Origin: Desulfacinum sp.
Lineage (GTDB): Bacteria > Desulfobacterota > Syntrophobacteria > Syntrophobacterales > DSM-9756
Assembly (NCBI GenBank): GCA_014359885.1
Contig: JACIYN010000017.1
Location: 97,001 to 161,000, forward strand
DNA length: 64,000 bases
Direction of reading: 5' to 3'
Positions 1 through 64,000 of the stretch are shown one piece after another. The notes below the pieces were generated by a model. It was not told where the DNA came from. It did no database searches and saw nothing but the letters and a program-made list of their open reading frames with translations. The stretch's first letter is position 1, and the number at the start of each line of letters is the position of its first letter. Position numbers and translations under genes: made by a program.

Positions 1-603
1 TTGAGGGAGCCGCCGGAAGCCCTTCACCGGGCCCACGTGATCGTCCTCATGGAACCGCCCGGTGGGTTTCCGTGGGAGGACACGGGGAAAGCCGATTCTT
101 CAAGGATCTTTTTGCGCCCCTCCGGCCGAAGGGAGGAAGTGTTCAACCAGTTGGAGCTCCTGGGTTCCCACCTCCGTGCGGGCGACGACGACTCCACCAA
201 GCGAATCGTTTTTCGGGCGCGGCCGGTGATTCGCCGATTTATTCGGGCCGCCACCGGAGATCCCGTGGGCGCAGCGGCTCTGCGAGCCGACGGAAGCGTG
301 GCGGTGTGCGGCATCGCCCGGCCCCGGCGTTTTCTCGATACCTTGAGAGCCCACGGCATCCCGACGAAGGCGACGTGGATTTTCGGCGACCACCACCGGT
401 ACCGGGAGTCCGAATGCCGAAAGATGGTGCGATCTTTGGACAGGCTCAAGGCCCGGTGGATCGTCACCACGGAAAAGGATGCGGTGCGGCTTCCGGCGTT
501 CGTTTTGGAGCGCGCGGTTTTTCCGTTGCTGGACGTGGACTTTGGGCAAGACGGGCCGATGTTCACGGCCCTGCTGGATGCGGTTGGTTCGTTCGGGAAT
601 TGA
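1..603 (+). CDS. lpxK: Tetraacyldisaccharide 4'-kinase (LpxK), C-terminal part, truncated at window start
   Basis: Contains CGIARPxRFLDTL, GDHHRY and VTTEKDAVRL segments typical of LpxK C-terminus. Confidence 0.85.
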   Translation: MREPPEALHRAHVIVLMEPPGGFPWEDTGKADSSRIFLRPSGRREEVFNQLELLGSHLRAGDDDSTKRIVFRARPVIRRFIRAATGDPVGAAALRADGSVAVCGIARPRRFLDTLRAHGIPTKATWIFGDHHRYRESECRKMVRSLDRLKARWIVTTEKDAVRLPAFVLERAVFPLLDVDFGQDGPMFTALLDAVGSFGN

Positions 604-619
604 CAGGAGGTACACTCCA

Positions 620-1912
620 ATGGGGACGGTTCCCGCCATCGTGCGAGTTCTTTTCGTGTTCATCCTGGTCCTTGCGGCCATCCGGAAAAAGGTTTCGCTG
701 GGAAACGCCTTTTTCTTCGGTGCCTTGGTCCTGGGGCTGGCCTTCGCGATGCCCCCGCTGGATATCGGCCGCTCCGTGTTGGGTTCGCTCACGGAAGCCA
801 AGACCGTCTCCCTCGCCGTCATTGTCTCCCTCATCCTGGTGCTGAGTCACAGCCTGGAAGAAGCCGGGCAGATGGAGCGGCTTCTGGCCGCCTATCGCGG
901 CCTGGTGCGGACGCCTCGCATCAACCTGGTGGTTTTTCCCGCCTTGATCGGACTGCTCCCCATGCCCGGAGGTGCCATCTTTTCCGCCCCCATGGTGAAA
1001 GCCCTGGGGGAAAAGCTCCGGCTTTCCGGGGATCAGCTGAGTTACATCAACTACTGGTTCCGGCACATCTGGGAATACTGGTGGCCCCTTTACCCCGGGG
1101 TGCTGCTCACTACCACGCTGGCCGGCCTGGACCTGTGGGTCTTTGTTCTCTGCCTCTTTCCCATGACCCTGGTGGCCTTGGCCGGGGGCTACTGGTCGCT
1201 GAACATCCCCGTCCAGGATCCCGGACCCGCCGGGGCCGTATCCCGTAGCGCCCAAAGGCCCTCGCTCGGTCCCTTCCTGAAGGAGCTGGCGCCCATCGGC
1301 GCCGTCATCTTCGGCGGCCTGGGCCTGGGTTCCGTCCTTTCCCTGGTCTTGCCCAAGTCGGTTACGGTGAGCAAGGAGTTGGGGCTCATTGCGGCCCTGG
1401 CTTTCTCGATCCAGTGGGTGTGGCACCATAACCGCCTCCCGCTGGAACGGCGTCTCGCCATCTTGAAGCGGAAGCAGCTCCTCCAGATGTTTTACATGGT
1501 GGCTTCCATCCTCATCTTCAAGGGGATCCTGGAAGACAGCCAGGCCGTCCGGGCCATGAGCGACGAACTGCTTGCGTGGCGCATTCCCCTGGTGCCCATC
1601 ACGGTTATCCTGCCGTTCCTGGTGGGGACCGTGGTGGGGATCACCATCGCCTTTGTGGGAAGCACCTTTCCCATCCTGATTTCGCTGGTGCACGGCTTCG
1701 GGGAGGCTCAATGGATGCTCGGCTACATGATGCTGGCCCTGGCCGCCGGGTTCGTGGGCGTGCTTCTCTCCCCCCTGCACCTGTGTCTGCTTCTTTCCAA
1801 CGAATACTTTCAAACGACCCTGGGGAGGGTCTTTCGCTACCTCCTGCGGCCCTGCGCCCTGCTGCTCTTCTGCAGCCTGGGCTACTTCTGGGTACTACAC
1901 CACCTCCTCTAG
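620..1912 (+). CDS. DUF401-type multi-spanning membrane protein
   Basis: ATG at 620 after aggagg-like RBS; long hydrophobic segments, LPMPGGAIFSAPMV motif region. Confidence 0.75.
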   Translation: MGTVPAIVRVLFVFILVLAAIRKKVSLGNAFFFGALVLGLAFAMPPLDIGRSVLGSLTEAKTVSLAVIVSLILVLSHSLEEAGQMERLLAAYRGLVRTPRINLVVFPALIGLLPMPGGAIFSAPMVKALGEKLRLSGDQLSYINYWFRHIWEYWWPLYPGVLLTTTLAGLDLWVFVLCLFPMTLVALAGGYWSLNIPVQDPGPAGAVSRSAQRPSLGPFLKELAPIGAVIFGGLGLGSVLSLVLPKSVTVSKELGLIAALAFSIQWVWHHNRLPLERRLAILKRKQLLQMFYMVASILIFKGILEDSQAVRAMSDELLAWRIPLVPITVILPFLVGTVVGITIAFVGSTFPILISLVHGFGEAQWMLGYMMLALAAGFVGVLLSPLHLCLLLSNEYFQTTLGRVFRYLLRPCALLLFCSLGYFWVLHHLL

Positions 1913-1950
1913 CCGCCCATCCCAAGGCGTTCGGGCCGACCGCCTTCCCC

Positions 1951-2067
1951 GTAGCGCGGCCCTTCAGGGCTGCGGAGGAATCACCGGAGATCGGATGGTC
2001 CAGCGGGTATTGCTGGTCGCTTCCTGGGGTTGAATGGCCCCTTTGCGCGGGGCTAAAGCCCTGCGGC
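1951..2067 (-). repeat. Composite GTAG/CTAC hairpin module (B-C module), inverted copy
   Basis: gtagcgcggcccttcagggctgcggaggaa followed ~70 bp later by gcgcggggctaaagccctgcgg; same layout as six or more other intergenic copies. Confidence 0.8.
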
Positions 2068-2107
2068 GACACGAACCCCCATCACGGACGGCCTGTGACA
2101 ACGAAGG

Positions 2108-2202
2108 ATGAAACGCGCCTTTGGGATGCAGACCCCTGTAGGGGCGAATGATTATTCGCCCCTACAGGCCGAGCGCACGAACGGAACGAGGCCGCGTTTC
2201 AT
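2108..2202 (+). repeat. 95-bp MITE-like element with terminal inverted repeats ATGAAACGCG/CGCGTTTCAT and central GTAGGGGCG palindrome, copy 1
   Basis: Perfect 10-bp TIRs; centre CCTGTAGGGGCGAAT-GATT-ATTCGCCCCTACAGG; matching copies at 53649 and 57358. Confidence 0.85.
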
Positions 2203-2485
2203 ATAAACTACGCCCGTGCCCAACAGGTCCATCTGCTTTTGTAGGGGGGCGGGCTGGGAGACGGGGAAAGGGAAACAAGAAGAACATGTGCATCTGCTTT
2301 TGTAGGGGCGGGCTTTATGCCCGCCCGCCGGAACCTCTCGGTGGGGAAGAACTGTCCGATGTGGCGCCGATCAAAACTTTCCGGATAGGCACCTTGTTCC
2401 CGGCGAGGGTTTCCAGTAATCTACACCGTTCCGAAAGGAAGGCGACCCGAGAGATCCAATGGAAGGAAAGGAAGGAGACGGTGGC

Positions 2486-3283
2486 ATGAGCCTCAAAAGC
2501 AAGATGACCTGGCAGACTCTGATCGTCGGGGTTCTCTTTCAGGGCGTGGTCCTGGGAGCTTTTTACTATTTGGCCCGGGATCTGCTGCAAGGGATGGAAT
2601 CGTGGGTGAAACCGTTTCTGGGAGCCGAGGGTGGTGCCCTTCCGCAGGAAGCGGTCAAGGCTTTCAGTAACCTGGAGACGCTCATCACCCAGTCGAAAAA
2701 GTACCTTCCGGCCGTGGTCTTCGGCTTGGGCGGCCTCGGCATTCTGATCACGTGGCTCGTGACCCAGGGCCTGGGAAGAAGCCTCATCGGGCGCGCGGAA
2801 CAGGCGGTCCCCGCTCCCGCAGCTCCTGCGAAGGCCGGCGCCGAGAAGCCCAAGGCGGAAGCCGATGCACTGCCTGAGGACCTGGATCCCAAGACGGTGG
2901 GAGCCGCCCAGATCCTCTCCATCCTGCAGCGACAGGGACGGTTCATCGATTTTCTGGAAGAAGACCTGAGCCTCTATGAAGACGCCCAGATCGGAGCCGC
3001 CGTGCGCACCATCCACGAATCGTGCAAGGCCGCCCTGGCCGAGTACGTCCAGCTGGAAGCCGTGATGGACCAGGAGGAAGGAGCCCAGGTGACGGTGCCG
3101 CAGGGCTTCGATGCGGCGGCCATCCGACTGACCGGCAACGTGGAAGGAGATCCGCCCTTCCGTGGTGTGCTGCGGCACCGGGGCTGGAGGATCCGAAAGA
3201 TCCAATTGCCGCGCATCACGGCGCACCTGGGCAAGGAACGGATCGTGGCTCCGGCGGAAGTGGAAGTGGGCGCGGAATCCTGA
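2486..3283 (+). CDS. DUF2760-type membrane-anchored protein preceding Hsp70 genes
   Basis: ATG 2486 with AAGGAG RBS; two N-terminal TM segments, soluble C-terminus; position directly upstream of Hsp70 pair. Confidence 0.7.
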   Translation: MSLKSKMTWQTLIVGVLFQGVVLGAFYYLARDLLQGMESWVKPFLGAEGGALPQEAVKAFSNLETLITQSKKYLPAVVFGLGGLGILITWLVTQGLGRSLIGRAEQAVPAPAAPAKAGAEKPKAEADALPEDLDPKTVGAAQILSILQRQGRFIDFLEEDLSLYEDAQIGAAVRTIHESCKAALAEYVQLEAVMDQEEGAQVTVPQGFDAAAIRLTGNVEGDPPFRGVLRHRGWRIRKIQLPRITAHLGKERIVAPAEVEVGAES

Positions 3284-3309
3284 CCGTGCCGGCACAGGAG
3301 GCGTATTCG

Positions 3310-5127
3310 GTGACAGCAGCGCGTTTTGTGGTGGGGATCGACCTGGGCACCACCCATTCGGTGGTGGCCTACGGGTCCGTGGATACGGACGAGTTCGAAA
3401 GTTTTCCTTTGCATATCCTGCCTATCCCTCAGGTGGTGGCACCCGGCGAGGTGAAGCCGCGGCTCCTTCTTCCTTCCTTTCTGTTCCTCCCCGGCCCCCA
3501 CGATGTGCCCCCGGAAGGGCTGCGGTTGCCGTGGAACGCTGAGGCGTCCTTCGCCGTGGGGGAATTCGCCCGGGATCGGGGAGCCGAGATTCCCCAGCGG
3601 CTGGTGGCCTCGGCCAAATCCTGGTTGTGCCACGGGGGCGTGGACCGCACGGCGCCCATCCTGCCGTGGGATGCGCCGGCCGACGCCCGGAAGGTGTCGC
3701 CCGTGGAAGCATCGGCCCTCTTCCTCGCCCATCTTCGGGACGCCTGGAACCATGTGATGGCCCGGGACGATCCCGGCGCCCGGCTGGAGGAACAGGAGAT
3801 CCTGCTCACCGTGCCGGCCTCCTTCGACGCCGTAGCCCGGGAACTCACGGTGGAGGCGGCCCGGCAGGCCGGCCTGCAGCACTTGACGCTTCTCGAAGAA
3901 CCTCAGGCTTCCGTTTACGCCTGGCTCGCCGACGTGGGCGACGGCTGGCGGGAACGGCTCCGCGTGGGCGACCTGGTGCTCGTCTGCGACGTGGGCGGTG
4001 GCACCACGGACTTCAGCCTCATCCAGGTGGTGGAAGAAGACGGCGCTCTGGCGCTTCGGCGCATGGCCGTGGGCGACCACATCCTGCTGGGAGGCGACAA
4101 CATGGATCTGGCTTTGGCCCATGCGGTCCGGGCCAAACTGGCTTCCCGGGGTACCAACCTGGATTCCTGGCAGTTCCGGTCCCTTTGGTTCCAGTGCCGC
4201 AAGGCCAAGGAAAAGCTCCTGAACCGCCCGGCACTGGAAAGCGTACCCCTTTCCGTACTAGGCCGCGGCAGCTCCCTCATCGGGGGCACCATCCGAACGG
4301 AACTGACGCGGGCCGAGCTGGAATCGATCCTCCTGGAAGGGTTTTTCCCCATCTGTGATGCCCAGGCCGCTCCGGAAGCGAAACCGCGGGTGGGCGTGCG
4401 CGAGATGGGTCTCCCCTACGAATCGGACCCGGCGGTGACCCGCCATCTGGCGGCCTTTTTGTCCCGCCATCTGGGCCCGGCCGGATCGGAAGGCATGTCC
4501 CCCACCCATGTGCTCTTCAACGGCGGCGTCATGAAGCCCGAGCTGGTGCGCCGCCGGATTTTGGACCTTCTGGCGTCCTGGTATCCGCATCGGCCCCCCG
4601 TGGAACTGCCCGCGGAGGATCTGGATCTGGCGGTGGCCAGGGGGGCCGCCGCCTACGGCCTGGTTCGGCGCGGTCGTGGCATCCGCATCCGCGCCGGAGC
4701 GGCCCGAAGCTACTACATCGGGATCGAATCGGCCATGCCCGCCGTTCCCGGCATCCCCTCCCCCGTGAAGGCCCTGTGCGTGGTGCCCTTCGGGCTGGAA
4801 GAAGGGAGCACGGTGCAGATCCGCGAGCGCACCTTCGGGCTCGTGGTGGGAGAACCCGCCGTCTTCTCCCTGCTGGCGTCCACCACCCGGAAAGACGACC
4901 CGCCCGGTGAGGTGGTGGAGGACTGGAGCGGCGAGATCCAGGAGGTGAGCACCATGGAGACGGCCCTGGAAGGGACGGATGCCGACGAGGGCGGAACGGT
5001 GCTGCCCGTATGGCTGGAAGCCCGCTTTACGGAAGTGGGGGTCCTGGAACTTTGGTGCGTAAGCGTTGAGGACGACAACCGCCGGTGGAGACTGGCGTTC
5101 AATTTGAGGGAAAACGAGTCCAAATGA
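3310..5127 (+). CDS. Hsp70 family protein (DnaK-like ATPase, divergent)
   Basis: GTG 3310 with AGGAGG RBS; VGIDLGTTHSVVAYG, DVGGGTTDFSL, GGDNMDLALA. Confidence 0.9.
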   Translation: MTAARFVVGIDLGTTHSVVAYGSVDTDEFESFPLHILPIPQVVAPGEVKPRLLLPSFLFLPGPHDVPPEGLRLPWNAEASFAVGEFARDRGAEIPQRLVASAKSWLCHGGVDRTAPILPWDAPADARKVSPVEASALFLAHLRDAWNHVMARDDPGARLEEQEILLTVPASFDAVARELTVEAARQAGLQHLTLLEEPQASVYAWLADVGDGWRERLRVGDLVLVCDVGGGTTDFSLIQVVEEDGALALRRMAVGDHILLGGDNMDLALAHAVRAKLASRGTNLDSWQFRSLWFQCRKAKEKLLNRPALESVPLSVLGRGSSLIGGTIRTELTRAELESILLEGFFPICDAQAAPEAKPRVGVREMGLPYESDPAVTRHLAAFLSRHLGPAGSEGMSPTHVLFNGGVMKPELVRRRILDLLASWYPHRPPVELPAEDLDLAVARGAAAYGLVRRGRGIRIRAGAARSYYIGIESAMPAVPGIPSPVKALCVVPFGLEEGSTVQIRERTFGLVVGEPAVFSLLASTTRKDDPPGEVVEDWSGEIQEVSTMETALEGTDADEGGTVLPVWLEARFTEVGVLELWCVSVEDDNRRWRLAFNLRENESK

Positions 5128-7982
5128 ACAGGCATGACGAACCGATCCACCGCTATGCCGTGGGGATCGATCTGGGCACCACCAATTCGGCGGTGGCCTA
5201 CGTGGATCTTGAGGGAGGGGGCGAGGCGCCGTCCAAGAGGATGCGCGTCTTCCACGTTCCCCAGTTGGTGAATGCGGGGGAAGTGGGCCGACGGCCCCTT
5301 CTGCCGTCCTTTCTCTACCTTCCGGGCCCCTACGACCTGCCGGAAGGGGCCACGGCCCTGCCGTGGGCGCCGGATCGGGACTATGCCGTGGGGGAATTCG
5401 CCCGGGAACAGGGGGCCTTGGTTCCGGGCCGCCTGGTCAGTTCCGCCAAGTCCTGGCTGTGCCACGGGGGCGTGGACCGGGAAGCGCCCATTTTGCCGTG
5501 GGGAGCCGGAAAGGACGTTTCCAAGGTGTCTCCCGTGGAGGCGTCCGCCCGGTATCTGCAGCACATTCGGGAAGCCTGGAACCACGTGATGGCCCAGGGC
5601 CGCGACGAGGCCCTGCTGGAAGAACAACTGGTGGTGCTCACCGTCCCGGCCTCCTTCGACGAAGCGGCTCGGGAACTGACCGTGGAGGCCGCCGCCCGGG
5701 CGGGCCTCAAGAAGGTGGTGCTCCTGGAAGAACCCCTGGCGGCCTTCTATTCCTGGCTGGCACGACACGAAGACCGGTGGGCCGAGCGGATGAGTCCGGA
5801 ACAGATCGTGCTCGTCTGCGACGTGGGCGGTGGCACCACGGATTTCAGCGCCATCGTGGTCCGCTCCGGCGAAAAGGGCCTGCGGTTCGACCGGTTGGCC
5901 GTGGGCGACCACCTGATGTTGGGCGGCGACAACATGGACCTCACCCTGGCGCGCCGGCTGGAAATGAAGCTCATGGGAGCGCCCGGAAAGCTGGACGCCA
6001 AGCGCTGGCATCAGCTCTGCCACGGGTGCCGCCGGGCCAAGGAGCTGCTCCTGGCCCACGTGGACGCCCGGGACACGGTGGATGTCACCGTCATGGGAAC
6101 GGGCGGAAAGCTCATCGCCGGGACTCTCAAGGGAACCCTGGCCCGCGACGAGGTGCACCAGTGGATCCTGGACGGATTCTTCCCCCGGGTGGCCCTGGGC
6201 GAGGAGCCCGAAGGGGGCCGCCGGGCCGGCATCACCGAGTTCGGTCTTCCCTACGTCCAGGACCCGGCCGTGACCCGCCATCTGGCGGCGTTCTGGCGGC
6301 GGCACCAGGCCCTCTTCCGGGATCAGACGGACCGCCCGGATCCGATCCCCGATTTTCTGCTCTTCAACGGCGGGGCGCTCATTCCCGCCACCGTCCGCAC
6401 GCGGATCCTGGAAGTGGTGGCCGGCTGGTTCCGCAACCGTGCCGGCGAGGGCTGGCAACCGGTGCAGCTGGACAACCCCCACCCCGACCTGGCGGTGGCC
6501 CTGGGAGCGGCCTACTACGGGATCGTGCGCCTGGGAGCCGGGGTGCGCGTGGGAGCGGGAACGCCCCGGGCCTATTACGTGGAAGTGGCCCGAACGGGCG
6601 AGGAGACGGGAGGCGATCCAAGTCGGCACGCGGTCTGCCTCATCCCCAGGGGAACGGAGGAGGGATACGAAGGAACCCTGGAGGCCCCGGTCTTCGAAGT
6701 CCTCACCAACCAGCCCGCCTCCTTTCAGATCCTCACGTCCCACACCCGGTTGGGAGACCGGCGCGGGGACGTGGTGGATTTGGACCCGGAGGAGGTGACG
6801 GAACTGCCGCCCGTTCGGACGGCCTTGCGGTTCGGGAAAAAGGGGACGGCCCAGAGACTTCCCGTCCAGCTGGCCACCAAGCTGAGCGAGGTGGGGACCC
6901 TGGAAGTGTGGTGCCGGTCTCTCAAAACACCCCACCAGTGGCGCCTCCGGTTCGATGTGCGCCAGCAGCCCGAAGGGGCTCCCGTGGAAAACGGCCCGGC
7001 CGATACGGTGGACGAGGCCGTCTTGGAAGAGGCCCGCCGATGTGTGGCCGACGTCTTCAACCGGGGAAGCGAGGGAGGGCCCGCCCCCGAGAGTCTTCCC
7101 AAGGAGCTGAGCCGCATCCTGGAGATGCCGAAACAGCGATGGTCCATGGCCGTCATCCGCGTCCTGGCCGATGCGCTCCTGGAATGCCGGGAGGGACGCC
7201 GCCGGAGTTTCCGGCACGAGGCCCGATGGCTCAACCTGCTGGGCTACTGCCTCCGGCCGGGCTACGGCGATCCGGTGGACGAATGGCGCATCCGCGAAGT
7301 CTGGAAGCTCTTTCCCCAGGGGGTCCAGTTCCACCGCCAGGTCCAGTGCCGGCTGGAGTGGTGGATCTTCTGGCGCCGCGTGGCCGGAGGGCTCAGTGCC
7401 GGGCAGCAGTGGCACATCTACCAGCAACTCTCCCCCGCCCTGCTCTCCGGTTCCACCGGCAAGAAGAAGGGGAAAAAGAAACCGTCGCTCCGGTTGAGCC
7501 CCCAGGAGCAGACGGAAGCGTGGATGGCCGTGGCCAATTTCGAGCGGCTTCCCGCAGACGCCAAGGAAGTGCTGGGCGGAGAGGTGCTGGCCCGCGTGCT
7601 GTCGAGGAAACCGAGACCCCAGGACCTGTGGACCCTCACGCGGCTGGGAGCCCGAAAGCCCTTCTACGGGCCGGTGGATCGGGTGGTTCCGGCCGAAACG
7701 GCGGCCCGATGGGTCCGGGAGATCCTGGAAGCCCATCCGGTGGCGGAGGAATCGGTGGCCCATGCGGTGGTGCACCTGGCGGCGAGAACAGGCGACCGCG
7801 TGCGGGATCTTCCCCGGGAGATGCTGGATCGCGTGTCCGCCTGGCTGGACGGCCTGGAAGGCGCCGCCGACCGCTTCCGGGACCTGCTCCTTCGTCCGGA
7901 AAGCACGGCCGCCCGCGACGAAGCCGCCTGGCTTTTCGGCGAATCGCTCCCCGTGGGCCTTCGCCTGGCGGAACCGTCATGA
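5124..7982 (+). CDS. Hsp70 family protein with long C-terminal extension (DUF3731-like)
   Basis: ATGA overlap with upstream Hsp70; VGIDLGTTNSAVAYV, CDVGGGTTDFSA, about 300-aa extra C-terminus. Confidence 0.9.
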   Translation: MNRHDEPIHRYAVGIDLGTTNSAVAYVDLEGGGEAPSKRMRVFHVPQLVNAGEVGRRPLLPSFLYLPGPYDLPEGATALPWAPDRDYAVGEFAREQGALVPGRLVSSAKSWLCHGGVDREAPILPWGAGKDVSKVSPVEASARYLQHIREAWNHVMAQGRDEALLEEQLVVLTVPASFDEAARELTVEAAARAGLKKVVLLEEPLAAFYSWLARHEDRWAERMSPEQIVLVCDVGGGTTDFSAIVVRSGEKGLRFDRLAVGDHLMLGGDNMDLTLARRLEMKLMGAPGKLDAKRWHQLCHGCRRAKELLLAHVDARDTVDVTVMGTGGKLIAGTLKGTLARDEVHQWILDGFFPRVALGEEPEGGRRAGITEFGLPYVQDPAVTRHLAAFWRRHQALFRDQTDRPDPIPDFLLFNGGALIPATVRTRILEVVAGWFRNRAGEGWQPVQLDNPHPDLAVALGAAYYGIVRLGAGVRVGAGTPRAYYVEVARTGEETGGDPSRHAVCLIPRGTEEGYEGTLEAPVFEVLTNQPASFQILTSHTRLGDRRGDVVDLDPEEVTELPPVRTALRFGKKGTAQRLPVQLATKLSEVGTLEVWCRSLKTPHQWRLRFDVRQQPEGAPVENGPADTVDEAVLEEARRCVADVFNRGSEGGPAPESLPKELSRILEMPKQRWSMAVIRVLADALLECREGRRRSFRHEARWLNLLGYCLRPGYGDPVDEWRIREVWKLFPQGVQFHRQVQCRLEWWIFWRRVAGGLSAGQQWHIYQQLSPALLSGSTGKKKGKKKPSLRLSPQEQTEAWMAVANFERLPADAKEVLGGEVLARVLSRKPRPQDLWTLTRLGARKPFYGPVDRVVPAETAARWVREILEAHPVAEESVAHAVVHLAARTGDRVRDLPREMLDRVSAWLDGLEGAADRFRDLLLRPESTAARDEAAWLFGESLPVGLRLAEPS

Positions 7983-8043
7983 GTGATGAGTGACGAGTGA
8001 CGGGTGACGAGTTACGGATTACGGACTACGGATTACGGGTGAG
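7981..8043 (+). repeat. Heptanucleotide tandem array (GRGTGAY/GGATTAC), 9 units
   Basis: GAGTGAT GAGTGAC GAGTGAC GGGTGAC GAGTTAC GGATTAC GGACTAC GGATTAC GGGTGAG read directly. Confidence 0.95.
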
Positions 8044-8057
8044 GGGGGCGGGGGGAT

Positions 8058-8810
8058 TTATCGCTCGGTGCGTACCCGGTGCCACCGGCAAAAGAAGCGC
8101 TCCAGAGCATTGACGGCCTCAAAGAGGGCCGCCCCGAGGAGACTCATTCCCAGGATCCCCACAAACATGCCCTGGTAGTCCAGCCGTCCCCAGGCGTCCA
8201 TGATGAGGTAGCCCAATCCCCGGGTGGTGGCGAAGGATTCCACGAAAAAGAGCACGGCCACGCTGGTGCCCGTTCCCAGGCGCAGGGCCGTGAACCCATG
8301 GGGCAGGGCCGCCGGCACCAGGACTTCCCGGAAGAGATCCAGTCGGCCGGCTCCCAGGCTGCGCACCGAATCCAGGTACCTGGGATTCAGGTTGGCCACG
8401 CCGTCCCGGACGGCCACCAGCACCTGGTACCCCAGGATCAGCGAGATGAGGAGCACCTTGGAGAGGTTTCCCAGCCCGAAGAGAAGGAGCACCACGGGGA
8501 GCAGGACGATCTTGGGCACCGGGTAGGTGACGAAGACGAAGGGGGCGAGCCAGGCGTCCACCTTCCGGGAGCTTCCCATGACGATGCCCAGGGGAAAGGC
8601 GGCGGCCCAGGCCAGGGCCATGGATAGAAGAACTCGGCCGGAGCTGGCCGCCAAATGGTTCCAGAACATCGGGGTGCCCAGGGACGCCCCGAAGGCGGAG
8701 AAAGCCTGCACGGGGTCGGGAAGGATGTTCCCGCCCCCGAAGAGGGCCGAAAAAATCCACCAGGTCAGAGCGATCGCCCCAAGCGCCGCCACATAACGGA
8801 CAAACCGCAT
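8058..8810 (-). CDS. ABC transporter permease, NitT/TauT (SsuC-like) family
   Basis: Hydrophobic, EVLVPAALPHGFTALRLG EAA-like loop, adjacent to matching ATPase and SBP. Confidence 0.88.
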   Translation of the reverse strand: MRFVRYVAALGAIALTWWIFSALFGGGNILPDPVQAFSAFGASLGTPMFWNHLAASSGRVLLSMALAWAAAFPLGIVMGSSRKVDAWLAPFVFVTYPVPKIVLLPVVLLLFGLGNLSKVLLISLILGYQVLVAVRDGVANLNPRYLDSVRSLGAGRLDLFREVLVPAALPHGFTALRLGTGTSVAVLFFVESFATTRGLGYLIMDAWGRLDYQGMFVGILGMSLLGAALFEAVNALERFFCRWHRVRTER

Positions 8811-8887
8811 CGCAAATCCTTTGCCGCATGATTGCGGAGCAAGGTCTCAACCCGATCCTGTAGGGGCGGGCTTTATGCCCGGCCTCT

Positions 8888-8957
8888 CATCCCCCATCCC
8901 CCATCCCCCATCACTCGTCACTCGTCACCCGTCACCCGTCACCCGTCACTCATCACT
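8888..8957 (-). repeat. Heptanucleotide tandem array, 10 units
   Basis: CATCCCC x3, CATCACT, CGTCACT, CGTCACC x3, CGTCACT, CATCACT. Confidence 0.95.
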
Positions 8958-9753
8958 CCCCCCGGGTCGCTCGGTCCAGGGCCCTTCGGACCGCCCGGGC
9001 CATGGCATGGAAGGTTTCCTTGTCGCGGTAGGACGGGTCGCCGAATCCCGGGTTTTCCATCACCTCCACGATAGCGGCGGGCCGCCCCGCCAGGACGAGC
9101 ACCCTTTTCCCCAGGAAGACGGCCTCTTCCACGCTGTGGGTGACCAGCACGTACGGAACCCGGAAGCGATTCCAGATCTCCAGCAGGTGGTGCTGGAGCC
9201 GTTCCCGGGTGATGGCGTCCAGGGAGGAAAAGGGCTCATCCAGCAGCAGAAGGCCGGGATCTCCCACCAGAGCCCGGGCGATGGCCACCCGCTGCTGCTC
9301 CCCGCCGCTCAACTGCGACGGGTAGCGGTCTTCCGTTCCGGCAAGGCCGAGCATCTTCAGCATTACGCGCGCCTTCTGGAGGCGCTCCCGGCGGGGGACG
9401 CCGCGGATCTTGAGCCCCAGCGCCACATTGTCCTGCACCGTTTTCCAGGGAAGAAGCCCGAAGTCCTGGAGCACCACGGCGATCTCGGGATGCGGGCGCA
9501 CGATGGGCTCTCCACGATAGCGGACCGTTCCCGCATCGGGACAAAGAAGACCGCACAAGAGGTAGAGCAGCGTGCTCTTGCCGCAGCCGGAAGGACCCAC
9601 CACCGCGTAGGTGTCCCCCCCGCCCACGGTGATGGACACATTTTTCAGAACGTCCGCGCCGTTGGCGCCGAAGCGCTTGGAGAGGTCGTCGGCCCGAAGG
9701 ACGGTCTCGGTTTCGGAATCCTTCCCATAGCCCACGGCAGCCGGCTGGATCAT
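8953..9753 (-). CDS. ABC transporter ATP-binding protein, NitT/TauT family
   Basis: GPSGCGKSTLL, LSGGEQQRVAIARAL, LLLDEPFSSLD; ATG at 9753. Confidence 0.92.
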   Translation of the reverse strand: MIQPAAVGYGKDSETETVLRADDLSKRFGANGADVLKNVSITVGGGDTYAVVGPSGCGKSTLLYLLCGLLCPDAGTVRYRGEPIVRPHPEIAVVLQDFGLLPWKTVQDNVALGLKIRGVPRRERLQKARVMLKMLGLAGTEDRYPSQLSGGEQQRVAIARALVGDPGLLLLDEPFSSLDAITRERLQHHLLEIWNRFRVPYVLVTHSVEEAVFLGKRVLVLAGRPAAIVEVMENPGFGDPSYRDKETFHAMARAVRRALDRATRGE

Positions 9754-9807
9754 GGTTCTTCCTGGACGCACTGAGACATGGCCTTGTGCATTTCCCGCTC
9801 GTGGAAC

Positions 9808-9835
9808 GTAGGGGCGAATGATCATTCGCCCCTAC
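9808..9835. repeat. 28-bp perfect palindrome GTAGGGGCGAATGATCATTCGCCCCTAC (family A)
   Basis: Read directly. Confidence 0.95.
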
Positions 9836-9919
9836 AGTTATTGGATTTTTAAAGATCCCTGGGAGCCTTTCCGACCATGGCCCTCCGAAACAAGAGCCCG
9901 GGCTATGGCCGCTCTTTTC

Positions 9920-10040
9920 GTAGCCGCGGGGCTTCAGCCCCGCGGAAAAGGCCATCGCAACCTCATGAAGTGACCGGAAATACGCGAGGGCCCATCCAAC
10001 GTTCGGCGGATCTCCCTCAGCCCCAAAGGGCTGGGCTACG
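9920..10040 (+). repeat. Composite GTAG/CTAC hairpin module (B-C module)
   Basis: gtagccgcggggcttcagccccgcgg ... ggccatcgc...gcgagggcc ... cagccccaaagggctgggctac. Confidence 0.85.
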
Positions 10041-10138
10041 AGAGGAAAGGCCATCCGTAACGTTTGCGGACGGCCTCTTTGAATCCTTCGGGGTCGCAAT
10101 TGCCGAAATAGGGCATCCGCTCCCCTTGCGATTTCCTT

Positions 10139-11128
10139 TCATTGAGGGGACCGCCACACCAGGTTCTCGTAGGCCACACGTTCCGGGATCATGCCGCGAT
10201 GCACCATCCAGGACTGCACCTGGTCCACCCGCGCGGGATCCGGAAGTCCCGGAGCGGGAAACGCCGGCATGGGAAAGGTTGCCTGCAGGGACGGAGGGAT
10301 GCGGCAGGTACGGCCCATGAGTTCCCGGTACCTTTCCGGGTGTTCCGCAAGGGCGGACACGGCCTCTTCGTAAGCGGCCAGGAACTTGGCGCCGAAGTTC
10401 GGTTCCGATTCCAGAAGATCCCGGCGCAGGCAGACCACCGTGAGCGGGAGATCCAGATCCCCGTCGGTGAGATAGACCTTGGATCCCTTGGATTCCGCCA
10501 GCGTCACCAGGGGCTCCGGAAGAACCGCCAGGTCCAGTTGTCCCGAAAGGAGCATCTGGAGCCGCAGCGGGATCTTCTTGACCTCCATGCGCTTCCAGGT
10601 GCCGGCTGGGATCTGTGCCCGCTCCTCCAGGGTGTCCAGGAGGAATTCCATGATGGTGGCATTGGAAAGCCCTACCGTGGCGGACCCGATGGCGGCGGCC
10701 GAGGGCGCGTCCAGCCCGGGGCGTCCCACCAGGGCGAACATGCGCCGGCCCGGCCGGCTGGCGTAGGAAACGGTGAGAACCTGCATGGGGATGCCGTTTC
10801 TCACCAGCAGGAGCGTGTTCAAAAGATCGCCGAAATACCCCTGGAGCTGGCCGCCCTGCATGGCCGCGTCCCGCTCCAGGGCGCTGTTGAAAGAAACGAG
10901 CTCCACCCGGATGCCTTTCCTTTCAAAGAACCCCTCGTGGACGGCCACCTGCAACGGAAGGGTATCCAGGACGGGAAGGATCCCCATGCGAACGGGCTTC
11001 CGGGCCTGCGCACGGGCATAGCCGGATGCCAGGATCACGAACAAAAAGGCGGCGAAACAGGAAGTGGTCACCTTCAGGACGCCTTTCCTGCAAGTCGCCG
11101 AGTTTCCAGACCTTCGCTGCATGGACAC
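10139..11128 (-). CDS. ABC transporter substrate-binding protein, NitT/TauT family
   Basis: Signal peptide, VRMGILPVLDTLPLQVAVHEGFFERKGIRVELV typical of NMT1/SsuA-like SBPs. Confidence 0.85.
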   Translation of the reverse strand: MSMQRRSGNSATCRKGVLKVTTSCFAAFLFVILASGYARAQARKPVRMGILPVLDTLPLQVAVHEGFFERKGIRVELVSFNSALERDAAMQGGQLQGYFGDLLNTLLLVRNGIPMQVLTVSYASRPGRRMFALVGRPGLDAPSAAAIGSATVGLSNATIMEFLLDTLEERAQIPAGTWKRMEVKKIPLRLQMLLSGQLDLAVLPEPLVTLAESKGSKVYLTDGDLDLPLTVVCLRRDLLESEPNFGAKFLAAYEEAVSALAEHPERYRELMGRTCRIPPSLQATFPMPAFPAPGLPDPARVDQVQSWMVHRGMIPERVAYENLVWRSPQ

Positions 11129-11397
11129 TCCTTTCCTGGGAGCAGAAGTTCCGAACCATGGAATCGCACGATGGTCTCAGCCGTTGGGCAGCCATTTTTC
11201 TTGCATTGCGCCCAAAGGTCAAGGAACATTGCCGGGGGTTCATCTCCCAGGAAGTCTCTCCGAGAAGGCCGCGGGGGTTCCCATGACCCGATGCCGCGGG
11301 GCCGAAGCCCCGCGGCTGCGAAAGAAGGCGGATCCCCTGTCCCTGGATGACGGAATCCCGTTCTCGGACAGCCCTCTGGAAAATTCAAGGGGAAACC

Positions 11398-12078
11398 ATG
11401 TGGCGGGAAAGGCCATTCTGGCAGGACATCCTCAAGGAAATCATTGAGTGGCGGACTCTGGAACTTCGGGAAGAGATTCCGGAACCGCGACTGGAAACCC
11501 GCCGGGCCCTTCGGTCCCTCCTGGCGCACCCCTTCTTCAGCCCTCATGCGCGCACCGTTGAGGCGGCCCTTTGGGACCCCTACTTTCCTCTGGGCATGAT
11601 CCGCCGGACCATCCTGGCTGACGTGACGGGCATGCGCTTTTTCATCCACAAGACCCGCCCGGATATTCAGGAGCCCTTAAGTCTCCAGGTGGCGGCCGCG
11701 GCGGAGCTTTTCCTGGAGGCCAAAAGGGACCTGGTTCGGGTCGCGGATCCCATGACCGTCACCTGTGTTCCCTTGGACGGGCGGCTCCACCCCCTGCCCT
11801 CCGGCGGGTGGTGCAGGCTCTGCGGCACCTGCTGCCAGATCGGCGGCGTACAGGCCGAACCGCCTCCGGGAGTGGCCTACCCTCCCCGCTGGGTCGCCAT
11901 GATCGAAGGCAGCGCCCATCCCTATCAGCAGCTGTGCCCCTTTCTCTTCCAGTATTTCGGCCACGACATCTATTTTTGCGCCATCCACCGCATCAAGCCC
12001 CGGGCCTGCGCCGGGTTCGGAGCCGAAGACTGCGCCCGGTGCCGGACGGACATCGCCCTTCATGGGCGTGATCCGTAA
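11398..12078 (+). CDS. YkgJ-like cysteine-cluster protein
   Basis: CRLCGTCCQIGG ... CPFLFQY ... CAIHRIKPRACAGF cysteine arrangement. Confidence 0.6.
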   Translation: MWRERPFWQDILKEIIEWRTLELREEIPEPRLETRRALRSLLAHPFFSPHARTVEAALWDPYFPLGMIRRTILADVTGMRFFIHKTRPDIQEPLSLQVAAAAELFLEAKRDLVRVADPMTVTCVPLDGRLHPLPSGGWCRLCGTCCQIGGVQAEPPPGVAYPPRWVAMIEGSAHPYQQLCPFLFQYFGHDIYFCAIHRIKPRACAGFGAEDCARCRTDIALHGRDP

Positions 12079-12165
12079 TCCGTGATCCGTGACGAGTGAC
12101 GAGTGACGAGTGACGGGGGATGGGTGATGGGAGATGGGTGATGGGAGATGGGTGATGGGGGATGG
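12068..12165 (+). repeat. Heptanucleotide tandem array, 14 units
   Basis: GTGATCC GTAATCC GTGATCC GTGACGA x3 GTGACGG GGGATGG GTGATGG GAGATGG ... read directly. Confidence 0.95.
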
Positions 12166-12716
12166 GAGTTTTTCCGATCGCCGGAGGGGGTGGGATCCGT
12201 GGACGGGGGAAGAGTGTCTTGGGGCGGCCCGGTGTGCGATGGTCGGGCGGAATGGGGACGCGGCGGCGTGTGCTGCGTAGGGGCGGGGTTTATCCCCGCT
12301 CGGTGAAGCCAAAGAACGGGAAATTTTTTCCACCTGGGCGCGGGGAGGCTCTGCTAAGGGGAGCCGGCGAAGAAGGTGGGAATCCGGAAGGTTGACCGGC
12401 CTGTGGTTTTTTCGTAACGTTACCCTGTGCTCCAGTTAAAAGGACCCGGCGCGGATTGAAATCCGGGCGGCGGCACCCGGTGGAACGGTTCCGGTGACTT
12501 CACGCTCCAAAAAATGCCGAGGCGAGCTGCCACAGCCGGACACATCTTGGGCAGCCGAATCTCTCTCGATTCTTCCTTCCGACGTTTCTCCCTTTCCGAC
12601 GGCTGCGGGTGCATTTGTGGCCACCATCCACACGACGCGTCCTTCCTCCGGCTCGGCCTTCTGCCGAAGGGCCGCGGTGATCAAGGTGAAACCCGAAGAT
12701 AAAAGAAGGAGGGGAC

Positions 12717-14171
12717 ATGGCCGGAAACGACTCCAAGCGCATCCGAACCGGCATTGCCGGTCTGGACGAAGTCCTTGGCGGGGGCTTTCTTTCCCATCGC
12801 TCCTATCTGGTGCGGGGCGGTCCGGGCGCCGGCAAGACCACGGTGGGCTTTCATTTCGTGACCGCCGATACGGACGGAAAGGAACCCGCCCTGTGGATCA
12901 CCATGGGAGAGCCTCCGTCCGAGCTTCAGGCCAACGCCGCCGCCATGGGCTTCGACCTTTCCCGTGTCCACTTCCTGGACCTAAGCCCCGGACCGGAGTT
13001 CTTCGCCCAATCGGAAAGCTACGACATCTTCTCCCCCGCCGAGGTGGAGCGGGAGCCCACCACCCGGCGGATCGTGGAGGCGGTGGAGTCCGTCCAGCCC
13101 CGGCGGGTGTTCATCGATTCCATGACCCAGTTCCGGTATCTCAGCAGCGATCCGTTCCAGTTCCGGCGCCAGGCGTTGTCCCTCTTTCGGTACCTGGTGG
13201 ACCGGGGGGCCACGGTGGTCTTTACCTCGGAATCCAGCACCGAGGCCCCCGATGCGGATCTCCAATTCCTTTGCGACGGCATCATCGATGTGACCTTCGT
13301 GGGGGATGTTCGAACCGTTCAGATCGCCAAATTCCGGGGTTCCCATTTCCTGGCCGGCCTTCATGAGATGACCATCACCAACCGCGGCGTCGTGGTCTAT
13401 CCCCGGCTCACGCCGGGCGAACGGGCGGCCTCCGTTTCTTTCGATCTCCTTTCCTCCGGCATTCCCGAACTGGACGAACTCCTCCACGGCGGCATCGAGC
13501 GGGGAACGGTCACTCTTGTTACGGGACCCTCCGGCGTGGGGAAAACCACCCTGGGGCTGGTCTTCTTGAAGGAGGCGGCAGGACGCGGTGAACGCTCCTG
13601 TTTTTACACGTTCGAGGAAGATACGGCTCGGGTTCTCACTCGGTGCCGGCAGATCAACATCCCCGCCGAGGACATGCTTCGTCGCGGAATGCTGTTGGTG
13701 GAACGGGTGGAGCCGCTTCAATACAGCGCGGACGCCTTCGGCCGGCGGGTGCTGGACGAGGTGGAGCGAAACGACACGCGGATCGTCATGATCGATAGCA
13801 CCGCCGGATATCGACTCACGGTGCGGGGTGGAGACCTCGTGGGACGCCTGCATGCCCTGACCCAGAGCCTGTGCGCCCTGGGTGTGACCGTCCTTCTGGT
13901 GGAGGAAGTGCAGGAGATCACGGGCGAATTCAAGCCGACAGAACACGGATTCAGCTATCTGGGCGACAACATTGTCTTCCTGCGCTACTTGGAGATGGCC
14001 GGCCATCTGAAGCGGGCCATCGGGGTGCTGAAAAAGCGGCTGGGAAGCTTTGAGGAGACTCTTCGCGAATTCGCCATCACCCGCTATGGCGTCAAGGTGG
14101 GCCGGCCACTCACGGAACTTCGCGGGATCCTGCGGGGTGTGCCCGAACTGGCGGGGCCGGGATCTTCCTGA
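12717..14171 (+). CDS. KaiC-like dual RecA-domain ATPase
   Basis: Two Walker A motifs (GGPGAGKTT, GPSGVGKTT); TGIAGLDEVLGGGF and SGIPELDELLHGG. Confidence 0.9.
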   Translation: MAGNDSKRIRTGIAGLDEVLGGGFLSHRSYLVRGGPGAGKTTVGFHFVTADTDGKEPALWITMGEPPSELQANAAAMGFDLSRVHFLDLSPGPEFFAQSESYDIFSPAEVEREPTTRRIVEAVESVQPRRVFIDSMTQFRYLSSDPFQFRRQALSLFRYLVDRGATVVFTSESSTEAPDADLQFLCDGIIDVTFVGDVRTVQIAKFRGSHFLAGLHEMTITNRGVVVYPRLTPGERAASVSFDLLSSGIPELDELLHGGIERGTVTLVTGPSGVGKTTLGLVFLKEAAGRGERSCFYTFEEDTARVLTRCRQINIPAEDMLRRGMLLVERVEPLQYSADAFGRRVLDEVERNDTRIVMIDSTAGYRLTVRGGDLVGRLHALTQSLCALGVTVLLVEEVQEITGEFKPTEHGFSYLGDNIVFLRYLEMAGHLKRAIGVLKKRLGSFEETLREFAITRYGVKVGRPLTELRGILRGVPELAGPGSS

Positions 14172-14202
14172 AAAACCCGTGGGAGCGTGTCCCAGAAAGC
14201 TG

Positions 14203-14271
14203 TTTTCCCGGGAGCGCGGGCATCTCGCCCTCTTTTCGTGCGAGCGGGAGGCTTGCGCTCCCAGGGGAAAA
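14203..14271. repeat. Long imperfect inverted repeat ttttcccgggagcgc ... gcgctcccaggggaaaa
   Basis: Arms read directly immediately downstream of kaiC-like gene. Confidence 0.8.
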
Positions 14272-14361
14272 GGCTTTCGGGTCCGCTTTCGAACAAGCTC
14301 CCAGGAGCTTGCCCGCCAATGGCTCTCCGGTTCTCAACGACGGGGTATTTTCGTCCTCCCG

Positions 14362-14482
14362 GTAGCCGCGGGGCTCAAGGCCCGTGGGGAAGGGTCATCG
14401 TAACCCTTTGAAGTCGCAAGCCTTATGCGATGGCCTACCCGACGACCGGGGGCTCCTCCGCAACCCTAAAGGGCTGCACTAC
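14362..14482 (+). repeat. Composite GTAG/CTAC hairpin module (B-C module)
   Basis: gtagccgcggggctcaaggcccgtgggg ... gggtcatcg...cgatggcc ... caaccctaaagggctgcactac. Confidence 0.8.
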
Positions 14483-14544
14483 CGGAAAAAGGGTCATCCC
14501 CGAAGTTTTCGGAAAGCCTCCCAGGTCCTCGAAAAGGAGATCCC

Positions 14545-14898
14545 ATGATCCTGCTGGTGGAAAGGAATGCCGCCAACCGCCGCCTTCTTCGCCAGGTTCT
14601 GGAAAAGGAAGGCTATGGAGTGTCGGAGGCGGGAAGCGTCCAGGAGATGGAAAAGGTTCTGGGTGAAGGCCTTCCGTTGAGGCTTGCCCTCATCGACCTG
14701 GCGGGACTCGATGCGGGGATCTGGCCCCTGTGCGACGAGCTTCGCAAGCGCAATGTGCCCTTCTTTGTGCTGTCGCCCCGCCAGAGCCGGCAGGTGGAGG
14801 CGGCTTCCTATGCCCACGGCGCCCGGGGAGTGATGGTGAAGGCCCTGGTGATGCAACAGCTCTTGGCCACGGTGAAGGTCCTTTTGGAGGATGCATGA
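14545..14898 (+). CDS. Response regulator receiver-like protein, acidic pocket altered (VERN)
   Basis: ILLVERNAANRRLLRQVLEKEGY, LALIDLAGL, conserved K in GVMVKAL. Confidence 0.8.
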   Translation: MILLVERNAANRRLLRQVLEKEGYGVSEAGSVQEMEKVLGEGLPLRLALIDLAGLDAGIWPLCDELRKRNVPFFVLSPRQSRQVEAASYAHGARGVMVKALVMQQLLATVKVLLEDA

Positions 14899-16046
14899 AC
14901 GCCGACGGCTTCCAAACCGTCCTGTTGCTCCTGGGGCACCGGGAAAACCGAAGGCTTCTCGTGAAGGAACTGGCCGCCTTTCGGCGCTGCTTTGAGCCCG
15001 GCTCGTGGGAGTTCCTTCTCGCGGGAGACAGTGAAGAACTCCCTCTGGTGTTCCTGGAAGGCGTGGAGAATCTGGCGGCTCCCGTGGACCTGATCGTGGC
15101 CGACGGGCCGGGCCTGGCGGAGGCCCGGCAGGCCGTCCTGGACCGGAAAGCGGCGGAACAGCCCCGCTTTCTTCCCGTTCTTCTCATCGCCTCCAAGGCC
15201 GACTTGGGGCTGGCTTCCAGCCAGTTGTGGAAGGTGGTGGACGAGCTCCTCTTTGCGCCCGTTCGTCGCGTGGAGCTCCAGGCACGCCTGGCCGTTCTCC
15301 TTCGAGCCCGCAGCCTTTCGGTTCACATGGAACGAAGAAACCAGGACCTCAAGGCCTTCGTGTATATGATGGCCCATGACCTGAGGGCGCCCGCTCGGGC
15401 GGTGGAGGGCCTGGCGGAGGCCCTGGTGGAGGACTTTGGGAGAGATTTGGCCGGCGGCGGTTTGGAATATGTGAACCGCATGCGCGATGCGGCCTCCGAG
15501 ATGGGGCGCCTCATGGACGCGGCCCTGGATTTCGTGAAACTGGAAAGCCGCGAGCCGATCCTGGCGGTGGTGGATCCGGAGGCGGTGGTGCGAAGGGTGG
15601 TGGAAAGACTCCAGCCCCAGATCGAACAATCCCGGGCCCGCGTGTCCCTGCAGGACGGGCCGTGGCCCAAGGTGCTGGGCGTGGAAGAATTTCTCGTGTC
15701 GGTCCTGCACAACCTGGTGAGCAACGCCCTCAAGTACGTGCCCCCCGACGTGCCTCCCCGGGTGGAGATCGGCTGGGAAGAAACCCCTTCCATCCTGGCA
15801 CGGCTCTATGTGCGGGACCGGGGGATCGGCATCCCGGCGGACAAGCGGGAAACCATCTTCTCCCCCTTCCGGCGGCTCCACAGCCGCGAGGAGTACGAGG
15901 GCCTGGGATTGGGTCTGACCGCCGCCCAGCGCATGGTGCATCTCATGCACGGCCGCCTTTCCGTGCAGTCCGAGCCGGGCGTGGGCAGCACCTTTTTCGT
16001 GGAACTGGTGAGGTGTGATGATGCTGAAAGTCCTCTTGGTGGATGA
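14895..16046 (+). CDS. Sensor histidine kinase with N-terminal pseudo-receiver
   Basis: ATGA overlap; MAHDLRAPARAV H-box, NLVSNALKYV N-box, DRGIGIP G1, GLGLGL G2. Confidence 0.9.
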   Translation: MNADGFQTVLLLLGHRENRRLLVKELAAFRRCFEPGSWEFLLAGDSEELPLVFLEGVENLAAPVDLIVADGPGLAEARQAVLDRKAAEQPRFLPVLLIASKADLGLASSQLWKVVDELLFAPVRRVELQARLAVLLRARSLSVHMERRNQDLKAFVYMMAHDLRAPARAVEGLAEALVEDFGRDLAGGGLEYVNRMRDAASEMGRLMDAALDFVKLESREPILAVVDPEAVVRRVVERLQPQIEQSRARVSLQDGPWPKVLGVEEFLVSVLHNLVSNALKYVPPDVPPRVEIGWEETPSILARLYVRDRGIGIPADKRETIFSPFRRLHSREEYEGLGLGLTAAQRMVHLMHGRLSVQSEPGVGSTFFVELVRCDDAESPLGG

Positions 16047-18690
16047 CAACCCCAACGATCGGTTCCTCATATCCCGCCTCCTACTCAAGGAATGGCCCGA
16101 GGCGGAGATCCGGGAGGTCGGAGGATCGGCGGATTTTCACCGGGCCCTGGAAGATTTCCCCTACACGGCGGTGGTCACCGACTACCACCTGCGGTGGTCG
16201 GACGGACTGGAGGTCCTGGCCCGGGTGCGGGAGCGCGACCCCCATGTGCCCGTCATCATGGTCACGGGGACGGGAACGGAAGAGGTGGCGGTCCGGGCCC
16301 TGAAGAACGGCCTGAGCGACTATCTGCTGAAGCGGCACATGAAGCGGCTCCCGGCGGCCATTTCCGAATACATGGAAAAGGCTTTCCTGAAAAAGCAGGT
16401 GGAGGAGGCACACCGGCGGCTGCTGGCGTCCGAACGGCGCTACCGTATGGTGGTGGAATCGGCCAGCGACTGGATCTTCACCCTGGACCTGGAAGGGCGC
16501 TACACCTCGGTAAACAAGCGGGCGTTGGAACCTTTGGGGCTGGAGCCCGAAGATCTCATCGGAAAGCGGGTGGACGAGATCCACGGGGGCGAAGAAGGAT
16601 CCGGGTATCTGGACCGGGTCCGACACGTGATCGAGTCCGGGGAGGCCTTTTCCTTCGAACACGAGTTTCATTGGGGGGACCGGGTCTACTGGCACCTGGA
16701 TACCCTCTATCCCATCCTGGATGAGGAAGGTCGCGTGGAGGCGGTGGGAGGAACCTGCACGGACATCACCCAACAAAAGAACCTGGAGCGGGCCATCCGG
16801 GAATCGGAGGAGCGCTACCGCATCCTGGCGGAACGAAGCCCTGTGGGAGTGATGATCACCCAGGAGGCGCGTTTCATCTATGTGAACAACACGTTGGCCC
16901 GGCTTCTGGGCCGCAGCCCCGAAGAACTGCAAGGGCGCAGTTTCCTTCCCTTCATCCGGGAAGACTACCGGGAGTTTGTGAGGACAGCCCACCTGGACCG
17001 CCTGGCGGGGCGGGAAGCGCCCACCGTGTACGCTATGCCTCTGGCCGGCCCCGGCGAAGAACGCTGGCTGGAGGTCCATTCGTCGCTCATCAGCCACGAA
17101 GGACGGCCGGCGGCCCTGGGAATCGTGGTGGACATCACGGAACGCATCCGGGCCGACCGGCGCAAGCGCCTCTTTGAAGCCGTCATCGAACAGGCCTCCG
17201 AAGGGATCATCATCGCGGACGGGGATGGCGTCATTCAGTACGTGAACCCGGCGTTTCTTTCGGCAACGGGCTACGGCGCCGCGGAACTGGAAAGGAGGCC
17301 CCTGGCGGACCTGTCTTCGGGGGTGCATGAGCCGGCCTACTACGAAGAGATGTGGAAGACGGTCAAGGCGGGCAAGGTATGGACCGGCGACGTCACTCTT
17401 CCCACCAAGGCGGGAGGACGGCGGGATTTCGAGATGACGCTCAGCCCCGTGCGCGACGGGGAAGGCCGGGTCATGAGCGTGGTGGCCATCTGCCGGGACG
17501 TGACCCAAGAGCGGGCGCTGGAAGCCCAGCTCATCCAGGCGCAGAAGATGGAAGCCCTGGGGACCTTGGCCGGCGGCATCGCCCATGACTTCAACAACAT
17601 CCTGGGAGCCATCGTGGGCTACACGGAACTGGCCCGGATGGAAATCCCCAAAGAGAGCAAGGCCCATCAGCACCTGGAACGGGTTCTTGCTTCGGGACGC
17701 CGCGCCCGGGACCTGGTCCAGCAAATCCTCACCTTCAGCCGCCAGAAGGAGATGGAAAAACGGCCGGTGCACCTGCGCTATCTCATCAAGGAAGCGGTGA
17801 AGATGCTCCGGGCGTCCATCCCCAGCACCATCGAGATCCGGGAGTACGCCCCCTCGGAAGTGCCTCCGGTCCTGGGAGATCCCACCCAGCTCCACCAGGT
17901 GGTCATGAACCTCTGCACCAACGCCTACCATGCCATGCGCGAGGCCGGAGGAGAGCTGGAGCTGCGCCTGGAAAGGGTGCGCGTGGAGGGAGACGACCTG
18001 CTTCACCTTGCGGAACTTAGGGAGGGCGACTACGTGGTGCTCACCGTGCGGGACACCGGCTGTGGCATTCCCCAGGAAATTCTGGACCGCATCTTTGAGC
18101 CCTATTTCACCACCAAGGAGGTGGGGGAAGGCACGGGGCTGGGCCTGGCGGTGGTCCACGGGATCGTGAGGGGCCTCAACGGGGCCGTGCGGGTGGAAAG
18201 TCAAGTGGGCCGGGGCACCACGTTTCGCATCTATCTGCCGGCACTCCTGGAAGGTGCGACGGACGGCCCGGCAACGGAACAGAAGATGGACCTTCCCCGG
18301 GGGACCGAGCGAATCCTGGTGGTGGACGACGAGCCCGCCCTGGTGGAGATGGCCCGCCAGATCCTCACCCGGCTGGGCTACCAGGTGACGGGCTTTTCCG
18401 ATCCCCGCGAGGCCTTGGCCCGGTTTCAGGATGCGCCCCACGCCTTCGATCTGGTCATCACGGACATGACCATGCCCAAGATCACGGGAAGGAAGCTGGC
18501 CCATGCGGTGCGCCAGGTGCGGCGGGACCTCCCGGTGATCCTCACTTCAGGCTACAGCAATTCCATCGGGGACGAGGAAGCCCGGCAGGCGGGCTTTTCC
18601 GCCTTTCTCAAGAAGCCCTACGGCGCCCTGGCCCTGGCCGAGACGGTCCGCCGGGTGTTGGACGATGCCGCGGCGAGCCGTATGGCGTAG
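16018..18690 (+). CDS. Hybrid histidine kinase: REC-PAS(x3)-HisKA-HATPase-REC
   Basis: LLVDDNPNDRFL, PAS repeats, GGIAHDFNNILGAI, MNLCTNAYHAM, GTGLGLAVV, C-terminal VVDDEPALVEMARQ. Confidence 0.93.
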   Translation: MMLKVLLVDDNPNDRFLISRLLLKEWPEAEIREVGGSADFHRALEDFPYTAVVTDYHLRWSDGLEVLARVRERDPHVPVIMVTGTGTEEVAVRALKNGLSDYLLKRHMKRLPAAISEYMEKAFLKKQVEEAHRRLLASERRYRMVVESASDWIFTLDLEGRYTSVNKRALEPLGLEPEDLIGKRVDEIHGGEEGSGYLDRVRHVIESGEAFSFEHEFHWGDRVYWHLDTLYPILDEEGRVEAVGGTCTDITQQKNLERAIRESEERYRILAERSPVGVMITQEARFIYVNNTLARLLGRSPEELQGRSFLPFIREDYREFVRTAHLDRLAGREAPTVYAMPLAGPGEERWLEVHSSLISHEGRPAALGIVVDITERIRADRRKRLFEAVIEQASEGIIIADGDGVIQYVNPAFLSATGYGAAELERRPLADLSSGVHEPAYYEEMWKTVKAGKVWTGDVTLPTKAGGRRDFEMTLSPVRDGEGRVMSVVAICRDVTQERALEAQLIQAQKMEALGTLAGGIAHDFNNILGAIVGYTELARMEIPKESKAHQHLERVLASGRRARDLVQQILTFSRQKEMEKRPVHLRYLIKEAVKMLRASIPSTIEIREYAPSEVPPVLGDPTQLHQVVMNLCTNAYHAMREAGGELELRLERVRVEGDDLLHLAELREGDYVVLTVRDTGCGIPQEILDRIFEPYFTTKEVGEGTGLGLAVVHGIVRGLNGAVRVESQVGRGTTFRIYLPALLEGATDGPATEQKMDLPRGTERILVVDDEPALVEMARQILTRLGYQVTGFSDPREALARFQDAPHAFDLVITDMTMPKITGRKLAHAVRQVRRDLPVILTSGYSNSIGDEEARQAGFSAFLKKPYGALALAETVRRVLDDAAASRMA

Positions 18691-18863
18691 CGCACGGGGC
18701 GAGGGAAAAGGTAAAAGGCGAAAGGGCATCCCCCGATCCGGAGTGGACGATTCTTTTGCAGGCGGTGGTCCCGACGGGCGGGCATAGAGCCCGGACCCAC
18801 GAGAGCACATGGGCCCCCTGGGTAGGGACGTGTTCCATCATTCGCAACTCATCACTCCATCCA

Positions 18864-19010
18864 CCCACGACCCACGGCTCACGCATCACGGACCACGGAC
18901 CACGGATCACGGATCACGGACCACGGATCACGGACCACGGATCACGGATCACGGACCACGGATCACGGACCACGGATCACGGATCACGGACCACGGATCA
19001 CGGACCACGG
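18864..19010 (+). repeat. Heptanucleotide tandem array (ATCACGG/ACCACGG), 21 units, with 35-bp higher-order repeat x3
   Basis: Read directly; last 15 units are AACAC AACAC AACAC (A=ATCACGG, C=ACCACGG). Confidence 0.97.
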
Positions 19011-19040
19011 ATCCCTTGGAAACTGGGGAGAATCATGGCC

Positions 19041-19068
19041 CGTCACTCGTTACTCGTCACCCGTCACT
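19041..19068 (-). repeat. Short heptad array CGTCACT CGTTACT CGTCACC CGTCACT upstream of livK
   Basis: Read directly. Confidence 0.9.
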
Positions 19069-19106
19069 CATAATTCACCAAATAACTCACCAAAGGAGGT
19101 AGGCTT

Positions 19107-20336
19107 ATGAAACGGTCGGTTGGAATGTGGCTCATGGTCTGGCTTCTGGCGATGGGACTGATGGCGGTGCCGGCGGCCGGCCGGGCGGCCGATCCCGTGA
19201 AGATCGGCTTTGTCTACATCATGTCCGGCCCCTTCGCCACCTACGGACAGTTCGCCAAGCAGGGGGCCGAGATGGCCGTGGATGAGATCAACGCCGCGGG
19301 CGGCATCCTGGGGCGGCCGGTGGAGGCCTTCTTCGAGGATTCCACGGGCAAGCCCGACGTGGCGGTGCGGGCCATTCGAAAGCTCGTGTATCAGGACGGC
19401 GTGGATTGCGTCATCGGCCTGGATTCCAGCGGTGTGGCCAAGACGGTGGTGCCTCTCATGCCCGAGATGAAGACCCCTCTCATCATCACCCACGCCGCCA
19501 CGCCGGACGTGACGGGAAGTGTTTGCAACAAGTACACGTTCCGCGTGTCGGTCAACCTGGCCCAGAACGTGAAAGCCGCGGCCCTGCTGGCGGCGGAGAC
19601 GAAAGCCAAGGTGTGGACCACCGTGGGACCGGACTACGCCTTCGGGCACCAGTCCTGGGAATACTTCCAGAAGTACCTGAAGGCCCTGCGCGCGGACGTG
19701 ACCTTCCTTCCCGATGATCAGGCGGCCTTCGCCCCCATCAAGACCACCGACTTCAGTTCCTACATCACCAAGATCATGCAGGCCAAGCCGGAGGGCGTGC
19801 TCATCTCCCTCTGGGGCGGCAATCTCATCGACTTCGTCCGCCAGGCCTCGGAGATGGGATTTTTCAACGGGGACTGGGAGGTGCTCATGACCCTGGGCGC
19901 GGCCACGGAGGTCCTCTACGCCCTGGGGGACAAGATGCCCGAAGGCCTTTGGGTGGGCACCCGCTATTGGTTTCTGGGCAATGATTCACCGAAGAACGTG
20001 GCCTTCCGGGATAGCTACGTGAAGCGCTACGGCCAGTTCCCGTCCTACAACGCCCACGGGGCCTATGCGGCGCTCTATACCTACAAGACCGCGGCGGAAA
20101 AGGCGAAATCGGTGGAAAAGGACGCCGTGATCGCCGCCCTGGAAGGCCTCACGGTGGAGCTTCCCGTGGGAACGGTAACGATCCGCCCCGAGGACCATCA
20201 GGCCCTCACGGACGCCACCTGGGGAAAAACCGCGGCGGATCCCAACTACCCCATCCGGATCCTGAAGCCGGTGAAGATCTTTCCAGCCAAGGATGTGACC
20301 CCTGCGCCCGAGGAAACCGGCTGCACCATGAAGTAG
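19107..20336 (+). CDS. livK: Branched-chain amino acid ABC transporter substrate-binding protein
   Basis: Signal peptide then PVKIGFVYIMSGPFATYGQFAKQGAEMAVDEINAAGGILGRPVE; followed by livHMGF. Confidence 0.92.
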   Translation: MKRSVGMWLMVWLLAMGLMAVPAAGRAADPVKIGFVYIMSGPFATYGQFAKQGAEMAVDEINAAGGILGRPVEAFFEDSTGKPDVAVRAIRKLVYQDGVDCVIGLDSSGVAKTVVPLMPEMKTPLIITHAATPDVTGSVCNKYTFRVSVNLAQNVKAAALLAAETKAKVWTTVGPDYAFGHQSWEYFQKYLKALRADVTFLPDDQAAFAPIKTTDFSSYITKIMQAKPEGVLISLWGGNLIDFVRQASEMGFFNGDWEVLMTLGAATEVLYALGDKMPEGLWVGTRYWFLGNDSPKNVAFRDSYVKRYGQFPSYNAHGAYAALYTYKTAAEKAKSVEKDAVIAALEGLTVELPVGTVTIRPEDHQALTDATWGKTAADPNYPIRILKPVKIFPAKDVTPAPEETGCTMK

Positions 20337-20343
20337 AAAGACG

Positions 20344-20483
20344 GAGCCTGTCCGAGAACGATTGATTTGCGCCGTTCAACGCCCATTCGTCATCCCCGCG
20401 GAAGCGGGGATCCTGACTTTTCTGTAAGTTATGGACTCCCGCTTGCGCGGGAGTGACGGTTCGGCGAGTTCTCGGACAAGCTC
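20344..20483 (+). repeat. ~140-bp element D: 16-bp TIR GAGCCTGTCCGAGAAC/GTTCTCGGACAAGCTC flanking two GC hairpins
   Basis: cgtcatccccgcggaagcggggatcc ... ggactcccgcttgcgcgggagtgacgg inside TIRs. Confidence 0.85.
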
Positions 20484-20532
20484 CCAGCGATCTGCTGATA
20501 ACCGCCAACCGAAAGCGGAAAACGGACAACGC

Positions 20533-20581
20533 ATCACGCATCACGGATAACGGATCACGGATCACGGACAACGGATCACGA
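20533..20581 (+). repeat. Heptad array ATCACGC ATCACGG ATAACGG ATCACGG ATCACGG ACAACGG ATCACGA immediately upstream of livH
   Basis: Read directly. Confidence 0.93.
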
Positions 20582-20586
20582 AAACC

Positions 20587-21447
20587 ATGGAATCCCTTCT
20601 CACCAACGCTCTGAACGGCCTGAGCTGGGGCATGCTGCTCTTTCTCATCTCCGTGGGTCTCACCACGATCTTCGGCGTCCTGGGGGTCCTCAATTTCGCC
20701 CACGGCTCCCTTTTCATGTTGGGAGCCTACGGCACCATGACGGTGATGCACCTCTTCCCCTCCTTCTGGGCGGGGGTGCTCATTGCGCCGGTGGCCACGG
20801 CGCTACTGGGCATGGCGCTGGAAGTGACCCTCCTTCGGCGGGTGTACGGACGCGATGTGAGCTATCAACTGCTCCTGACCTTCGCTGTCCTCCTGGTCTT
20901 GGATGACGCCGTGCGCATCGTCTGGGGACCGGCCTACCACGTGGTGGACCCCCCTGCCCTGCTGGCCGGAACCGTGCCCCTCTTTGCCCATTCCTACCCC
21001 GTTTACCGGCTCTTTCTCATCGCCGTGGGGCCGGTGCTGGGCCTGGCCCTGTGGGCCTTCTTTTCCTGGACGCGCTGGGGGAAAATCATCCGGGCGGCGG
21101 CCCAGGATCGGGAGATGGCCGAAGGGGTGGGCATCCGCGTGCCGCTCCTCTTCACGCTGGTCTTCGGCCTGGGGGCGTGGCTGGCCGCCTTGGGAGGCGC
21201 CCTGGCGGCCCCCCACCAGAGTGTGGGGCCGGCCATGGGCGAAAGGATCATCATCGAAAGCTTCATCGTGGTGGTGGTGGGAGGCCTGGGGAGCTTTCCC
21301 GGGGCGTTTGCTGGCGCCCTGCTCCTGGGGCTCCTGGAGGCCTTCGGCACCACCTTTGCCGGTCGGGTGCAGATGGCGCTGCCCTATCTGCTGCTGGCCC
21401 TGGTGCTGTTGGTGAGGCCGCGGGGGCTTTTGGGAAGGGAGGTGTGA
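20587..21447 (+). CDS. livH: Branched-chain amino acid ABC transporter permease
   Basis: NGLSWGMLLFLISVGLTTIFGVLGVLNFAHGSLFMLGAY. Confidence 0.93.
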   Translation: MESLLTNALNGLSWGMLLFLISVGLTTIFGVLGVLNFAHGSLFMLGAYGTMTVMHLFPSFWAGVLIAPVATALLGMALEVTLLRRVYGRDVSYQLLLTFAVLLVLDDAVRIVWGPAYHVVDPPALLAGTVPLFAHSYPVYRLFLIAVGPVLGLALWAFFSWTRWGKIIRAAAQDREMAEGVGIRVPLLFTLVFGLGAWLAALGGALAAPHQSVGPAMGERIIIESFIVVVVGGLGSFPGAFAGALLLGLLEAFGTTFAGRVQMALPYLLLALVLLVRPRGLLGREV

Positions 21448-22415
21448 TGGTGAAACGACCTTCCCTTTCCGGCTGGCCTGGGGCCCTGGTTCTGCTCCTT
21501 TTTCTTGCGGCGGCGCCTTCTTTTCTGCCCGTCTACTGGGTTCTTCTGGGGACGGAGATCCTCATCATGGGCCTCTTTGCCATGAGCTTCAACCTGCTCT
21601 TCGGCTACACCGGCCTGCTTTCCTTCGGCCAGGCGGGTCTGTTGGGGGTGGGCGCCTACACGGCTGCGCTCCTCATGACCCATGGGGTCACGTCCCTTTG
21701 GCTCGTTCTTCTCGGTTCCGTGGGCGCGGCCGCCGTGACGGCCCTCCTGGTGGGGTTTCTTTGCGTGCGCCGCGACGAGATCTTTTTCGCCATGTTGTCC
21801 CTGGCCCTGGGGATGATGCTCTTTACCGTGGCCCACAACTGGCGGGAAGTCACGGGGGGAAGCGACGGACTGCCGGTCTTTTCCGTCCCTCCGGTGGTGC
21901 TGGGACCCTGGAAGGTATCACTTTTCGCCCCCACATCGGCCTACTACTTCGTACTCTTCTGGGCCGTGGCGGGAGCGCTCTTCCTGTGGGCGGTGGTCCG
22001 GTCCCCTTTCGGCCTCATCCTGAAGGCGGTAAGGGAGAACAAGGAACGCCTTTCCTTTTCGGGCGCCAACGTCAAGGCCGTTCGGCTGGCGGCGTTCGTC
22101 ACGGCGGGAGCCCTGGCGGGCCTGGCTGGCTTCCTTCTTTGCCTCTTCAACCGCATGGCGACTCCGGACATGCTCCATTGGAGTTTTTCCGCACGGCCGG
22201 TTCTCATGACCATCCTGGGTGGTGCCGGCACGTTCCTGGGGCCGGCGGTGGGAGCGGCCATCTTCTTCGTGCTGGAACATTGGGTCACCACCTTTACGGA
22301 AAACTGGATGATCGTGCTGGGAGCCATCCTCATCCCCGTGGTTCTCTTTTTCCCGGAAGGCATTTGGGGCACGCTGCTCCACGCCTTCCGCAGCCGGAGG
22401 CGGAGCACCCCATGA
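21447..22415 (+). CDS. livM: Branched-chain amino acid ABC transporter permease
   Basis: FNLLFGYTGLLSFGQAGLLGVGAY; start coupled to livH stop. Confidence 0.93.
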   Translation: MVKRPSLSGWPGALVLLLFLAAAPSFLPVYWVLLGTEILIMGLFAMSFNLLFGYTGLLSFGQAGLLGVGAYTAALLMTHGVTSLWLVLLGSVGAAAVTALLVGFLCVRRDEIFFAMLSLALGMMLFTVAHNWREVTGGSDGLPVFSVPPVVLGPWKVSLFAPTSAYYFVLFWAVAGALFLWAVVRSPFGLILKAVRENKERLSFSGANVKAVRLAAFVTAGALAGLAGFLLCLFNRMATPDMLHWSFSARPVLMTILGGAGTFLGPAVGAAIFFVLEHWVTTFTENWMIVLGAILIPVVLFFPEGIWGTLLHAFRSRRRSTP

Positions 22416-23176
22416 AACAGCGGCCGATCCTCAGTGTGGAAGACGTGCATCACTCCTTCGGAAAGTTCGCGGCCCTTTCCGGGGTGTCGCTCCAGGTCCC
22501 GGAAGGGCGGCTCACGGCCCTCATCGGGCCCAACGGCGCCGGCAAAACCACCTTCTACAACGTGGTTTCCGGGCGCTATCGGCCCAGCCGGGGGAAGGTC
22601 CGTTTTCGGGGCCGGGATGTGACGGGTCTGCCCCCCCATCGGGTGTGCGCCCGGGGCCTGGCGCGATCGTTCCAAATCACCAATATCTTTGAACGATTGA
22701 CGGTATTGGAAAACGTTCTGGTGCCCCTGGTGGTGAAAAACGGGGGAACGTTCTGTTTCTGGCGCCGTCTGAAAGGGGACAAGGCACTGGAAAGGGCGGC
22801 CTTGGAGGTCCTGGCCATGGTGGGCCTGGAGGACAAGGCCCACCTGGACGTGCACGAACTTCCCTATGGGGATAAGCGCCTGGTGGAAATGGCCATCGTG
22901 CTGGCCGGTCGGCCTCAGATGGTCCTCCTGGACGAACCCACGGCAGGAATGAATCCCGAGGAGACGGACCACATGATCCGGCTCATCAAGAGCCTGGCCG
23001 AAACCTCCGGGACCACCTTTTTCATTACCGAGCACGACATGAAGGTGGTCTTTTCCGTGGCCGACTATATCTACGTGCTCCATCAGGGAAAGCTCCTTGC
23101 CGAAGGAACTCCGGAGCAAATCCGCGCCGACCGCCGGGTGAAGGAAGCCTATCTGGGAGGAACCAGTGAGCCTTGA
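22412..23176 (+). CDS. livG: Branched-chain amino acid ABC transporter ATP-binding protein
   Basis: GPNGAGKTTFYNVVSG, VLLDEPTAGMNPEE. Confidence 0.93.
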   Translation: MKQRPILSVEDVHHSFGKFAALSGVSLQVPEGRLTALIGPNGAGKTTFYNVVSGRYRPSRGKVRFRGRDVTGLPPHRVCARGLARSFQITNIFERLTVLENVLVPLVVKNGGTFCFWRRLKGDKALERAALEVLAMVGLEDKAHLDVHELPYGDKRLVEMAIVLAGRPQMVLLDEPTAGMNPEETDHMIRLIKSLAETSGTTFFITEHDMKVVFSVADYIYVLHQGKLLAEGTPEQIRADRRVKEAYLGGTSEP

Positions 23177-23867
23177 AGTGGTGGATATCCATGTGTACTA
23201 CGGCGACAGCTACGTCCTGCAGGGGATCAGCCTGGAGGTTGGCGAGGAGGAGATCGTCTGTCTGCTGGGCCGAAACGGTGCGGGAAAGACCACGACCCTT
23301 CGGAGCATCGTGGGGTACGCCCCGCCCCGGCGCGGCGAGGTACGCTTCCGGGGAAAGGTGATCAGCGGCCGGCCGGTGCACGAGATCGTTCTGGCCGGCA
23401 TCGGTTATGTGCCGGAAGACCGGCGCATCTTTCCGGGGCTTACGGTGGAAGAGAATCTGGAGGTGGCCGTGCTGCCGGAACGCCCGGGCCGGAAACCCTG
23501 GACTCCGGAGAGGATCTTTAAGGAATTTCCCCTTCTCGAGCGGCTTCGCAAAAAGCGGGGAGGCGAGCTGAGCGGCGGGGAGCAGCAGCTTTTGGCCATC
23601 GCTCGGGCCCTGGTGGGCAATCCCGCTCTTCTGCTTCTGGACGAGCCCTGCGAAGGGTTGGCTCCCGTGGTGGTGGAATTTCTCGCCGAGGTGATTTCGG
23701 GGCTCAAAAATGAGATGCCCATCCTGCTCGCCGAACAGAACGCCCGGTTCGCCCTGTCCGTGGCGGACCGGGGATATGTGATTGAAAAGGGCCGCGTGCA
23801 ATGTGAGGGCCCCGTGGAGGGACTCCGGGAGGACCGAGAGGTCCAGGAGCGGTACCTGGCGGTGTAG
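23166..23867 (+). CDS. livF: Branched-chain amino acid ABC transporter ATP-binding protein
   Basis: GRNGAGKTTTLRSIVG, IGYVPEDRRIFPGLTVEENL, LSGGEQQLLAIARAL. Confidence 0.93.
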   Translation: MSLEVVDIHVYYGDSYVLQGISLEVGEEEIVCLLGRNGAGKTTTLRSIVGYAPPRRGEVRFRGKVISGRPVHEIVLAGIGYVPEDRRIFPGLTVEENLEVAVLPERPGRKPWTPERIFKEFPLLERLRKKRGGELSGGEQQLLAIARALVGNPALLLLDEPCEGLAPVVVEFLAEVISGLKNEMPILLAEQNARFALSVADRGYVIEKGRVQCEGPVEGLREDREVQERYLAV

Positions 23868-23893
23868 GAGGCCTGGAAACTTTCCTTCTCATG

Positions 23894-24015
23894 GTAGCCG
23901 CGGGGCTTCCGCCCTGCGGGGAAGGGCCATCGCAACTTCATGAAGTGCCGGGGAATAGGCGACGGCCCGTCCAACGTCTGGGGCTTCCTCCGCAGCCCTG
24001 AAGGGCTGCGCTACG
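23894..24015 (+). repeat. Composite GTAG/CTAC hairpin module (B-C module)
   Basis: gtagccgcggggcttccgccctgcgg ... gggccatcgc...gcgacggccc ... cgcagccctgaagggctgcgctac. Confidence 0.85.
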
Positions 24016-24077
24016 GGAAAGGCGATGATCCGCAGCGTTTCCGCACCGGCCCCTGGAGCCGCTATCGAGGGTTGGAT

Positions 24078-24105
24078 GTAGGGGCGGTTCGCGAACCGCC
24101 CCTAC
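24078..24105. repeat. 28-bp perfect palindrome GTAGGGGCGGTTCGCGAACCGCCCCTAC (family A)
   Basis: Read directly. Confidence 0.95.
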
Positions 24106-24216
24106 GCCAGTGACATCCGGTTCTTGGACCATTTGGGCGGAAGCCGGGTGGGCCCACGAGCTTGTGCGCCAAGGGCATTGCGCCACCAGATCCCGGGCGG
24201 CCGCAGCGCTCTTTTC

Positions 24217-24340
24217 GTAGCCGCAGGGCTTCCGCCCCGGGGAAAAGGTCCTTCGTAGCCCAATGACACAACAGGCGATAGGCCCCGATAGCCCACCCGA
24301 AGTTCGGAAGTCTTCCGCAGCCCTGAAGGGCTGCGCTACG
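24217..24340 (+). repeat. Composite GTAG/CTAC hairpin module, divergent centre
   Basis: gtagccgcagggcttccgccccggg ... ccgcagccctgaagggctgcgctac. Confidence 0.8.
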
Positions 24341-24510
24341 AGAAAATCGGCCATCGGTAACGTTTTGGACGGCCCCATAGAGCCTTAAGGGCGGTGCGAC
24401 GATGAAAAGTCCGCCCGGCGATTCATCGCACCCAACGCCCGGCCAATGCGCTCCCGATCCGGGTCAACCGCCATGCCCCCGCATGCAAAAGCCTCTGATC
24501 CCGCCCCTCG

Positions 24511-24538
24511 GTAGGGGCGAAGGATCCTTCGCCCCTAC
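24511..24538. repeat. 28-bp perfect palindrome GTAGGGGCGAAGGATCCTTCGCCCCTAC (family A)
   Basis: Read directly. Confidence 0.95.
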
Positions 24539-24723
24539 AACCACGTGGAGGCCCCTCTTTTCGTTGATGGGCCCGCCGAACGGCAGCACGTCGGAGCCTT
24601 TCGAACGGCGGGAGGCTCCGCCGCCCTTGTGGGGGCGTGCTTCGCTTCTGCCCTTCAAAACCCCACGACAGCAAAGAATCGCCCGATTCGGGTGGGAGCC
24701 GGCCTCGGAGCTCGCCGGTTCCG

Positions 24724-25500
24724 CTACCGATGCTTCCAGATGGGAGCGCGCTTCTCCACGAACGCCCGCATGCCTTCCTGGGCGTCATCGGCCAGGCAGT
24801 TCATGACGATGGCTTCCTTGGCGAAATCGTAGGCGGCCCGTTCGTCCAGATCCACCTGGCTGTAGAAGGCCTCCTTCCCAAAGGCGAGGGTAAACCGGCT
24901 GAAGGACGCGATGGATTCGGCCAGCTCCAGGGTTTCTTCCGAAAGCCGCTCCAGGGGCACCACCCGGTTCACCAGGCCCCAGTCCAGGGCCTCCTGGGCG
25001 GAGACGAACCGGCCCGTGACGAGCATCTCCAAGGCGCGACGCCTTCCGATCACCCGGACCAGAGGTACCATGGGGGTGGAGCAGAAAAGCCCGATCTTGA
25101 CCCCCGGCGTGGCGAACTTGGCTCCGGTTTCGGCCACCGCCAGGTCGCAGGCGGCCACCAGCTGGCAGCCGGCCGCCGTGGCGATCCCGTGCACCTGGGC
25201 GATCACCACCTGGGGCAGGCGGTGCAGCTGGAGCATCATCTTGGAACAGGTGCTGAAGAGCCGGCGGTGGGCGTGAAGATCCGCTTCGGGAGCGACCATG
25301 TCCTTGAGATTGTGGCCGGCACAGAAGGCCGATCCTTCGCCCCGGACGATGAGAACGCGTACGCCGGGATCCCGGGCCACCTCGTCCAGGTGGGTCAGGA
25401 TGGATTGGATCACGGGCAGCGACAAAGCGTTTCGGGTGGCGGGGTTGTTCAGGATCAGATGGGCGATGGGTCCCATCCGTTCCAGGATCACTTCCTTCAT
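24724..25500 (-). CDS. Enoyl-CoA hydratase/isomerase family protein
   Basis: SAFCAGHNLKDM, HGIATAAGCQLVAACDLAVA crotonase signatures. Confidence 0.9.
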   Translation of the reverse strand: MKEVILERMGPIAHLILNNPATRNALSLPVIQSILTHLDEVARDPGVRVLIVRGEGSAFCAGHNLKDMVAPEADLHAHRRLFSTCSKMMLQLHRLPQVVIAQVHGIATAAGCQLVAACDLAVAETGAKFATPGVKIGLFCSTPMVPLVRVIGRRRALEMLVTGRFVSAQEALDWGLVNRVVPLERLSEETLELAESIASFSRFTLAFGKEAFYSQVDLDERAAYDFAKEAIVMNCLADDAQEGMRAFVEKRAPIWKHR

Positions 25501-25666
25501 GGGCGGCACCTCCATGGGGTGGCGGGTCTGCGGGTGAGTCGGCGTGGGCGAAGGACGGCCTGGAAAAACGGCATTTTGCTAAAGCTTTCTCCTTGCCCCT
25601 TCGCCCCTTCGCCTTTAACCTTGCTGGGTTTCACACGGATGCCCTCACTCTTAGCACAGGAAAAAG

Positions 25667-26836
25667 GTGGACGAAATGGAATTTATCGATCTGAAAGCCC
25701 AGCAGAAGCGGATCCGCCTTTTGTTGGAAAAGCGGATCGGCGCGGTTCTGGACCACGGCCGGTACGTCCTGGGGCCGGAAGTCATCGAACTGGAAGAGGA
25801 GCTGGCCCGCTACGTGGGGGTGCGCCACGCGGTGAGCTGCGCCTCCGGCACGGACGCGCTCCTCATGGTCCTCATGGCCTGGGGCGTGGGGCCCGGCCAC
25901 GTGGTCTTCACCACCCCGTTTACCTTCATTGCCACGGCGGAGGTGGTGGCCCTGTTGGGAGCGGTTCCGGTCTTCGTGGACGTGGATCCCGAAACGTTCA
26001 ACATGGACCCGGAGAAGCTCCGCCTGGCCGCGGAAGCTCTGGACCGGGACGACCCGTCGCTGCACCCCCTGCCCCAAGCGGCCCGGGGATGCCGGGCCAA
26101 GGCCGTCATTCCCGTGGACCTTTTCGGCCTTCCCGCCGACTACCCGGAGATCGAGCAGGTGGCGACCGAGCGTGGGCTGAAGGTTCTGGAGGATGCGGCC
26201 CAGTCCTTCGGGGCGTCCCTGGGAGGTATCCGGGCGGGCCGGTTCGGCCATGGGGCGGCCACGAGCTTTTTCCCCGCCAAACCCCTGGGAGGCTACGGCG
26301 ACGGGGGCATGTGCTTGACCGACGACGGCGAGCTGGCGGAACGGCTCCGCTCCATCCGGGTCCATGGCCAGGGAAGCCATCGCTACGACCATGTGCGGCT
26401 GGGAATCAACGGGCGCCTGGATACGCTGCAGGCGGCGGTGCTGCTGGCCAAGATGACGATCTTCGACGAGGAGCTGATGCTCCGCCAACAGGCCGCCGAA
26501 CGCTACCGGGAGCTCCTGGAACGCCACCGGCCCGATCTGCAGCTCCAGCACATCCCGGACGGCGCCGTGTCCGCCTGGGCCCAATTTTCCGTCGTCGCCC
26601 CCAGCGAACAGGATCGGGACGCCCTCCGGAAACGCCTGGAGGATGCCGGAATCCCCACGGCCGTCTACTACCCGGTGCCGCTCCACCTGCAGCCCGCCTT
26701 CGCGCATCTGGGCTACAAGGAAGGGGACTTCCCGGTAAGCGAGGACCTGGCCCGACGCATCTTCGCCCTGCCCATGCATCCGTATTTGTCGGCGGAAGAG
26801 CAGCAACACATAGTGGGAGTGATGAGTGATGAGTGA
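25667..26836 (+). CDS. DegT/DnrJ/EryC1/StrS family PLP-dependent aminotransferase
   Basis: SCASGTDALLMVLMAWGVGPG, EDAAQSFGASLGG, SFFPAKPLGGYGDGG. Confidence 0.93.
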   Translation: MDEMEFIDLKAQQKRIRLLLEKRIGAVLDHGRYVLGPEVIELEEELARYVGVRHAVSCASGTDALLMVLMAWGVGPGHVVFTTPFTFIATAEVVALLGAVPVFVDVDPETFNMDPEKLRLAAEALDRDDPSLHPLPQAARGCRAKAVIPVDLFGLPADYPEIEQVATERGLKVLEDAAQSFGASLGGIRAGRFGHGAATSFFPAKPLGGYGDGGMCLTDDGELAERLRSIRVHGQGSHRYDHVRLGINGRLDTLQAAVLLAKMTIFDEELMLRQQAAERYRELLERHRPDLQLQHIPDGAVSAWAQFSVVAPSEQDRDALRKRLEDAGIPTAVYYPVPLHLQPAFAHLGYKEGDFPVSEDLARRIFALPMHPYLSAEEQQHIVGVMSDE

Positions 26837-26881
26837 TGAGTGATGAGTGATGGGTGATGGGTGATGAGAGATGGGGGATGG
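26819..26881 (+). repeat. Heptad array GTGATGA x4, GTGATGG x2, GTGATGA, GAGATGG, GGGATGG
   Basis: Read directly; overlaps 3' end of DegT gene. Confidence 0.95.
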
Positions 26882-26889
26882 AGGTGGAG

Positions 26890-27312
26890 TCAGGTGGGGG
26901 GATGTTGCTTGAAATGGCGCAGGAGTCCTAAAAGAAGCTTGCGCACCTGTTCGATCTTGCTTTCCAGGCTTTCGTCCCGGGCTAGGCCCAAATCGGTGGC
27001 AAGTATCCATTGGGTTTCCAGCTCGGCCAGCGAACCCAGGGCAACGTAAAGAAATTGAATGAATTCCTTTCTGGAATTGCGTGCGGCACCTTCGGCGATG
27101 TTGCAGGGAACGGACACCGCAGCGCGCCTCATCTGGGCCGTCATCCCATAAACTTCTTCCTTGGGGAACCGTGAGGTGACTAGGTAGACGGCCTTGGCCA
27201 AATCCATGGCGGCTTTCCAGAGTTCCAGATCCTTGTGGGTGCGCACCTCCGCCTCCTGCCTTCTACCTTCCTGGGCTTCCCTGCTCACCTGTATGTCATC
27301 TGTATCAAGCAT
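26890..27312 (-). CDS. Four-helix-bundle protein (S23/IVP family)
   Basis: HKDLELWKAAMDLAKAVYLVTSRFPKEEVYGMTAQMRRAAVSVPCNIAEGAAR. Confidence 0.9.
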   Translation of the reverse strand: MLDTDDIQVSREAQEGRRQEAEVRTHKDLELWKAAMDLAKAVYLVTSRFPKEEVYGMTAQMRRAAVSVPCNIAEGAARNSRKEFIQFLYVALGSLAELETQWILATDLGLARDESLESKIEQVRKLLLGLLRHFKQHPPT

Positions 27313-27329
27313 TACGGCAGTCCTTTACC

Positions 27330-27357
27330 CATCACTCGTCACTCATCACTCGTCACC
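27330..27357 (-). repeat. Heptad array CATCACT CGTCACT CATCACT CGTCACC
   Basis: Read directly; overlaps purN stop codon. Confidence 0.93.
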
Positions 27358-28168
27358 CTCTAAACCGAAACGCCGACTCCACCCAGGAGCCGATGATTTC
27401 TCGGTAGTTGGGGTCGGCGATGCGCACACGCGGGCGGGATCCCGGCCCGGGTTCCACCCGCACCCTACCGTCGGCGATCCAGTTGATCACCTGGGCGTAG
27501 ATCTTGTACTCCAGATGGAGCCCTCGGTTCTGCACGGTGCGCTCGTCGTCTTCGTCGAAGATGGGATAGACGGCCTGGGCGATGACGGGTCCCGAATCCT
27601 CTCCTTCGTCCACGAAGTGGACGGTCACGCCGCCCCACTTGCAGCCGTAACGGAAGGTATCCCGGTAGCCGTGCCGTCCGGGAAAGGCGGGAAGGAGCGC
27701 CGGGTGGATGTTGACCACCCGGAAGGCGCCCGACGTGTTGTAGTGGTCCAGGAAGTGGGGGGTGAGAAGCCGCATGAAGCCCGCCAGGCAGATGAGATCG
27801 GGCTGGTGCGCGTCCAGCTGGGCCATGAGCTCCCGTTCGGCGCCGATGAGGCGCTGAACGCGCGCACGGGCCGCCTCCGGGGAAACCCCGGGGCTCAGGA
27901 TCCGCTGGCGGTCCAGGACCTGATCCACCAGCGCTTCGTCCAGGGCCGGCATGGGTTCGGAAGTCATGTGGCGGGCGTAATCCACCACGAACGTGGGGAT
28001 TCCGGCCATGCGGGCCCGTTCCAGGCCGTAGGCGTCCGCGCGGTCGCTTCCGACGCAGACGATCCGGGCCCTGAGGGATCCGTCGTTCATCCGGTCGATC
28101 AGGGCCTGCAGGTTGGTCCCGCCGCCGGAAAGAAGAACGGCGATGCGCAGGGGCTGGGAAGTGTTCAT
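27353..28168 (-). CDS. purN: Phosphoribosylglycinamide formyltransferase
   Basis: IAVLLSGGGTNLQALID, NIHPALLPAFPG, GVTVHFVDEGEDSGPVIAQ. Confidence 0.93.
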   Translation of the reverse strand: MNTSQPLRIAVLLSGGGTNLQALIDRMNDGSLRARIVCVGSDRADAYGLERARMAGIPTFVVDYARHMTSEPMPALDEALVDQVLDRQRILSPGVSPEAARARVQRLIGAERELMAQLDAHQPDLICLAGFMRLLTPHFLDHYNTSGAFRVVNIHPALLPAFPGRHGYRDTFRYGCKWGGVTVHFVDEGEDSGPVIAQAVYPIFDEDDERTVQNRGLHLEYKIYAQVINWIADGRVRVEPGPGSRPRVRIADPNYREIIGSWVESAFRFRG

Positions 28169-28186
28169 GGCTTCCTCCCTCTGGGG

Positions 28187-29017
28187 TCAGGCAACGAACT
28201 GTTCGCCGGTGCGGGCGAAGTGCACCGCGTTTCGGAAAAGGAGGACCCCGGCGCCTTCCTCCGGCAGGGGCTCACCGGCCCGGCATCGCCTTTCCTTTTC
28301 CAGGGTCCAGTCGGGGTGGTTGGTCCAGTGGTTGAACGCTTCCGGGTGGGGCATGAGGCCCAGGATACGTCCCGTGGGGTCGCAGATGCCCGCGATGTCG
28401 TTAATGGATCCGTTGGGATTGGCGGGGAAGGATCCGCCCGCAGGGCGCCCGTCTTCCGTGGCGTAACGGAGCACCACCTGATGGTTCCGCTCCAGCCTTT
28501 CGATCACCTCCGGCTCGGCAAAGAATTTTCCTTCGCCATGGCGCACGGGCAGGTCCATGGTGTGCAAACCCCGGGTGAAGACGCAGGGGGATTGGTCGTT
28601 GAAGACCACATGGACCCACTGGTCCCGAAACGTTCCGCAGTCGTTGGTCACCAGGGCCGCCTGCCGTTCCCATGATCCCGGTTCGAAACCGGGCAGGAGC
28701 CCTGTGTTGACCAACACCTGGAAGCCGTTGCAGATCCCCAGGACCAGACCGCCTCGGTCCACGAAGGACAGGATCTGGTCCCGCAGGCGGTGTTTGAGGC
28801 GTATGGCCAGGATGACGCCGGCCCCGTGTTCGTCGGCCCAAGAGAATCCGCCTCCGATGACGAAGATCTGGTAGTCCTCCAGCCGTTGGACACCGGAGAT
28901 GATGGCGTTGAGGTGAACCCGCTCGGCCTTGGCCCCGGCCAGGTTGAGAATATGGGCCGTTTCCCAGTCGCAGTTGAGGCCGAAGCCGGTGAGTACCAGA
29001 GCTCGTACGTCCTTCAT
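28187..29017 (-). CDS. purQ: Phosphoribosylformylglycinamidine synthase subunit I (glutaminase)
   Basis: LVLGICNGFQVLVNTGLLPG, LMPHPEAFNHW. Confidence 0.92.
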   Translation of the reverse strand: MKDVRALVLTGFGLNCDWETAHILNLAGAKAERVHLNAIISGVQRLEDYQIFVIGGGFSWADEHGAGVILAIRLKHRLRDQILSFVDRGGLVLGICNGFQVLVNTGLLPGFEPGSWERQAALVTNDCGTFRDQWVHVVFNDQSPCVFTRGLHTMDLPVRHGEGKFFAEPEVIERLERNHQVVLRYATEDGRPAGGSFPANPNGSINDIAGICDPTGRILGLMPHPEAFNHWTNHPDWTLEKERRCRAGEPLPEEGAGVLLFRNAVHFARTGEQFVA

Positions 29018-29106
29018 GGGTTGGTTGTCCTCCCAGGGATTAAGGTACGATTTTCAGAAAGTCATGAAATCCCGCGCGCGGAAATAACGTATCGAGAAAG
29101 TAGGGT

Positions 29107-29142
29107 CCCTGTGGGGGCGGTTCGCGAACCGCCCCCACAGGG
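29107..29142. repeat. 36-bp perfect palindrome CCCTGTGGGGGCGGTTCGCGAACCGCCCCCACAGGG (family A)
   Basis: Read directly. Confidence 0.95.
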
Positions 29143-29228
29143 TGGGTGTCGGTTTTGGGTCCCGGGGCTGGGAGCTTTTCTGAGAATGGCTCCCCGGCCC
29201 AAGAGGCCCGGGATCTCCGTTCTTCTTG

Positions 29229-29351
29229 TAGCCGCGGGGCTTCAGCCCCGCGGGAAAAAGCCGTCATACCTCCATATCGTGATGGAGATCATGCCCGGTG
29301 GCCTATCCGACGTCCGGGGATCTCCTCCGCAGCCCTAAAGGGCTGCGCTAC
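29229..29351 (+). repeat. Composite GTAG/CTAC hairpin module (B-C module)
   Basis: gtagccgcggggcttcagccccgcgg ... ctccgcagccctaaagggctgcgctac. Confidence 0.85.
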
Positions 29352-29484
29352 GAGAACTCTGCAAACCGTCACTCCCGCGCAAGCGGGAGTCCATAGGTTT
29401 CCGGAAATCCTGGATCCCAGCTTTCGCGGGGATGACGGATGCAGACAAAACGACGCAAAGAACCCATTGTCAGACAGCCTCCTG
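29352..29484 (-). repeat. Element D (two GC hairpins), overlapping purL 3' end
   Basis: Reverse complement aggaggctgtctgacaatgggttctttgcgtcg...cgtcatccccgcgaaagc...ggactcccgcttgcgcgggagtgacgg closely matches 63337-63479. Confidence 0.85.
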
Positions 29485-32475
29485 GCCCTTTCGGCCGCAC
29501 CAGGCCTGCCGGAGGGTTTCCAGCGGCACGTTCAGAAGCTCCTTTCCGTCGCTTGTCCGGATTCGAAAGGCGGGCGCCTCGGTCACCTCCCCGATCCGGC
29601 CCGCGGGAAGCCCCTTCATGAGTTCTTCGAAGGCGGTGATCCCATGGGGCGGCACGGTCACCAGAAAGCGCCCCAGGGACTCGCTGAAGAGCAAAGCGGA
29701 AGGGGAAAGATCGCCATCCGCCGGCACGCGGCTCAGGTCCCACACCATGCCCAGCCGCCCGGCAAACGCCGCCATGGCCCCATGCACGGCGAGGCCCCCC
29801 CTTCCCACGGCGCGGCAGGAAGCGCAAAGCCCTCGGGCCACGGCCTGTTCCAGGGCGCGGTAGAGCTTGAGAAAGTCTTCCGGGCGGGCGCGCGGAACGT
29901 TCAGGCCCACGTGGCCCAAATGCTCGTAGTATTCGGACGCCCCCAGCTCGTTTCGGGTGATCCCCAGCACGTAGACCGCATCCCCGGGCATCTTCACGTC
30001 CATGGTGAGGCAGCGGTTCACGTCGGGCACCACCGTGGTGGCGGTGAACTGCATGGTGGGAAGCCCCGACACCTTGTGGCGTTCGCCGTAGGCTCCGGGA
30101 AGGTGGCCGTCCACGTACATGCTGTCCTTTCCGGAAAGGAGCGGGATGCCGTAGGCCAGGCACATGTCCCGCAGCGCCCAGTTGGCCCGCACCAGCTGGG
30201 CCGCCTTGTATCGCCCGTCCGGGTTCTTTTCCGGATCGTACTGGATGTTGGGCCAGCAGAAGTTGTCCACCCCGCCGATCTCATCCAGGATCCCGCCCAC
30301 GGCGAGAAGCCGGCGCACGCATTCGTCGATGGACGCTTCCACCATGTGGTAGGTGTCGATCTGCGAATAGGTAGGGTGGAGCGCCTGGGTGACGGCCAGT
30401 CCCCGGTTGGAGGTGAGCACCGGCCGGATGACCGCCGCATCGTTGGGTACGTCCCGATCGCGGCCCACCAGGAACTTCACCGCGCTGGTTCCCTGCACTT
30501 CGTGATCGTATTGGCGCTGGATCCACTCCCGGCTGCACAGGTTGGGCGAGGCCAGAAGATCGCACAGGAGGCGGCCGAAATCCTGCGGTTCGCTCAACAC
30601 GGGTTCCGTCAGGCCTCTCGATTGGGGCGACCGCCACTGGGCGTCGAACTCCCACTGGGGAAAATCCTCGCGGAAGAAGCTCAGGTCCAGGTAGGCGCAG
30701 GTGCGGCCTTCGTAGGTGAGGTGGAGCTTTCCCGAATCTTCGTAGCGACCGATCACGGTGCATTCCACCTCATGGAGGCGGGCCAGTTCCATGAACCGGT
30801 CCAGGTTCTCCGGCCGCACGGCCACCGTCATGCGCTCCTGGGATTCGGAAACCCAGATCTCCCACACGTCCAGGCCCTCGTACTTGAGCGGTACCTTGTC
30901 CAGCTCCACCACGGCGCCCCCGGCCATCTGAGCCGATTCGCCGATGGACGACGAGAGCCCGCCGCCTCCGTTGTCGGTGATGAAGGTGATGAGCCCCTCG
31001 TCCCGGGCTTCCAGGAGAAAGTCGTGCATCTTCTTCTGGGTGTAGGGATCGCCGATCTGCACGTGGCCCGCCGGGGTGTGTTCGCTGTAGCTTTCGCTGG
31101 AGGCCGTGACCCCGTGGATGCCGTCCTTCCCCACCCGGCCCCCGGCCATGATGATGAGATCTCCGGGGTTGGGTTTCTTCCGCTCCGTGGGTTCCCCTTT
31201 CACGGTCTTGGGCATGAGGCCGATGGCGCCCACGAAGACCAGGCATTTTCCAAGGTAGGAGGGGTGATACAGGAGGTTTCCGAAGACCGTGGGAACCCCG
31301 TGCTTGTTGCCCCCGTCGCGCACACCTTCCACCACGCCGTCCAGGAGCCGGCGCGGATGCAGGTGCGGGCGGAGCGGGCCGGCGTAGTCCCGGGGGCCCA
31401 CGCAGTAGCCGTAGAGGCCGGCGATGAGGCGCGAGCCCTTTCCGGTTCCCATGGGATCCCGGTAGACGCCCACGATGCCGGTGAGGGCCCCGCCGTAGGC
31501 TTCCATGTTGGAGGGGCTGTTGTGGGTTTCTCCCGTGATCACGTAGTGGTGGTCGTCGTCGAAGCGGGCCACCCCGGCGTTGTCCCACAGGACCGACACC
31601 ACCCAGTCCTTTTCCTGTTGGATCTTCAGGGTGGGAGCTTCGATGCAGGTCCTGAAGAGGCTGTCCACCACGGCTTCTTCGCCGGAATCGGGATCGCGGT
31701 AGAAGAATTTCCCCCGGAAGGTGTTGTGGTTGCAGTGGTCGCTTCGGGCCTGGCTGATGGCTTCCAGCTCCACGTCCGTGGGAAGATCAAGGCCCACCTT
31801 GCGCCGCTCTTCCACCACCTCCGGCCGGAGGAAGTAGGCCCGGATCACGGGGATGTCCCGGGGATGGAGCGCCAGGTTTCGTTCATCGCTCAGCCTCTTG
31901 AGCTCTTCGTCGCTGCCGATGGCGAGGGTCTGCACCGTCGGTGTGTGGGCCAGGTCCACCTTGGGGAGAATGAAGCCGATGCCATGCCGGGAATCCCAGT
32001 CCTTCGGGGCGTAGATGCGCCACTGCTGGATGATGTCGTTGGCCAGCAGTTCCCGGGCGATGGTGTCCACCTGTTCGCGGCTGAGTGGGGCGTCCCGGAG
32101 CAGCACCAATTTGGAGGTGTAGGCGGCCGCATGGGGAGGCAACGGCCGTTGCAGGAAGTCGGTGATGGCCTCCAGGGCCACGCTTCCGGCCGTATCCCGC
32201 ACACCCGGGCGGAACCCCACCCAGACGGCCCAGTCGAAATCCTCAGGTCTTGCCAGGGGCCCATAACTGGAAACCTGGGTCACAGGGTTGGTGAAGATCT
32301 CCGTGCGAACGGCTTCCAGCTCCGATTCGTTCAGACCGGCGTCCAGCATGAGCACATGGATCACACGGGCGCTTCCCACGTGCCAGCCGAAATAGTCGTG
32401 GATCATCCGGCACAGGCCGGATCCTTCCGCATCGAAAAGGTGAGGCTTGAGAGCGATCTCCAATCTGGCTGCCAT
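29470..32475 (-). CDS. purL: Phosphoribosylformylglycinamidine synthase, large subunit type
   Basis: ISQARSDHCNHNTFRGKFFY, TGETHNSPSNMEAYGGALTGIVG, ATG at 32475. Confidence 0.93.
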   Translation of the reverse strand: MAARLEIALKPHLFDAEGSGLCRMIHDYFGWHVGSARVIHVLMLDAGLNESELEAVRTEIFTNPVTQVSSYGPLARPEDFDWAVWVGFRPGVRDTAGSVALEAITDFLQRPLPPHAAAYTSKLVLLRDAPLSREQVDTIARELLANDIIQQWRIYAPKDWDSRHGIGFILPKVDLAHTPTVQTLAIGSDEELKRLSDERNLALHPRDIPVIRAYFLRPEVVEERRKVGLDLPTDVELEAISQARSDHCNHNTFRGKFFYRDPDSGEEAVVDSLFRTCIEAPTLKIQQEKDWVVSVLWDNAGVARFDDDHHYVITGETHNSPSNMEAYGGALTGIVGVYRDPMGTGKGSRLIAGLYGYCVGPRDYAGPLRPHLHPRRLLDGVVEGVRDGGNKHGVPTVFGNLLYHPSYLGKCLVFVGAIGLMPKTVKGEPTERKKPNPGDLIIMAGGRVGKDGIHGVTASSESYSEHTPAGHVQIGDPYTQKKMHDFLLEARDEGLITFITDNGGGGLSSSIGESAQMAGGAVVELDKVPLKYEGLDVWEIWVSESQERMTVAVRPENLDRFMELARLHEVECTVIGRYEDSGKLHLTYEGRTCAYLDLSFFREDFPQWEFDAQWRSPQSRGLTEPVLSEPQDFGRLLCDLLASPNLCSREWIQRQYDHEVQGTSAVKFLVGRDRDVPNDAAVIRPVLTSNRGLAVTQALHPTYSQIDTYHMVEASIDECVRRLLAVGGILDEIGGVDNFCWPNIQYDPEKNPDGRYKAAQLVRANWALRDMCLAYGIPLLSGKDSMYVDGHLPGAYGERHKVSGLPTMQFTATTVVPDVNRCLTMDVKMPGDAVYVLGITRNELGASEYYEHLGHVGLNVPRARPEDFLKLYRALEQAVARGLCASCRAVGRGGLAVHGAMAAFAGRLGMVWDLSRVPADGDLSPSALLFSESLGRFLVTVPPHGITAFEELMKGLPAGRIGEVTEAPAFRIRTSDGKELLNVPLETLRQAWCGRKGQEAV

Positions 32476-32500
32476 GGATCCATCCCGTTTTTTGCTGACG

Positions 32501-33046
32501 TTAACCTTTGAGAAGTTTGAAGGCGATGAGTATGAGGATGCCACCGCCCACGACGCCCATGCGGCGGCCCCACAGGGCGGAGAGGCGATCGCCGATCCGC
32601 ATGGCCGCCCAGGTCATGAGCCCGGCGGTGATCCCGATGCAGACGGCGGCTCCCAGAAGGCGCCTGCCCAGAAGGCCCAGGCTGAACCCCACTCCCAAGG
32701 CGTCCAGGCTGGTGGCGACCGAAAGGACGACCAGGCTCATGCCCCGGGTGGGGTCGGCGCAGGCCTCCTCTTCCTCACCGCCCCGCAGACTTTCGTAAGC
32801 CATCTTGGAGCCGATGAAAAGGAGGATGGCAAAGGCGACCCACGGGCCCCAGGTGCGGGCCGTTTCCACCAGGGTGGTTCCCAGCACCCATCCGATGAGG
32901 GGCATGGCGAACTGAAAGAAGCCGAAATGGAAGGAAAGGCGGAAGATGTGGCGGGGTGTGCAGAAGCGGGTGCCCACGCCGAGGCCCACGGCAAAGGCAT
33001 CACAGCCGAGCGCCACGGCCACCAGCAGGGTCTCCCATACGGACAT
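32501..33046 (-). CDS. mntP: Putative manganese efflux pump MntP
   Basis: VALGCDAFAVGLGVG, VATSLDALGVGFSLGLLG two-repeat MntP pattern. Confidence 0.88.
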   Translation of the reverse strand: MSVWETLLVAVALGCDAFAVGLGVGTRFCTPRHIFRLSFHFGFFQFAMPLIGWVLGTTLVETARTWGPWVAFAILLFIGSKMAYESLRGGEEEEACADPTRGMSLVVLSVATSLDALGVGFSLGLLGRRLLGAAVCIGITAGLMTWAAMRIGDRLSALWGRRMGVVGGGILILIAFKLLKG

Positions 33047-33077
33047 GATTCTCCTTCGTGCAGTTTCGGACTGGCCC

Positions 33078-33458
33078 TTAGGTGTAATAAATCTCGTACT
33101 GTGTGCCGTAGCTCTGGTACTGGAGGCTCAGATCCCCCAGGATCCGAGCGATGCTGGAATCGAGTTGCAGGAACTTGATCCCCATGCCCCGTGGCGTGGC
33201 CGCGTCGTCCGGGCCGTACAGGTTGGACCAGATCACCTCCCCCTCCACCTCCAGGGGCTTCTGGAAGCCGGGAAAGAGAAGGCTCAATCGAACGCGGGTC
33301 TGGATGGGCGCCGGGTCCTTGCAAAGAACGAGCATGCCCCTTTCATTGAAATGGATCGCCCGCCCCAGGCCCTTGTTGTCGCCGTAGATGAAGGCCACCT
33401 GGCAAGGCTTGGGCCTCTTTTCCCCTCCATCGCCTCCCGCGTTGGCGCCGTTGAGCAT
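33078..33458 (-). CDS. PilZ-like domain protein
   Basis: ATG at 33458; VRLSLLFPGFQKPLEVEGEVIWSN ... RGMGIKFLQLD. Confidence 0.65.
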   Translation of the reverse strand: MLNGANAGGDGGEKRPKPCQVAFIYGDNKGLGRAIHFNERGMLVLCKDPAPIQTRVRLSLLFPGFQKPLEVEGEVIWSNLYGPDDAATPRGMGIKFLQLDSSIARILGDLSLQYQSYGTQYEIYYT

Positions 33459-33469
33459 GGAGATCCTCC

Positions 33470-33518
33470 GTGATCCGTAATCCGTGAACCGTGGTCCGTG
33501 ATCCGTGGTCCGTGGTCC
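33470..33518 (-). repeat. Heptad array GTGATCC GTAATCC GTGAACC GTGGTCC GTGATCC GTGGTCC GTGGTCC
   Basis: Read directly, 5' of PilZ-like gene. Confidence 0.93.
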
Positions 33519-33598
33519 TGGGGGAATCGGGGGCACTGACACGCGTTCCCACGGCCGTACCCTGGAAAATCGCACACCGCGTTACCCCTCTACCCTAC

Positions 33599-33642
33599 CC
33601 CTCTAATCCTTAATCCTTTAATCCTTCAATCCTTCAATCCTG
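33599..33642 (-). repeat. Octamer-like array (TAATCCTT/CAATCCTT) just downstream of pheT
   Basis: ctaatccttaatcctttaatccttcaatccttcaatcct. Confidence 0.85.
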
Positions 33643-33643
33643 A

Positions 33644-36055
33644 TCAGCGAAGCTGCGCGTCGAAGGCGGCCAGCACCTTTTCGGTAATCCGCTCGTGCAG
33701 GGCGTTGACCTCTTCGTCGGTCAGGTTCCGGTCCGGAGCGCGGTACACGATGCGATACCCCACGCTCTTTCTCCCCGCCCCCAGTTGCTTGCCCCGGTAC
33801 AGGTCGAAGAGGTCCACCTGTTCCACCAGCGGTTCCCGGAGGGACCGGATGTAGTCCAGCGGAGCGGCCACCGGCAGATCGTCGGCCACGATGAGGGCCA
33901 TGTCCCGGGTGACCGAGGGAAATTTGGGAAGGGGCGAAAAACCGGGATGGGGCCGCTTCAGTTGGTAGAGGGTTTCAAAATCCAGTTCGAAGTAGAAGGT
34001 GTCCCTCTTGAGGTCGAACGCCTCCTGCACGTCGGGGTGGACCCTTCCCACCGATCCCACCAACGTGGCCGCCACATGGACGGCGGCACCCACGGACGGG
34101 TCGCAGTACGGGGGAAGCGGCTCCCGGGAAAAGCGAACGGCGTCCGGGCCCAGGTGAAACCGTTCCAGCACGGCTTCCACCGCTCCCTTGGCGTCCGCAT
34201 AGTCCACCGTTTCCTCGGATCCATACAACGGGTGGGGGACGCGGCGTCCGGCCAGGATGCCCACGAGATGGTGGTCCTCCTGCGGCAGGGCTTCCCCCTC
34301 TCGGGGCAGGAAGACCTTGCTCAATTCAAAGAGCCGAAAATCCGTGTTGGCCCGATCGAAGTTGTGGCGGGCCGTCAAGAGCAGCCCGGGGAGGAGTGAC
34401 GTACGCATGACCGCCTGCTCCTCGCTCAAGGGATTCAAAAGCCGTACGGGCTGCAGGCGCGGGTCTCCTTCGGGTAGCCCGAGGTCTTGCAGGGTCTTTT
34501 CGGGGATGAAGGAGTACGTCAAGACTTCGTCGAACCCGATGGCCGTCAGGGTCTCCTTGAGCTTCTGGCGCAAGGTGGCATGGGGGTCCGGCGGATCGGC
34601 GTAAAGCGGCGCCGTGGCGTGGGTGACCGGCACCCGATCGTAGCCCACGAGGCGGGCCACCTCTTCGGCCAGGTCCACTTCCCGCGTCACGTCGGAGCGG
34701 CAGGAAGGGGGTGTGACCAGGAGGGTCTCTGAATCCTTCCGCTCCACCTGCATTTCGATGGATTCCAGGACACGTGCCATGGCACCGGCATCCAGGTCGA
34801 GGCCCAGGAAGCGGTTCACCTTGGGAACGCGCAGTTCAATGGTGGGGCGGGCGATGGGCGCCGGGTATTCGTCGATGACCCCCTTGGCCAGAACCCCCCC
34901 GGCCAGCTGGACCATGAGCTGGGCCGCACGATCCACCGCCCGGATGACGCCCTCCGGGTCGATGCCCCGCTCGAAACGGTAGCTCGACTCCGTTCGAAGG
35001 CCCAGTTTGCGGCTGGAGCGCCGGATGCCTTCCGGCTGGAAATAAGCGCTTTCGATGAGCACCTGGGTGGTCTGATCGGTGATTTCCGAGTCGAGGCCGC
35101 CCATGATGCCGGCGATGGCCACGGGACCTACGCCGTCGCAAATCAGAAGCGTATCGTCGAAAAGGGTCCGTTCCACTCCGTCCAGCGTGGAGAACCGCTC
35201 TCCGGCATGGGCCCGGCGCACCACGATCCGTCCTTCCCGCAGGCGCTCGTAGTCGAAGGCATGGAGCGGCTGGCCTAGTTCCATCATCACGTAGTTGGTC
35301 ACGTCCACCACATTGTTGATGGACCGGATGCCGGCGGCTTCCAGGCGGCGCTTCATCCACTGGGGAGACGGCCCGATGCGCACACCCCGGATGAGGCGGG
35401 CCGCATAGCGCGGGCAACCCACGGGGTCCTGGATGGTGACGGAGGCGGTGTCGTGGATGGGGGGGCCGTCTTCGGCCAGGGTGATTTCCGGGTAGCGCAG
35501 TTGCGTGCCGCAGATGGCTGCGACCTCGCGGGCCACGCCGACCATGGAAAGGCAGTCGCCCCGGTTGGGGGTGATGGAAACGTCCAGGACGGCGTCGTCC
35601 AGGTCCATGGCCTCCAGCAAGGTCTTTCCCAGGGGCAGATGGGGATCGAGAACCCAGATGCCGGAAGCGTCCTCACCCAGGAGAAGCTCCCGTTGGCTGC
35701 AAAGCATGCCCTCGGACAACTGACCGCGGATCTTGGCTTCGGAAAGTTTCTGGCCGTTGGGAAGGACGGCTCCCGGAAGCGCCAGGGCCACCACCTGCCC
35801 CGGGGCCACGTTGGGAGCCCCGCAGACCACCTGCCGGATGCGGGTGCCGTCGTGAACGTCGCACAACCGGAGCTTGTCCGCGTTGGGATGGGGTCGAACG
35901 GCATCCACCCGCGCCACGACCACTTGCCTAAGAAAGGCATGGGGGCGTTCGACGGACTCCACCTCCAGGCCCGCCATGGTGAGGCGGTCCGCAAGGGTGT
36001 CGGCGTCCACGGTGAGGTCCACATAGTCCTTGAGCCACTGGGTGCTTACACGCAT
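33644..36055 (-). CDS. pheT: Phenylalanyl-tRNA synthetase beta subunit
   Basis: MRVSTQWLKDYVDL, EMR-type tRNA-binding N-term, RYEFERGIDPE-like SSYRFERGIDPEG. Confidence 0.95.
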   Translation of the reverse strand: MRVSTQWLKDYVDLTVDADTLADRLTMAGLEVESVERPHAFLRQVVVARVDAVRPHPNADKLRLCDVHDGTRIRQVVCGAPNVAPGQVVALALPGAVLPNGQKLSEAKIRGQLSEGMLCSQRELLLGEDASGIWVLDPHLPLGKTLLEAMDLDDAVLDVSITPNRGDCLSMVGVAREVAAICGTQLRYPEITLAEDGPPIHDTASVTIQDPVGCPRYAARLIRGVRIGPSPQWMKRRLEAAGIRSINNVVDVTNYVMMELGQPLHAFDYERLREGRIVVRRAHAGERFSTLDGVERTLFDDTLLICDGVGPVAIAGIMGGLDSEITDQTTQVLIESAYFQPEGIRRSSRKLGLRTESSYRFERGIDPEGVIRAVDRAAQLMVQLAGGVLAKGVIDEYPAPIARPTIELRVPKVNRFLGLDLDAGAMARVLESIEMQVERKDSETLLVTPPSCRSDVTREVDLAEEVARLVGYDRVPVTHATAPLYADPPDPHATLRQKLKETLTAIGFDEVLTYSFIPEKTLQDLGLPEGDPRLQPVRLLNPLSEEQAVMRTSLLPGLLLTARHNFDRANTDFRLFELSKVFLPREGEALPQEDHHLVGILAGRRVPHPLYGSEETVDYADAKGAVEAVLERFHLGPDAVRFSREPLPPYCDPSVGAAVHVAATLVGSVGRVHPDVQEAFDLKRDTFYFELDFETLYQLKRPHPGFSPLPKFPSVTRDMALIVADDLPVAAPLDYIRSLREPLVEQVDLFDLYRGKQLGAGRKSVGYRIVYRAPDRNLTDEEVNALHERITEKVLAAFDAQLR

Positions 36056-36104
36056 CGATGTTCCCCTCTCAGTGCCTGATGGAGCGCCCTCGCCGTTTAC
36101 GACA

Positions 36105-36132
36105 AAGGGCACGACCCGGTCGTCGTGCCCTT
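36105..36132. promoter_or_regulatory. 11-bp stem hairpin in pheS-pheT intercistronic gap
   Basis: AAGGGCACGAC-CCGGTC-GTCGTGCCCTT. Confidence 0.7.
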
Positions 36133-36186
36133 CGTGGGGGAGCGGCGGAAGATGAAAACGGTGAGGCCCGGCGATGACTCTCCCCG

Positions 36187-37197
36187 CTAGAACTGCCTCA
36201 AGAATCGGACGTCGTTTTCGAAAAAGAGCCGCAGGTCGTTGATCCCGTAGCGAAGCATGGCGATCCGTTCGATGCCCATCCCGAAGGCGAAGCCGGTCAC
36301 TTCATCGGGATCGTAACCGACCATTTTGAAGACCTCCGGGTCCACCATGCCGGATCCCAGGATCTCCAGCCAGCCGGTCTGGGAGCAGACCCGGCACCCG
36401 GCCCCCCGGCACATGACGCACTGGATGTCCACTTCCGCACTGGGCTCGGTGAACGGAAAGAAGCTGGGGCGGAAGCGAAGGCCCACATGAGGGCCGAACA
36501 TTTGATGGACAAAGACGGTGAGAACGCCCTTGAGGTCCCCGAAGGAGATGTCGCGCCCCACCATGAGGCCTTCCACCTGATGGAACATGGGCGTGTGGGT
36601 GACGTCCGAATCGCATCGGTAGGCCTTGCCGGGCGCGATGATCTTGATGGGCGGGCGCTTCTTTTCCATGGTGCGGATCTGAAGCGGAGACGTATGGGTG
36701 CGCAGGACCACCTCGTCCGACACGTAGAAGGTGTCTTGCATGTCGCGGGCCGGGTGGTCCTTGGGGATGTTGAGGGCCTCGAAGTTGTAGTAGTCCAGCT
36801 CGACTTCCGGTCCTTCCACGGTCTCAAAGCCCAGGCGGTTGAAGATGGCCGCGATGTCCATGGCCGTCTGCGTGATGGGGTGCAACCGGCCGGAAAGGGG
36901 ACGTCGTCCGGGAACCGTTACGTCCAGCACGGACTTGGGGCGCTTGGCCTCCTCTTTGGCCTTGCGGATCGCTTCGGCAAGACGTTCCTCGAGGGCCGCC
37001 TTCACCTCGTTCAAGACCCGGCCGGCCTCAGGCCGGGCCTCCGCGGGCACCGCGCCGAGGCGCTTGAAGAGGGCCGTGAGCTTGCCCTTGCGGCCCAAAA
37101 AGCCCACGCGGACCGCATCCAGGGCCTTCAGGTCTGCGCCCGCCGCCGCGATGGCCCCTTCCGCCTCCCGAAGAAGTGTGCGCGCATCCTCTTCCAT
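36187..37197 (-). CDS. pheS: Phenylalanyl-tRNA synthetase alpha subunit
   Basis: [51 protein letters not shown]. Confidence 0.96.
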
Positions 37198-37203
37198 GGG
37201 TCC

Positions 37204-37557
37204 CTACGCCGCTTCCTTGGCAACGGCCACCAGTTGGGCGAAGGCCTGGGGATCGGACACGGCCAAGCCCGCCAGCACCTTGCGGTCCAACTCCACGTTG
37301 GCCTTCTTCAGTCCGCTCATGAAGGCGGAATAGCTCAGTCCGTGTTGGCGCGCCGCTGCATTGATGCGCATGATCCACAGGCTTCGGAAGTTGCGCTTCT
37401 TGGCCCGGCGATCCCGATAGGCGTAAACCAGGGCGCGACTGACGGTTTCCTTGGCGGTGCGCAACAGCCGGCCGCGACCACCGCGGTAGCCCTTGGCCAT
37501 ATTGAGAATCTTTTTGCGGCGCTGACGTGATTTCACCGCCTTTTTGACTCGAGGCAT
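37204..37557 (-). CDS. rplT: 50S ribosomal protein L20
   Basis: [28 protein letters not shown]. Confidence 0.97.
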
Positions 37558-37611
37558 CTTTCCACTCCTTGAACGTCACAAGTGTCTGTATGGAACAGGC
37601 CCTGCCGGCGC

Positions 37612-37809
37612 CTAGAGGTACGGCAGCATCCTCTGCAGACCCTTCACATTGGCGGGGTCCACGATGGTGGATCGGCGAAGCGCCCGCTTGCGTTTGGAGC
37701 TCTTCTTGGTGAGGATGTGACTCTTGTAGGCTTTGGCTCGCGCAAAGCGTCCGCCTCCGGTCTTGCGAAAGCGCTTCGCGGCTCCACGGTTGGTTTTGAG
37801 CTTTGGCAT
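37612..37809 (-). CDS. rpmI: 50S ribosomal protein L35
   Basis: [37 protein letters not shown]. Confidence 0.97.
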
Positions 37810-37961
37810 GGATTCCTCCGAATGGTCTCGTTTCACAAAGTCTCAGACCGGGCTCTTTCGGCACAAAACAGCGCAACCCCGCACAAGGGCGGTGTTGCGT
37901 CCGGCACGGGGACGGGCGTACGCGTCGGAAAGCCTCGTCCCCGCGGTGGATCGAGGCGTGT

Positions 37962-37990
37962 AATCTATTGACACCCCTGGGGTGTGTCAA
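37962..37990 (-). promoter_or_regulatory. Sigma70-like promoter overlapping a ~23-bp palindrome, directed at rpmI
   Basis: Minus strand TTGACA-17nt-TAGATT; plus TTGACACCCCTGGGGTGTGTCAA. Confidence 0.6.
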
Positions 37991-38007
37991 GCTTTTTGTG
38001 AGGAAGG

Positions 38008-38520
38008 TTAGGCCTTTGGCGCCAGGATCATGACCATGTTGCGCCCTTCCATCTTGGGCGGCATCTCCACGACCGCTTCGTCCTGGAGCTCATCGAGGAT
38101 CTTCTGGAGCACCATGGCCCCGCGCTCCTTGAAGGCGATCTCCCGGCCGCGGAAGATGACCGTCACCTTGGCCTTGTCCTTCTGGGCCAAAAAGCGCCGG
38201 ATGTGACGCAACTTGGTCTGGATGTCGTGGTCATCGGTCTTGGGGCGCACCTTCACTTCCTTGACCTGGATGACCGTCTGCTTCTTCTTGGCTTCCTGAG
38301 ATCTCTTGCTCTGCAAGTACTTGAACTTCCCGTAGTCCATGATCTTGCAGACGGGAGGATCGGCATTGGGGGCCACTTCCACCAGGTCCAAGCCTTCCTC
38401 TCGGGCCGCCTCCAGCGCCTGTTGAAGGGGCATGATCCCTAGTTGGGCGCCGTCGGAACCAATGACGCGCACTTCGCGAGCCCGAATCCTCTCGTTCACG
38501 TTGCCTTCTTGCTTTTTCAG
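38008..38520 (-). CDS. infC: Translation initiation factor IF-3 (probable CTG start at 38520; GTG at 38499 alternative)
   Basis: [37 protein letters not shown] 8 nt upstream of CTG. Confidence 0.93.
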
Positions 38521-38679
38521 GGCCTTCTCCTCCTTGCTGGATGTTCTTTTTGGAATGGGTCCAAGTAAGCAGCTGCGGAACTCTATCCGCCGCCGCGGGA
38601 TGAAAGCTGTGTTCGTCTATTGGCCTCTCTGTGCGGCTCCGGTTCTTTCTCCCATGAGCCTAGCGGACCCCACAGGGGG

Positions 38680-40626
38680 TCACACGGCGCCGAGGCCGAT
38701 GCGCCCGCCGGAGCCTTCCAGGCATTCCTTTTCCACCAGCTGGACGAACTCTTCCACGGGCATGAGGTCCAGTTGCGTGCCGTCCCGGCGCCTCGGCCGC
38801 ACGCCGCCGGCCTCCACTTCCTTGTCGCCCACCACCAACATGTAGGGAACCTTCTGGAGCTGGGCCTCGCGGATCTTGAATCCCAGCTTCTCGTTTCTCT
38901 CATCGATTTCCGCCCGCACCCCGGCGTCGCGGAGTTGCCCGTACACTCTGCGCGCGAAGTCCAGCTGGCTGTCGGTGACGGTCACCACCACGGCCTGCAC
39001 GGGGGCCAGCCAGGTGGGGAACGCGCCGGCGTAATGCTCGATGAGCACCCCCATGAAGCGCTCGATGGCCCCCAGAATGACCCGGTGGAGCATCACGGGC
39101 CGATGGCGGTTGCCGTCCGGACCCACGTAGGTAAGATCGAAGCGTTCCGGCAGGGTGAAGTCGCACTGGATGGTGGCGCATTGCCACTTGCGTTCCAGGG
39201 CGTCCTTGAGCTTCACGTCGATCTTGGGACCGTAGAAGGCGCCTTCCCCTTCGCAGATGTGATAGGGAATGCCCTTGTCCTGGAGGGCGTCCATGAGCGC
39301 CCTGGTGGCCCGTTCCCAGTCTTCGTCGGTTCCGATGGACTTCTCCGGGCGGGTGCTGATTTCCATCTCGTAGTCGAAGCCGAAAAGGCCCATGACCTCA
39401 ATGACGAAATCCACGATGCCCTGGATTTCCGAATGGAGCTGTTCCGGCGTGCACAGGATGTGGGCATCGTCCTGGGTGAACTGACGGACGCGCAACAACC
39501 CGTGGAGAACGCCCGACTTCTCATGGCGGTGCACGGTGCCCAGTTCGAAAAACCGCAGGGGCAGGTCCCGGTAGCTGCGGACCTTGGACTTGTAGATGAT
39601 CATGTGCGACAGACAGTTCATGGGCTTGATGCCGTAGGACTGCCCGTCGATTTCGGTGAAGTACATGTTTTCGCGGTAGTTGTCGAAATGGCCGGATCGC
39701 TTCCACAGCTCGGTCTTGAGCAGGGTCGGCCCCATGACGATCTGGTAGCCGCGGCGGAGATGTTCCCGCTTTTCGAAGGTCTCCAGGATGTGGCGGAGCA
39801 GAGCGCCCTTGGGATGGTAGATGACCATCCCGGCTCCCACCTCGTCGGAAAAGCTGAAAAGATCCAGTTCGCGCCCCAGCTTGCGGTGATCGCGCTTTTG
39901 GGCTTCCTCCAGGAACTGCAGGTACTTCTTGAGGGCCTTGATGTCGGCGAAGGCCGTTCCGTAGATGCGCTGGAGCATGGGGTTTCGTTCGTCGCCCCGC
40001 CAGTAGGCGCCGGCCACGGAAAGGAGCTTGCACGCCTTGATGTAGCCGGTGTGGGGGATGTGGGGACCCCGGCAAAGGTCCACAAAGTCTCCCTGGCGAT
40101 AGATGGAGATGGTGGGCTCTTCCAGTTCTTCCAGGAGCTCCACCTTGTACTTTTCGCCCTTTTGGCGAAAGAGCTCGATGGCCTCCTCCCGGGCCACCTC
40201 CTGCCGTTCAAAGGGAACCTTCGCCTGGATGATCTCCTGCATCTTGGCTTCGATCTTGGCGAGATCGGCGGGGCTGAAGGGCTGCGGCACGTCGAAATCG
40301 TAGTAGAATCCGTTTTCGATGGCCGGTCCGATGGCCACCTTGGCCTCCGGAAAGAGGCTGAGCACGGCCTGGGCCATCACATGGGAGGTGCTGTGGCGGA
40401 GGATTTCGAGCCCTTCCGGACTGTCGGCCGCCACCGGTTCCAGCACGGCGTCCTGTTCCACGGGCCGGGTGAGATCCACAAGGCGACCATTGAGTCGTGC
40501 CGCGATCCATTGGTTGCCCTTGACTCCCAGGTCCCGAAGAGCGTCCTGGACGGTTTGGCCAGCCGGCAACTCCACACTTTTGCCATCCGGCAAAGACACT
40601 CGTACGTGTTCCGATTCTTCGTGCAT
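38680..40626 (-). CDS. thrS: Threonyl-tRNA synthetase
   Basis: TGS-like N-term, [52 protein letters not shown]. Confidence 0.96.
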
Positions 40627-40683
40627 TCCCTGTTCATCCCCTTTCTTGGCATCCGCCGGCGGGCCCCCTTGCGGCTCCGGCGA

Positions 40684-40726
40684 AACAAAAAGAGCATCAG
40701 CCGCCGCAAGACGGGACTGATGCTCT
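40684..40726 (-). terminator. Intrinsic terminator/attenuator between tRNA-Val and thrS
   Basis: Minus strand AGAGCATCAG-16nt-CTGATGCTCT followed by TTTTTGTTT. Confidence 0.75.
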
Positions 40727-40853
40727 GTGATGTTCAATCGGCTTGCGCGCTGGATTGTGATACGCGTGCTGGTTTGCGCTTCACCCGATGGCCTTGCGTA
40801 TCTGTGTCGGTGTGCGTCTCGGATTCCGTGACCCGTTCCCCCTTCGAAAGGGG

Positions 40854-40928
40854 TGGTAGGCACGGGCGGGATTGAACCGCCGACTTCTACCGCGTCAAGG
40901 TAGCGCTCTCCCACTGAGCTACGTGCCT
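40854..40928 (-). tRNA. tRNA-Val(GAC), CCA encoded
   Basis: AGGCACG TA GCTC..GAGC G CTACC TTGACGC GGTAG AAGTC GGCGG TTCAATC CCGCC CGTGCCT A CCA. Confidence 0.95.
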
Positions 40929-40985
40929 ACAAAGTTGGTCTCCCTATAGCGAAACAGCCCGAGGGTGTCAAGGAAAATGCAAGCC

Positions 40986-41534
40986 TCAGGCGGTGCCGCC
41001 GCTCGTGTCCCCCTCCCAGAGGCGGAAGGCGATGAGGATGTAGTGGATGCCGCTGGTGATGGTCAGAAGTCCCGTGACCACGTAAAGGCTCTGCTTGGCC
41101 CAGATGGGAAGCGTCAGCAGGGGCGTGGCCAGGGTTGCCAGCACGGTGACGATTTGGGACAAGGTCGTGAATTTGCTCACCCAACTGGGGCGGATCTCCA
41201 CCCGCACCTGAAAGAACATGAGCGTCATGACGCCGATGACGATGAGGGCGTCCCGGCTGACGGCGATCACCACCAGGGAGGTGGGAAGGAGCTTGAGACG
41301 GCCCAGGAGAATGAAACTGCTCACCAGGAGGATCTTGTCGGCCAGTGGATCCAGGTAGGCCCCGAGTCGGCTCTTTTGGTGAAAGACCCGGGCGATGAAG
41401 CCGTCCAGTCCGTCGGTGATCCCGGCCAAGAAGAAGACGAGAAGCGCTTCCGTGAGCCGGGATCCCAGCAGGAGCCACACCAGGAGCGGGGTGAGCAAGA
41501 TCCGGATAAGCGTCAGGAGGTTGGGAACGGTCAT
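40986..41534 (-). CDS. pgsA: CDP-alcohol phosphatidyltransferase (PgsA-like)
   Basis: DGLDGFIARVFHQKSRLGAYLDPLADK. Confidence 0.9.
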   Translation of the reverse strand: MTVPNLLTLIRILLTPLLVWLLLGSRLTEALLVFFLAGITDGLDGFIARVFHQKSRLGAYLDPLADKILLVSSFILLGRLKLLPTSLVVIAVSRDALIVIGVMTLMFFQVRVEIRPSWVSKFTTLSQIVTVLATLATPLLTLPIWAKQSLYVVTGLLTITSGIHYILIAFRLWEGDTSGGTA

Positions 41535-42811
41535 GGCTTCGAGGGCGTCTCCTCGGCTGCGTCAGCGGTGGATTCCGGTGCAGGAAGGAGGATAAAGCCC
41601 AGGCGCCGGCCCACGGGGTCGTATTCCTTGAGACGAAGGATTTGGCGGGGGCCCACGCGGGTTCCGTCCGCAGCGGCCGCCTGCCCGGCTGCATCCGAAT
41701 CCAGGTCTACGGTGAGAGAGCGTGGCTGGAAGGTCATGGAGGCCGCCTGCAGGCCCGGACCGGAATCGGCCAATAAAGCTTGCAGGTTCAACCAGGCGGC
41801 GTAGGGGTGGTCACCCGTGATGGTGATCTGCCAGAGTCCCGGTGCCGGCCCTCCCGCCGGGGGTGAAGGGGCAGCCTCCGTGGTGGCAGGCCGGAGCACC
41901 TGGTCCAGGGAGGGAACCAGAAGAGCCGCCAACTGTAGGGCGGCCTCCTGGCGGCTCCCTTGGGCCGGCGCCCGCTGTTCCACGATTCCCAGGGTGATCC
42001 CATCCGGTACGGCGTAGACGGTGCACCGGGCCACGTAGGCATCTCCTTCCCGGGCTGCGGTCCCCACGATGGCGTAGCGCCTTCCTTCCCGGCGCGCTTC
42101 GTCCAGGACGGCCTGGACCCTTTGGGGGGCAGAGGGGTCGGAGATCCGGCCTGAATCCAGGGTGGGATATCCCATGGTCCAGAGATAGTCCGAGGCTTCG
42201 TCCCGGACCATGGGGGCTAGAACCACTGCAGCTGACGTGTCCGGCTGCGGGATCACCCAGTGGCCTTCCCAGTTTTCCGCCACCGCCCACAGGACGTCCT
42301 TGACGGTGGTGGGCATCGGCGCACCCTGCGTCCCTCCGGTTTCGGTCACAGGCCCCGCCGCCGGCCCCGCAGAAGCCTCCGGTTCCGGAGGCGTCCCCTG
42401 CGGCAGCCAGGGTTTCAAGTCCTCCGTCAATGCCTTCATGTCGATGGAAACGGATCCCTGCAGACGGTACAAAGGATCTTCGGGCGTCTCGGATACGATC
42501 TGGTAGCTGGGGACGTAGCGGTCGGGAGATGCCAGGATGTTCGTTTCCAGCTCACTTCGATGGCGGGCGATCCCACCGGCGTCGAGAACGGTGCCCACGG
42601 CTTGGAGCACCGCCTGGCGCAGGAGATCCTCCAGCGCCTTCTGGCGGGACTGGGCCGGGTTCGCCGGGTCGTACGGGGCGACACCCTGGGCCCAAAAGGA
42701 TTGTGGAGCGTCCTGCGCCACGGCCGCCGGCGCACCTGAGATAGCAAGGCACAAGGCAAGGACCATGAGCAGATATCGTCGAAGGTCGAAGTCCAGGCGA
42801 TCCCTATCCAT
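41531..42811 (-). CDS. Exported hypothetical protein (N-terminus weakly FlgT/LPP20-like)
   Basis: Signal peptide; ARSRQKALEDLLRQAV-like N-terminal segment; ATGA overlap with pgsA. Confidence 0.5.
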   Translation of the reverse strand: MDRDRLDFDLRRYLLMVLALCLAISGAPAAVAQDAPQSFWAQGVAPYDPANPAQSRQKALEDLLRQAVLQAVGTVLDAGGIARHRSELETNILASPDRYVPSYQIVSETPEDPLYRLQGSVSIDMKALTEDLKPWLPQGTPPEPEASAGPAAGPVTETGGTQGAPMPTTVKDVLWAVAENWEGHWVIPQPDTSAAVVLAPMVRDEASDYLWTMGYPTLDSGRISDPSAPQRVQAVLDEARREGRRYAIVGTAAREGDAYVARCTVYAVPDGITLGIVEQRAPAQGSRQEAALQLAALLVPSLDQVLRPATTEAAPSPPAGGPAPGLWQITITGDHPYAAWLNLQALLADSGPGLQAASMTFQPRSLTVDLDSDAAGQAAAADGTRVGPRQILRLKEYDPVGRRLGFILLPAPESTADAAEETPSKP

Positions 42812-42928
42812 CCTTCACCACTCCCATCCGAGACGCAATCCAACTTTTCCTTCTTTTCGCAGATTCCACTTGCTATCATAGGTCGTCAGCGCGGCCAAAG
42901 CCAAAAGTTTCCCCGGGAGAAAGAACGG

Positions 42929-43171
42929 ATGGTTCCCCGTCATTGCGTCATCTATGAGGTGGTGCTGAATCCCGCCTCCATCCACCTGCTGACATCCATC
43001 GTCGAAGCCTACGAAGGGGTGGGCACGGTGACCACTTTGGACCGGCGATTGGCCTTGGTGCATATCCGCACGGCGCCCGGTTGTGAGGACGTGGTGCGGG
43101 CCGTTGTGGAAGCAGAAAGGCTTCGGCTGGGCATCCGCTCCGTGCGGGAAACCAATCGTTTCGCACCTTGA
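42929..43171 (+). CDS. DUF4911-like small protein
   Basis: 80 aa, EVVLNPASIHLLTSIVEAYEGVGTVTTLD. Confidence 0.6.
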   Translation: MVPRHCVIYEVVLNPASIHLLTSIVEAYEGVGTVTTLDRRLALVHIRTAPGCEDVVRAVVEAERLRLGIRSVRETNRFAP

Positions 43172-43220
43172 AATGCGCCGGGCCATTGGATATGGAAACG
43201 GGTGAACGAGCGAGGAGACC

Positions 43221-43985
43221 ATGGACTACCAAGCGGAAGCCGGCTACCGGGTGGAGGCCCGGACGTATCAGGAAGGGGAACTGATCCTGTCGGAAAAGGA
43301 TCCCCTGGATGCCTTTTTCGTGGTGCTTTCCGGGCGTGTGAAGGTCTTCCACAAAGGGCGCAAGATCCGGGTGCTGGGCGAGCAGGATGTATTCGGACTG
43401 GAGGGTGTGCTGGGAAAGCGGACGTCGGCCTTCGACGTGCGAGCTTCCGAACCCTGCCGGGTCATGGTCTATGAATACGAAGCGTTGGATGACTTCTTCG
43501 AGAACGATCCCCGCCGGGCTCGGTCCCTTCTCAACTCCGTATTGAAGCAGCTCCTGGAAACCACGCTGGCGCTCCAGGGGGAAGAGGTGGTGGTGCTCCC
43601 CCAGGACATGGAGGTCCGCTACTATGACGAAGGGGAGGTGGTGGTTCGGGAGGGGGATTCCAGCAAGGAATTTTACCGCCTGGTGTCCAGTGACGCCGGT
43701 CTTCTGGTGACCCGCTCGGGCCGGGAGATCGGGCGGATCGAGCTTCCGGGCGAGTTTTTCGGCGAGATGGCCTGCGTGCTGGGCGGCAAGCGGCAGGCCA
43801 CGGTGACCAGCATCGGCCGGAGCGTGATCCAGGTCTTCAACGGATCCATGATGGAACAGATCCTCACGGAAAACCCCCAACTGGCCGTGAAGCTGATCCG
43901 CACCCTGGCCGGCCGGTTGATCCGGGCCAATGTTCAACTGACGGAAGGAGACTTACGGACGTACCAATGGAAGGACTTTGTGTAG
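43221..43985 (+). CDS. Protein with two cyclic nucleotide-binding-like domains, no HTH seen
   Basis: EGELILSEKDPLDAFFVVLSGRVKVF and GEFFGEMACVLGGKRQATVTS. Confidence 0.8.
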   Translation: MDYQAEAGYRVEARTYQEGELILSEKDPLDAFFVVLSGRVKVFHKGRKIRVLGEQDVFGLEGVLGKRTSAFDVRASEPCRVMVYEYEALDDFFENDPRRARSLLNSVLKQLLETTLALQGEEVVVLPQDMEVRYYDEGEVVVREGDSSKEFYRLVSSDAGLLVTRSGREIGRIELPGEFFGEMACVLGGKRQATVTSIGRSVIQVFNGSMMEQILTENPQLAVKLIRTLAGRLIRANVQLTEGDLRTYQWKDFV

Positions 43986-45340
43986 AAAAAGGGCAGCGTT
44001 CCCGGACCCTCTCCGTGTACGTGCACACCTTCGGCTGCCAGATGAACGAATACGACTCCCTGCGCGTGGAGCGGATGCTTGCTCAGGAAGGCTACGAGGG
44101 CACCGATGACCCGGCGTCGGCGGATGTGATCTTCATCAATACCTGCTCGGTGCGGGAGAAGGCGGAGCAAAAGGTTTTTTCGCTCTTGGGCCGTCTTCGC
44201 CGCCTCAAGAACAAGAATCCCCGCTTGAAGATCGTGGTGGCGGGCTGCGTGGCCCAGCAACTGGGCGACGCGCTTCTGGCCCGGTTCCCTCATGTGGACA
44301 TCGTGCTGGGAACACGGGCCATCGGAGCTCTTCCGCGCCTGTTGCGCCGAAGCACGGAGGAGGACGCCCGCGCGGCCCATCTGCCCGAGCACGACGAAGA
44401 AGGCTGGAAGGAGCTCTTTCACCAGGACCATCCCTGGGAAAGCCCGGTGGTGGCCCCGGTGACCATCATGCAGGGCTGCGACAACTTCTGCACCTACTGC
44501 ATCGTTCCCTACGTGCGGGGGCGGGAGCGAAGTCGGCCCGCGGACGAGATCCTCCGTGAAATCCACATCATCACACGGAAGGGCACCCGGGAGGTGTTGC
44601 TGCTGGGACAAAACGTCAATTCCTACGGGAAGGGGCTGGCTGACGGCATGAACTTCGCCCGGCTGCTCCGGCGCATCGAAGAGGAAACCGATCTGGTGCG
44701 CATCCGCTTCACCACTTCCCATCCCAAGGATCTCAACGACGAACTCATCGAATGCTTTGCCCGTTTGAAAAAGCTGTGCCGGCACATCCACCTACCCTTC
44801 CAGGCCGGTTCCGACCGTATTTTGGCCCGCATGAACCGACACTACACGGCCGCCGATTACCTGGACAAGGTGGCCCGGCTGCGCTCGGCCTGCCCGGATA
44901 TGGGGATTTCGGCCGACGTGATGGTGGGCTTTCCCGGCGAGACGGAAGAGGACTTTCAGGCCACCCTGGAGCTGATCGAAACCGTTCGGTTCGACTCCCT
45001 CTTCTCCTTTCGCTATTCGGATCGCCCCTTCGCCAAGTCCGGCGCCTTTCCGGGCAAGGTGCCGGAAGAGGTCAAGGCCCGCCGTCTCACGGAACTGCAG
45101 GCGCTTCAGGCGGCCATCACCTTGGAGAAAAACCGCCGGGAGGTGGGCCGGACCCGGGAGGTGCTGGTGGAGTCGGAGAGCAAGGCGGGCAACGGGCAGA
45201 TGACCGGAAGGACGTCCCAGAACCGCATCGTCAATTTCCCCGGGTCCCCAGAGCTGGTGGGGACACTGGTGCCCGTGAGGATTCGGGAGGCCTACTCCCA
45301 TTCCCTCAAAGGGGAACTGGCGGACGGGGGCGCCTGCTGA
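43967..45340 (+). CDS. miaB: tRNA-2-methylthio-N6-dimethylallyladenosine synthase
   Basis: VYVHTFGCQMNEYDS, GCDNFCTYCIVPYVRGRERSR radical SAM motif, C-terminal TRAM. Confidence 0.95.
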   Translation: MEGLCVEKGQRSRTLSVYVHTFGCQMNEYDSLRVERMLAQEGYEGTDDPASADVIFINTCSVREKAEQKVFSLLGRLRRLKNKNPRLKIVVAGCVAQQLGDALLARFPHVDIVLGTRAIGALPRLLRRSTEEDARAAHLPEHDEEGWKELFHQDHPWESPVVAPVTIMQGCDNFCTYCIVPYVRGRERSRPADEILREIHIITRKGTREVLLLGQNVNSYGKGLADGMNFARLLRRIEEETDLVRIRFTTSHPKDLNDELIECFARLKKLCRHIHLPFQAGSDRILARMNRHYTAADYLDKVARLRSACPDMGISADVMVGFPGETEEDFQATLELIETVRFDSLFSFRYSDRPFAKSGAFPGKVPEEVKARRLTELQALQAAITLEKNRREVGRTREVLVESESKAGNGQMTGRTSQNRIVNFPGSPELVGTLVPVRIREAYSHSLKGELADGGAC

Positions 45341-45414
45341 TGACCCTCCGGGAGCTGTGGCCTTGCCCGAAAACGGGCTTCCGTCTGAAACCGGTGAGGA
45401 TCCTGACCTCCTTC

Positions 45415-45537
45415 GTAGCCCCGGGGCTTCAGCCCCGGGAAAAAGGGGCCATCGGAACCCTCTGAACTGACGGGCAATACCCGATGGTCCGCCCGACATC
45501 CGGGGATTCCTCCGCATCCCTGAAGGGCTGCGCTACG
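45415..45537 (+). repeat. Composite GTAG/CTAC hairpin module (B-C module)
   Basis: gtagccccggggcttcagccccggg ... ggccatcgg...ccgatggtcc ... cgcatccctgaagggctgcgctac. Confidence 0.85.
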
Positions 45538-45623
45538 AGAAAGGCGGTGACCTCCGGCCTTTTCAGACAAGCTCCATGGCCTTGGGAAATTCCGCCTCAA
45601 AGGATCATCCGTCCGGAATCGGT

Positions 45624-45651
45624 GTAGGGGCGGTTCGCGAACCGCCCCTAC
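45624..45651. repeat. 28-bp perfect palindrome GTAGGGGCGGTTCGCGAACCGCCCCTAC (family A)
   Basis: Read directly. Confidence 0.95.
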
Positions 45652-45807
45652 AGGGGGCCCGCCATCGACTGGAATGTTCGTTCCCGCGGAACCTTATGCA
45701 AACACGCTTCCGGGCTGGGTCCGGCCGAGCTCCGGACCGGAACGTACCTGAAGAGAGTCGGGGGATGGGAGCGGCCGCATCGCTCACCCCGGCCATAAGG
45801 AGACGTT

Positions 45808-46308
45808 ATGTATCGACGCATGCAAGTGGCCGGCTTGGTGATGGATCCCCAGAGCAACACGCCCATCGTCATCCTGAACGACCCCGAAGGGGATGAGCAC
45901 CTTCCCATCTGGATCGGTCTCTTGGAGGCCACTTCCATCGCCACGGAACTGGAAAAGATCAAATTCCCGCGTCCCATGACCCACGATCTTTTCAAGAGCG
46001 TTCTCGACCATCTCGACGTGGTGGTGGAAAAGATCGAAGTCTGCGACCTTCGGGATAACACCTACTATGCCCTGATCCACCTGCGCACCTCCAGCGGAGT
46101 GAGTACCATCGACTCCAGGCCCAGTGACGCCATCGCCATCGCGTTGCGCACCGACGCGCCCATCTTCGTCAAAGAAGATGTGCTCCGAAGGTCCCAGAAG
46201 ATGCCGGAAGACAAGGATCATCCGGTGTTCCGCCGGGAGGACAAGGAAAACCTGGACGAGCTTCTCGAAAAATTGGACCCGGAAGACTTCGGCAAGTACA
46301 AGATGTGA
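45808..46308 (+). CDS. Bifunctional nuclease family protein (DUF151/BFN)
   Basis: MQVAGLVMDPQSNTPIVILNDPEGDEHLPIWIGLLEATSIA, RPSDAIAIALR. Confidence 0.88.
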   Translation: MYRRMQVAGLVMDPQSNTPIVILNDPEGDEHLPIWIGLLEATSIATELEKIKFPRPMTHDLFKSVLDHLDVVVEKIEVCDLRDNTYYALIHLRTSSGVSTIDSRPSDAIAIALRTDAPIFVKEDVLRRSQKMPEDKDHPVFRREDKENLDELLEKLDPEDFGKYKM

Positions 46309-46314
46309 GAGGGA

Positions 46315-48066
46315 GTGGCGGACGGCATGCTGGACTTGGCAGCGTTGTCGCAGTGGATCCGGGTGGCACGTGGGCTGGAGCCCGCCGACCTTTGCCTGAA
46401 GAACGTGCGCATCGTCAATGTGTTCACCGGCGGCATCCAGGAAGGGGACCTGGCGGTCCACGGCGGCCGCTTCGTGGGCTGGGGGCATTATCGCGGCCGC
46501 CGGGAAGTGGATCTCGAAGGGGCCTATGTGGCGCCCGGCTTCATCGACGGGCACCTGCACATGGAAAGCACGCTCCTGGGCCCCCGGGCCTTTTGCCGGG
46601 CCGTGCTTCCCCGGGGCACCACGGCGGTCGTCCTGGACCCCCACGAAATCGCCAATGTGCTGGGAGGGGCCGGCATCCGCCACCTGCTGCAAGTGGCGGA
46701 GGACATGCCCGTGGACCTCTTTTTCATGCTCCCCAGCTGCGTGCCCGCCTCGCCCCTGGAAACCTCCGGGGCCGAACTCCGGGGGGCGGACCTGCACACC
46801 CTGCGATCCCATCCGCGGGTTCTGGGCCTGGCGGAAGTGATGAACTTCCCCGGGGTGCTGGCCGGCGATCCGCAGGTCCTGGAAAAGGTGGTGCTTTTCC
46901 AGGACGGGCCCATGGACGGCCATGCCCCGATGCTTTCGGGGAAAGACTTGAATGCCTATGCCGGTGCGGGCATCCGAACGGACCATGAAGCCACCAGCCT
47001 GGACGAAGCCCGGGAAAAGCTGGCCAAGGGCATGGTGCTCATGATCCGTGAGGGAAGCCAGTCCAAGGACCTGGAAGCCCTGGTGGGGGCCGTGACCGAC
47101 GCCACATGGCCCCGGTGCCTGCTGGTGAGCGATGACCGCCACCCCACGGATCTCCTGGCCCACGGGCACATGGATGCCGTGGTGAACCGCGCCGTCTCCT
47201 TGGGCCTGGACCCCGTGCGGGCCATCGCCATGGCGAGTCTCAATCCTGCGCGGCACTTCGGGCTGCGGGATCGCGGCGCCGTGGCCCCGGGATTTCGGGC
47301 CGATTTTTCTGTGAGCCCCACGCTGCATCCCTGGACGCCCGTGCGGGTTTTCAAAGACGGGGTGGAGATGGCTCGCGACGGCGCTCCGATCGACCGCGAC
47401 GGGGAGAAGACCGACTTCCCGCCCGGCCTTCCCGAAAGCCCCATGCACCTCCCGCCCTTGCGTGAGGAGGACCTGAAGGTGCGGGCGAAGGGCGGGCGCC
47501 TTCGGGCCCTGGGGGTCCGTGCCGGGACCCTCCTCACGGACCACGAAGTGGTGCAGGTTCAAAGTACGGACGGCTTCGTCCACGCCGATCCGGCGCGGGA
47601 CCTTTTGAAGGTGGCCGTCTACAACCGATATTCCCAGGAGAGTCCTCCCAAACCTGCCGTGGGCTTCGTGAGGGGCTTCGGCCTCCGGCGCGGTGCCCTG
47701 GCGAGTACGGTGGCCCACGATTCCCACAACCTGGTGGTGGTGGGAGCTTCCGATTCCGCCATGATCGCGGCCGCGCGGGCGGTGGCCGAAAGTGGGGGGG
47801 GGCTGGCGGTGGCTGATGATCAGCGCGTGCTGGCCTCCCTCCCCCTTCCCATCGCCGGGCTCATGAGTCCGCGGCCGTTGGAGGAGGTGTGTCGGGCATT
47901 GGAGGCCCTCAACCGGGCGGCGCGCTCTCTGGGATCTCCCCTGCCCCATCCCTTCATGGCGCTTTCCTTTGTGGCTCTTCCCGTCATTCCGCGCCTGAAG
48001 ATCACGGACCGAGGGCTGGTGGACGTGGAGGCATTTCGAGTGGTCCCGCTTTTCGTGGGGCACTAA
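46315..48066 (+). CDS. ade: Adenine deaminase
   Basis: APGFIDGHLHMESTLLGP, GTTAVVLDPHEIANVLG, VAHDSHNLVVVGAS. Confidence 0.93.
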   Translation: MADGMLDLAALSQWIRVARGLEPADLCLKNVRIVNVFTGGIQEGDLAVHGGRFVGWGHYRGRREVDLEGAYVAPGFIDGHLHMESTLLGPRAFCRAVLPRGTTAVVLDPHEIANVLGGAGIRHLLQVAEDMPVDLFFMLPSCVPASPLETSGAELRGADLHTLRSHPRVLGLAEVMNFPGVLAGDPQVLEKVVLFQDGPMDGHAPMLSGKDLNAYAGAGIRTDHEATSLDEAREKLAKGMVLMIREGSQSKDLEALVGAVTDATWPRCLLVSDDRHPTDLLAHGHMDAVVNRAVSLGLDPVRAIAMASLNPARHFGLRDRGAVAPGFRADFSVSPTLHPWTPVRVFKDGVEMARDGAPIDRDGEKTDFPPGLPESPMHLPPLREEDLKVRAKGGRLRALGVRAGTLLTDHEVVQVQSTDGFVHADPARDLLKVAVYNRYSQESPPKPAVGFVRGFGLRRGALASTVAHDSHNLVVVGASDSAMIAAARAVAESGGGLAVADDQRVLASLPLPIAGLMSPRPLEEVCRALEALNRAARSLGSPLPHPFMALSFVALPVIPRLKITDRGLVDVEAFRVVPLFVGH

Positions 48067-48344
48067 GCCGGAATCCGCTGCCGCTGGTAGGCTGTTCGCA
48101 AACGCCGGGGCTGAGCCCGACTCTCGGAGCGCAACCCTTCAGGGCTGCGCTAGGAATTAGGGAAGCGCATGGACCGATTGGATGGGGGGAGGCGGGGTCT
48201 ATTGCCGCCTGCTGATCACCCGGTTAGAGAGAAAGCCGAGGAAAGAGGTTGCCCACGGGCCGCGGCTCTTGCTATGAGAGCGCATGCCCATTGGGTGGAA
48301 ACGAAACAACGGCTGATGCCAAGCAAGCGCAGAGGAGGCCCGTT

Positions 48345-48806
48345 ATGTCCACATTGAGTTGCCGCTCTTTTGACGATGTGGTGAATTTCGCCATCCGCAA
48401 GGAAGAACTGGCCATGGATTTCTACCAGAAGTGCGCCGATCGGGCCAAGAACCCGGGCATTCGGGAATTCTTCCTGGAGATGGTGGAAGAGGAAAAAAAG
48501 CACCGCAAGCTCCTACAGGATCTGGATCCCGCCGGTCTGAAGGATTTCACCCTGGACAAGGTGGAAGATCTCAAGATCAGCGACTACCTCATGGACGTGG
48601 AGTTCCGGGAGGACATGACCTACCAAGAGGCCTTGACCCTGGCCATGAAGAAGGAAGAGAAGGCCCATCTCTTCTATTCCGCCTGGAAGGACAAGTGCCT
48701 GCACGAAAAGACCGCCAAGGTCTTCGAGATGCTGGCTCAGGAAGAGATCAAGCACAAGCGGAAGATCGAAAACATCTACGACGAGGAAATCCTGAGCTGG
48801 GACTAG
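48345..48806 (+). CDS. Rubrerythrin/ferritin-like diiron family protein
   Basis: EELAMDFYQKCADRAKNPGIREFFLEMVEEEKKH ... EEKAHLFYSAW ... EIKHKRKIE. Confidence 0.85.
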   Translation: MSTLSCRSFDDVVNFAIRKEELAMDFYQKCADRAKNPGIREFFLEMVEEEKKHRKLLQDLDPAGLKDFTLDKVEDLKISDYLMDVEFREDMTYQEALTLAMKKEEKAHLFYSAWKDKCLHEKTAKVFEMLAQEEIKHKRKIENIYDEEILSWD

Positions 48807-48831
48807 ACCTCCTTTCCACCCGTGCCTGCTG

Positions 48832-48863
48832 CCTGGGCGGTTGGTCCGCCCGGGTTTTTTTTT
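48832..48863 (+). terminator. Intrinsic terminator
   Basis: CCTGGGCGG-TTGGT-CCGCCCGGG then TTTTTTTTT. Confidence 0.9.
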
Positions 48864-48874
48864 GAAGGATGCCC

Positions 48875-49921
48875 ATGCAACCAACGGCCAAGGCCTACCT
48901 CGCCGCCCTGGGGGCGGTGACCATCTGGGGAATGTCTTTCGTGGCCACCAAGGTGGCCCTGACTTCCTTTCCTCCCTACAGCCTCCTCACGGCCCGGTTC
49001 CTGCTGGCGGGAGGCCTGCTCGCCCTGCTCTGGATTTTCCGGTCCAGGGAAAGGATTCATGGGCGGGATCTGGGGCTCTTTTTCCTTCTCGGGATCATGG
49101 ATCCCGGGCTCTATTTCGTGTGTGAGACCTACGGGCTGCTTCGCACCAGCGCGTCGGTGGCCTCGCTCATCATCGCCAGCATACCGGTTTTCGTGGCCCT
49201 TCTCGCTTCCGTCTTTCTCAAGGAACGCACGGGGCTTCAAGGGGCCATGGGCATCCTGCTGACGCTGGCGGGCGTCGGCCTCCTGGTGAAAAACGGTGCC
49301 GACCCGGCGGCTTCCTCTTCGCTCGCCGGAAATCTCCTGATTCTGGGGGCGGCCCTTTGCGCAGCCGTCTACACCGTCGTGAGCCGCACCCTGGGCGGGC
49401 GCTACGGCGCCGTCACGGTCACGACCCTCCAGGCGTTCTTCGCCGTCGGCTTCTTCCTGCCCTTCGCCGTCGGGGAATGGGACGGCGGCTGGGTTCACCG
49501 CGTTTCGACCCAGGGAGCTTTGGCCGTGGGCTTCCTGGGCCTCTTTGCCAGCCTGGGCGCCTTTCTCCTCTACAACCGCGCCTTGGGGTCCCTTCCCGCA
49601 TCCAGCGTGGCCGTCTTCATCAACCTTATTCCCGTTGTCACGGTCGTCACCGCCTGGCTGGTGTTGGGAGAACGTCTCTCGGCGGGTCAGGTGGGAGGCG
49701 GCCTGCTGGTGGTGGTCGGAGTCGTGCTCAGCGCCCGCGGGCGTGCGGAGGCCGGGAGCCCATGGGGCGTGGGGTTGCGGCGCCGGCTGCTCGCCGTCTT
49801 CCTAAAGCGCGGGGGAGCGTACGGGGGCTTTTCCCTGGCCTCGGCGGAGCAGCACGTAAAAGGCCCCGGCGCCCCCGTCCCAGGTGCGGGCGCTGGCAAA
49901 GGCGAGCACGAGGCGCTTTAG
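48875..49921 (+). CDS. EamA/DMT family transporter
   Basis: 10-TM-like; AALGAVTIWGMSFVATKVAL, second EamA repeat. Confidence 0.9.
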   Translation: MQPTAKAYLAALGAVTIWGMSFVATKVALTSFPPYSLLTARFLLAGGLLALLWIFRSRERIHGRDLGLFFLLGIMDPGLYFVCETYGLLRTSASVASLIIASIPVFVALLASVFLKERTGLQGAMGILLTLAGVGLLVKNGADPAASSSLAGNLLILGAALCAAVYTVVSRTLGGRYGAVTVTTLQAFFAVGFFLPFAVGEWDGGWVHRVSTQGALAVGFLGLFASLGAFLLYNRALGSLPASSVAVFINLIPVVTVVTAWLVLGERLSAGQVGGGLLVVVGVVLSARGRAEAGSPWGVGLRRRLLAVFLKRGGAYGGFSLASAEQHVKGPGAPVPGAGAGKGEHEAL

Positions 49922-50641
49922 GGGCGCCTGGGTGAACCACTGCACCAGCACCCGTTTTAGGACCGGTTCCTTGCCCTTGGAATTGAGCCCCCGGCCGCAG
50001 ATCACCAGAACGCAGCGAAGCCCCCGGGCGTGGCTTTCTTGCAGGAATCGGAGGACGGACTCCCTGGCTTCATGGCGGTTCAGGCCGTGGAGATCCACAT
50101 GGTCCTGGTAACTGAAGTCCCCGTTGCGGAGGCCCTTGAGAATGGAGGGGGGAAGCCCCACCACGGCCCCGTCCATGTATTCATCGGACAAGGTGAGCTC
50201 GAAGCGGCATTCCCCCCGGACGAGCTCCCCCAGGTGCCGGAGAACCTCCCAGTCTTCCGCTTCCGCAAAACGCGGAAAATCAGAGGGGCCACGGAACCGC
50301 GGGACCCGCGAACGGTCCTCGGGCGAGAGAGGAATCACGTCGGAGACTTCGCGCAAAAAGAGCTCCTCGTCCGGCCCGGTGTCGGGGCCCGGCCCACGGC
50401 CCGTGGGGGAATCCGGCGGCGGAGGAACGCGGCGGCGGGCCTTTTTCTGCTCCTTTCGCACCTTTGCAATCTGTTGATCCAGCTCCTGGAAAGGGGTATA
50501 GAAGCCTGTGTTTTTCGGCCGGGGATGAGGATGAGACCGAAAGGCGCGGCCGGACTGCGATGCCTTTTTCCTTTTTCCCATGGATTCGCTCCTTTCACCA
50601 GCATCTGATAACACAGGCTCAGAAGGCAGGAAACCGCTCAT
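49802..50641 (-). CDS. Smr-domain protein (putative nuclease)
   Basis: VDLHGLNRHEARESVLRFLQES, VICGRGLNSKGKEPVLK. Confidence 0.9.
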   Translation of the reverse strand: MSGFLPSEPVLSDAGERSESMGKRKKASQSGRAFRSHPHPRPKNTGFYTPFQELDQQIAKVRKEQKKARRRVPPPPDSPTGRGPGPDTGPDEELFLREVSDVIPLSPEDRSRVPRFRGPSDFPRFAEAEDWEVLRHLGELVRGECRFELTLSDEYMDGAVVGLPPSILKGLRNGDFSYQDHVDLHGLNRHEARESVLRFLQESHARGLRCVLVICGRGLNSKGKEPVLKRVLVQWFTQAPLKRLVLAFASARTWDGGAGAFYVLLRRGQGKAPVRSPAL

Positions 50642-51539
50642 GCGCCCGTACCAACTGATCGACTCCGATGAACAGCTCCAGGAGCTGGTTGAGAACTTGC
50701 TGCGTCAAAGGCACATCGCCGTGGATACGGAATCCAACGGCTACTACGCCTACTACGAAAAGGTCTGCCTGATCCAGATCTCCACCGAGGATGAGGACTA
50801 CATCCTGGACACCCTCGCCCTGAAGTCCATCCCCCTTCTGGGAGAGGTCTTCCGGTCGGCAAAAGTGGAAAAGATTCTGCATGCCGCCGCCAACGACATC
50901 GGCTCCCTCAAGCGCGACTATGGGTTCCGCTTTCGCAATGTCTTCGATACGGCTCTGGCCTGTAAGATACTGGGAGAAAAACAACTGGGGCTTGCCGGCA
51001 TCCTGGAGACCCGCTTCCAGGTGCAGCTGGACAAGAAGTGGCAGCGCTGCGACTGGGGAAAACGCCCCCTGAAGCCGGAGCAGCTCCACTATGCACGGCT
51101 CGATACACACTATCTCATCCCGCTTCGTCGGCAACTCCACGAGGAACTGACGGAGAAAGGCCTCTTGGAGCAGGCCCGGGAAGCCTTTGGCAAGGTCTGT
51201 TCCCAGGCCCCTCCCCGGGAGCGCTTTCCGGAGGACGGTTACCGGCGAATCCGGGGGGCGCGGAGCCTGCCCAAGGAGGGCTGGAGGGTCCTTCAGGAAG
51301 TGTATACGTTCCGGGATCGGGAAGCCCGGCGCCTGGATCGGGCCCCGTTTCGCGTTCTTTCCAACGAGGCCCTGCTTCGGCTCGCCAAGGTTCGGCCCAC
51401 CACCCTGCCCCAATTGGAGGCGGTCCAGGGACTTTCCAGAGCCTACCGCACCGGCCGTCCCGCCCGGCGCCTGGTCCAGACCATCCGGCGGGCCGTGGAA
51501 GCGGCGGAAACCGAAGAGCTCACCCGGGCCCTTCCGTGA
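50640..51539 (+). CDS. rnd: Ribonuclease D-like 3'-5' exonuclease with HRDC region
   Basis: VDTESNGYYAYYEKVCLIQIS, HAAANDIGSLKRDYGF, YARLDTHYLIPL. Confidence 0.9.
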   Translation: MRPYQLIDSDEQLQELVENLLRQRHIAVDTESNGYYAYYEKVCLIQISTEDEDYILDTLALKSIPLLGEVFRSAKVEKILHAAANDIGSLKRDYGFRFRNVFDTALACKILGEKQLGLAGILETRFQVQLDKKWQRCDWGKRPLKPEQLHYARLDTHYLIPLRRQLHEELTEKGLLEQAREAFGKVCSQAPPRERFPEDGYRRIRGARSLPKEGWRVLQEVYTFRDREARRLDRAPFRVLSNEALLRLAKVRPTTLPQLEAVQGLSRAYRTGRPARRLVQTIRRAVEAAETEELTRALP

Positions 51540-51780
51540 TCCCCCATGGCCTCGTGCCGCCGGACGCCAACCGCGACGTCTGGGCTGTTTCAATAGGTAA
51601 CGCAGATGGCGGAGGCGAGGGACCGTGCGCCCGCATCGTTCGACCTGTCCGGTGGTGTAAGGATCCGTTCCGTGCAAAGTCTACTGGAAAAGTAGGAAAC
51701 AAGCGGTTAAGGTGCCCGGTGCCCGGCCGGTTCCCCCTGCAGGCGCGGAGGCACCATTTCCATAGGAAGAAAGGGAAGTT

Positions 51781-53535
51781 ATGGTTCCAGATGCCAAGAT
51801 TCGGATTCAGGACAGTTTCAAGACGTTCCGTCACGACCAGGAAAAGACGAGGCGGCCCGAAGAGACGGTGCAATGGGTTCGGGAGCGGCTCAAGAGCGTA
51901 AACATTCGGATTCTCGCCAAGACCTTGAGGATCGACACGGGGCGTTTGGACATCCCCGTCTACATCAGCCTGTGCGGCGAGGACGCCACGGCCTTTACGG
52001 GAACCAAGAAGCAGATGGGGAAAGGCGCCACGCCGGCCCAGTCGGAAGCCAGCGCCGTCATGGAACTCATGGAGCGCTTCAGCTTCTTTTCCTTTATTCA
52101 CGGCGCCGATTTTCGAAAGGCTCGGGCGACGGACCTGGGCGGGCACGCCGTGGGGGCCCGAATGCTGTTGCGCTCAGTCTTTGATGAAAAGACCCCCGTG
52201 GAAAAGGCGGAGGCCTTCCTTTCCCAATGCCCGCTCCGATGGGTTCCCGTGCGGAACCTGACCCGGGGGGCCGATCAATGGGCCCCCATCGACTGGTTCT
52301 ACCTGATCAACGAGTACAACGGGCCCGCCGCCGGAAACACCCTGGAGGAAGCGGTTTTGCAGGCCTTGTGCGAAGTGGTGGAGCGCCATGTGGGCTCGGT
52401 GATCTGCCATGACGAGCTGGTGACACCCGCCATCGACCCCGAGAGCCTGGCCGATCCCGCTTCCCGGGAGCTGGTGGAGAAGTTTCAACGACACGGGATC
52501 CGGCTCTATCTCCGGGATTTTTCCCTGGATACGGGAATCCCCACCGTGGGGGTGCTGGCCTACGACCCGGCCACGTTTCCGGAAAAGAGTGAAATCGTCT
52601 TCACGGCGGGCACCACGTCGCACCCGGAAAAATCCCTGTGCCGGGCTCTGACGGAGGTGGCCCAGTTGGCCGGAGACTTCGAAAACCGCACCACCTACCG
52701 CCCCACCCTTCCCAAGTACCCCAACCTGGAGGCGGCGGCCTACCTGATGGCACACGACGGCACCGTGCCCATTCAGGCCCTTCCCGACATCAGCCACGAC
52801 AACATGAAGGTGGAAATCGAACGGGCGGTGGCTGCCTTGTCACGCATCGGAATGGAGGTACTGGTTCTCAACGTCACCCATCCGCAGCTGCAGGTTCCGG
52901 CCGTTTACGTGATGATCCCCGGCGCCCATTTCCTGGAGCACACGCGCAACACGGACTTTGCCCAGCACATGGCTCGAACGCTGATCCGCGGCCTGGAACC
53001 AGTGGAGGCGGCCCGGCACCTGGAAAGCCTGGACGCGATGTTCGGGCCGCGGTTCGACCTCACCTTCTTCCGGGCCCACAGTCTGGAGGCCCTGGGAAAT
53101 CCGGGCGAGGCATTGAGCCTCTTTTCCCGATCCCTGGAACAGGATCCCGATCCGGGGGAGCTGGCCAGCATCTATGTGCACATGGCGTCCTGTCACAAGG
53201 ACCTGGGCGACTACCGCCGTGCGCTGGATGCCCTGGAAAAGGCGGAGAGCCACAACCCGGAGCTGAAAGAGATCTACAATCTGCGGGGTTTCTGCCTTTA
53301 CCAGCTCAAGGAACACCACCGGGCCATCGAGGCCTTCGAGCGCGCCATCGAGTTGGATCCCGGATCGGCCATCGACTATGCGAATATCGGCTCCAACCTG
53401 CGCGAGCTGGGCCACATCCGGGAGGCGGTGCGGCTCTACAAGATGGCCCTGGAGCTGGATCCCACCATCCAGTTCGCACGGGATAACATCGAAAAACTTG
53501 AAAAGCACCTGGCCCGCGAAGCCGCCGGGGCGTAG
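51781..53535 (+). CDS. YcaO-domain protein with C-terminal TPR repeats
   Basis: GKGATPAQSEASAVMELMERFSF, EAVLQALCEVVERH; C-terminal TPR-like A-L-D..Y motifs. Confidence 0.88.
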   Translation: MVPDAKIRIQDSFKTFRHDQEKTRRPEETVQWVRERLKSVNIRILAKTLRIDTGRLDIPVYISLCGEDATAFTGTKKQMGKGATPAQSEASAVMELMERFSFFSFIHGADFRKARATDLGGHAVGARMLLRSVFDEKTPVEKAEAFLSQCPLRWVPVRNLTRGADQWAPIDWFYLINEYNGPAAGNTLEEAVLQALCEVVERHVGSVICHDELVTPAIDPESLADPASRELVEKFQRHGIRLYLRDFSLDTGIPTVGVLAYDPATFPEKSEIVFTAGTTSHPEKSLCRALTEVAQLAGDFENRTTYRPTLPKYPNLEAAAYLMAHDGTVPIQALPDISHDNMKVEIERAVAALSRIGMEVLVLNVTHPQLQVPAVYVMIPGAHFLEHTRNTDFAQHMARTLIRGLEPVEAARHLESLDAMFGPRFDLTFFRAHSLEALGNPGEALSLFSRSLEQDPDPGELASIYVHMASCHKDLGDYRRALDALEKAESHNPELKEIYNLRGFCLYQLKEHHRAIEAFERAIELDPGSAIDYANIGSNLRELGHIREAVRLYKMALELDPTIQFARDNIEKLEKHLAREAAGA

Positions 53536-53648
53536 GAGCCCGCAAGCATGGGGACCCATTCATGTGGGGACGGTTCGCCAACCGCCCCGACCGCCCTTTC
53601 CCGCGGGGCTAAAGCCCCGCGGGTACGCAAGAAGCCGGCTCTCTTTAT

Positions 53649-53743
53649 ATGAAACGCGAGGTCGTTCCATTCGCGCGCGCGGCCTGTAGGGGCGAATAAT
53701 CATTCGCCCCTACAGGGGTCTGCTTGCCAAAGGGGCGTTTCAT
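53649..53743 (-). repeat. 95-bp MITE-like element, copy 2 (inverted)
   Basis: ATGAAACGCG ... GGGCGTTTCAT with central gtaggggcgaataatcattcgcccctac. Confidence 0.85.
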
Positions 53744-53783
53744 CCTTCGTTGTCACGGGCCGTCCGTGATGGGGGTTAATGTG

Positions 53784-53820
53784 AAAGAAAACCGCGAATG
53801 AACGCGAATAGACGCAAATC
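53784..53820 (-). repeat. Dispersed repeat aaagaaaaccgcgaatgaacgcgaatagacgcaaatc
   Basis: Inverted related copy at 57453-57488. Confidence 0.8.
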
Positions 53821-54052
53821 TTTTTAGTTGTAGAAACCGCGAAGGCCGCAATGAGGGTGCCCGGCCATGCAAGGGGCGCGCAGCGACTCCTAGAGAATGG
53901 CCTATTGCGGGGTTCCGACAAATGCCCTTGCTCCGGCCCGCTCTTTCATCCATGCGAGGTGGCGCGCGGGGAGCCATGACTGTTAGAAAGATTCACGTCT
54001 ATTGCCGTTCAGTGGCGGTTGCCCTTCACCTTACCCCCATCACCAGGCGCCT

Positions 54053-54080
54053 GTAGGGGCGAATGATGATGCGCCCCTAG
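54053..54080. repeat. Degenerate family A palindrome
   Basis: gtaggggcgaatgatgatgcgcccctag. Confidence 0.7.
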
Positions 54081-54096
54081 TAAAGACGGCGGCACG

Positions 54097-56823
54097 TCAC
54101 GGATGCCGCGGGCGAGGCGCGTCCAGGGGCAACGCCTGGGCCGGATTGCGGGGAAGGGTGCGGACGATCAGACGCCCCGAAAAGAGATCCCGCGCCAATT
54201 CCAGGACATCCCGGGCCGTCACCTTGCGGACCAGGTCGGGATAGCGACGGTCGTAATCGAATCCCAACCCCAGGGCCTCGTGGACGGCGGCGCTTTGGGC
54301 TCTGGCGTGCAGCCCCTCCAGGTCCAGGGCGTGCATGGTGAGCACCATGTCCTTGGCCCGTTCCAACTCCGCAGGGCTCATTTCCTCCCGGGTCAGCTCC
54401 TCCAATTTCTCGAGCACGATCTGTTCCACGCGGTCGGCGTTGTCCAGGGTGGTCTGCGTGATCACGCCGAAGAATCCCCCGTTGAGGCCGTAAAAGGGAA
54501 AGGCGTGGACCACGTAAACCAGGTTGTTGATGCCGCCCCGCAGGGCTTCGTGAAGGCGCCCGCCGGGATAGCCGATACCGGAAAGCGCCGCGTCCAGCAC
54601 ATCGAGGACGGGACGGCGCGGATCCCGCAGGTCCAAGCCACCAGTTCCCACGAAGAGACCCAGGGACGTCTTGTCGGTTTCCTGTTCCACCACCCGGGAG
54701 CCTTGGAACGGTTGGGTTTCTCGCGGTAGATTTGGGATCGCCGGCTGCGGCCGTTTCCAGGATCCCAGGGCCTTCTCAAGACGCTTCAGCAGCTTTTCCC
54801 TGTCGAAATCTCCGTAGATGGCCAGGACCGACGATTGGGGGGCGACCATCTTTTCATAAAAATCCAACACTTGGTCGCGAGTGAAGGCCGCGACGCTCTC
54901 GGGCGTACCCAATCGATCGTGACGATAGGGATGCCGGGTGAAGTAGTGCTCTTTGAAAAGGCGCACCAGCTCCATCTGCCAATTCTCGTCCCGGCGCTTG
55001 ATGGCCAGGAGGGTCTCCTCCTTCTTCTTGCGGATCTCCTCCGGAGGAAAGACCGGATGGGTGATCACGTCGGCCAGGATGTCCACGGCCAGGTCCACAT
55101 CGTCGCTCAGGACCTTGGAGGTGACGAAGTAGGTGTTGCTTTGGGATCCCGATGCGATGCTGCCTCCCACTTCCTCCAGGGCCTGGGCGATCTCCAGCTT
55201 GCTTCGCTTCTTGGTCCCGGCGGTGAGGAGCGACGCCGTGAAGGCTGCCAGGCCCTCCTGCCCGGGGCCTTCCAGGAGCAGCCCGCCTATCCCGTACAGT
55301 TGAAGGGTCACCACGGGGAGGCGGTGATCTTCGAGGAGCAGCACGCGCAGCCCGTTGTCCAGGCGCACGAGAGACGGGCCTTTGTCCTTCGGGGCCGAGG
55401 CAAGCGGCGCCGGGGCGGTCGTTTCGGACGGTGTGGAGACGGGCAGAACGGCGGCCACCGTCATGGCCTCCGGAACCAGGTAACGCCGGGCCACCCGAAG
55501 CACATCCTCCCGGGTGACCTGCCGGACCTTTTCCACGTAATGCTCGTCGAAGTAGGGATCTCCCGTGTCGAAGTAAGAGGACGCCAGGGAAGAGGCCATC
55601 TCTTCGGCCGTTTCCTTGCCGAAGATGTGGTCGGCGATCACCTTCTTTTTCGCCTTTTCCAACTCGCTTCGGGAGACCTTTTGGGATCCAACGGCTTCCA
55701 GTTCCTCTTTAAGAGGTTCCAGGACCGCCGGCCAGTTCTCGGGGGCCAGGCTCATGGAAACCACCCACTGGCCGGGAACATAGGCGGGCGTCCAGTTGAA
55801 CGCTCCGACGGAAAGAACCAGGTTCTCTTTTTCTTTGAGTCTCTGATGGAGGCGGCCGGTACGGCCGTCGCCCATGAGAATGGCCAGGACGTCCAGGGCG
55901 TACAGGTCCTCGTGGGCCAGAGGAACGGAACGGAACCCCACCATGGCTTGGACCATGCGGGCCAAGGGCAGACGTTTTTCCGCCCACCGCCGGCCCAAGG
56001 GCGGAGGTTCGCTGGGAAGGACCACCGGAGGGGCCTCTCCCCGGGGCATCTTCCCCACCCTTTCGCCCACGAAGGCTAGAACGCGATGGGGATCCACGGG
56101 TCCCGCCACCGCCACCACCAGGTGCTGGGGCTGGTAACGGGCGCGGTAGTAGGCTTGGAGGTCCTCCCGAGTTTGGCGGACGAAGACGTCTTCGTAGCCG
56201 ATGACCGGATGTCGAACGGGGTGGATTCGGTAGGCCGTCTGCATGAAGAGCTTCCACAGGACACGGCCGGGATCGTTTTCTCCCATGCGGATTTCCTGCT
56301 GGATCACGGCCTTCTCCCGGACCACCTCCTGCTCCGCAAGGCTGCATTCCGTCACGTAGGAAAGCAGCAGATCCAGACTCTCCTCCCAGTGGGCGGCGGT
56401 GGTGGTGATGTAATAGACCGTTCGGTCGTGGCTGGTATAGGCATTGCTCGCTCCGCCCATGCGCTCCAAACGCCTCCGGGCTTCCTCCTCGCTGAAGGAC
56501 CGGGTGGTTCCCCCCGCCACCACGTGTTCCAGGTAGTGGGACAGACCGGCCCCCATGTGGTCGCCTTCGTAGATGGATCCGGCTCGGACGTAGACTCTTG
56601 CGGAAACCACCTGGGAGTCGGGGATGGAGCGGACCAGCAAGGTGAGTCCGTTGTGGAAGACGGCGAAGGTGTCGCCCGGCTTGCTTTCAAGAAAACGTTC
56701 CAGGAAGGGAGCTTCCCGGCTGACGGGTGCTTCCCGGGCCTGGCCGGCCGGGCAGGGAAAGGTGACCAACAAGCCGGTGACAAACAGCAGGGCCGCTCGG
56801 AAGACCATTCGCCGCAGGTGCAT
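54097..56823 (-). CDS. M16 family metallopeptidase (two-domain), exported
   Basis: Signal peptide; HYLEH zinc motif in GLSHYLEHVVAGGT; duplicated M16 fold. Confidence 0.93.
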   Translation of the reverse strand: MHLRRMVFRAALLFVTGLLVTFPCPAGQAREAPVSREAPFLERFLESKPGDTFAVFHNGLTLLVRSIPDSQVVSARVYVRAGSIYEGDHMGAGLSHYLEHVVAGGTTRSFSEEEARRRLERMGGASNAYTSHDRTVYYITTTAAHWEESLDLLLSYVTECSLAEQEVVREKAVIQQEIRMGENDPGRVLWKLFMQTAYRIHPVRHPVIGYEDVFVRQTREDLQAYYRARYQPQHLVVAVAGPVDPHRVLAFVGERVGKMPRGEAPPVVLPSEPPPLGRRWAEKRLPLARMVQAMVGFRSVPLAHEDLYALDVLAILMGDGRTGRLHQRLKEKENLVLSVGAFNWTPAYVPGQWVVSMSLAPENWPAVLEPLKEELEAVGSQKVSRSELEKAKKKVIADHIFGKETAEEMASSLASSYFDTGDPYFDEHYVEKVRQVTREDVLRVARRYLVPEAMTVAAVLPVSTPSETTAPAPLASAPKDKGPSLVRLDNGLRVLLLEDHRLPVVTLQLYGIGGLLLEGPGQEGLAAFTASLLTAGTKKRSKLEIAQALEEVGGSIASGSQSNTYFVTSKVLSDDVDLAVDILADVITHPVFPPEEIRKKKEETLLAIKRRDENWQMELVRLFKEHYFTRHPYRHDRLGTPESVAAFTRDQVLDFYEKMVAPQSSVLAIYGDFDREKLLKRLEKALGSWKRPQPAIPNLPRETQPFQGSRVVEQETDKTSLGLFVGTGGLDLRDPRRPVLDVLDAALSGIGYPGGRLHEALRGGINNLVYVVHAFPFYGLNGGFFGVITQTTLDNADRVEQIVLEKLEELTREEMSPAELERAKDMVLTMHALDLEGLHARAQSAAVHEALGLGFDYDRRYPDLVRKVTARDVLELARDLFSGRLIVRTLPRNPAQALPLDAPRPRHP

Positions 56824-56929
56824 GATCCACCTCACACGAACGCATGGAGATACGAAACCGTGGAAGAAAGGAAACGGCCCTACGCCTCGGGAGGCGTGAG
56901 GGCGCAGGGGCGAGGGCGGCAGGCGTGGG

Positions 56930-57142
56930 TCAACGGGATTCAGCTTCCATGGACGCCAGCTCGTCCAGGATCCATCGGATCTTGTCCTTGTCCTGCAAAT
57001 CTTCGGGCTTTTCCTGTTCAATGCGGAGCAAGTCCTCCAGTTCCAGGCGGCGGCGGTCGCGAAACCCGCCCACGTCCTTTCGGAAGTGGCGCTGGGCCAT
57101 GTACTGGGACTTTTCGTATTCCTTTTCCAGATCGTCGTTCAT
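56930..57142 (-). CDS. Small acidic conserved-looking hypothetical protein (70 aa)
   Basis: MNDDLEKEYEKSQYMAQRHFRKDVGGFRDRRR..., just upstream of M16 gene. Confidence 0.55.
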   Translation of the reverse strand: MNDDLEKEYEKSQYMAQRHFRKDVGGFRDRRRLELEDLLRIEQEKPEDLQDKDKIRWILDELASMEAESR

Positions 57143-57357
57143 GAGACCCTACTCCTTCTTTCTGGCGCTCGGGGCAGTCCTTGCCAGTTCCGCTGCGTGT
57201 CGAGCTCTTTCATCCCGGGGTCCATTCCGCCGGAAGACTGACTCTAGGGATGAGGCTCTCTCGTGTCAAGCTCCGATTGCCCCGCCGCTCATGGGAACCA
57301 CAGGAGGGAAAGCAAGGTTTGAACTTGGCTATCCTGTGGAGCCCGTGACAACGAAGG

Positions 57358-57452
57358 ATGAAACGCACCTCTGGAAAGCAGGCCCCTGTGGGGGCGAAGG
57401 ATCATTCGCCCCTACAGGCCGCGGACACGGACGGAACGAGGTCGCGTTTCCC
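57358..57452 (+). repeat. 95-bp MITE-like element, copy 3
   Basis: ATGAAACGCA ... gaggtCGCGTTTC with centre gtgggggcgaaggatcattcgcccctac. Confidence 0.85.
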
Positions 57453-57488
57453 ATTGGCGTTTATTGGCGTTCATTCGCGGTTTTCTTT
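57453..57488 (+). repeat. Dispersed repeat attggcgtttattggcgttcattcgcggttttcttt
   Basis: Inverse of repeat at 53784-53820. Confidence 0.8.
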
Positions 57489-57510
57489 CCTAACAAACAT
57501 CAAGCCCCCA

Positions 57511-58314
57511 TCAAAGAATTCGCCGCTCCAGGAAATGGGCGACGACTGCAAACCGATCCAGCGTGCCTTTTTCGTCATGCCAAACACGGGGCGGCCGGGC
57601 AAGGCCCCCAAACAACCATCGGTCTTCCGACCATTGGAAACGCACCACGGCCTCGGAGAGGAGAACCTCTCGGCACAGCTGCAGGGCCATGTGGACGGCT
57701 CCGTCCAAGGAGAATCCGGGTAAGAGAAGCGAGCGGCCTTCGGGGGCCGTGAAGCGGGAGCCCACCGCCCTGCCCTGCACGCAATAGACCTCCGCCGTAC
57801 AGAGCGTGGGAACGGGCTTCCAGACCACCAGCGGGTCGTGACGGGCGCAGGCGTCCCGCCACTGGTCCGGGCGGGCGGCACGGATCACCGGGTCTTTGGC
57901 GGCGTTGGGCCCCGCCGCGTTCAAGGGAAGTCCTAGGCGTTCCAGGGCCTGCTCCTTGGCGCGGTATCCATAACAGATCCGGTGCGGCGGCGCGGGAATT
58001 CGGGCGTAGGCTGCCGCTCGCCACTGCAGGGGACGGTCCTTCCAAATCGTGTAGGTGAAGGCGGTGGGAAAACAGCGGCATCCGGCCGCTTCCAGAACCG
58101 GGGCTAGGCGCGGCGTGGGGTAGAGAATCCATTCGGCCCGCAGAATGGCCTCCCGTTCGTCCGGGGCGTAATCGGCAGGAGCCGGCCGGATTCCAAGGGT
58201 CCGCACCGCGGCCACATGGGACAAAAAAGGGGCCAGAGCCACCACCCGCCCCCAACGGGCAGGGGCCGCTCCGGCCGCCGGTTCGCGTCGTTCCGATCCC
58301 ACAGGCCGCCCCAT
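57511..58314 (-). CDS. Hypothetical protein, possible divergent ATP-grasp-like
   Basis: PHRICYGYRAKEQALERLGLP and PLVVWKPVPTLCTAEVYCVQG segments; TGATG overlap with upstream gene. Confidence 0.4.
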   Translation of the reverse strand: MGRPVGSERREPAAGAAPARWGRVVALAPFLSHVAAVRTLGIRPAPADYAPDEREAILRAEWILYPTPRLAPVLEAAGCRCFPTAFTYTIWKDRPLQWRAAAYARIPAPPHRICYGYRAKEQALERLGLPLNAAGPNAAKDPVIRAARPDQWRDACARHDPLVVWKPVPTLCTAEVYCVQGRAVGSRFTAPEGRSLLLPGFSLDGAVHMALQLCREVLLSEAVVRFQWSEDRWLFGGLARPPRVWHDEKGTLDRFAVVAHFLERRIL

Positions 58315-59786
58315 CAATTGGGATTCAGCAGCACGTCCGGATGGACCCCGTAGTTGTAGCTGCGCATGCGGAAATAGTTTTCCAGCAGCCCCACCTTCTG
58401 ATCCACGTAGTCGTAGATCTTCAGGCGGCGTCCGTTGGAGCCGTTCCCGTTGCCCCCGTGGCCGTTGCCCCCGTCTCCGTTCTTGTAGAGGTTCCGGATG
58501 GCATGGGCCAAGCCCTTCTTGAAAAAGAGGGGAACGGCCAGGAAGAGGACGTCCGTGGACACCTGCTGGTAGCAGCGCATCAGGCTTTGGGGAGTGAAAA
58601 GAATGGCGGTGGGGCCTGCCTCCGGCAGGTCCTGACAGCAGGTGGGCGCTTCCCGCCCCGGTTGGTCGTCGTCCCCTTCTTCCTCGTCCAGTCCCGGGGA
58701 CGCCGGCCGGGGAATATGGACCGGTATGCCGCGCCGTTCCAGTTCCTGTCCCAGTACCCTCTGCTGCGCATCTCCGCCGCAGATCACCACCAGGGGCCTC
58801 TCCCCGGCCGAAAGCTCTTCCTGGATGTCGTCGGCGATGAGGCGCGTTCGCTCTTCATCGGTCATGAGCGCGTGGAGCATGGGGGAATAATCGTCTTCAC
58901 CTGCGTAGGGGTAATCGAAATCGGTGGGACGCGCCACCACGTGGGCTCGGATGATGCCCTTGCCGTCGCGGGCATCCTTTTCGCTGATGCTGTAGACCAC
59001 ATCGCCCATGTAGAAGTAGATGAAGCGGGACAGGTTGTCCCGGCGCTGAGCGGTGTTGGCCAGTCCCAACAGATAGCGACTGTCGAAATTGGGGATGAGC
59101 TGGGTCAGGACCTTCGCGGGGCTACGCTGGCATTCGTCCAGTACCACGAAGCCCACCTTTTCCTTCACGTCCTTCCAAGCGCGCATCATCTCCGCGGTGT
59201 GGGCCACCGTGATCTTCTCTCCCAACTTGTGGTGCCCTTGGACGAAGACGCCGATCTGTTCCAGTGGCACCTGCAGGAAATTCACTATCTTGGTCATCCA
59301 GCCTTCCAGGAGGTCCATGCGCGGGATGAGGACCAAGGTGGGCTGCTTTCGCTGGGCGATGACGTAAAGGGCCGTAACGGTCTTGCCGCTCTTGTAGCCG
59401 CCGATGAGAGTGGCCGAATCGCGGGTCAGGATCTCTTCCGCCGCCTGGAGCTGATATTCCTTGAGACGGCCGTGGAATTCCAGTTCGACGGGGTCCAAGG
59501 TCCGTCTGCGGTCGATCAGCTTGAAGGGCTGATTGAATTTCCGGCAGAGCTCCAGGAGTTGATCCAGGAATCCGCGGGGGAGCAGGTAATTGCGGCCGGC
59601 CTTGCGGATGCAGTTGATCTGGGGCGGGATGCCGCCGATCCACTCTCCCCGGAGATGCCGCGCCTCATACTCGGGGTTTGTGAACACCAAACGTTCCTGG
59701 ATCTTTCGCATGACGGGCGGAATCACATCCCCGTAGGGAATTCGGATTCTTTCTGCTACCGTAATCTTGAGGGTCTTTGCATACAT
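58314..59786 (-). CDS. SF2 (XPB/UvsW-like) helicase-related protein with altered core motifs
   Basis: RRTLDPVELEFHGRLKEYQLQAAEEIL, GGYKSGKT, VVLDECQRSP, LLGLANTAQRR, YDYVDQKVGLL. Confidence 0.8.
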   Translation of the reverse strand: MYAKTLKITVAERIRIPYGDVIPPVMRKIQERLVFTNPEYEARHLRGEWIGGIPPQINCIRKAGRNYLLPRGFLDQLLELCRKFNQPFKLIDRRRTLDPVELEFHGRLKEYQLQAAEEILTRDSATLIGGYKSGKTVTALYVIAQRKQPTLVLIPRMDLLEGWMTKIVNFLQVPLEQIGVFVQGHHKLGEKITVAHTAEMMRAWKDVKEKVGFVVLDECQRSPAKVLTQLIPNFDSRYLLGLANTAQRRDNLSRFIYFYMGDVVYSISEKDARDGKGIIRAHVVARPTDFDYPYAGEDDYSPMLHALMTDEERTRLIADDIQEELSAGERPLVVICGGDAQQRVLGQELERRGIPVHIPRPASPGLDEEEGDDDQPGREAPTCCQDLPEAGPTAILFTPQSLMRCYQQVSTDVLFLAVPLFFKKGLAHAIRNLYKNGDGGNGHGGNGNGSNGRRLKIYDYVDQKVGLLENYFRMRSYNYGVHPDVLLNPN

Positions 59787-59901
59787 GGGAACCAAACCAC
59801 CTTCCATGGGAATTCGAGCTCTCGACATCTGCGCGGGGTCATGATGCTTCCGAAGATCCTTTTGAGAGTGAAATCGCACAGTCTTTTTGAGCCCGTTAAA
59901 C

Positions 59902-59926
59902 AAACTATACAAAAAAAGTATGGTTT
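59902..59926. promoter_or_regulatory. AT-rich inverted repeat upstream of helicase-like gene
   Basis: AAACTATAC-AAAAAAA-GTATGGTTT in otherwise GC-rich DNA. Confidence 0.55.
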
Positions 59927-60207
59927 AAGAAAGCCTCTTCCGCACCTCCTCCGAATCACGAAGAAGGAAGGTTTCGCCCTCTTGTGGAGCTTGCCTTCTC
60001 CGTCTCCCTAAGGTAGTCACTGCTCGGAGCGTGTCAGGCCCGTGCGATAAATGGCTCCCGGCACGAGGCCTCGGCACCGGGCATGCCGTCTCGGCGTTGG
60101 TTCCGGACCGAGTCCTGGCCCGCCCGGCGCGTGGAGTCCGCAATCTCCGTAGGGTCGAAAGATTTTTCGCCCCTGCGGCCACCTAGAAAAGCAAGGAGTA
60201 GACCGAA

Positions 60208-60528
60208 ATGGCCCGCCCCCCGAAAAAAGCCCTGGAACAATTGCTGTCATTGGCCAAGGAATACGAATCCAAACAGAAACAGCTTGACGAACTGGCGGCC
60301 CGAGTTCCCCCTCGGGAGCTTCGGCCCAGTCTCATCGCCATGGGCGAACGGGCCACCGATCGGTTCCGAACCGCACAACAGATTCTCCTGAACCACCTCT
60401 ATTCGGACGAGACGGCTTCAACGCCCGCCGAACCTGTCCGGGAAGCGGCCGCCGCCATGTGTCGGTCCTTTGACGAATTGGTGCTCCTCTTTCACCGGCT
60501 GCTCGACGAGGGGCCCGCTCCGGAATAG
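60208..60528 (+). CDS. Hypothetical protein (106 aa, helical)
   Basis: ATG with aaggag RBS; MARPPKKALEQLLSLAKEYESKQKQLDELAARVPP. Confidence 0.55.
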   Translation: MARPPKKALEQLLSLAKEYESKQKQLDELAARVPPRELRPSLIAMGERATDRFRTAQQILLNHLYSDETASTPAEPVREAAAAMCRSFDELVLLFHRLLDEGPAPE

Positions 60529-60552
60529 GGTGGAGCGGCGGCCCGGGACTGC

Positions 60553-61827
60553 TTAATCCAGGACATCGGCAGGTTCGTCGATTTTCTTGAGCACGATATA
60601 GAGATTCCCCGGATGCTTGAGTCGGCCGGCCACGGCTTCGGCCGCGTCGCCGGTGCCGCAGTAAAGGTCCACGCGATGGGGGCCGCGGATGGCACCGCCG
60701 CTGTCCTGGTGGACCACCCAGCGCTGAAACGGCCTGGTCCGGTGGGTTCCGTCCCCGAGCGGCAGGCGCCCCGTCAGGACGGCCGGCACACCGTCCGGGT
60801 ACCAGGCGCTGTCGGCGGCGATGGAACGGCCCGGGGTCAGAGGGACGTGAAGACTTCCCAGAGGCCCTTCCTCGACCCACCGGAAGAAGACGTAGCTGGG
60901 GTTGTGCCAAAGGATCTCCTGCAGCCGTTCCGGATGGTCGTTCAGGAACCGGCGAAGCGTCGGAAGGCTCATCTCTTCGCGTGGAATCCAGCCCCGGGCG
61001 ATGGCGTAGGCTCCGATGCTCCGATAGGGCCGTCCGTTGCCGGCGGCGTAACCCACGCGCCGGGTCGTCCCGTCGGAAAGACGCAGGACTCCAGAGCCCT
61101 GCACGTGGAGGATGAAGGCGTCCACCGGATCCTTCAGCCAGGCCAGCTCCAGGCCTCGCCCCTGCAAGGCTCCCTGCCCGTCGATCTGCCTGCGATCGAA
61201 GTAAGGAACCAGACGATTCCCCTCGATCCTTCCCAGCACCCGGCGCGGCCCGGTCTCGGGAGCCGAAAGCCAGGGAAACTCCTCCAGGGCCACCTGGATC
61301 AGGTCCGGAGGCGGTGAGTACAACGGATAGCGAAAGACGTGGTCGGGCTCCAGGCGCGCTTCCAGAACGGGTTCGTAATACCCCGTGACCAGGACGTTCC
61401 CACCTGAGTGCGCCTGCCTGGGGTATGCGTAGAGATCAAAGTTCCGGGAGAGCGCCGGGAGGCGGAGCTCGCCCCTTTCGAGCATCTCCCTGAGCGATAG
61501 AAGCGTCCGCCGGATCCCATCGGCCGACACCTTCCGGCCCTCCACCTCAAAGGAGATCTCCCGCCCGCCCCTTTCAAAATAGCTGAGCGATCGGGCCAGG
61601 GCTTCTTCCAGGCCTTCCAGTTGCAAGTCGTCTTCCGCGCCGGCCAAGGCGTCCCAGGAGACCCGGGTGAGTTGCGGCTTGGATGGCGTGACCGATGGGG
61701 GCTTGGGAGCGCATCCGGCCAGGAAGAGGAGCGCGGCCAGGAGCGTGGCCATGCGCCGGCTGGGCCCAAGGATCTTGCCTGTCCCGGTGCCGGTCCGGGA
61801 AGCGGGATGGGGTTTTTGCATCGCCAT
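60553..61827 (-). CDS. mltA: Membrane-bound lytic murein transglycosylase A
   Basis: Lipobox LLFLAGC; VTGYYEPVLEA, QDSGGAIRGPHRVDLYCGTGDAAE. Confidence 0.93.
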   Translation of the reverse strand: MAMQKPHPASRTGTGTGKILGPSRRMATLLAALLFLAGCAPKPPSVTPSKPQLTRVSWDALAGAEDDLQLEGLEEALARSLSYFERGGREISFEVEGRKVSADGIRRTLLSLREMLERGELRLPALSRNFDLYAYPRQAHSGGNVLVTGYYEPVLEARLEPDHVFRYPLYSPPPDLIQVALEEFPWLSAPETGPRRVLGRIEGNRLVPYFDRRQIDGQGALQGRGLELAWLKDPVDAFILHVQGSGVLRLSDGTTRRVGYAAGNGRPYRSIGAYAIARGWIPREEMSLPTLRRFLNDHPERLQEILWHNPSYVFFRWVEEGPLGSLHVPLTPGRSIAADSAWYPDGVPAVLTGRLPLGDGTHRTRPFQRWVVHQDSGGAIRGPHRVDLYCGTGDAAEAVAGRLKHPGNLYIVLKKIDEPADVLD

Positions 61828-61924
61828 GGTGTAGGGAATCTCCCGGTCTTGAAACGGCCCGGGGCACGGCCTGGCGGCGTGCCCCGGAGGGGTGTGCTCC
61901 ATTGTTGATTGGGGTGCCATTCCT

Positions 61925-61952
61925 GTAGGCAGGGTTCGCGAACCGTCCCTAC
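61925..61952. repeat. Degenerate family A palindrome
   Basis: gtaggcagggttcgcgaaccgtccctac. Confidence 0.75.
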
Positions 61953-62006
61953 CCTTCAGGAGGAGGCACGATCCCGGACGCGGGGAAATGGCATTGGGAC
62001 AACTTC

Positions 62007-63479
<1,473 letters not shown>

Positions 63480-63538
63480 AGGAGCTTGTCTGACAATGGC
63501 TCTCCGAGACAAGAGCCCGAGCTATGGGCCCTCTTTTC

Positions 63539-63660
63539 GTAGCCGCGGGGCTTCAGCCCCGCGGAAAGGGCCATCGCAACTGCATGAAGCGACAGGAAAT
63601 ACGCGATGGCCCATCCAACGTTCGGGGGGTTCTTTCGCAGCCCTAAAGGGCTGCGCTACG
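63539..63660 (+). repeat. Composite GTAG/CTAC hairpin module (B-C module)
   Basis: gtagccgcggggcttcagccccgcgg ... gggccatcgc...gcgatggcc ... cgcagccctaaagggctgcgctac. Confidence 0.88.
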
Positions 63661-63697
63661 AGAAAAGAGATCATCCGCGGCGTTCTCGGGCGGTCTC

Positions 63698-64000
63698 CTA
63701 CGCCCCCAGCTTGCCGGCCTTCTCGATGAGGATGTCCACCTTGTCCGTCTTTTCCCAGGTGAAGTCCGGATCGTTTCGGCCGAAGTGGCCGTAGCACGAG
63801 GTCTTCTTGTAGATGGGGCGAAGCAGCTTGAGATCCCGGATCATGTTGGCCGGCTTGAAGCTGAAGACCTCCCGCACGATCTTGGCGATCTCGTCGGGCG
63901 GAATCTTGGCGGTGCCGTAGGTGTCGATCATGAGCGACACCGGTTCGGCCACGCCGATGCTGTAGGCCACCTGCACTTCCACCCGGTCGGCCAGGCCGGC
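63698..64000 (-). CDS. metK: S-adenosylmethionine synthase, C-terminal part (truncated at window end)
   Basis: [22 protein letters not shown] ... [18 protein letters not shown]. Confidence 0.95.

Follow-up and report, generated by a model that had tools for sequence, protein, structure and literature searches.

A probable pseudohelicase of the XPB/UvsW-like family, conserved in Desulfacinum and related bacteria

Overview

This report deals with a helicase-like gene in a stretch of 64,000 nucleotides from Desulfacinum sp. (class Syntrophobacteria, order Syntrophobacterales), which is referred to in full as the window. Its product has kept the helicase fold and lost catalytic motifs, and it is conserved in that state among its orthologs, as expected of a pseudohelicase. 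We consider it likely, at roughly two chances in three, that the protein descends from a phage- or mobile-element-type XPB/UvsW-like SF2 helicase and now serves as a nucleic-acid-bound, non-translocating and possibly ATP-gated platform. An earlier note on this DNA, made from the letters alone, had named the gene a candidate pseudo-helicase. That proposal is now well supported by 46 orthologs in several families, by purifying selection and by canonical relatives that do not carry the substitutions. The partner genes and the phage or mobile-element origin described below were absent from the note.

Gene, family and predicted fold

The open reading frame runs on the minus strand from an ATG at 59786 to a stop at 58316-58314 and encodes 490 amino acids with no internal stop (Table 1). 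The frame of 490 intact codons was thus confirmed, and all peptides cited earlier were found in the translation. In Pfam, ResIII covers residues 108-247 (E 3.7e-11), hence the first helicase lobe only, and Helicase_C was not found; a canonical relative from D. infernum (L066) matches both ResIII (6.7e-29) and Helicase_C (7.6e-13). A phmmer search of PDB sequences led to archaeal XPB II (6p4f, 3.7e-10, residues 107-271). Against the NCBIfam XPB equivalog NF045503 the protein scores 39.6 bits, below the curated cut-off of 610 bits.

The AlphaFold model, based on 45 diverse aligned orthologs and relatives, reaches a pLDDT of 87.4 and a pTM of 0.75, and supersedes a weak earlier model from 20 close sequences (pLDDT 71, pTM 0.45). 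Searched with Foldseek, the predicted fold matches archaeal XPB best (E 5e-19) and also TFIIH XPB and T4 UvsW. The N-terminal half fits T4 UvsW (1rif) with a TM-score of 0.68 (by target); over the whole chain the scores are low, at about 0.37-0.42, which a different placement of the domains presumably explains. The protein is therefore an XPB/UvsW-like SF2 helicase by homology, with two RecA lobes and an N-terminal domain (NTD), and the family assignment made from the sequence by eye is upheld by ResIII, phmmer, AlphaFold and Foldseek alike. Two insertions that the note had also singled out, DEEEGDDD and an NG-rich linker, are present in low-confidence loops of RecA2 (residues about 361-380 and 438-450); these loops are variable and differ between genera, and they are not what defines the protein.

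Table 1. Features of the helicase-like gene and its neighbours (positions in the window)
Feature	Position	Strand	Remarks
Degenerate RimK-like ATP-grasp protein gene	57511..58317	-	ATG overlaps the helicase-like stop by one base (TGATG)
Helicase-like pseudoenzyme	58314..59786	-	490 aa, ATG start, stop included
C-terminal tail KIYDYVD..GLLENYFRMRSYNYGVHPDVLL, residues 453-490	58317..58430	-	Best conserved part of the orthologs
Degenerate RecA-like lobe 2 (RecA2), residues 329-452	58431..58802	-	Without motifs V and VI; acidic, versus basic in canonical relatives
Motif VI position, HAIRNLYKNG	58476..58505	-	QYLGRVLRPA in relatives
RecA-like lobe 1 (RecA1), residues 105-265	58992..59474	-	
Motif III region GLANTAQRRD, residues 241-250	59037..59066	-	Canonical form GLSATPxRRD
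Motif II DECQ, residues 217-220	59127..59138	-	DECH in f5; DDAN/DDAH in f2; DDCN in f6
P-loop GGYKSGKT, residues 129-136	59379..59402	-	APTGSGKT in most canonical relatives; K132 and K135 invariant among orthologs
N-terminal domain (NTD), UvsW/XPB-type, residues 1-104	59475..59786	-	Basic, net +7 in the window protein; 99% of canonical-conserved columns retained
Divergent intergenic region, 421 bp	59787..60207	.	CCATACTTTTTTTGTAT block common to the window and two other Desulfacinum genomes (three in all)
Divergently transcribed small protein, 106 aa	60208..60528	+	Restricted to this class; helical character by sequence only

Loss of helicase motifs

Motifs were counted by regular expression in 46 full-length orthologs and 34 relatives. 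Motif VI (QxxGRxxR), present in 33 of the 34 relatives, occurs in none of the orthologs, which bears out the suspected loss of the arginine-finger motif. Motif V (GEGxD) is likewise found in 33 of the 34 relatives versus one of the 46 orthologs, and this sole match is a chance one in a variable loop (L021); the loss of this motif (GEGFD) was not mentioned in the note. The SAT/TAT of motif III, rightly described as altered, has given way to SNT, ANT, CHE, SST and others in nearly all orthologs. The note had conceded that intact motifs elsewhere in the protein would undo its reading; across all orthologs the expressions gave chance matches only, and the reading stands.

The ATP-binding side of the protein is better preserved. 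All 46 orthologs contain the general P-loop G/A-x4-GK, in the form GG[YH]KSGKT or GGYKTGKT in the order, GDAKSGKT or GGAKSGKT in family f5 and GGPKTGKK in family f6. To call motif I remodelled was thus an overstatement: it differs from the SF2 consensus, but the P-loop is complete. Among the orthologs G129, K132, G134, K135, Q112 and D217 are invariant or nearly so, with Q112, K135 and D217 strictly invariant.

Motif II mostly reads DE[CS]QR in families f1 and f3, DDA[NH]R in f2, DECHR in f5 and DDCN in f6. The Walker B pair DE is retained in f1, f5 and most of f3 and is DD in f2, f6 and two f3 proteins; the fourth position is Q, N or H. The earlier claim of a remodelled motif II therefore applies to most orthologs and fails for f5, the class-level outgroup, whose DECHR and basic RecA1 count against the pseudohelicase reading. 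Because f5 still has DECHR, motifs V and VI appear to have been lost before motif II changed. In f2 and f6 Asp replaces the catalytic Glu (E218), and in f6 Lys also replaces the Walker Thr (T136), so these two families do not conserve hydrolysis. DECQ by itself is no proof of inactivity; what counts is the loss of motifs V and VI.

Distribution, phylogeny and selection

The nearest relative of the window genome is Desulfacinum infernum, an independent genome whose protein is 98% identical. A search of 99 related genomes turned up full-length single-copy orthologs across the whole order, as well as in two other families of the class. A class-wide profile search matched 51 of 57 genomes (35 of 36 among those of good quality). 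We count orthologs in 50 of the 57, namely 46 full-length ones and fragments in G033, G041, G046 and G047 that reflect contig ends or gaps; the match in G030 is a long relative and was left out. A supposed NTD-only ortholog in G047 was rejected on account of a 100-N scaffold gap. Across the phylum, matches came from 73 of 297 genomes, including 12 class members, and the relatives of about 470 amino acids outside the class whose loci were read all have canonical motifs except one copy in G092 (L074). In an independent scan of named genomes with strict peptide patterns, orthologs were confined to Desulfacinum, Desulfosoma, Desulforhabdus, Desulfoferrobacter and related MAGs.

In the tree, the 45 ortholog rows form one clade (support 100/100) on a long stem of 0.93, separate from all canonical relatives. 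Orthologs with canonical motifs, which the note had feared might expose the copy as an error or pseudogene, did not turn up: the substitutions are common to the 46 orthologs and absent from the canonical relatives.

Selection has acted unevenly along the protein. In 22 canonical proteins, 114 columns show conservation of 90% or more. Of these, orthologs in the order retain almost all in the NTD (99%) and the tail (97%), fewer in the linker (82%) and RecA1 (66%), and under a quarter in RecA2 (23%); 24 residues are newly fixed in the orthologs (e.g., K132, P155, H196, N470, F472, and Y477). Mean pairwise identity within the order is 0.63 in the NTD, 0.66 in RecA1, 0.73 in the tail and 0.34 in RecA2; the respective values for the canonical relatives are 0.33, 0.58, 0.44 and 0.56. 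Whole-gene dN/dS lies at 0.06-0.14, below the value of 1 that the note had set as a check. By domain, most ratios fall at 0.03-0.09 for the NTD, RecA1 and the tail, against 0.10-0.39 for RecA2; one of the pairs compared is noisier (dS 0.07) and one saturated. The net charge of RecA2 falls from +5.0 in canonical relatives to +1.0 in f5 and -4.8 in the order; the NTD (about +5) and RecA1 (about +4) are still basic. NTD, RecA1 and tail are thus under strong purifying selection, whereas constraint on RecA2 has relaxed and its charge has shifted from basic to acidic. Together, selection and charge indicate that the half bearing the second grip on ATP and DNA was released and became acidic while the other half was held and re-tuned. 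The remark that this is not simple decay is borne out by the open frame, by orthologs across several families and by purifying selection.

Neighbouring genes

Upstream of the helicase-like gene, 42 of 46 loci carry a small protein of about 110 amino acids with FRxAQ and FDEM motifs. Its versions in f2, f3 and f5 are homologous by profile comparison, and in f6 genomes its gene lies on another contig. It occurs in 51 of 57 class genomes versus none of 42 other genomes, and matches no Pfam family above threshold.

The ATP-grasp gene follows immediately downstream in 32 of the 45 loci with room for it; in some members of one family it is absent or lies elsewhere, and it is thus not indispensable. 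Its f5 member exceeds the Pfam threshold for RimK-like proteins (PF08443; 34.5 vs 21 bits), and the family profile matches PDB 5i47 (1.3e-6). The partner is accordingly homologous to RimK-like ATP-grasp ligases, but the order's copies lack the ATP-binding Lys (lost in all 12 aligned sequences) and a complete metal-binding E-x-N (none of the 12 keeps both Glu and Asn). In f5, Lys is kept in seven of seven neighbour copies and Asn in three of seven. Since f5 retains more than the order, the helicase-like and ATP-grasp genes have degenerated further in the same lineage. Class genomes usually hold two ATP-grasp copies, the helicase neighbour and a second one elsewhere that is canonical (AK..P.GSS.G.GV, QEYLPIDRD, EANM).

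In the window genome this intact paralog (L113) lies at G000:C65:129162-129902, and a small number of other families in the phylum have it too; its gene context is mostly not conserved and offered no pathway clue. Beside the locus, the gene order metK, ahcY, mltA (60553-63982, minus strand) is shared by many of the examined class genomes. A protein of two M16 peptidase units (54097-57021, minus strand) lies downstream of the helicase/ATP-grasp pair and is kept there in several genomes. Further away, a YcaO domain is fused to C-terminal TPR repeats (51781-53535, plus strand).

Proposed origin and mechanism

Among phage records 919 contain a relative of the protein, and among plasmid records 154. 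The complete relatives read on viral contigs have intact canonical motifs, and those in bacterial genomes are patchy in occurrence; one, on an integrated element, adjoins a Toprim/CHC2 primase-like gene and integrase-like genes. With canonical relatives in phages and mobile elements, the window protein resembles a helicase that was domesticated and then became a pseudoenzyme. As the simplest history we infer, from the tree and from motifs in the outgroups, that a mobile-element helicase was captured, fixed in the class ancestor and then deprived of its motor. The near-complete class distribution, graded intermediates (DECHR in f5, DE[CS]QR in f1 and f3, DD in f2 and f6), many canonical outgroups and two linked genes make it possible to trace how a mobile-element motor would have turned into a fixed protein without motor function.

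Along this path, the ancestral mobile-type helicase would have become a fixed chromosomal gene and shed motifs V and VI first and III and II afterward, that is, its arginine-finger and coupling motifs. Today's protein would contact nucleic acid through its basic NTD and RecA1, as homology and charge suggest, and RecA1 may still bind ATP: the intact P-loop in all orthologs makes ATP binding plausible and translocation not. RecA2 would no longer close on ATP or grip DNA, leaving hydrolysis uncoupled from lobe closure, for which reason we propose that the protein does not translocate. The surfaces of NTD, RecA1 and tail could dock partners, chiefly the small protein and, in loci that have it, the pseudo-ATP-grasp protein; gene order points to such complex formation. 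Because the gene is retained under selection throughout the class, with the same neighbours and with its motor lost, it probably binds DNA or ATP and organises proteins instead of unwinding. The notion of an ATP-binding scaffold or DNA-binding protein, put forward earlier, fits the intact P-loop, the invariant Q112, K135 and D217 and the basic NTD.

More tentatively, pseudohelicase, pseudo-ATP-grasp ligase and class-specific small protein might together form a class-defining chromosomal complex in which the loss of catalysis advanced further in both degenerate enzymes within one and the same lineage and the helicase acts as an ATP-sensing nucleic-acid platform; we hold this to be possible and rather doubtful.

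Alternative explanations

That the protein is a divergent but active ATPase or translocase, with motifs V and VI migrated or an arginine finger supplied in trans by a partner or second subunit, seems unlikely to us, although the complete P-loop and invariant D217 would suit it. R431, close to the motif VI position and conserved in most orthologs but not all, could be a migrated arginine finger, and some purifying selection still acts on RecA2. The Snf2-type INO80 family, moreover, works with DEAQ. However, RecA2 keeps only 23% of the canonical-conserved columns, has lost its basic charge and evolves fastest, motif III is gone too, and f2 and f6 have exchanged E218 for Asp, with T136 replaced by Lys in f6. 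The changes in f6 (GKK and no catalytic Glu) lend some weight to a role purely as protein scaffold or as transcriptional regulator, in which the protein has abandoned ATP and keeps its P-loop for structure, as does the absence of the ATP-binding Lys from the ATP-grasp partner in the whole order; a divergent promoter common to the helicase-like and small genes would also suit autoregulation. We nevertheless find this distinctly improbable, as the (near-)invariance of G129, K132, G134, K135, Q112 and D217 seems beyond structural need.

Degenerate motifs and a low-complexity NG linker might equally bring to mind a decaying gene, a pseudogene, a sequencing error or a misassembly. This has next to no likelihood given 490 open codons, a 98% identical protein in the independent D. 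infernum genome, dN/dS of 0.06-0.14 and class-wide synteny; the ortholog set rules out pseudogene, assembly error and chance. The idea that the protein regulates a canonical paralog within its own cell was rejected as a general explanation, since no further member of the family occurs in the window genome. A role in defence was also set aside: PADLOC gave generic helicase-domain matches only, and none for the partners.

Relation to known helicases and pseudohelicases

The best matches in sequence and structure are archaeal XPB and T4 UvsW-like SF2 helicases (5tnu, 6p4o, 2fwr, 1rif), with which the preferred pseudohelicase shares the fold order NTD-RecA1-RecA2; it differs from them by lacking motifs III, V and VI, by its acidic RecA2 and by a motif II altered in most orthologs. 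Bacterial, plasmid and phage DEAD/DEAH helicases of about 470 amino acids (PHROG 16, DNA helicase) share its NTD and the tail [IV]YDYVD..R.Y at about 30-36% identity. They keep all motifs, are patchy across genomes and occur in mobile DNA; the window protein, in contrast, is degenerate and a fixed gene across the class.

A literature search brought up nothing relevant on Desulfacinum or Syntrophobacter helicases, and few bacterial pseudohelicases have been described. Among the three open papers in which the full text yielded the term 'pseudohelicase', Deinococcus radiodurans PriA is the only bacterial one characterised: it binds DNA, does not hydrolyse ATP and does not unwind (PMC4504706). Like our protein it is an SF2 helicase with non-conserved motifs within one phylum, but it belongs to another family and has a known role in replication restart (PMC4504706). 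Yeast Utp25, whose motifs are dispensable and which acts within a complex, shares the helicase fold but is of the RNA DEAD-box type and acts in eukaryotic ribosome assembly (PMC9539457). The present family would be new as far as our searches show. A degenerate partner and a small protein specific to the class raise its interest above that of a single degenerate gene. The family points to a conserved function in syntrophic and sulfate-reducing bacteria. For annotation it is a caution, as a gene that would be called a helicase is probably something else.

A separate degenerate member of the wider family was met in L112:4193-5716 (G092:C78) and L121 (G342:C86), with GPRGSGKK, DQCERAN and QAMGALMKAA and without GEGFD. 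The two copies come from different species of the same genus, share 68% identity and lie beside Toprim/CHC2 primase-like and integrase-like genes, and by their motifs they represent a second, independent, putative pseudohelicase of a mobile element.
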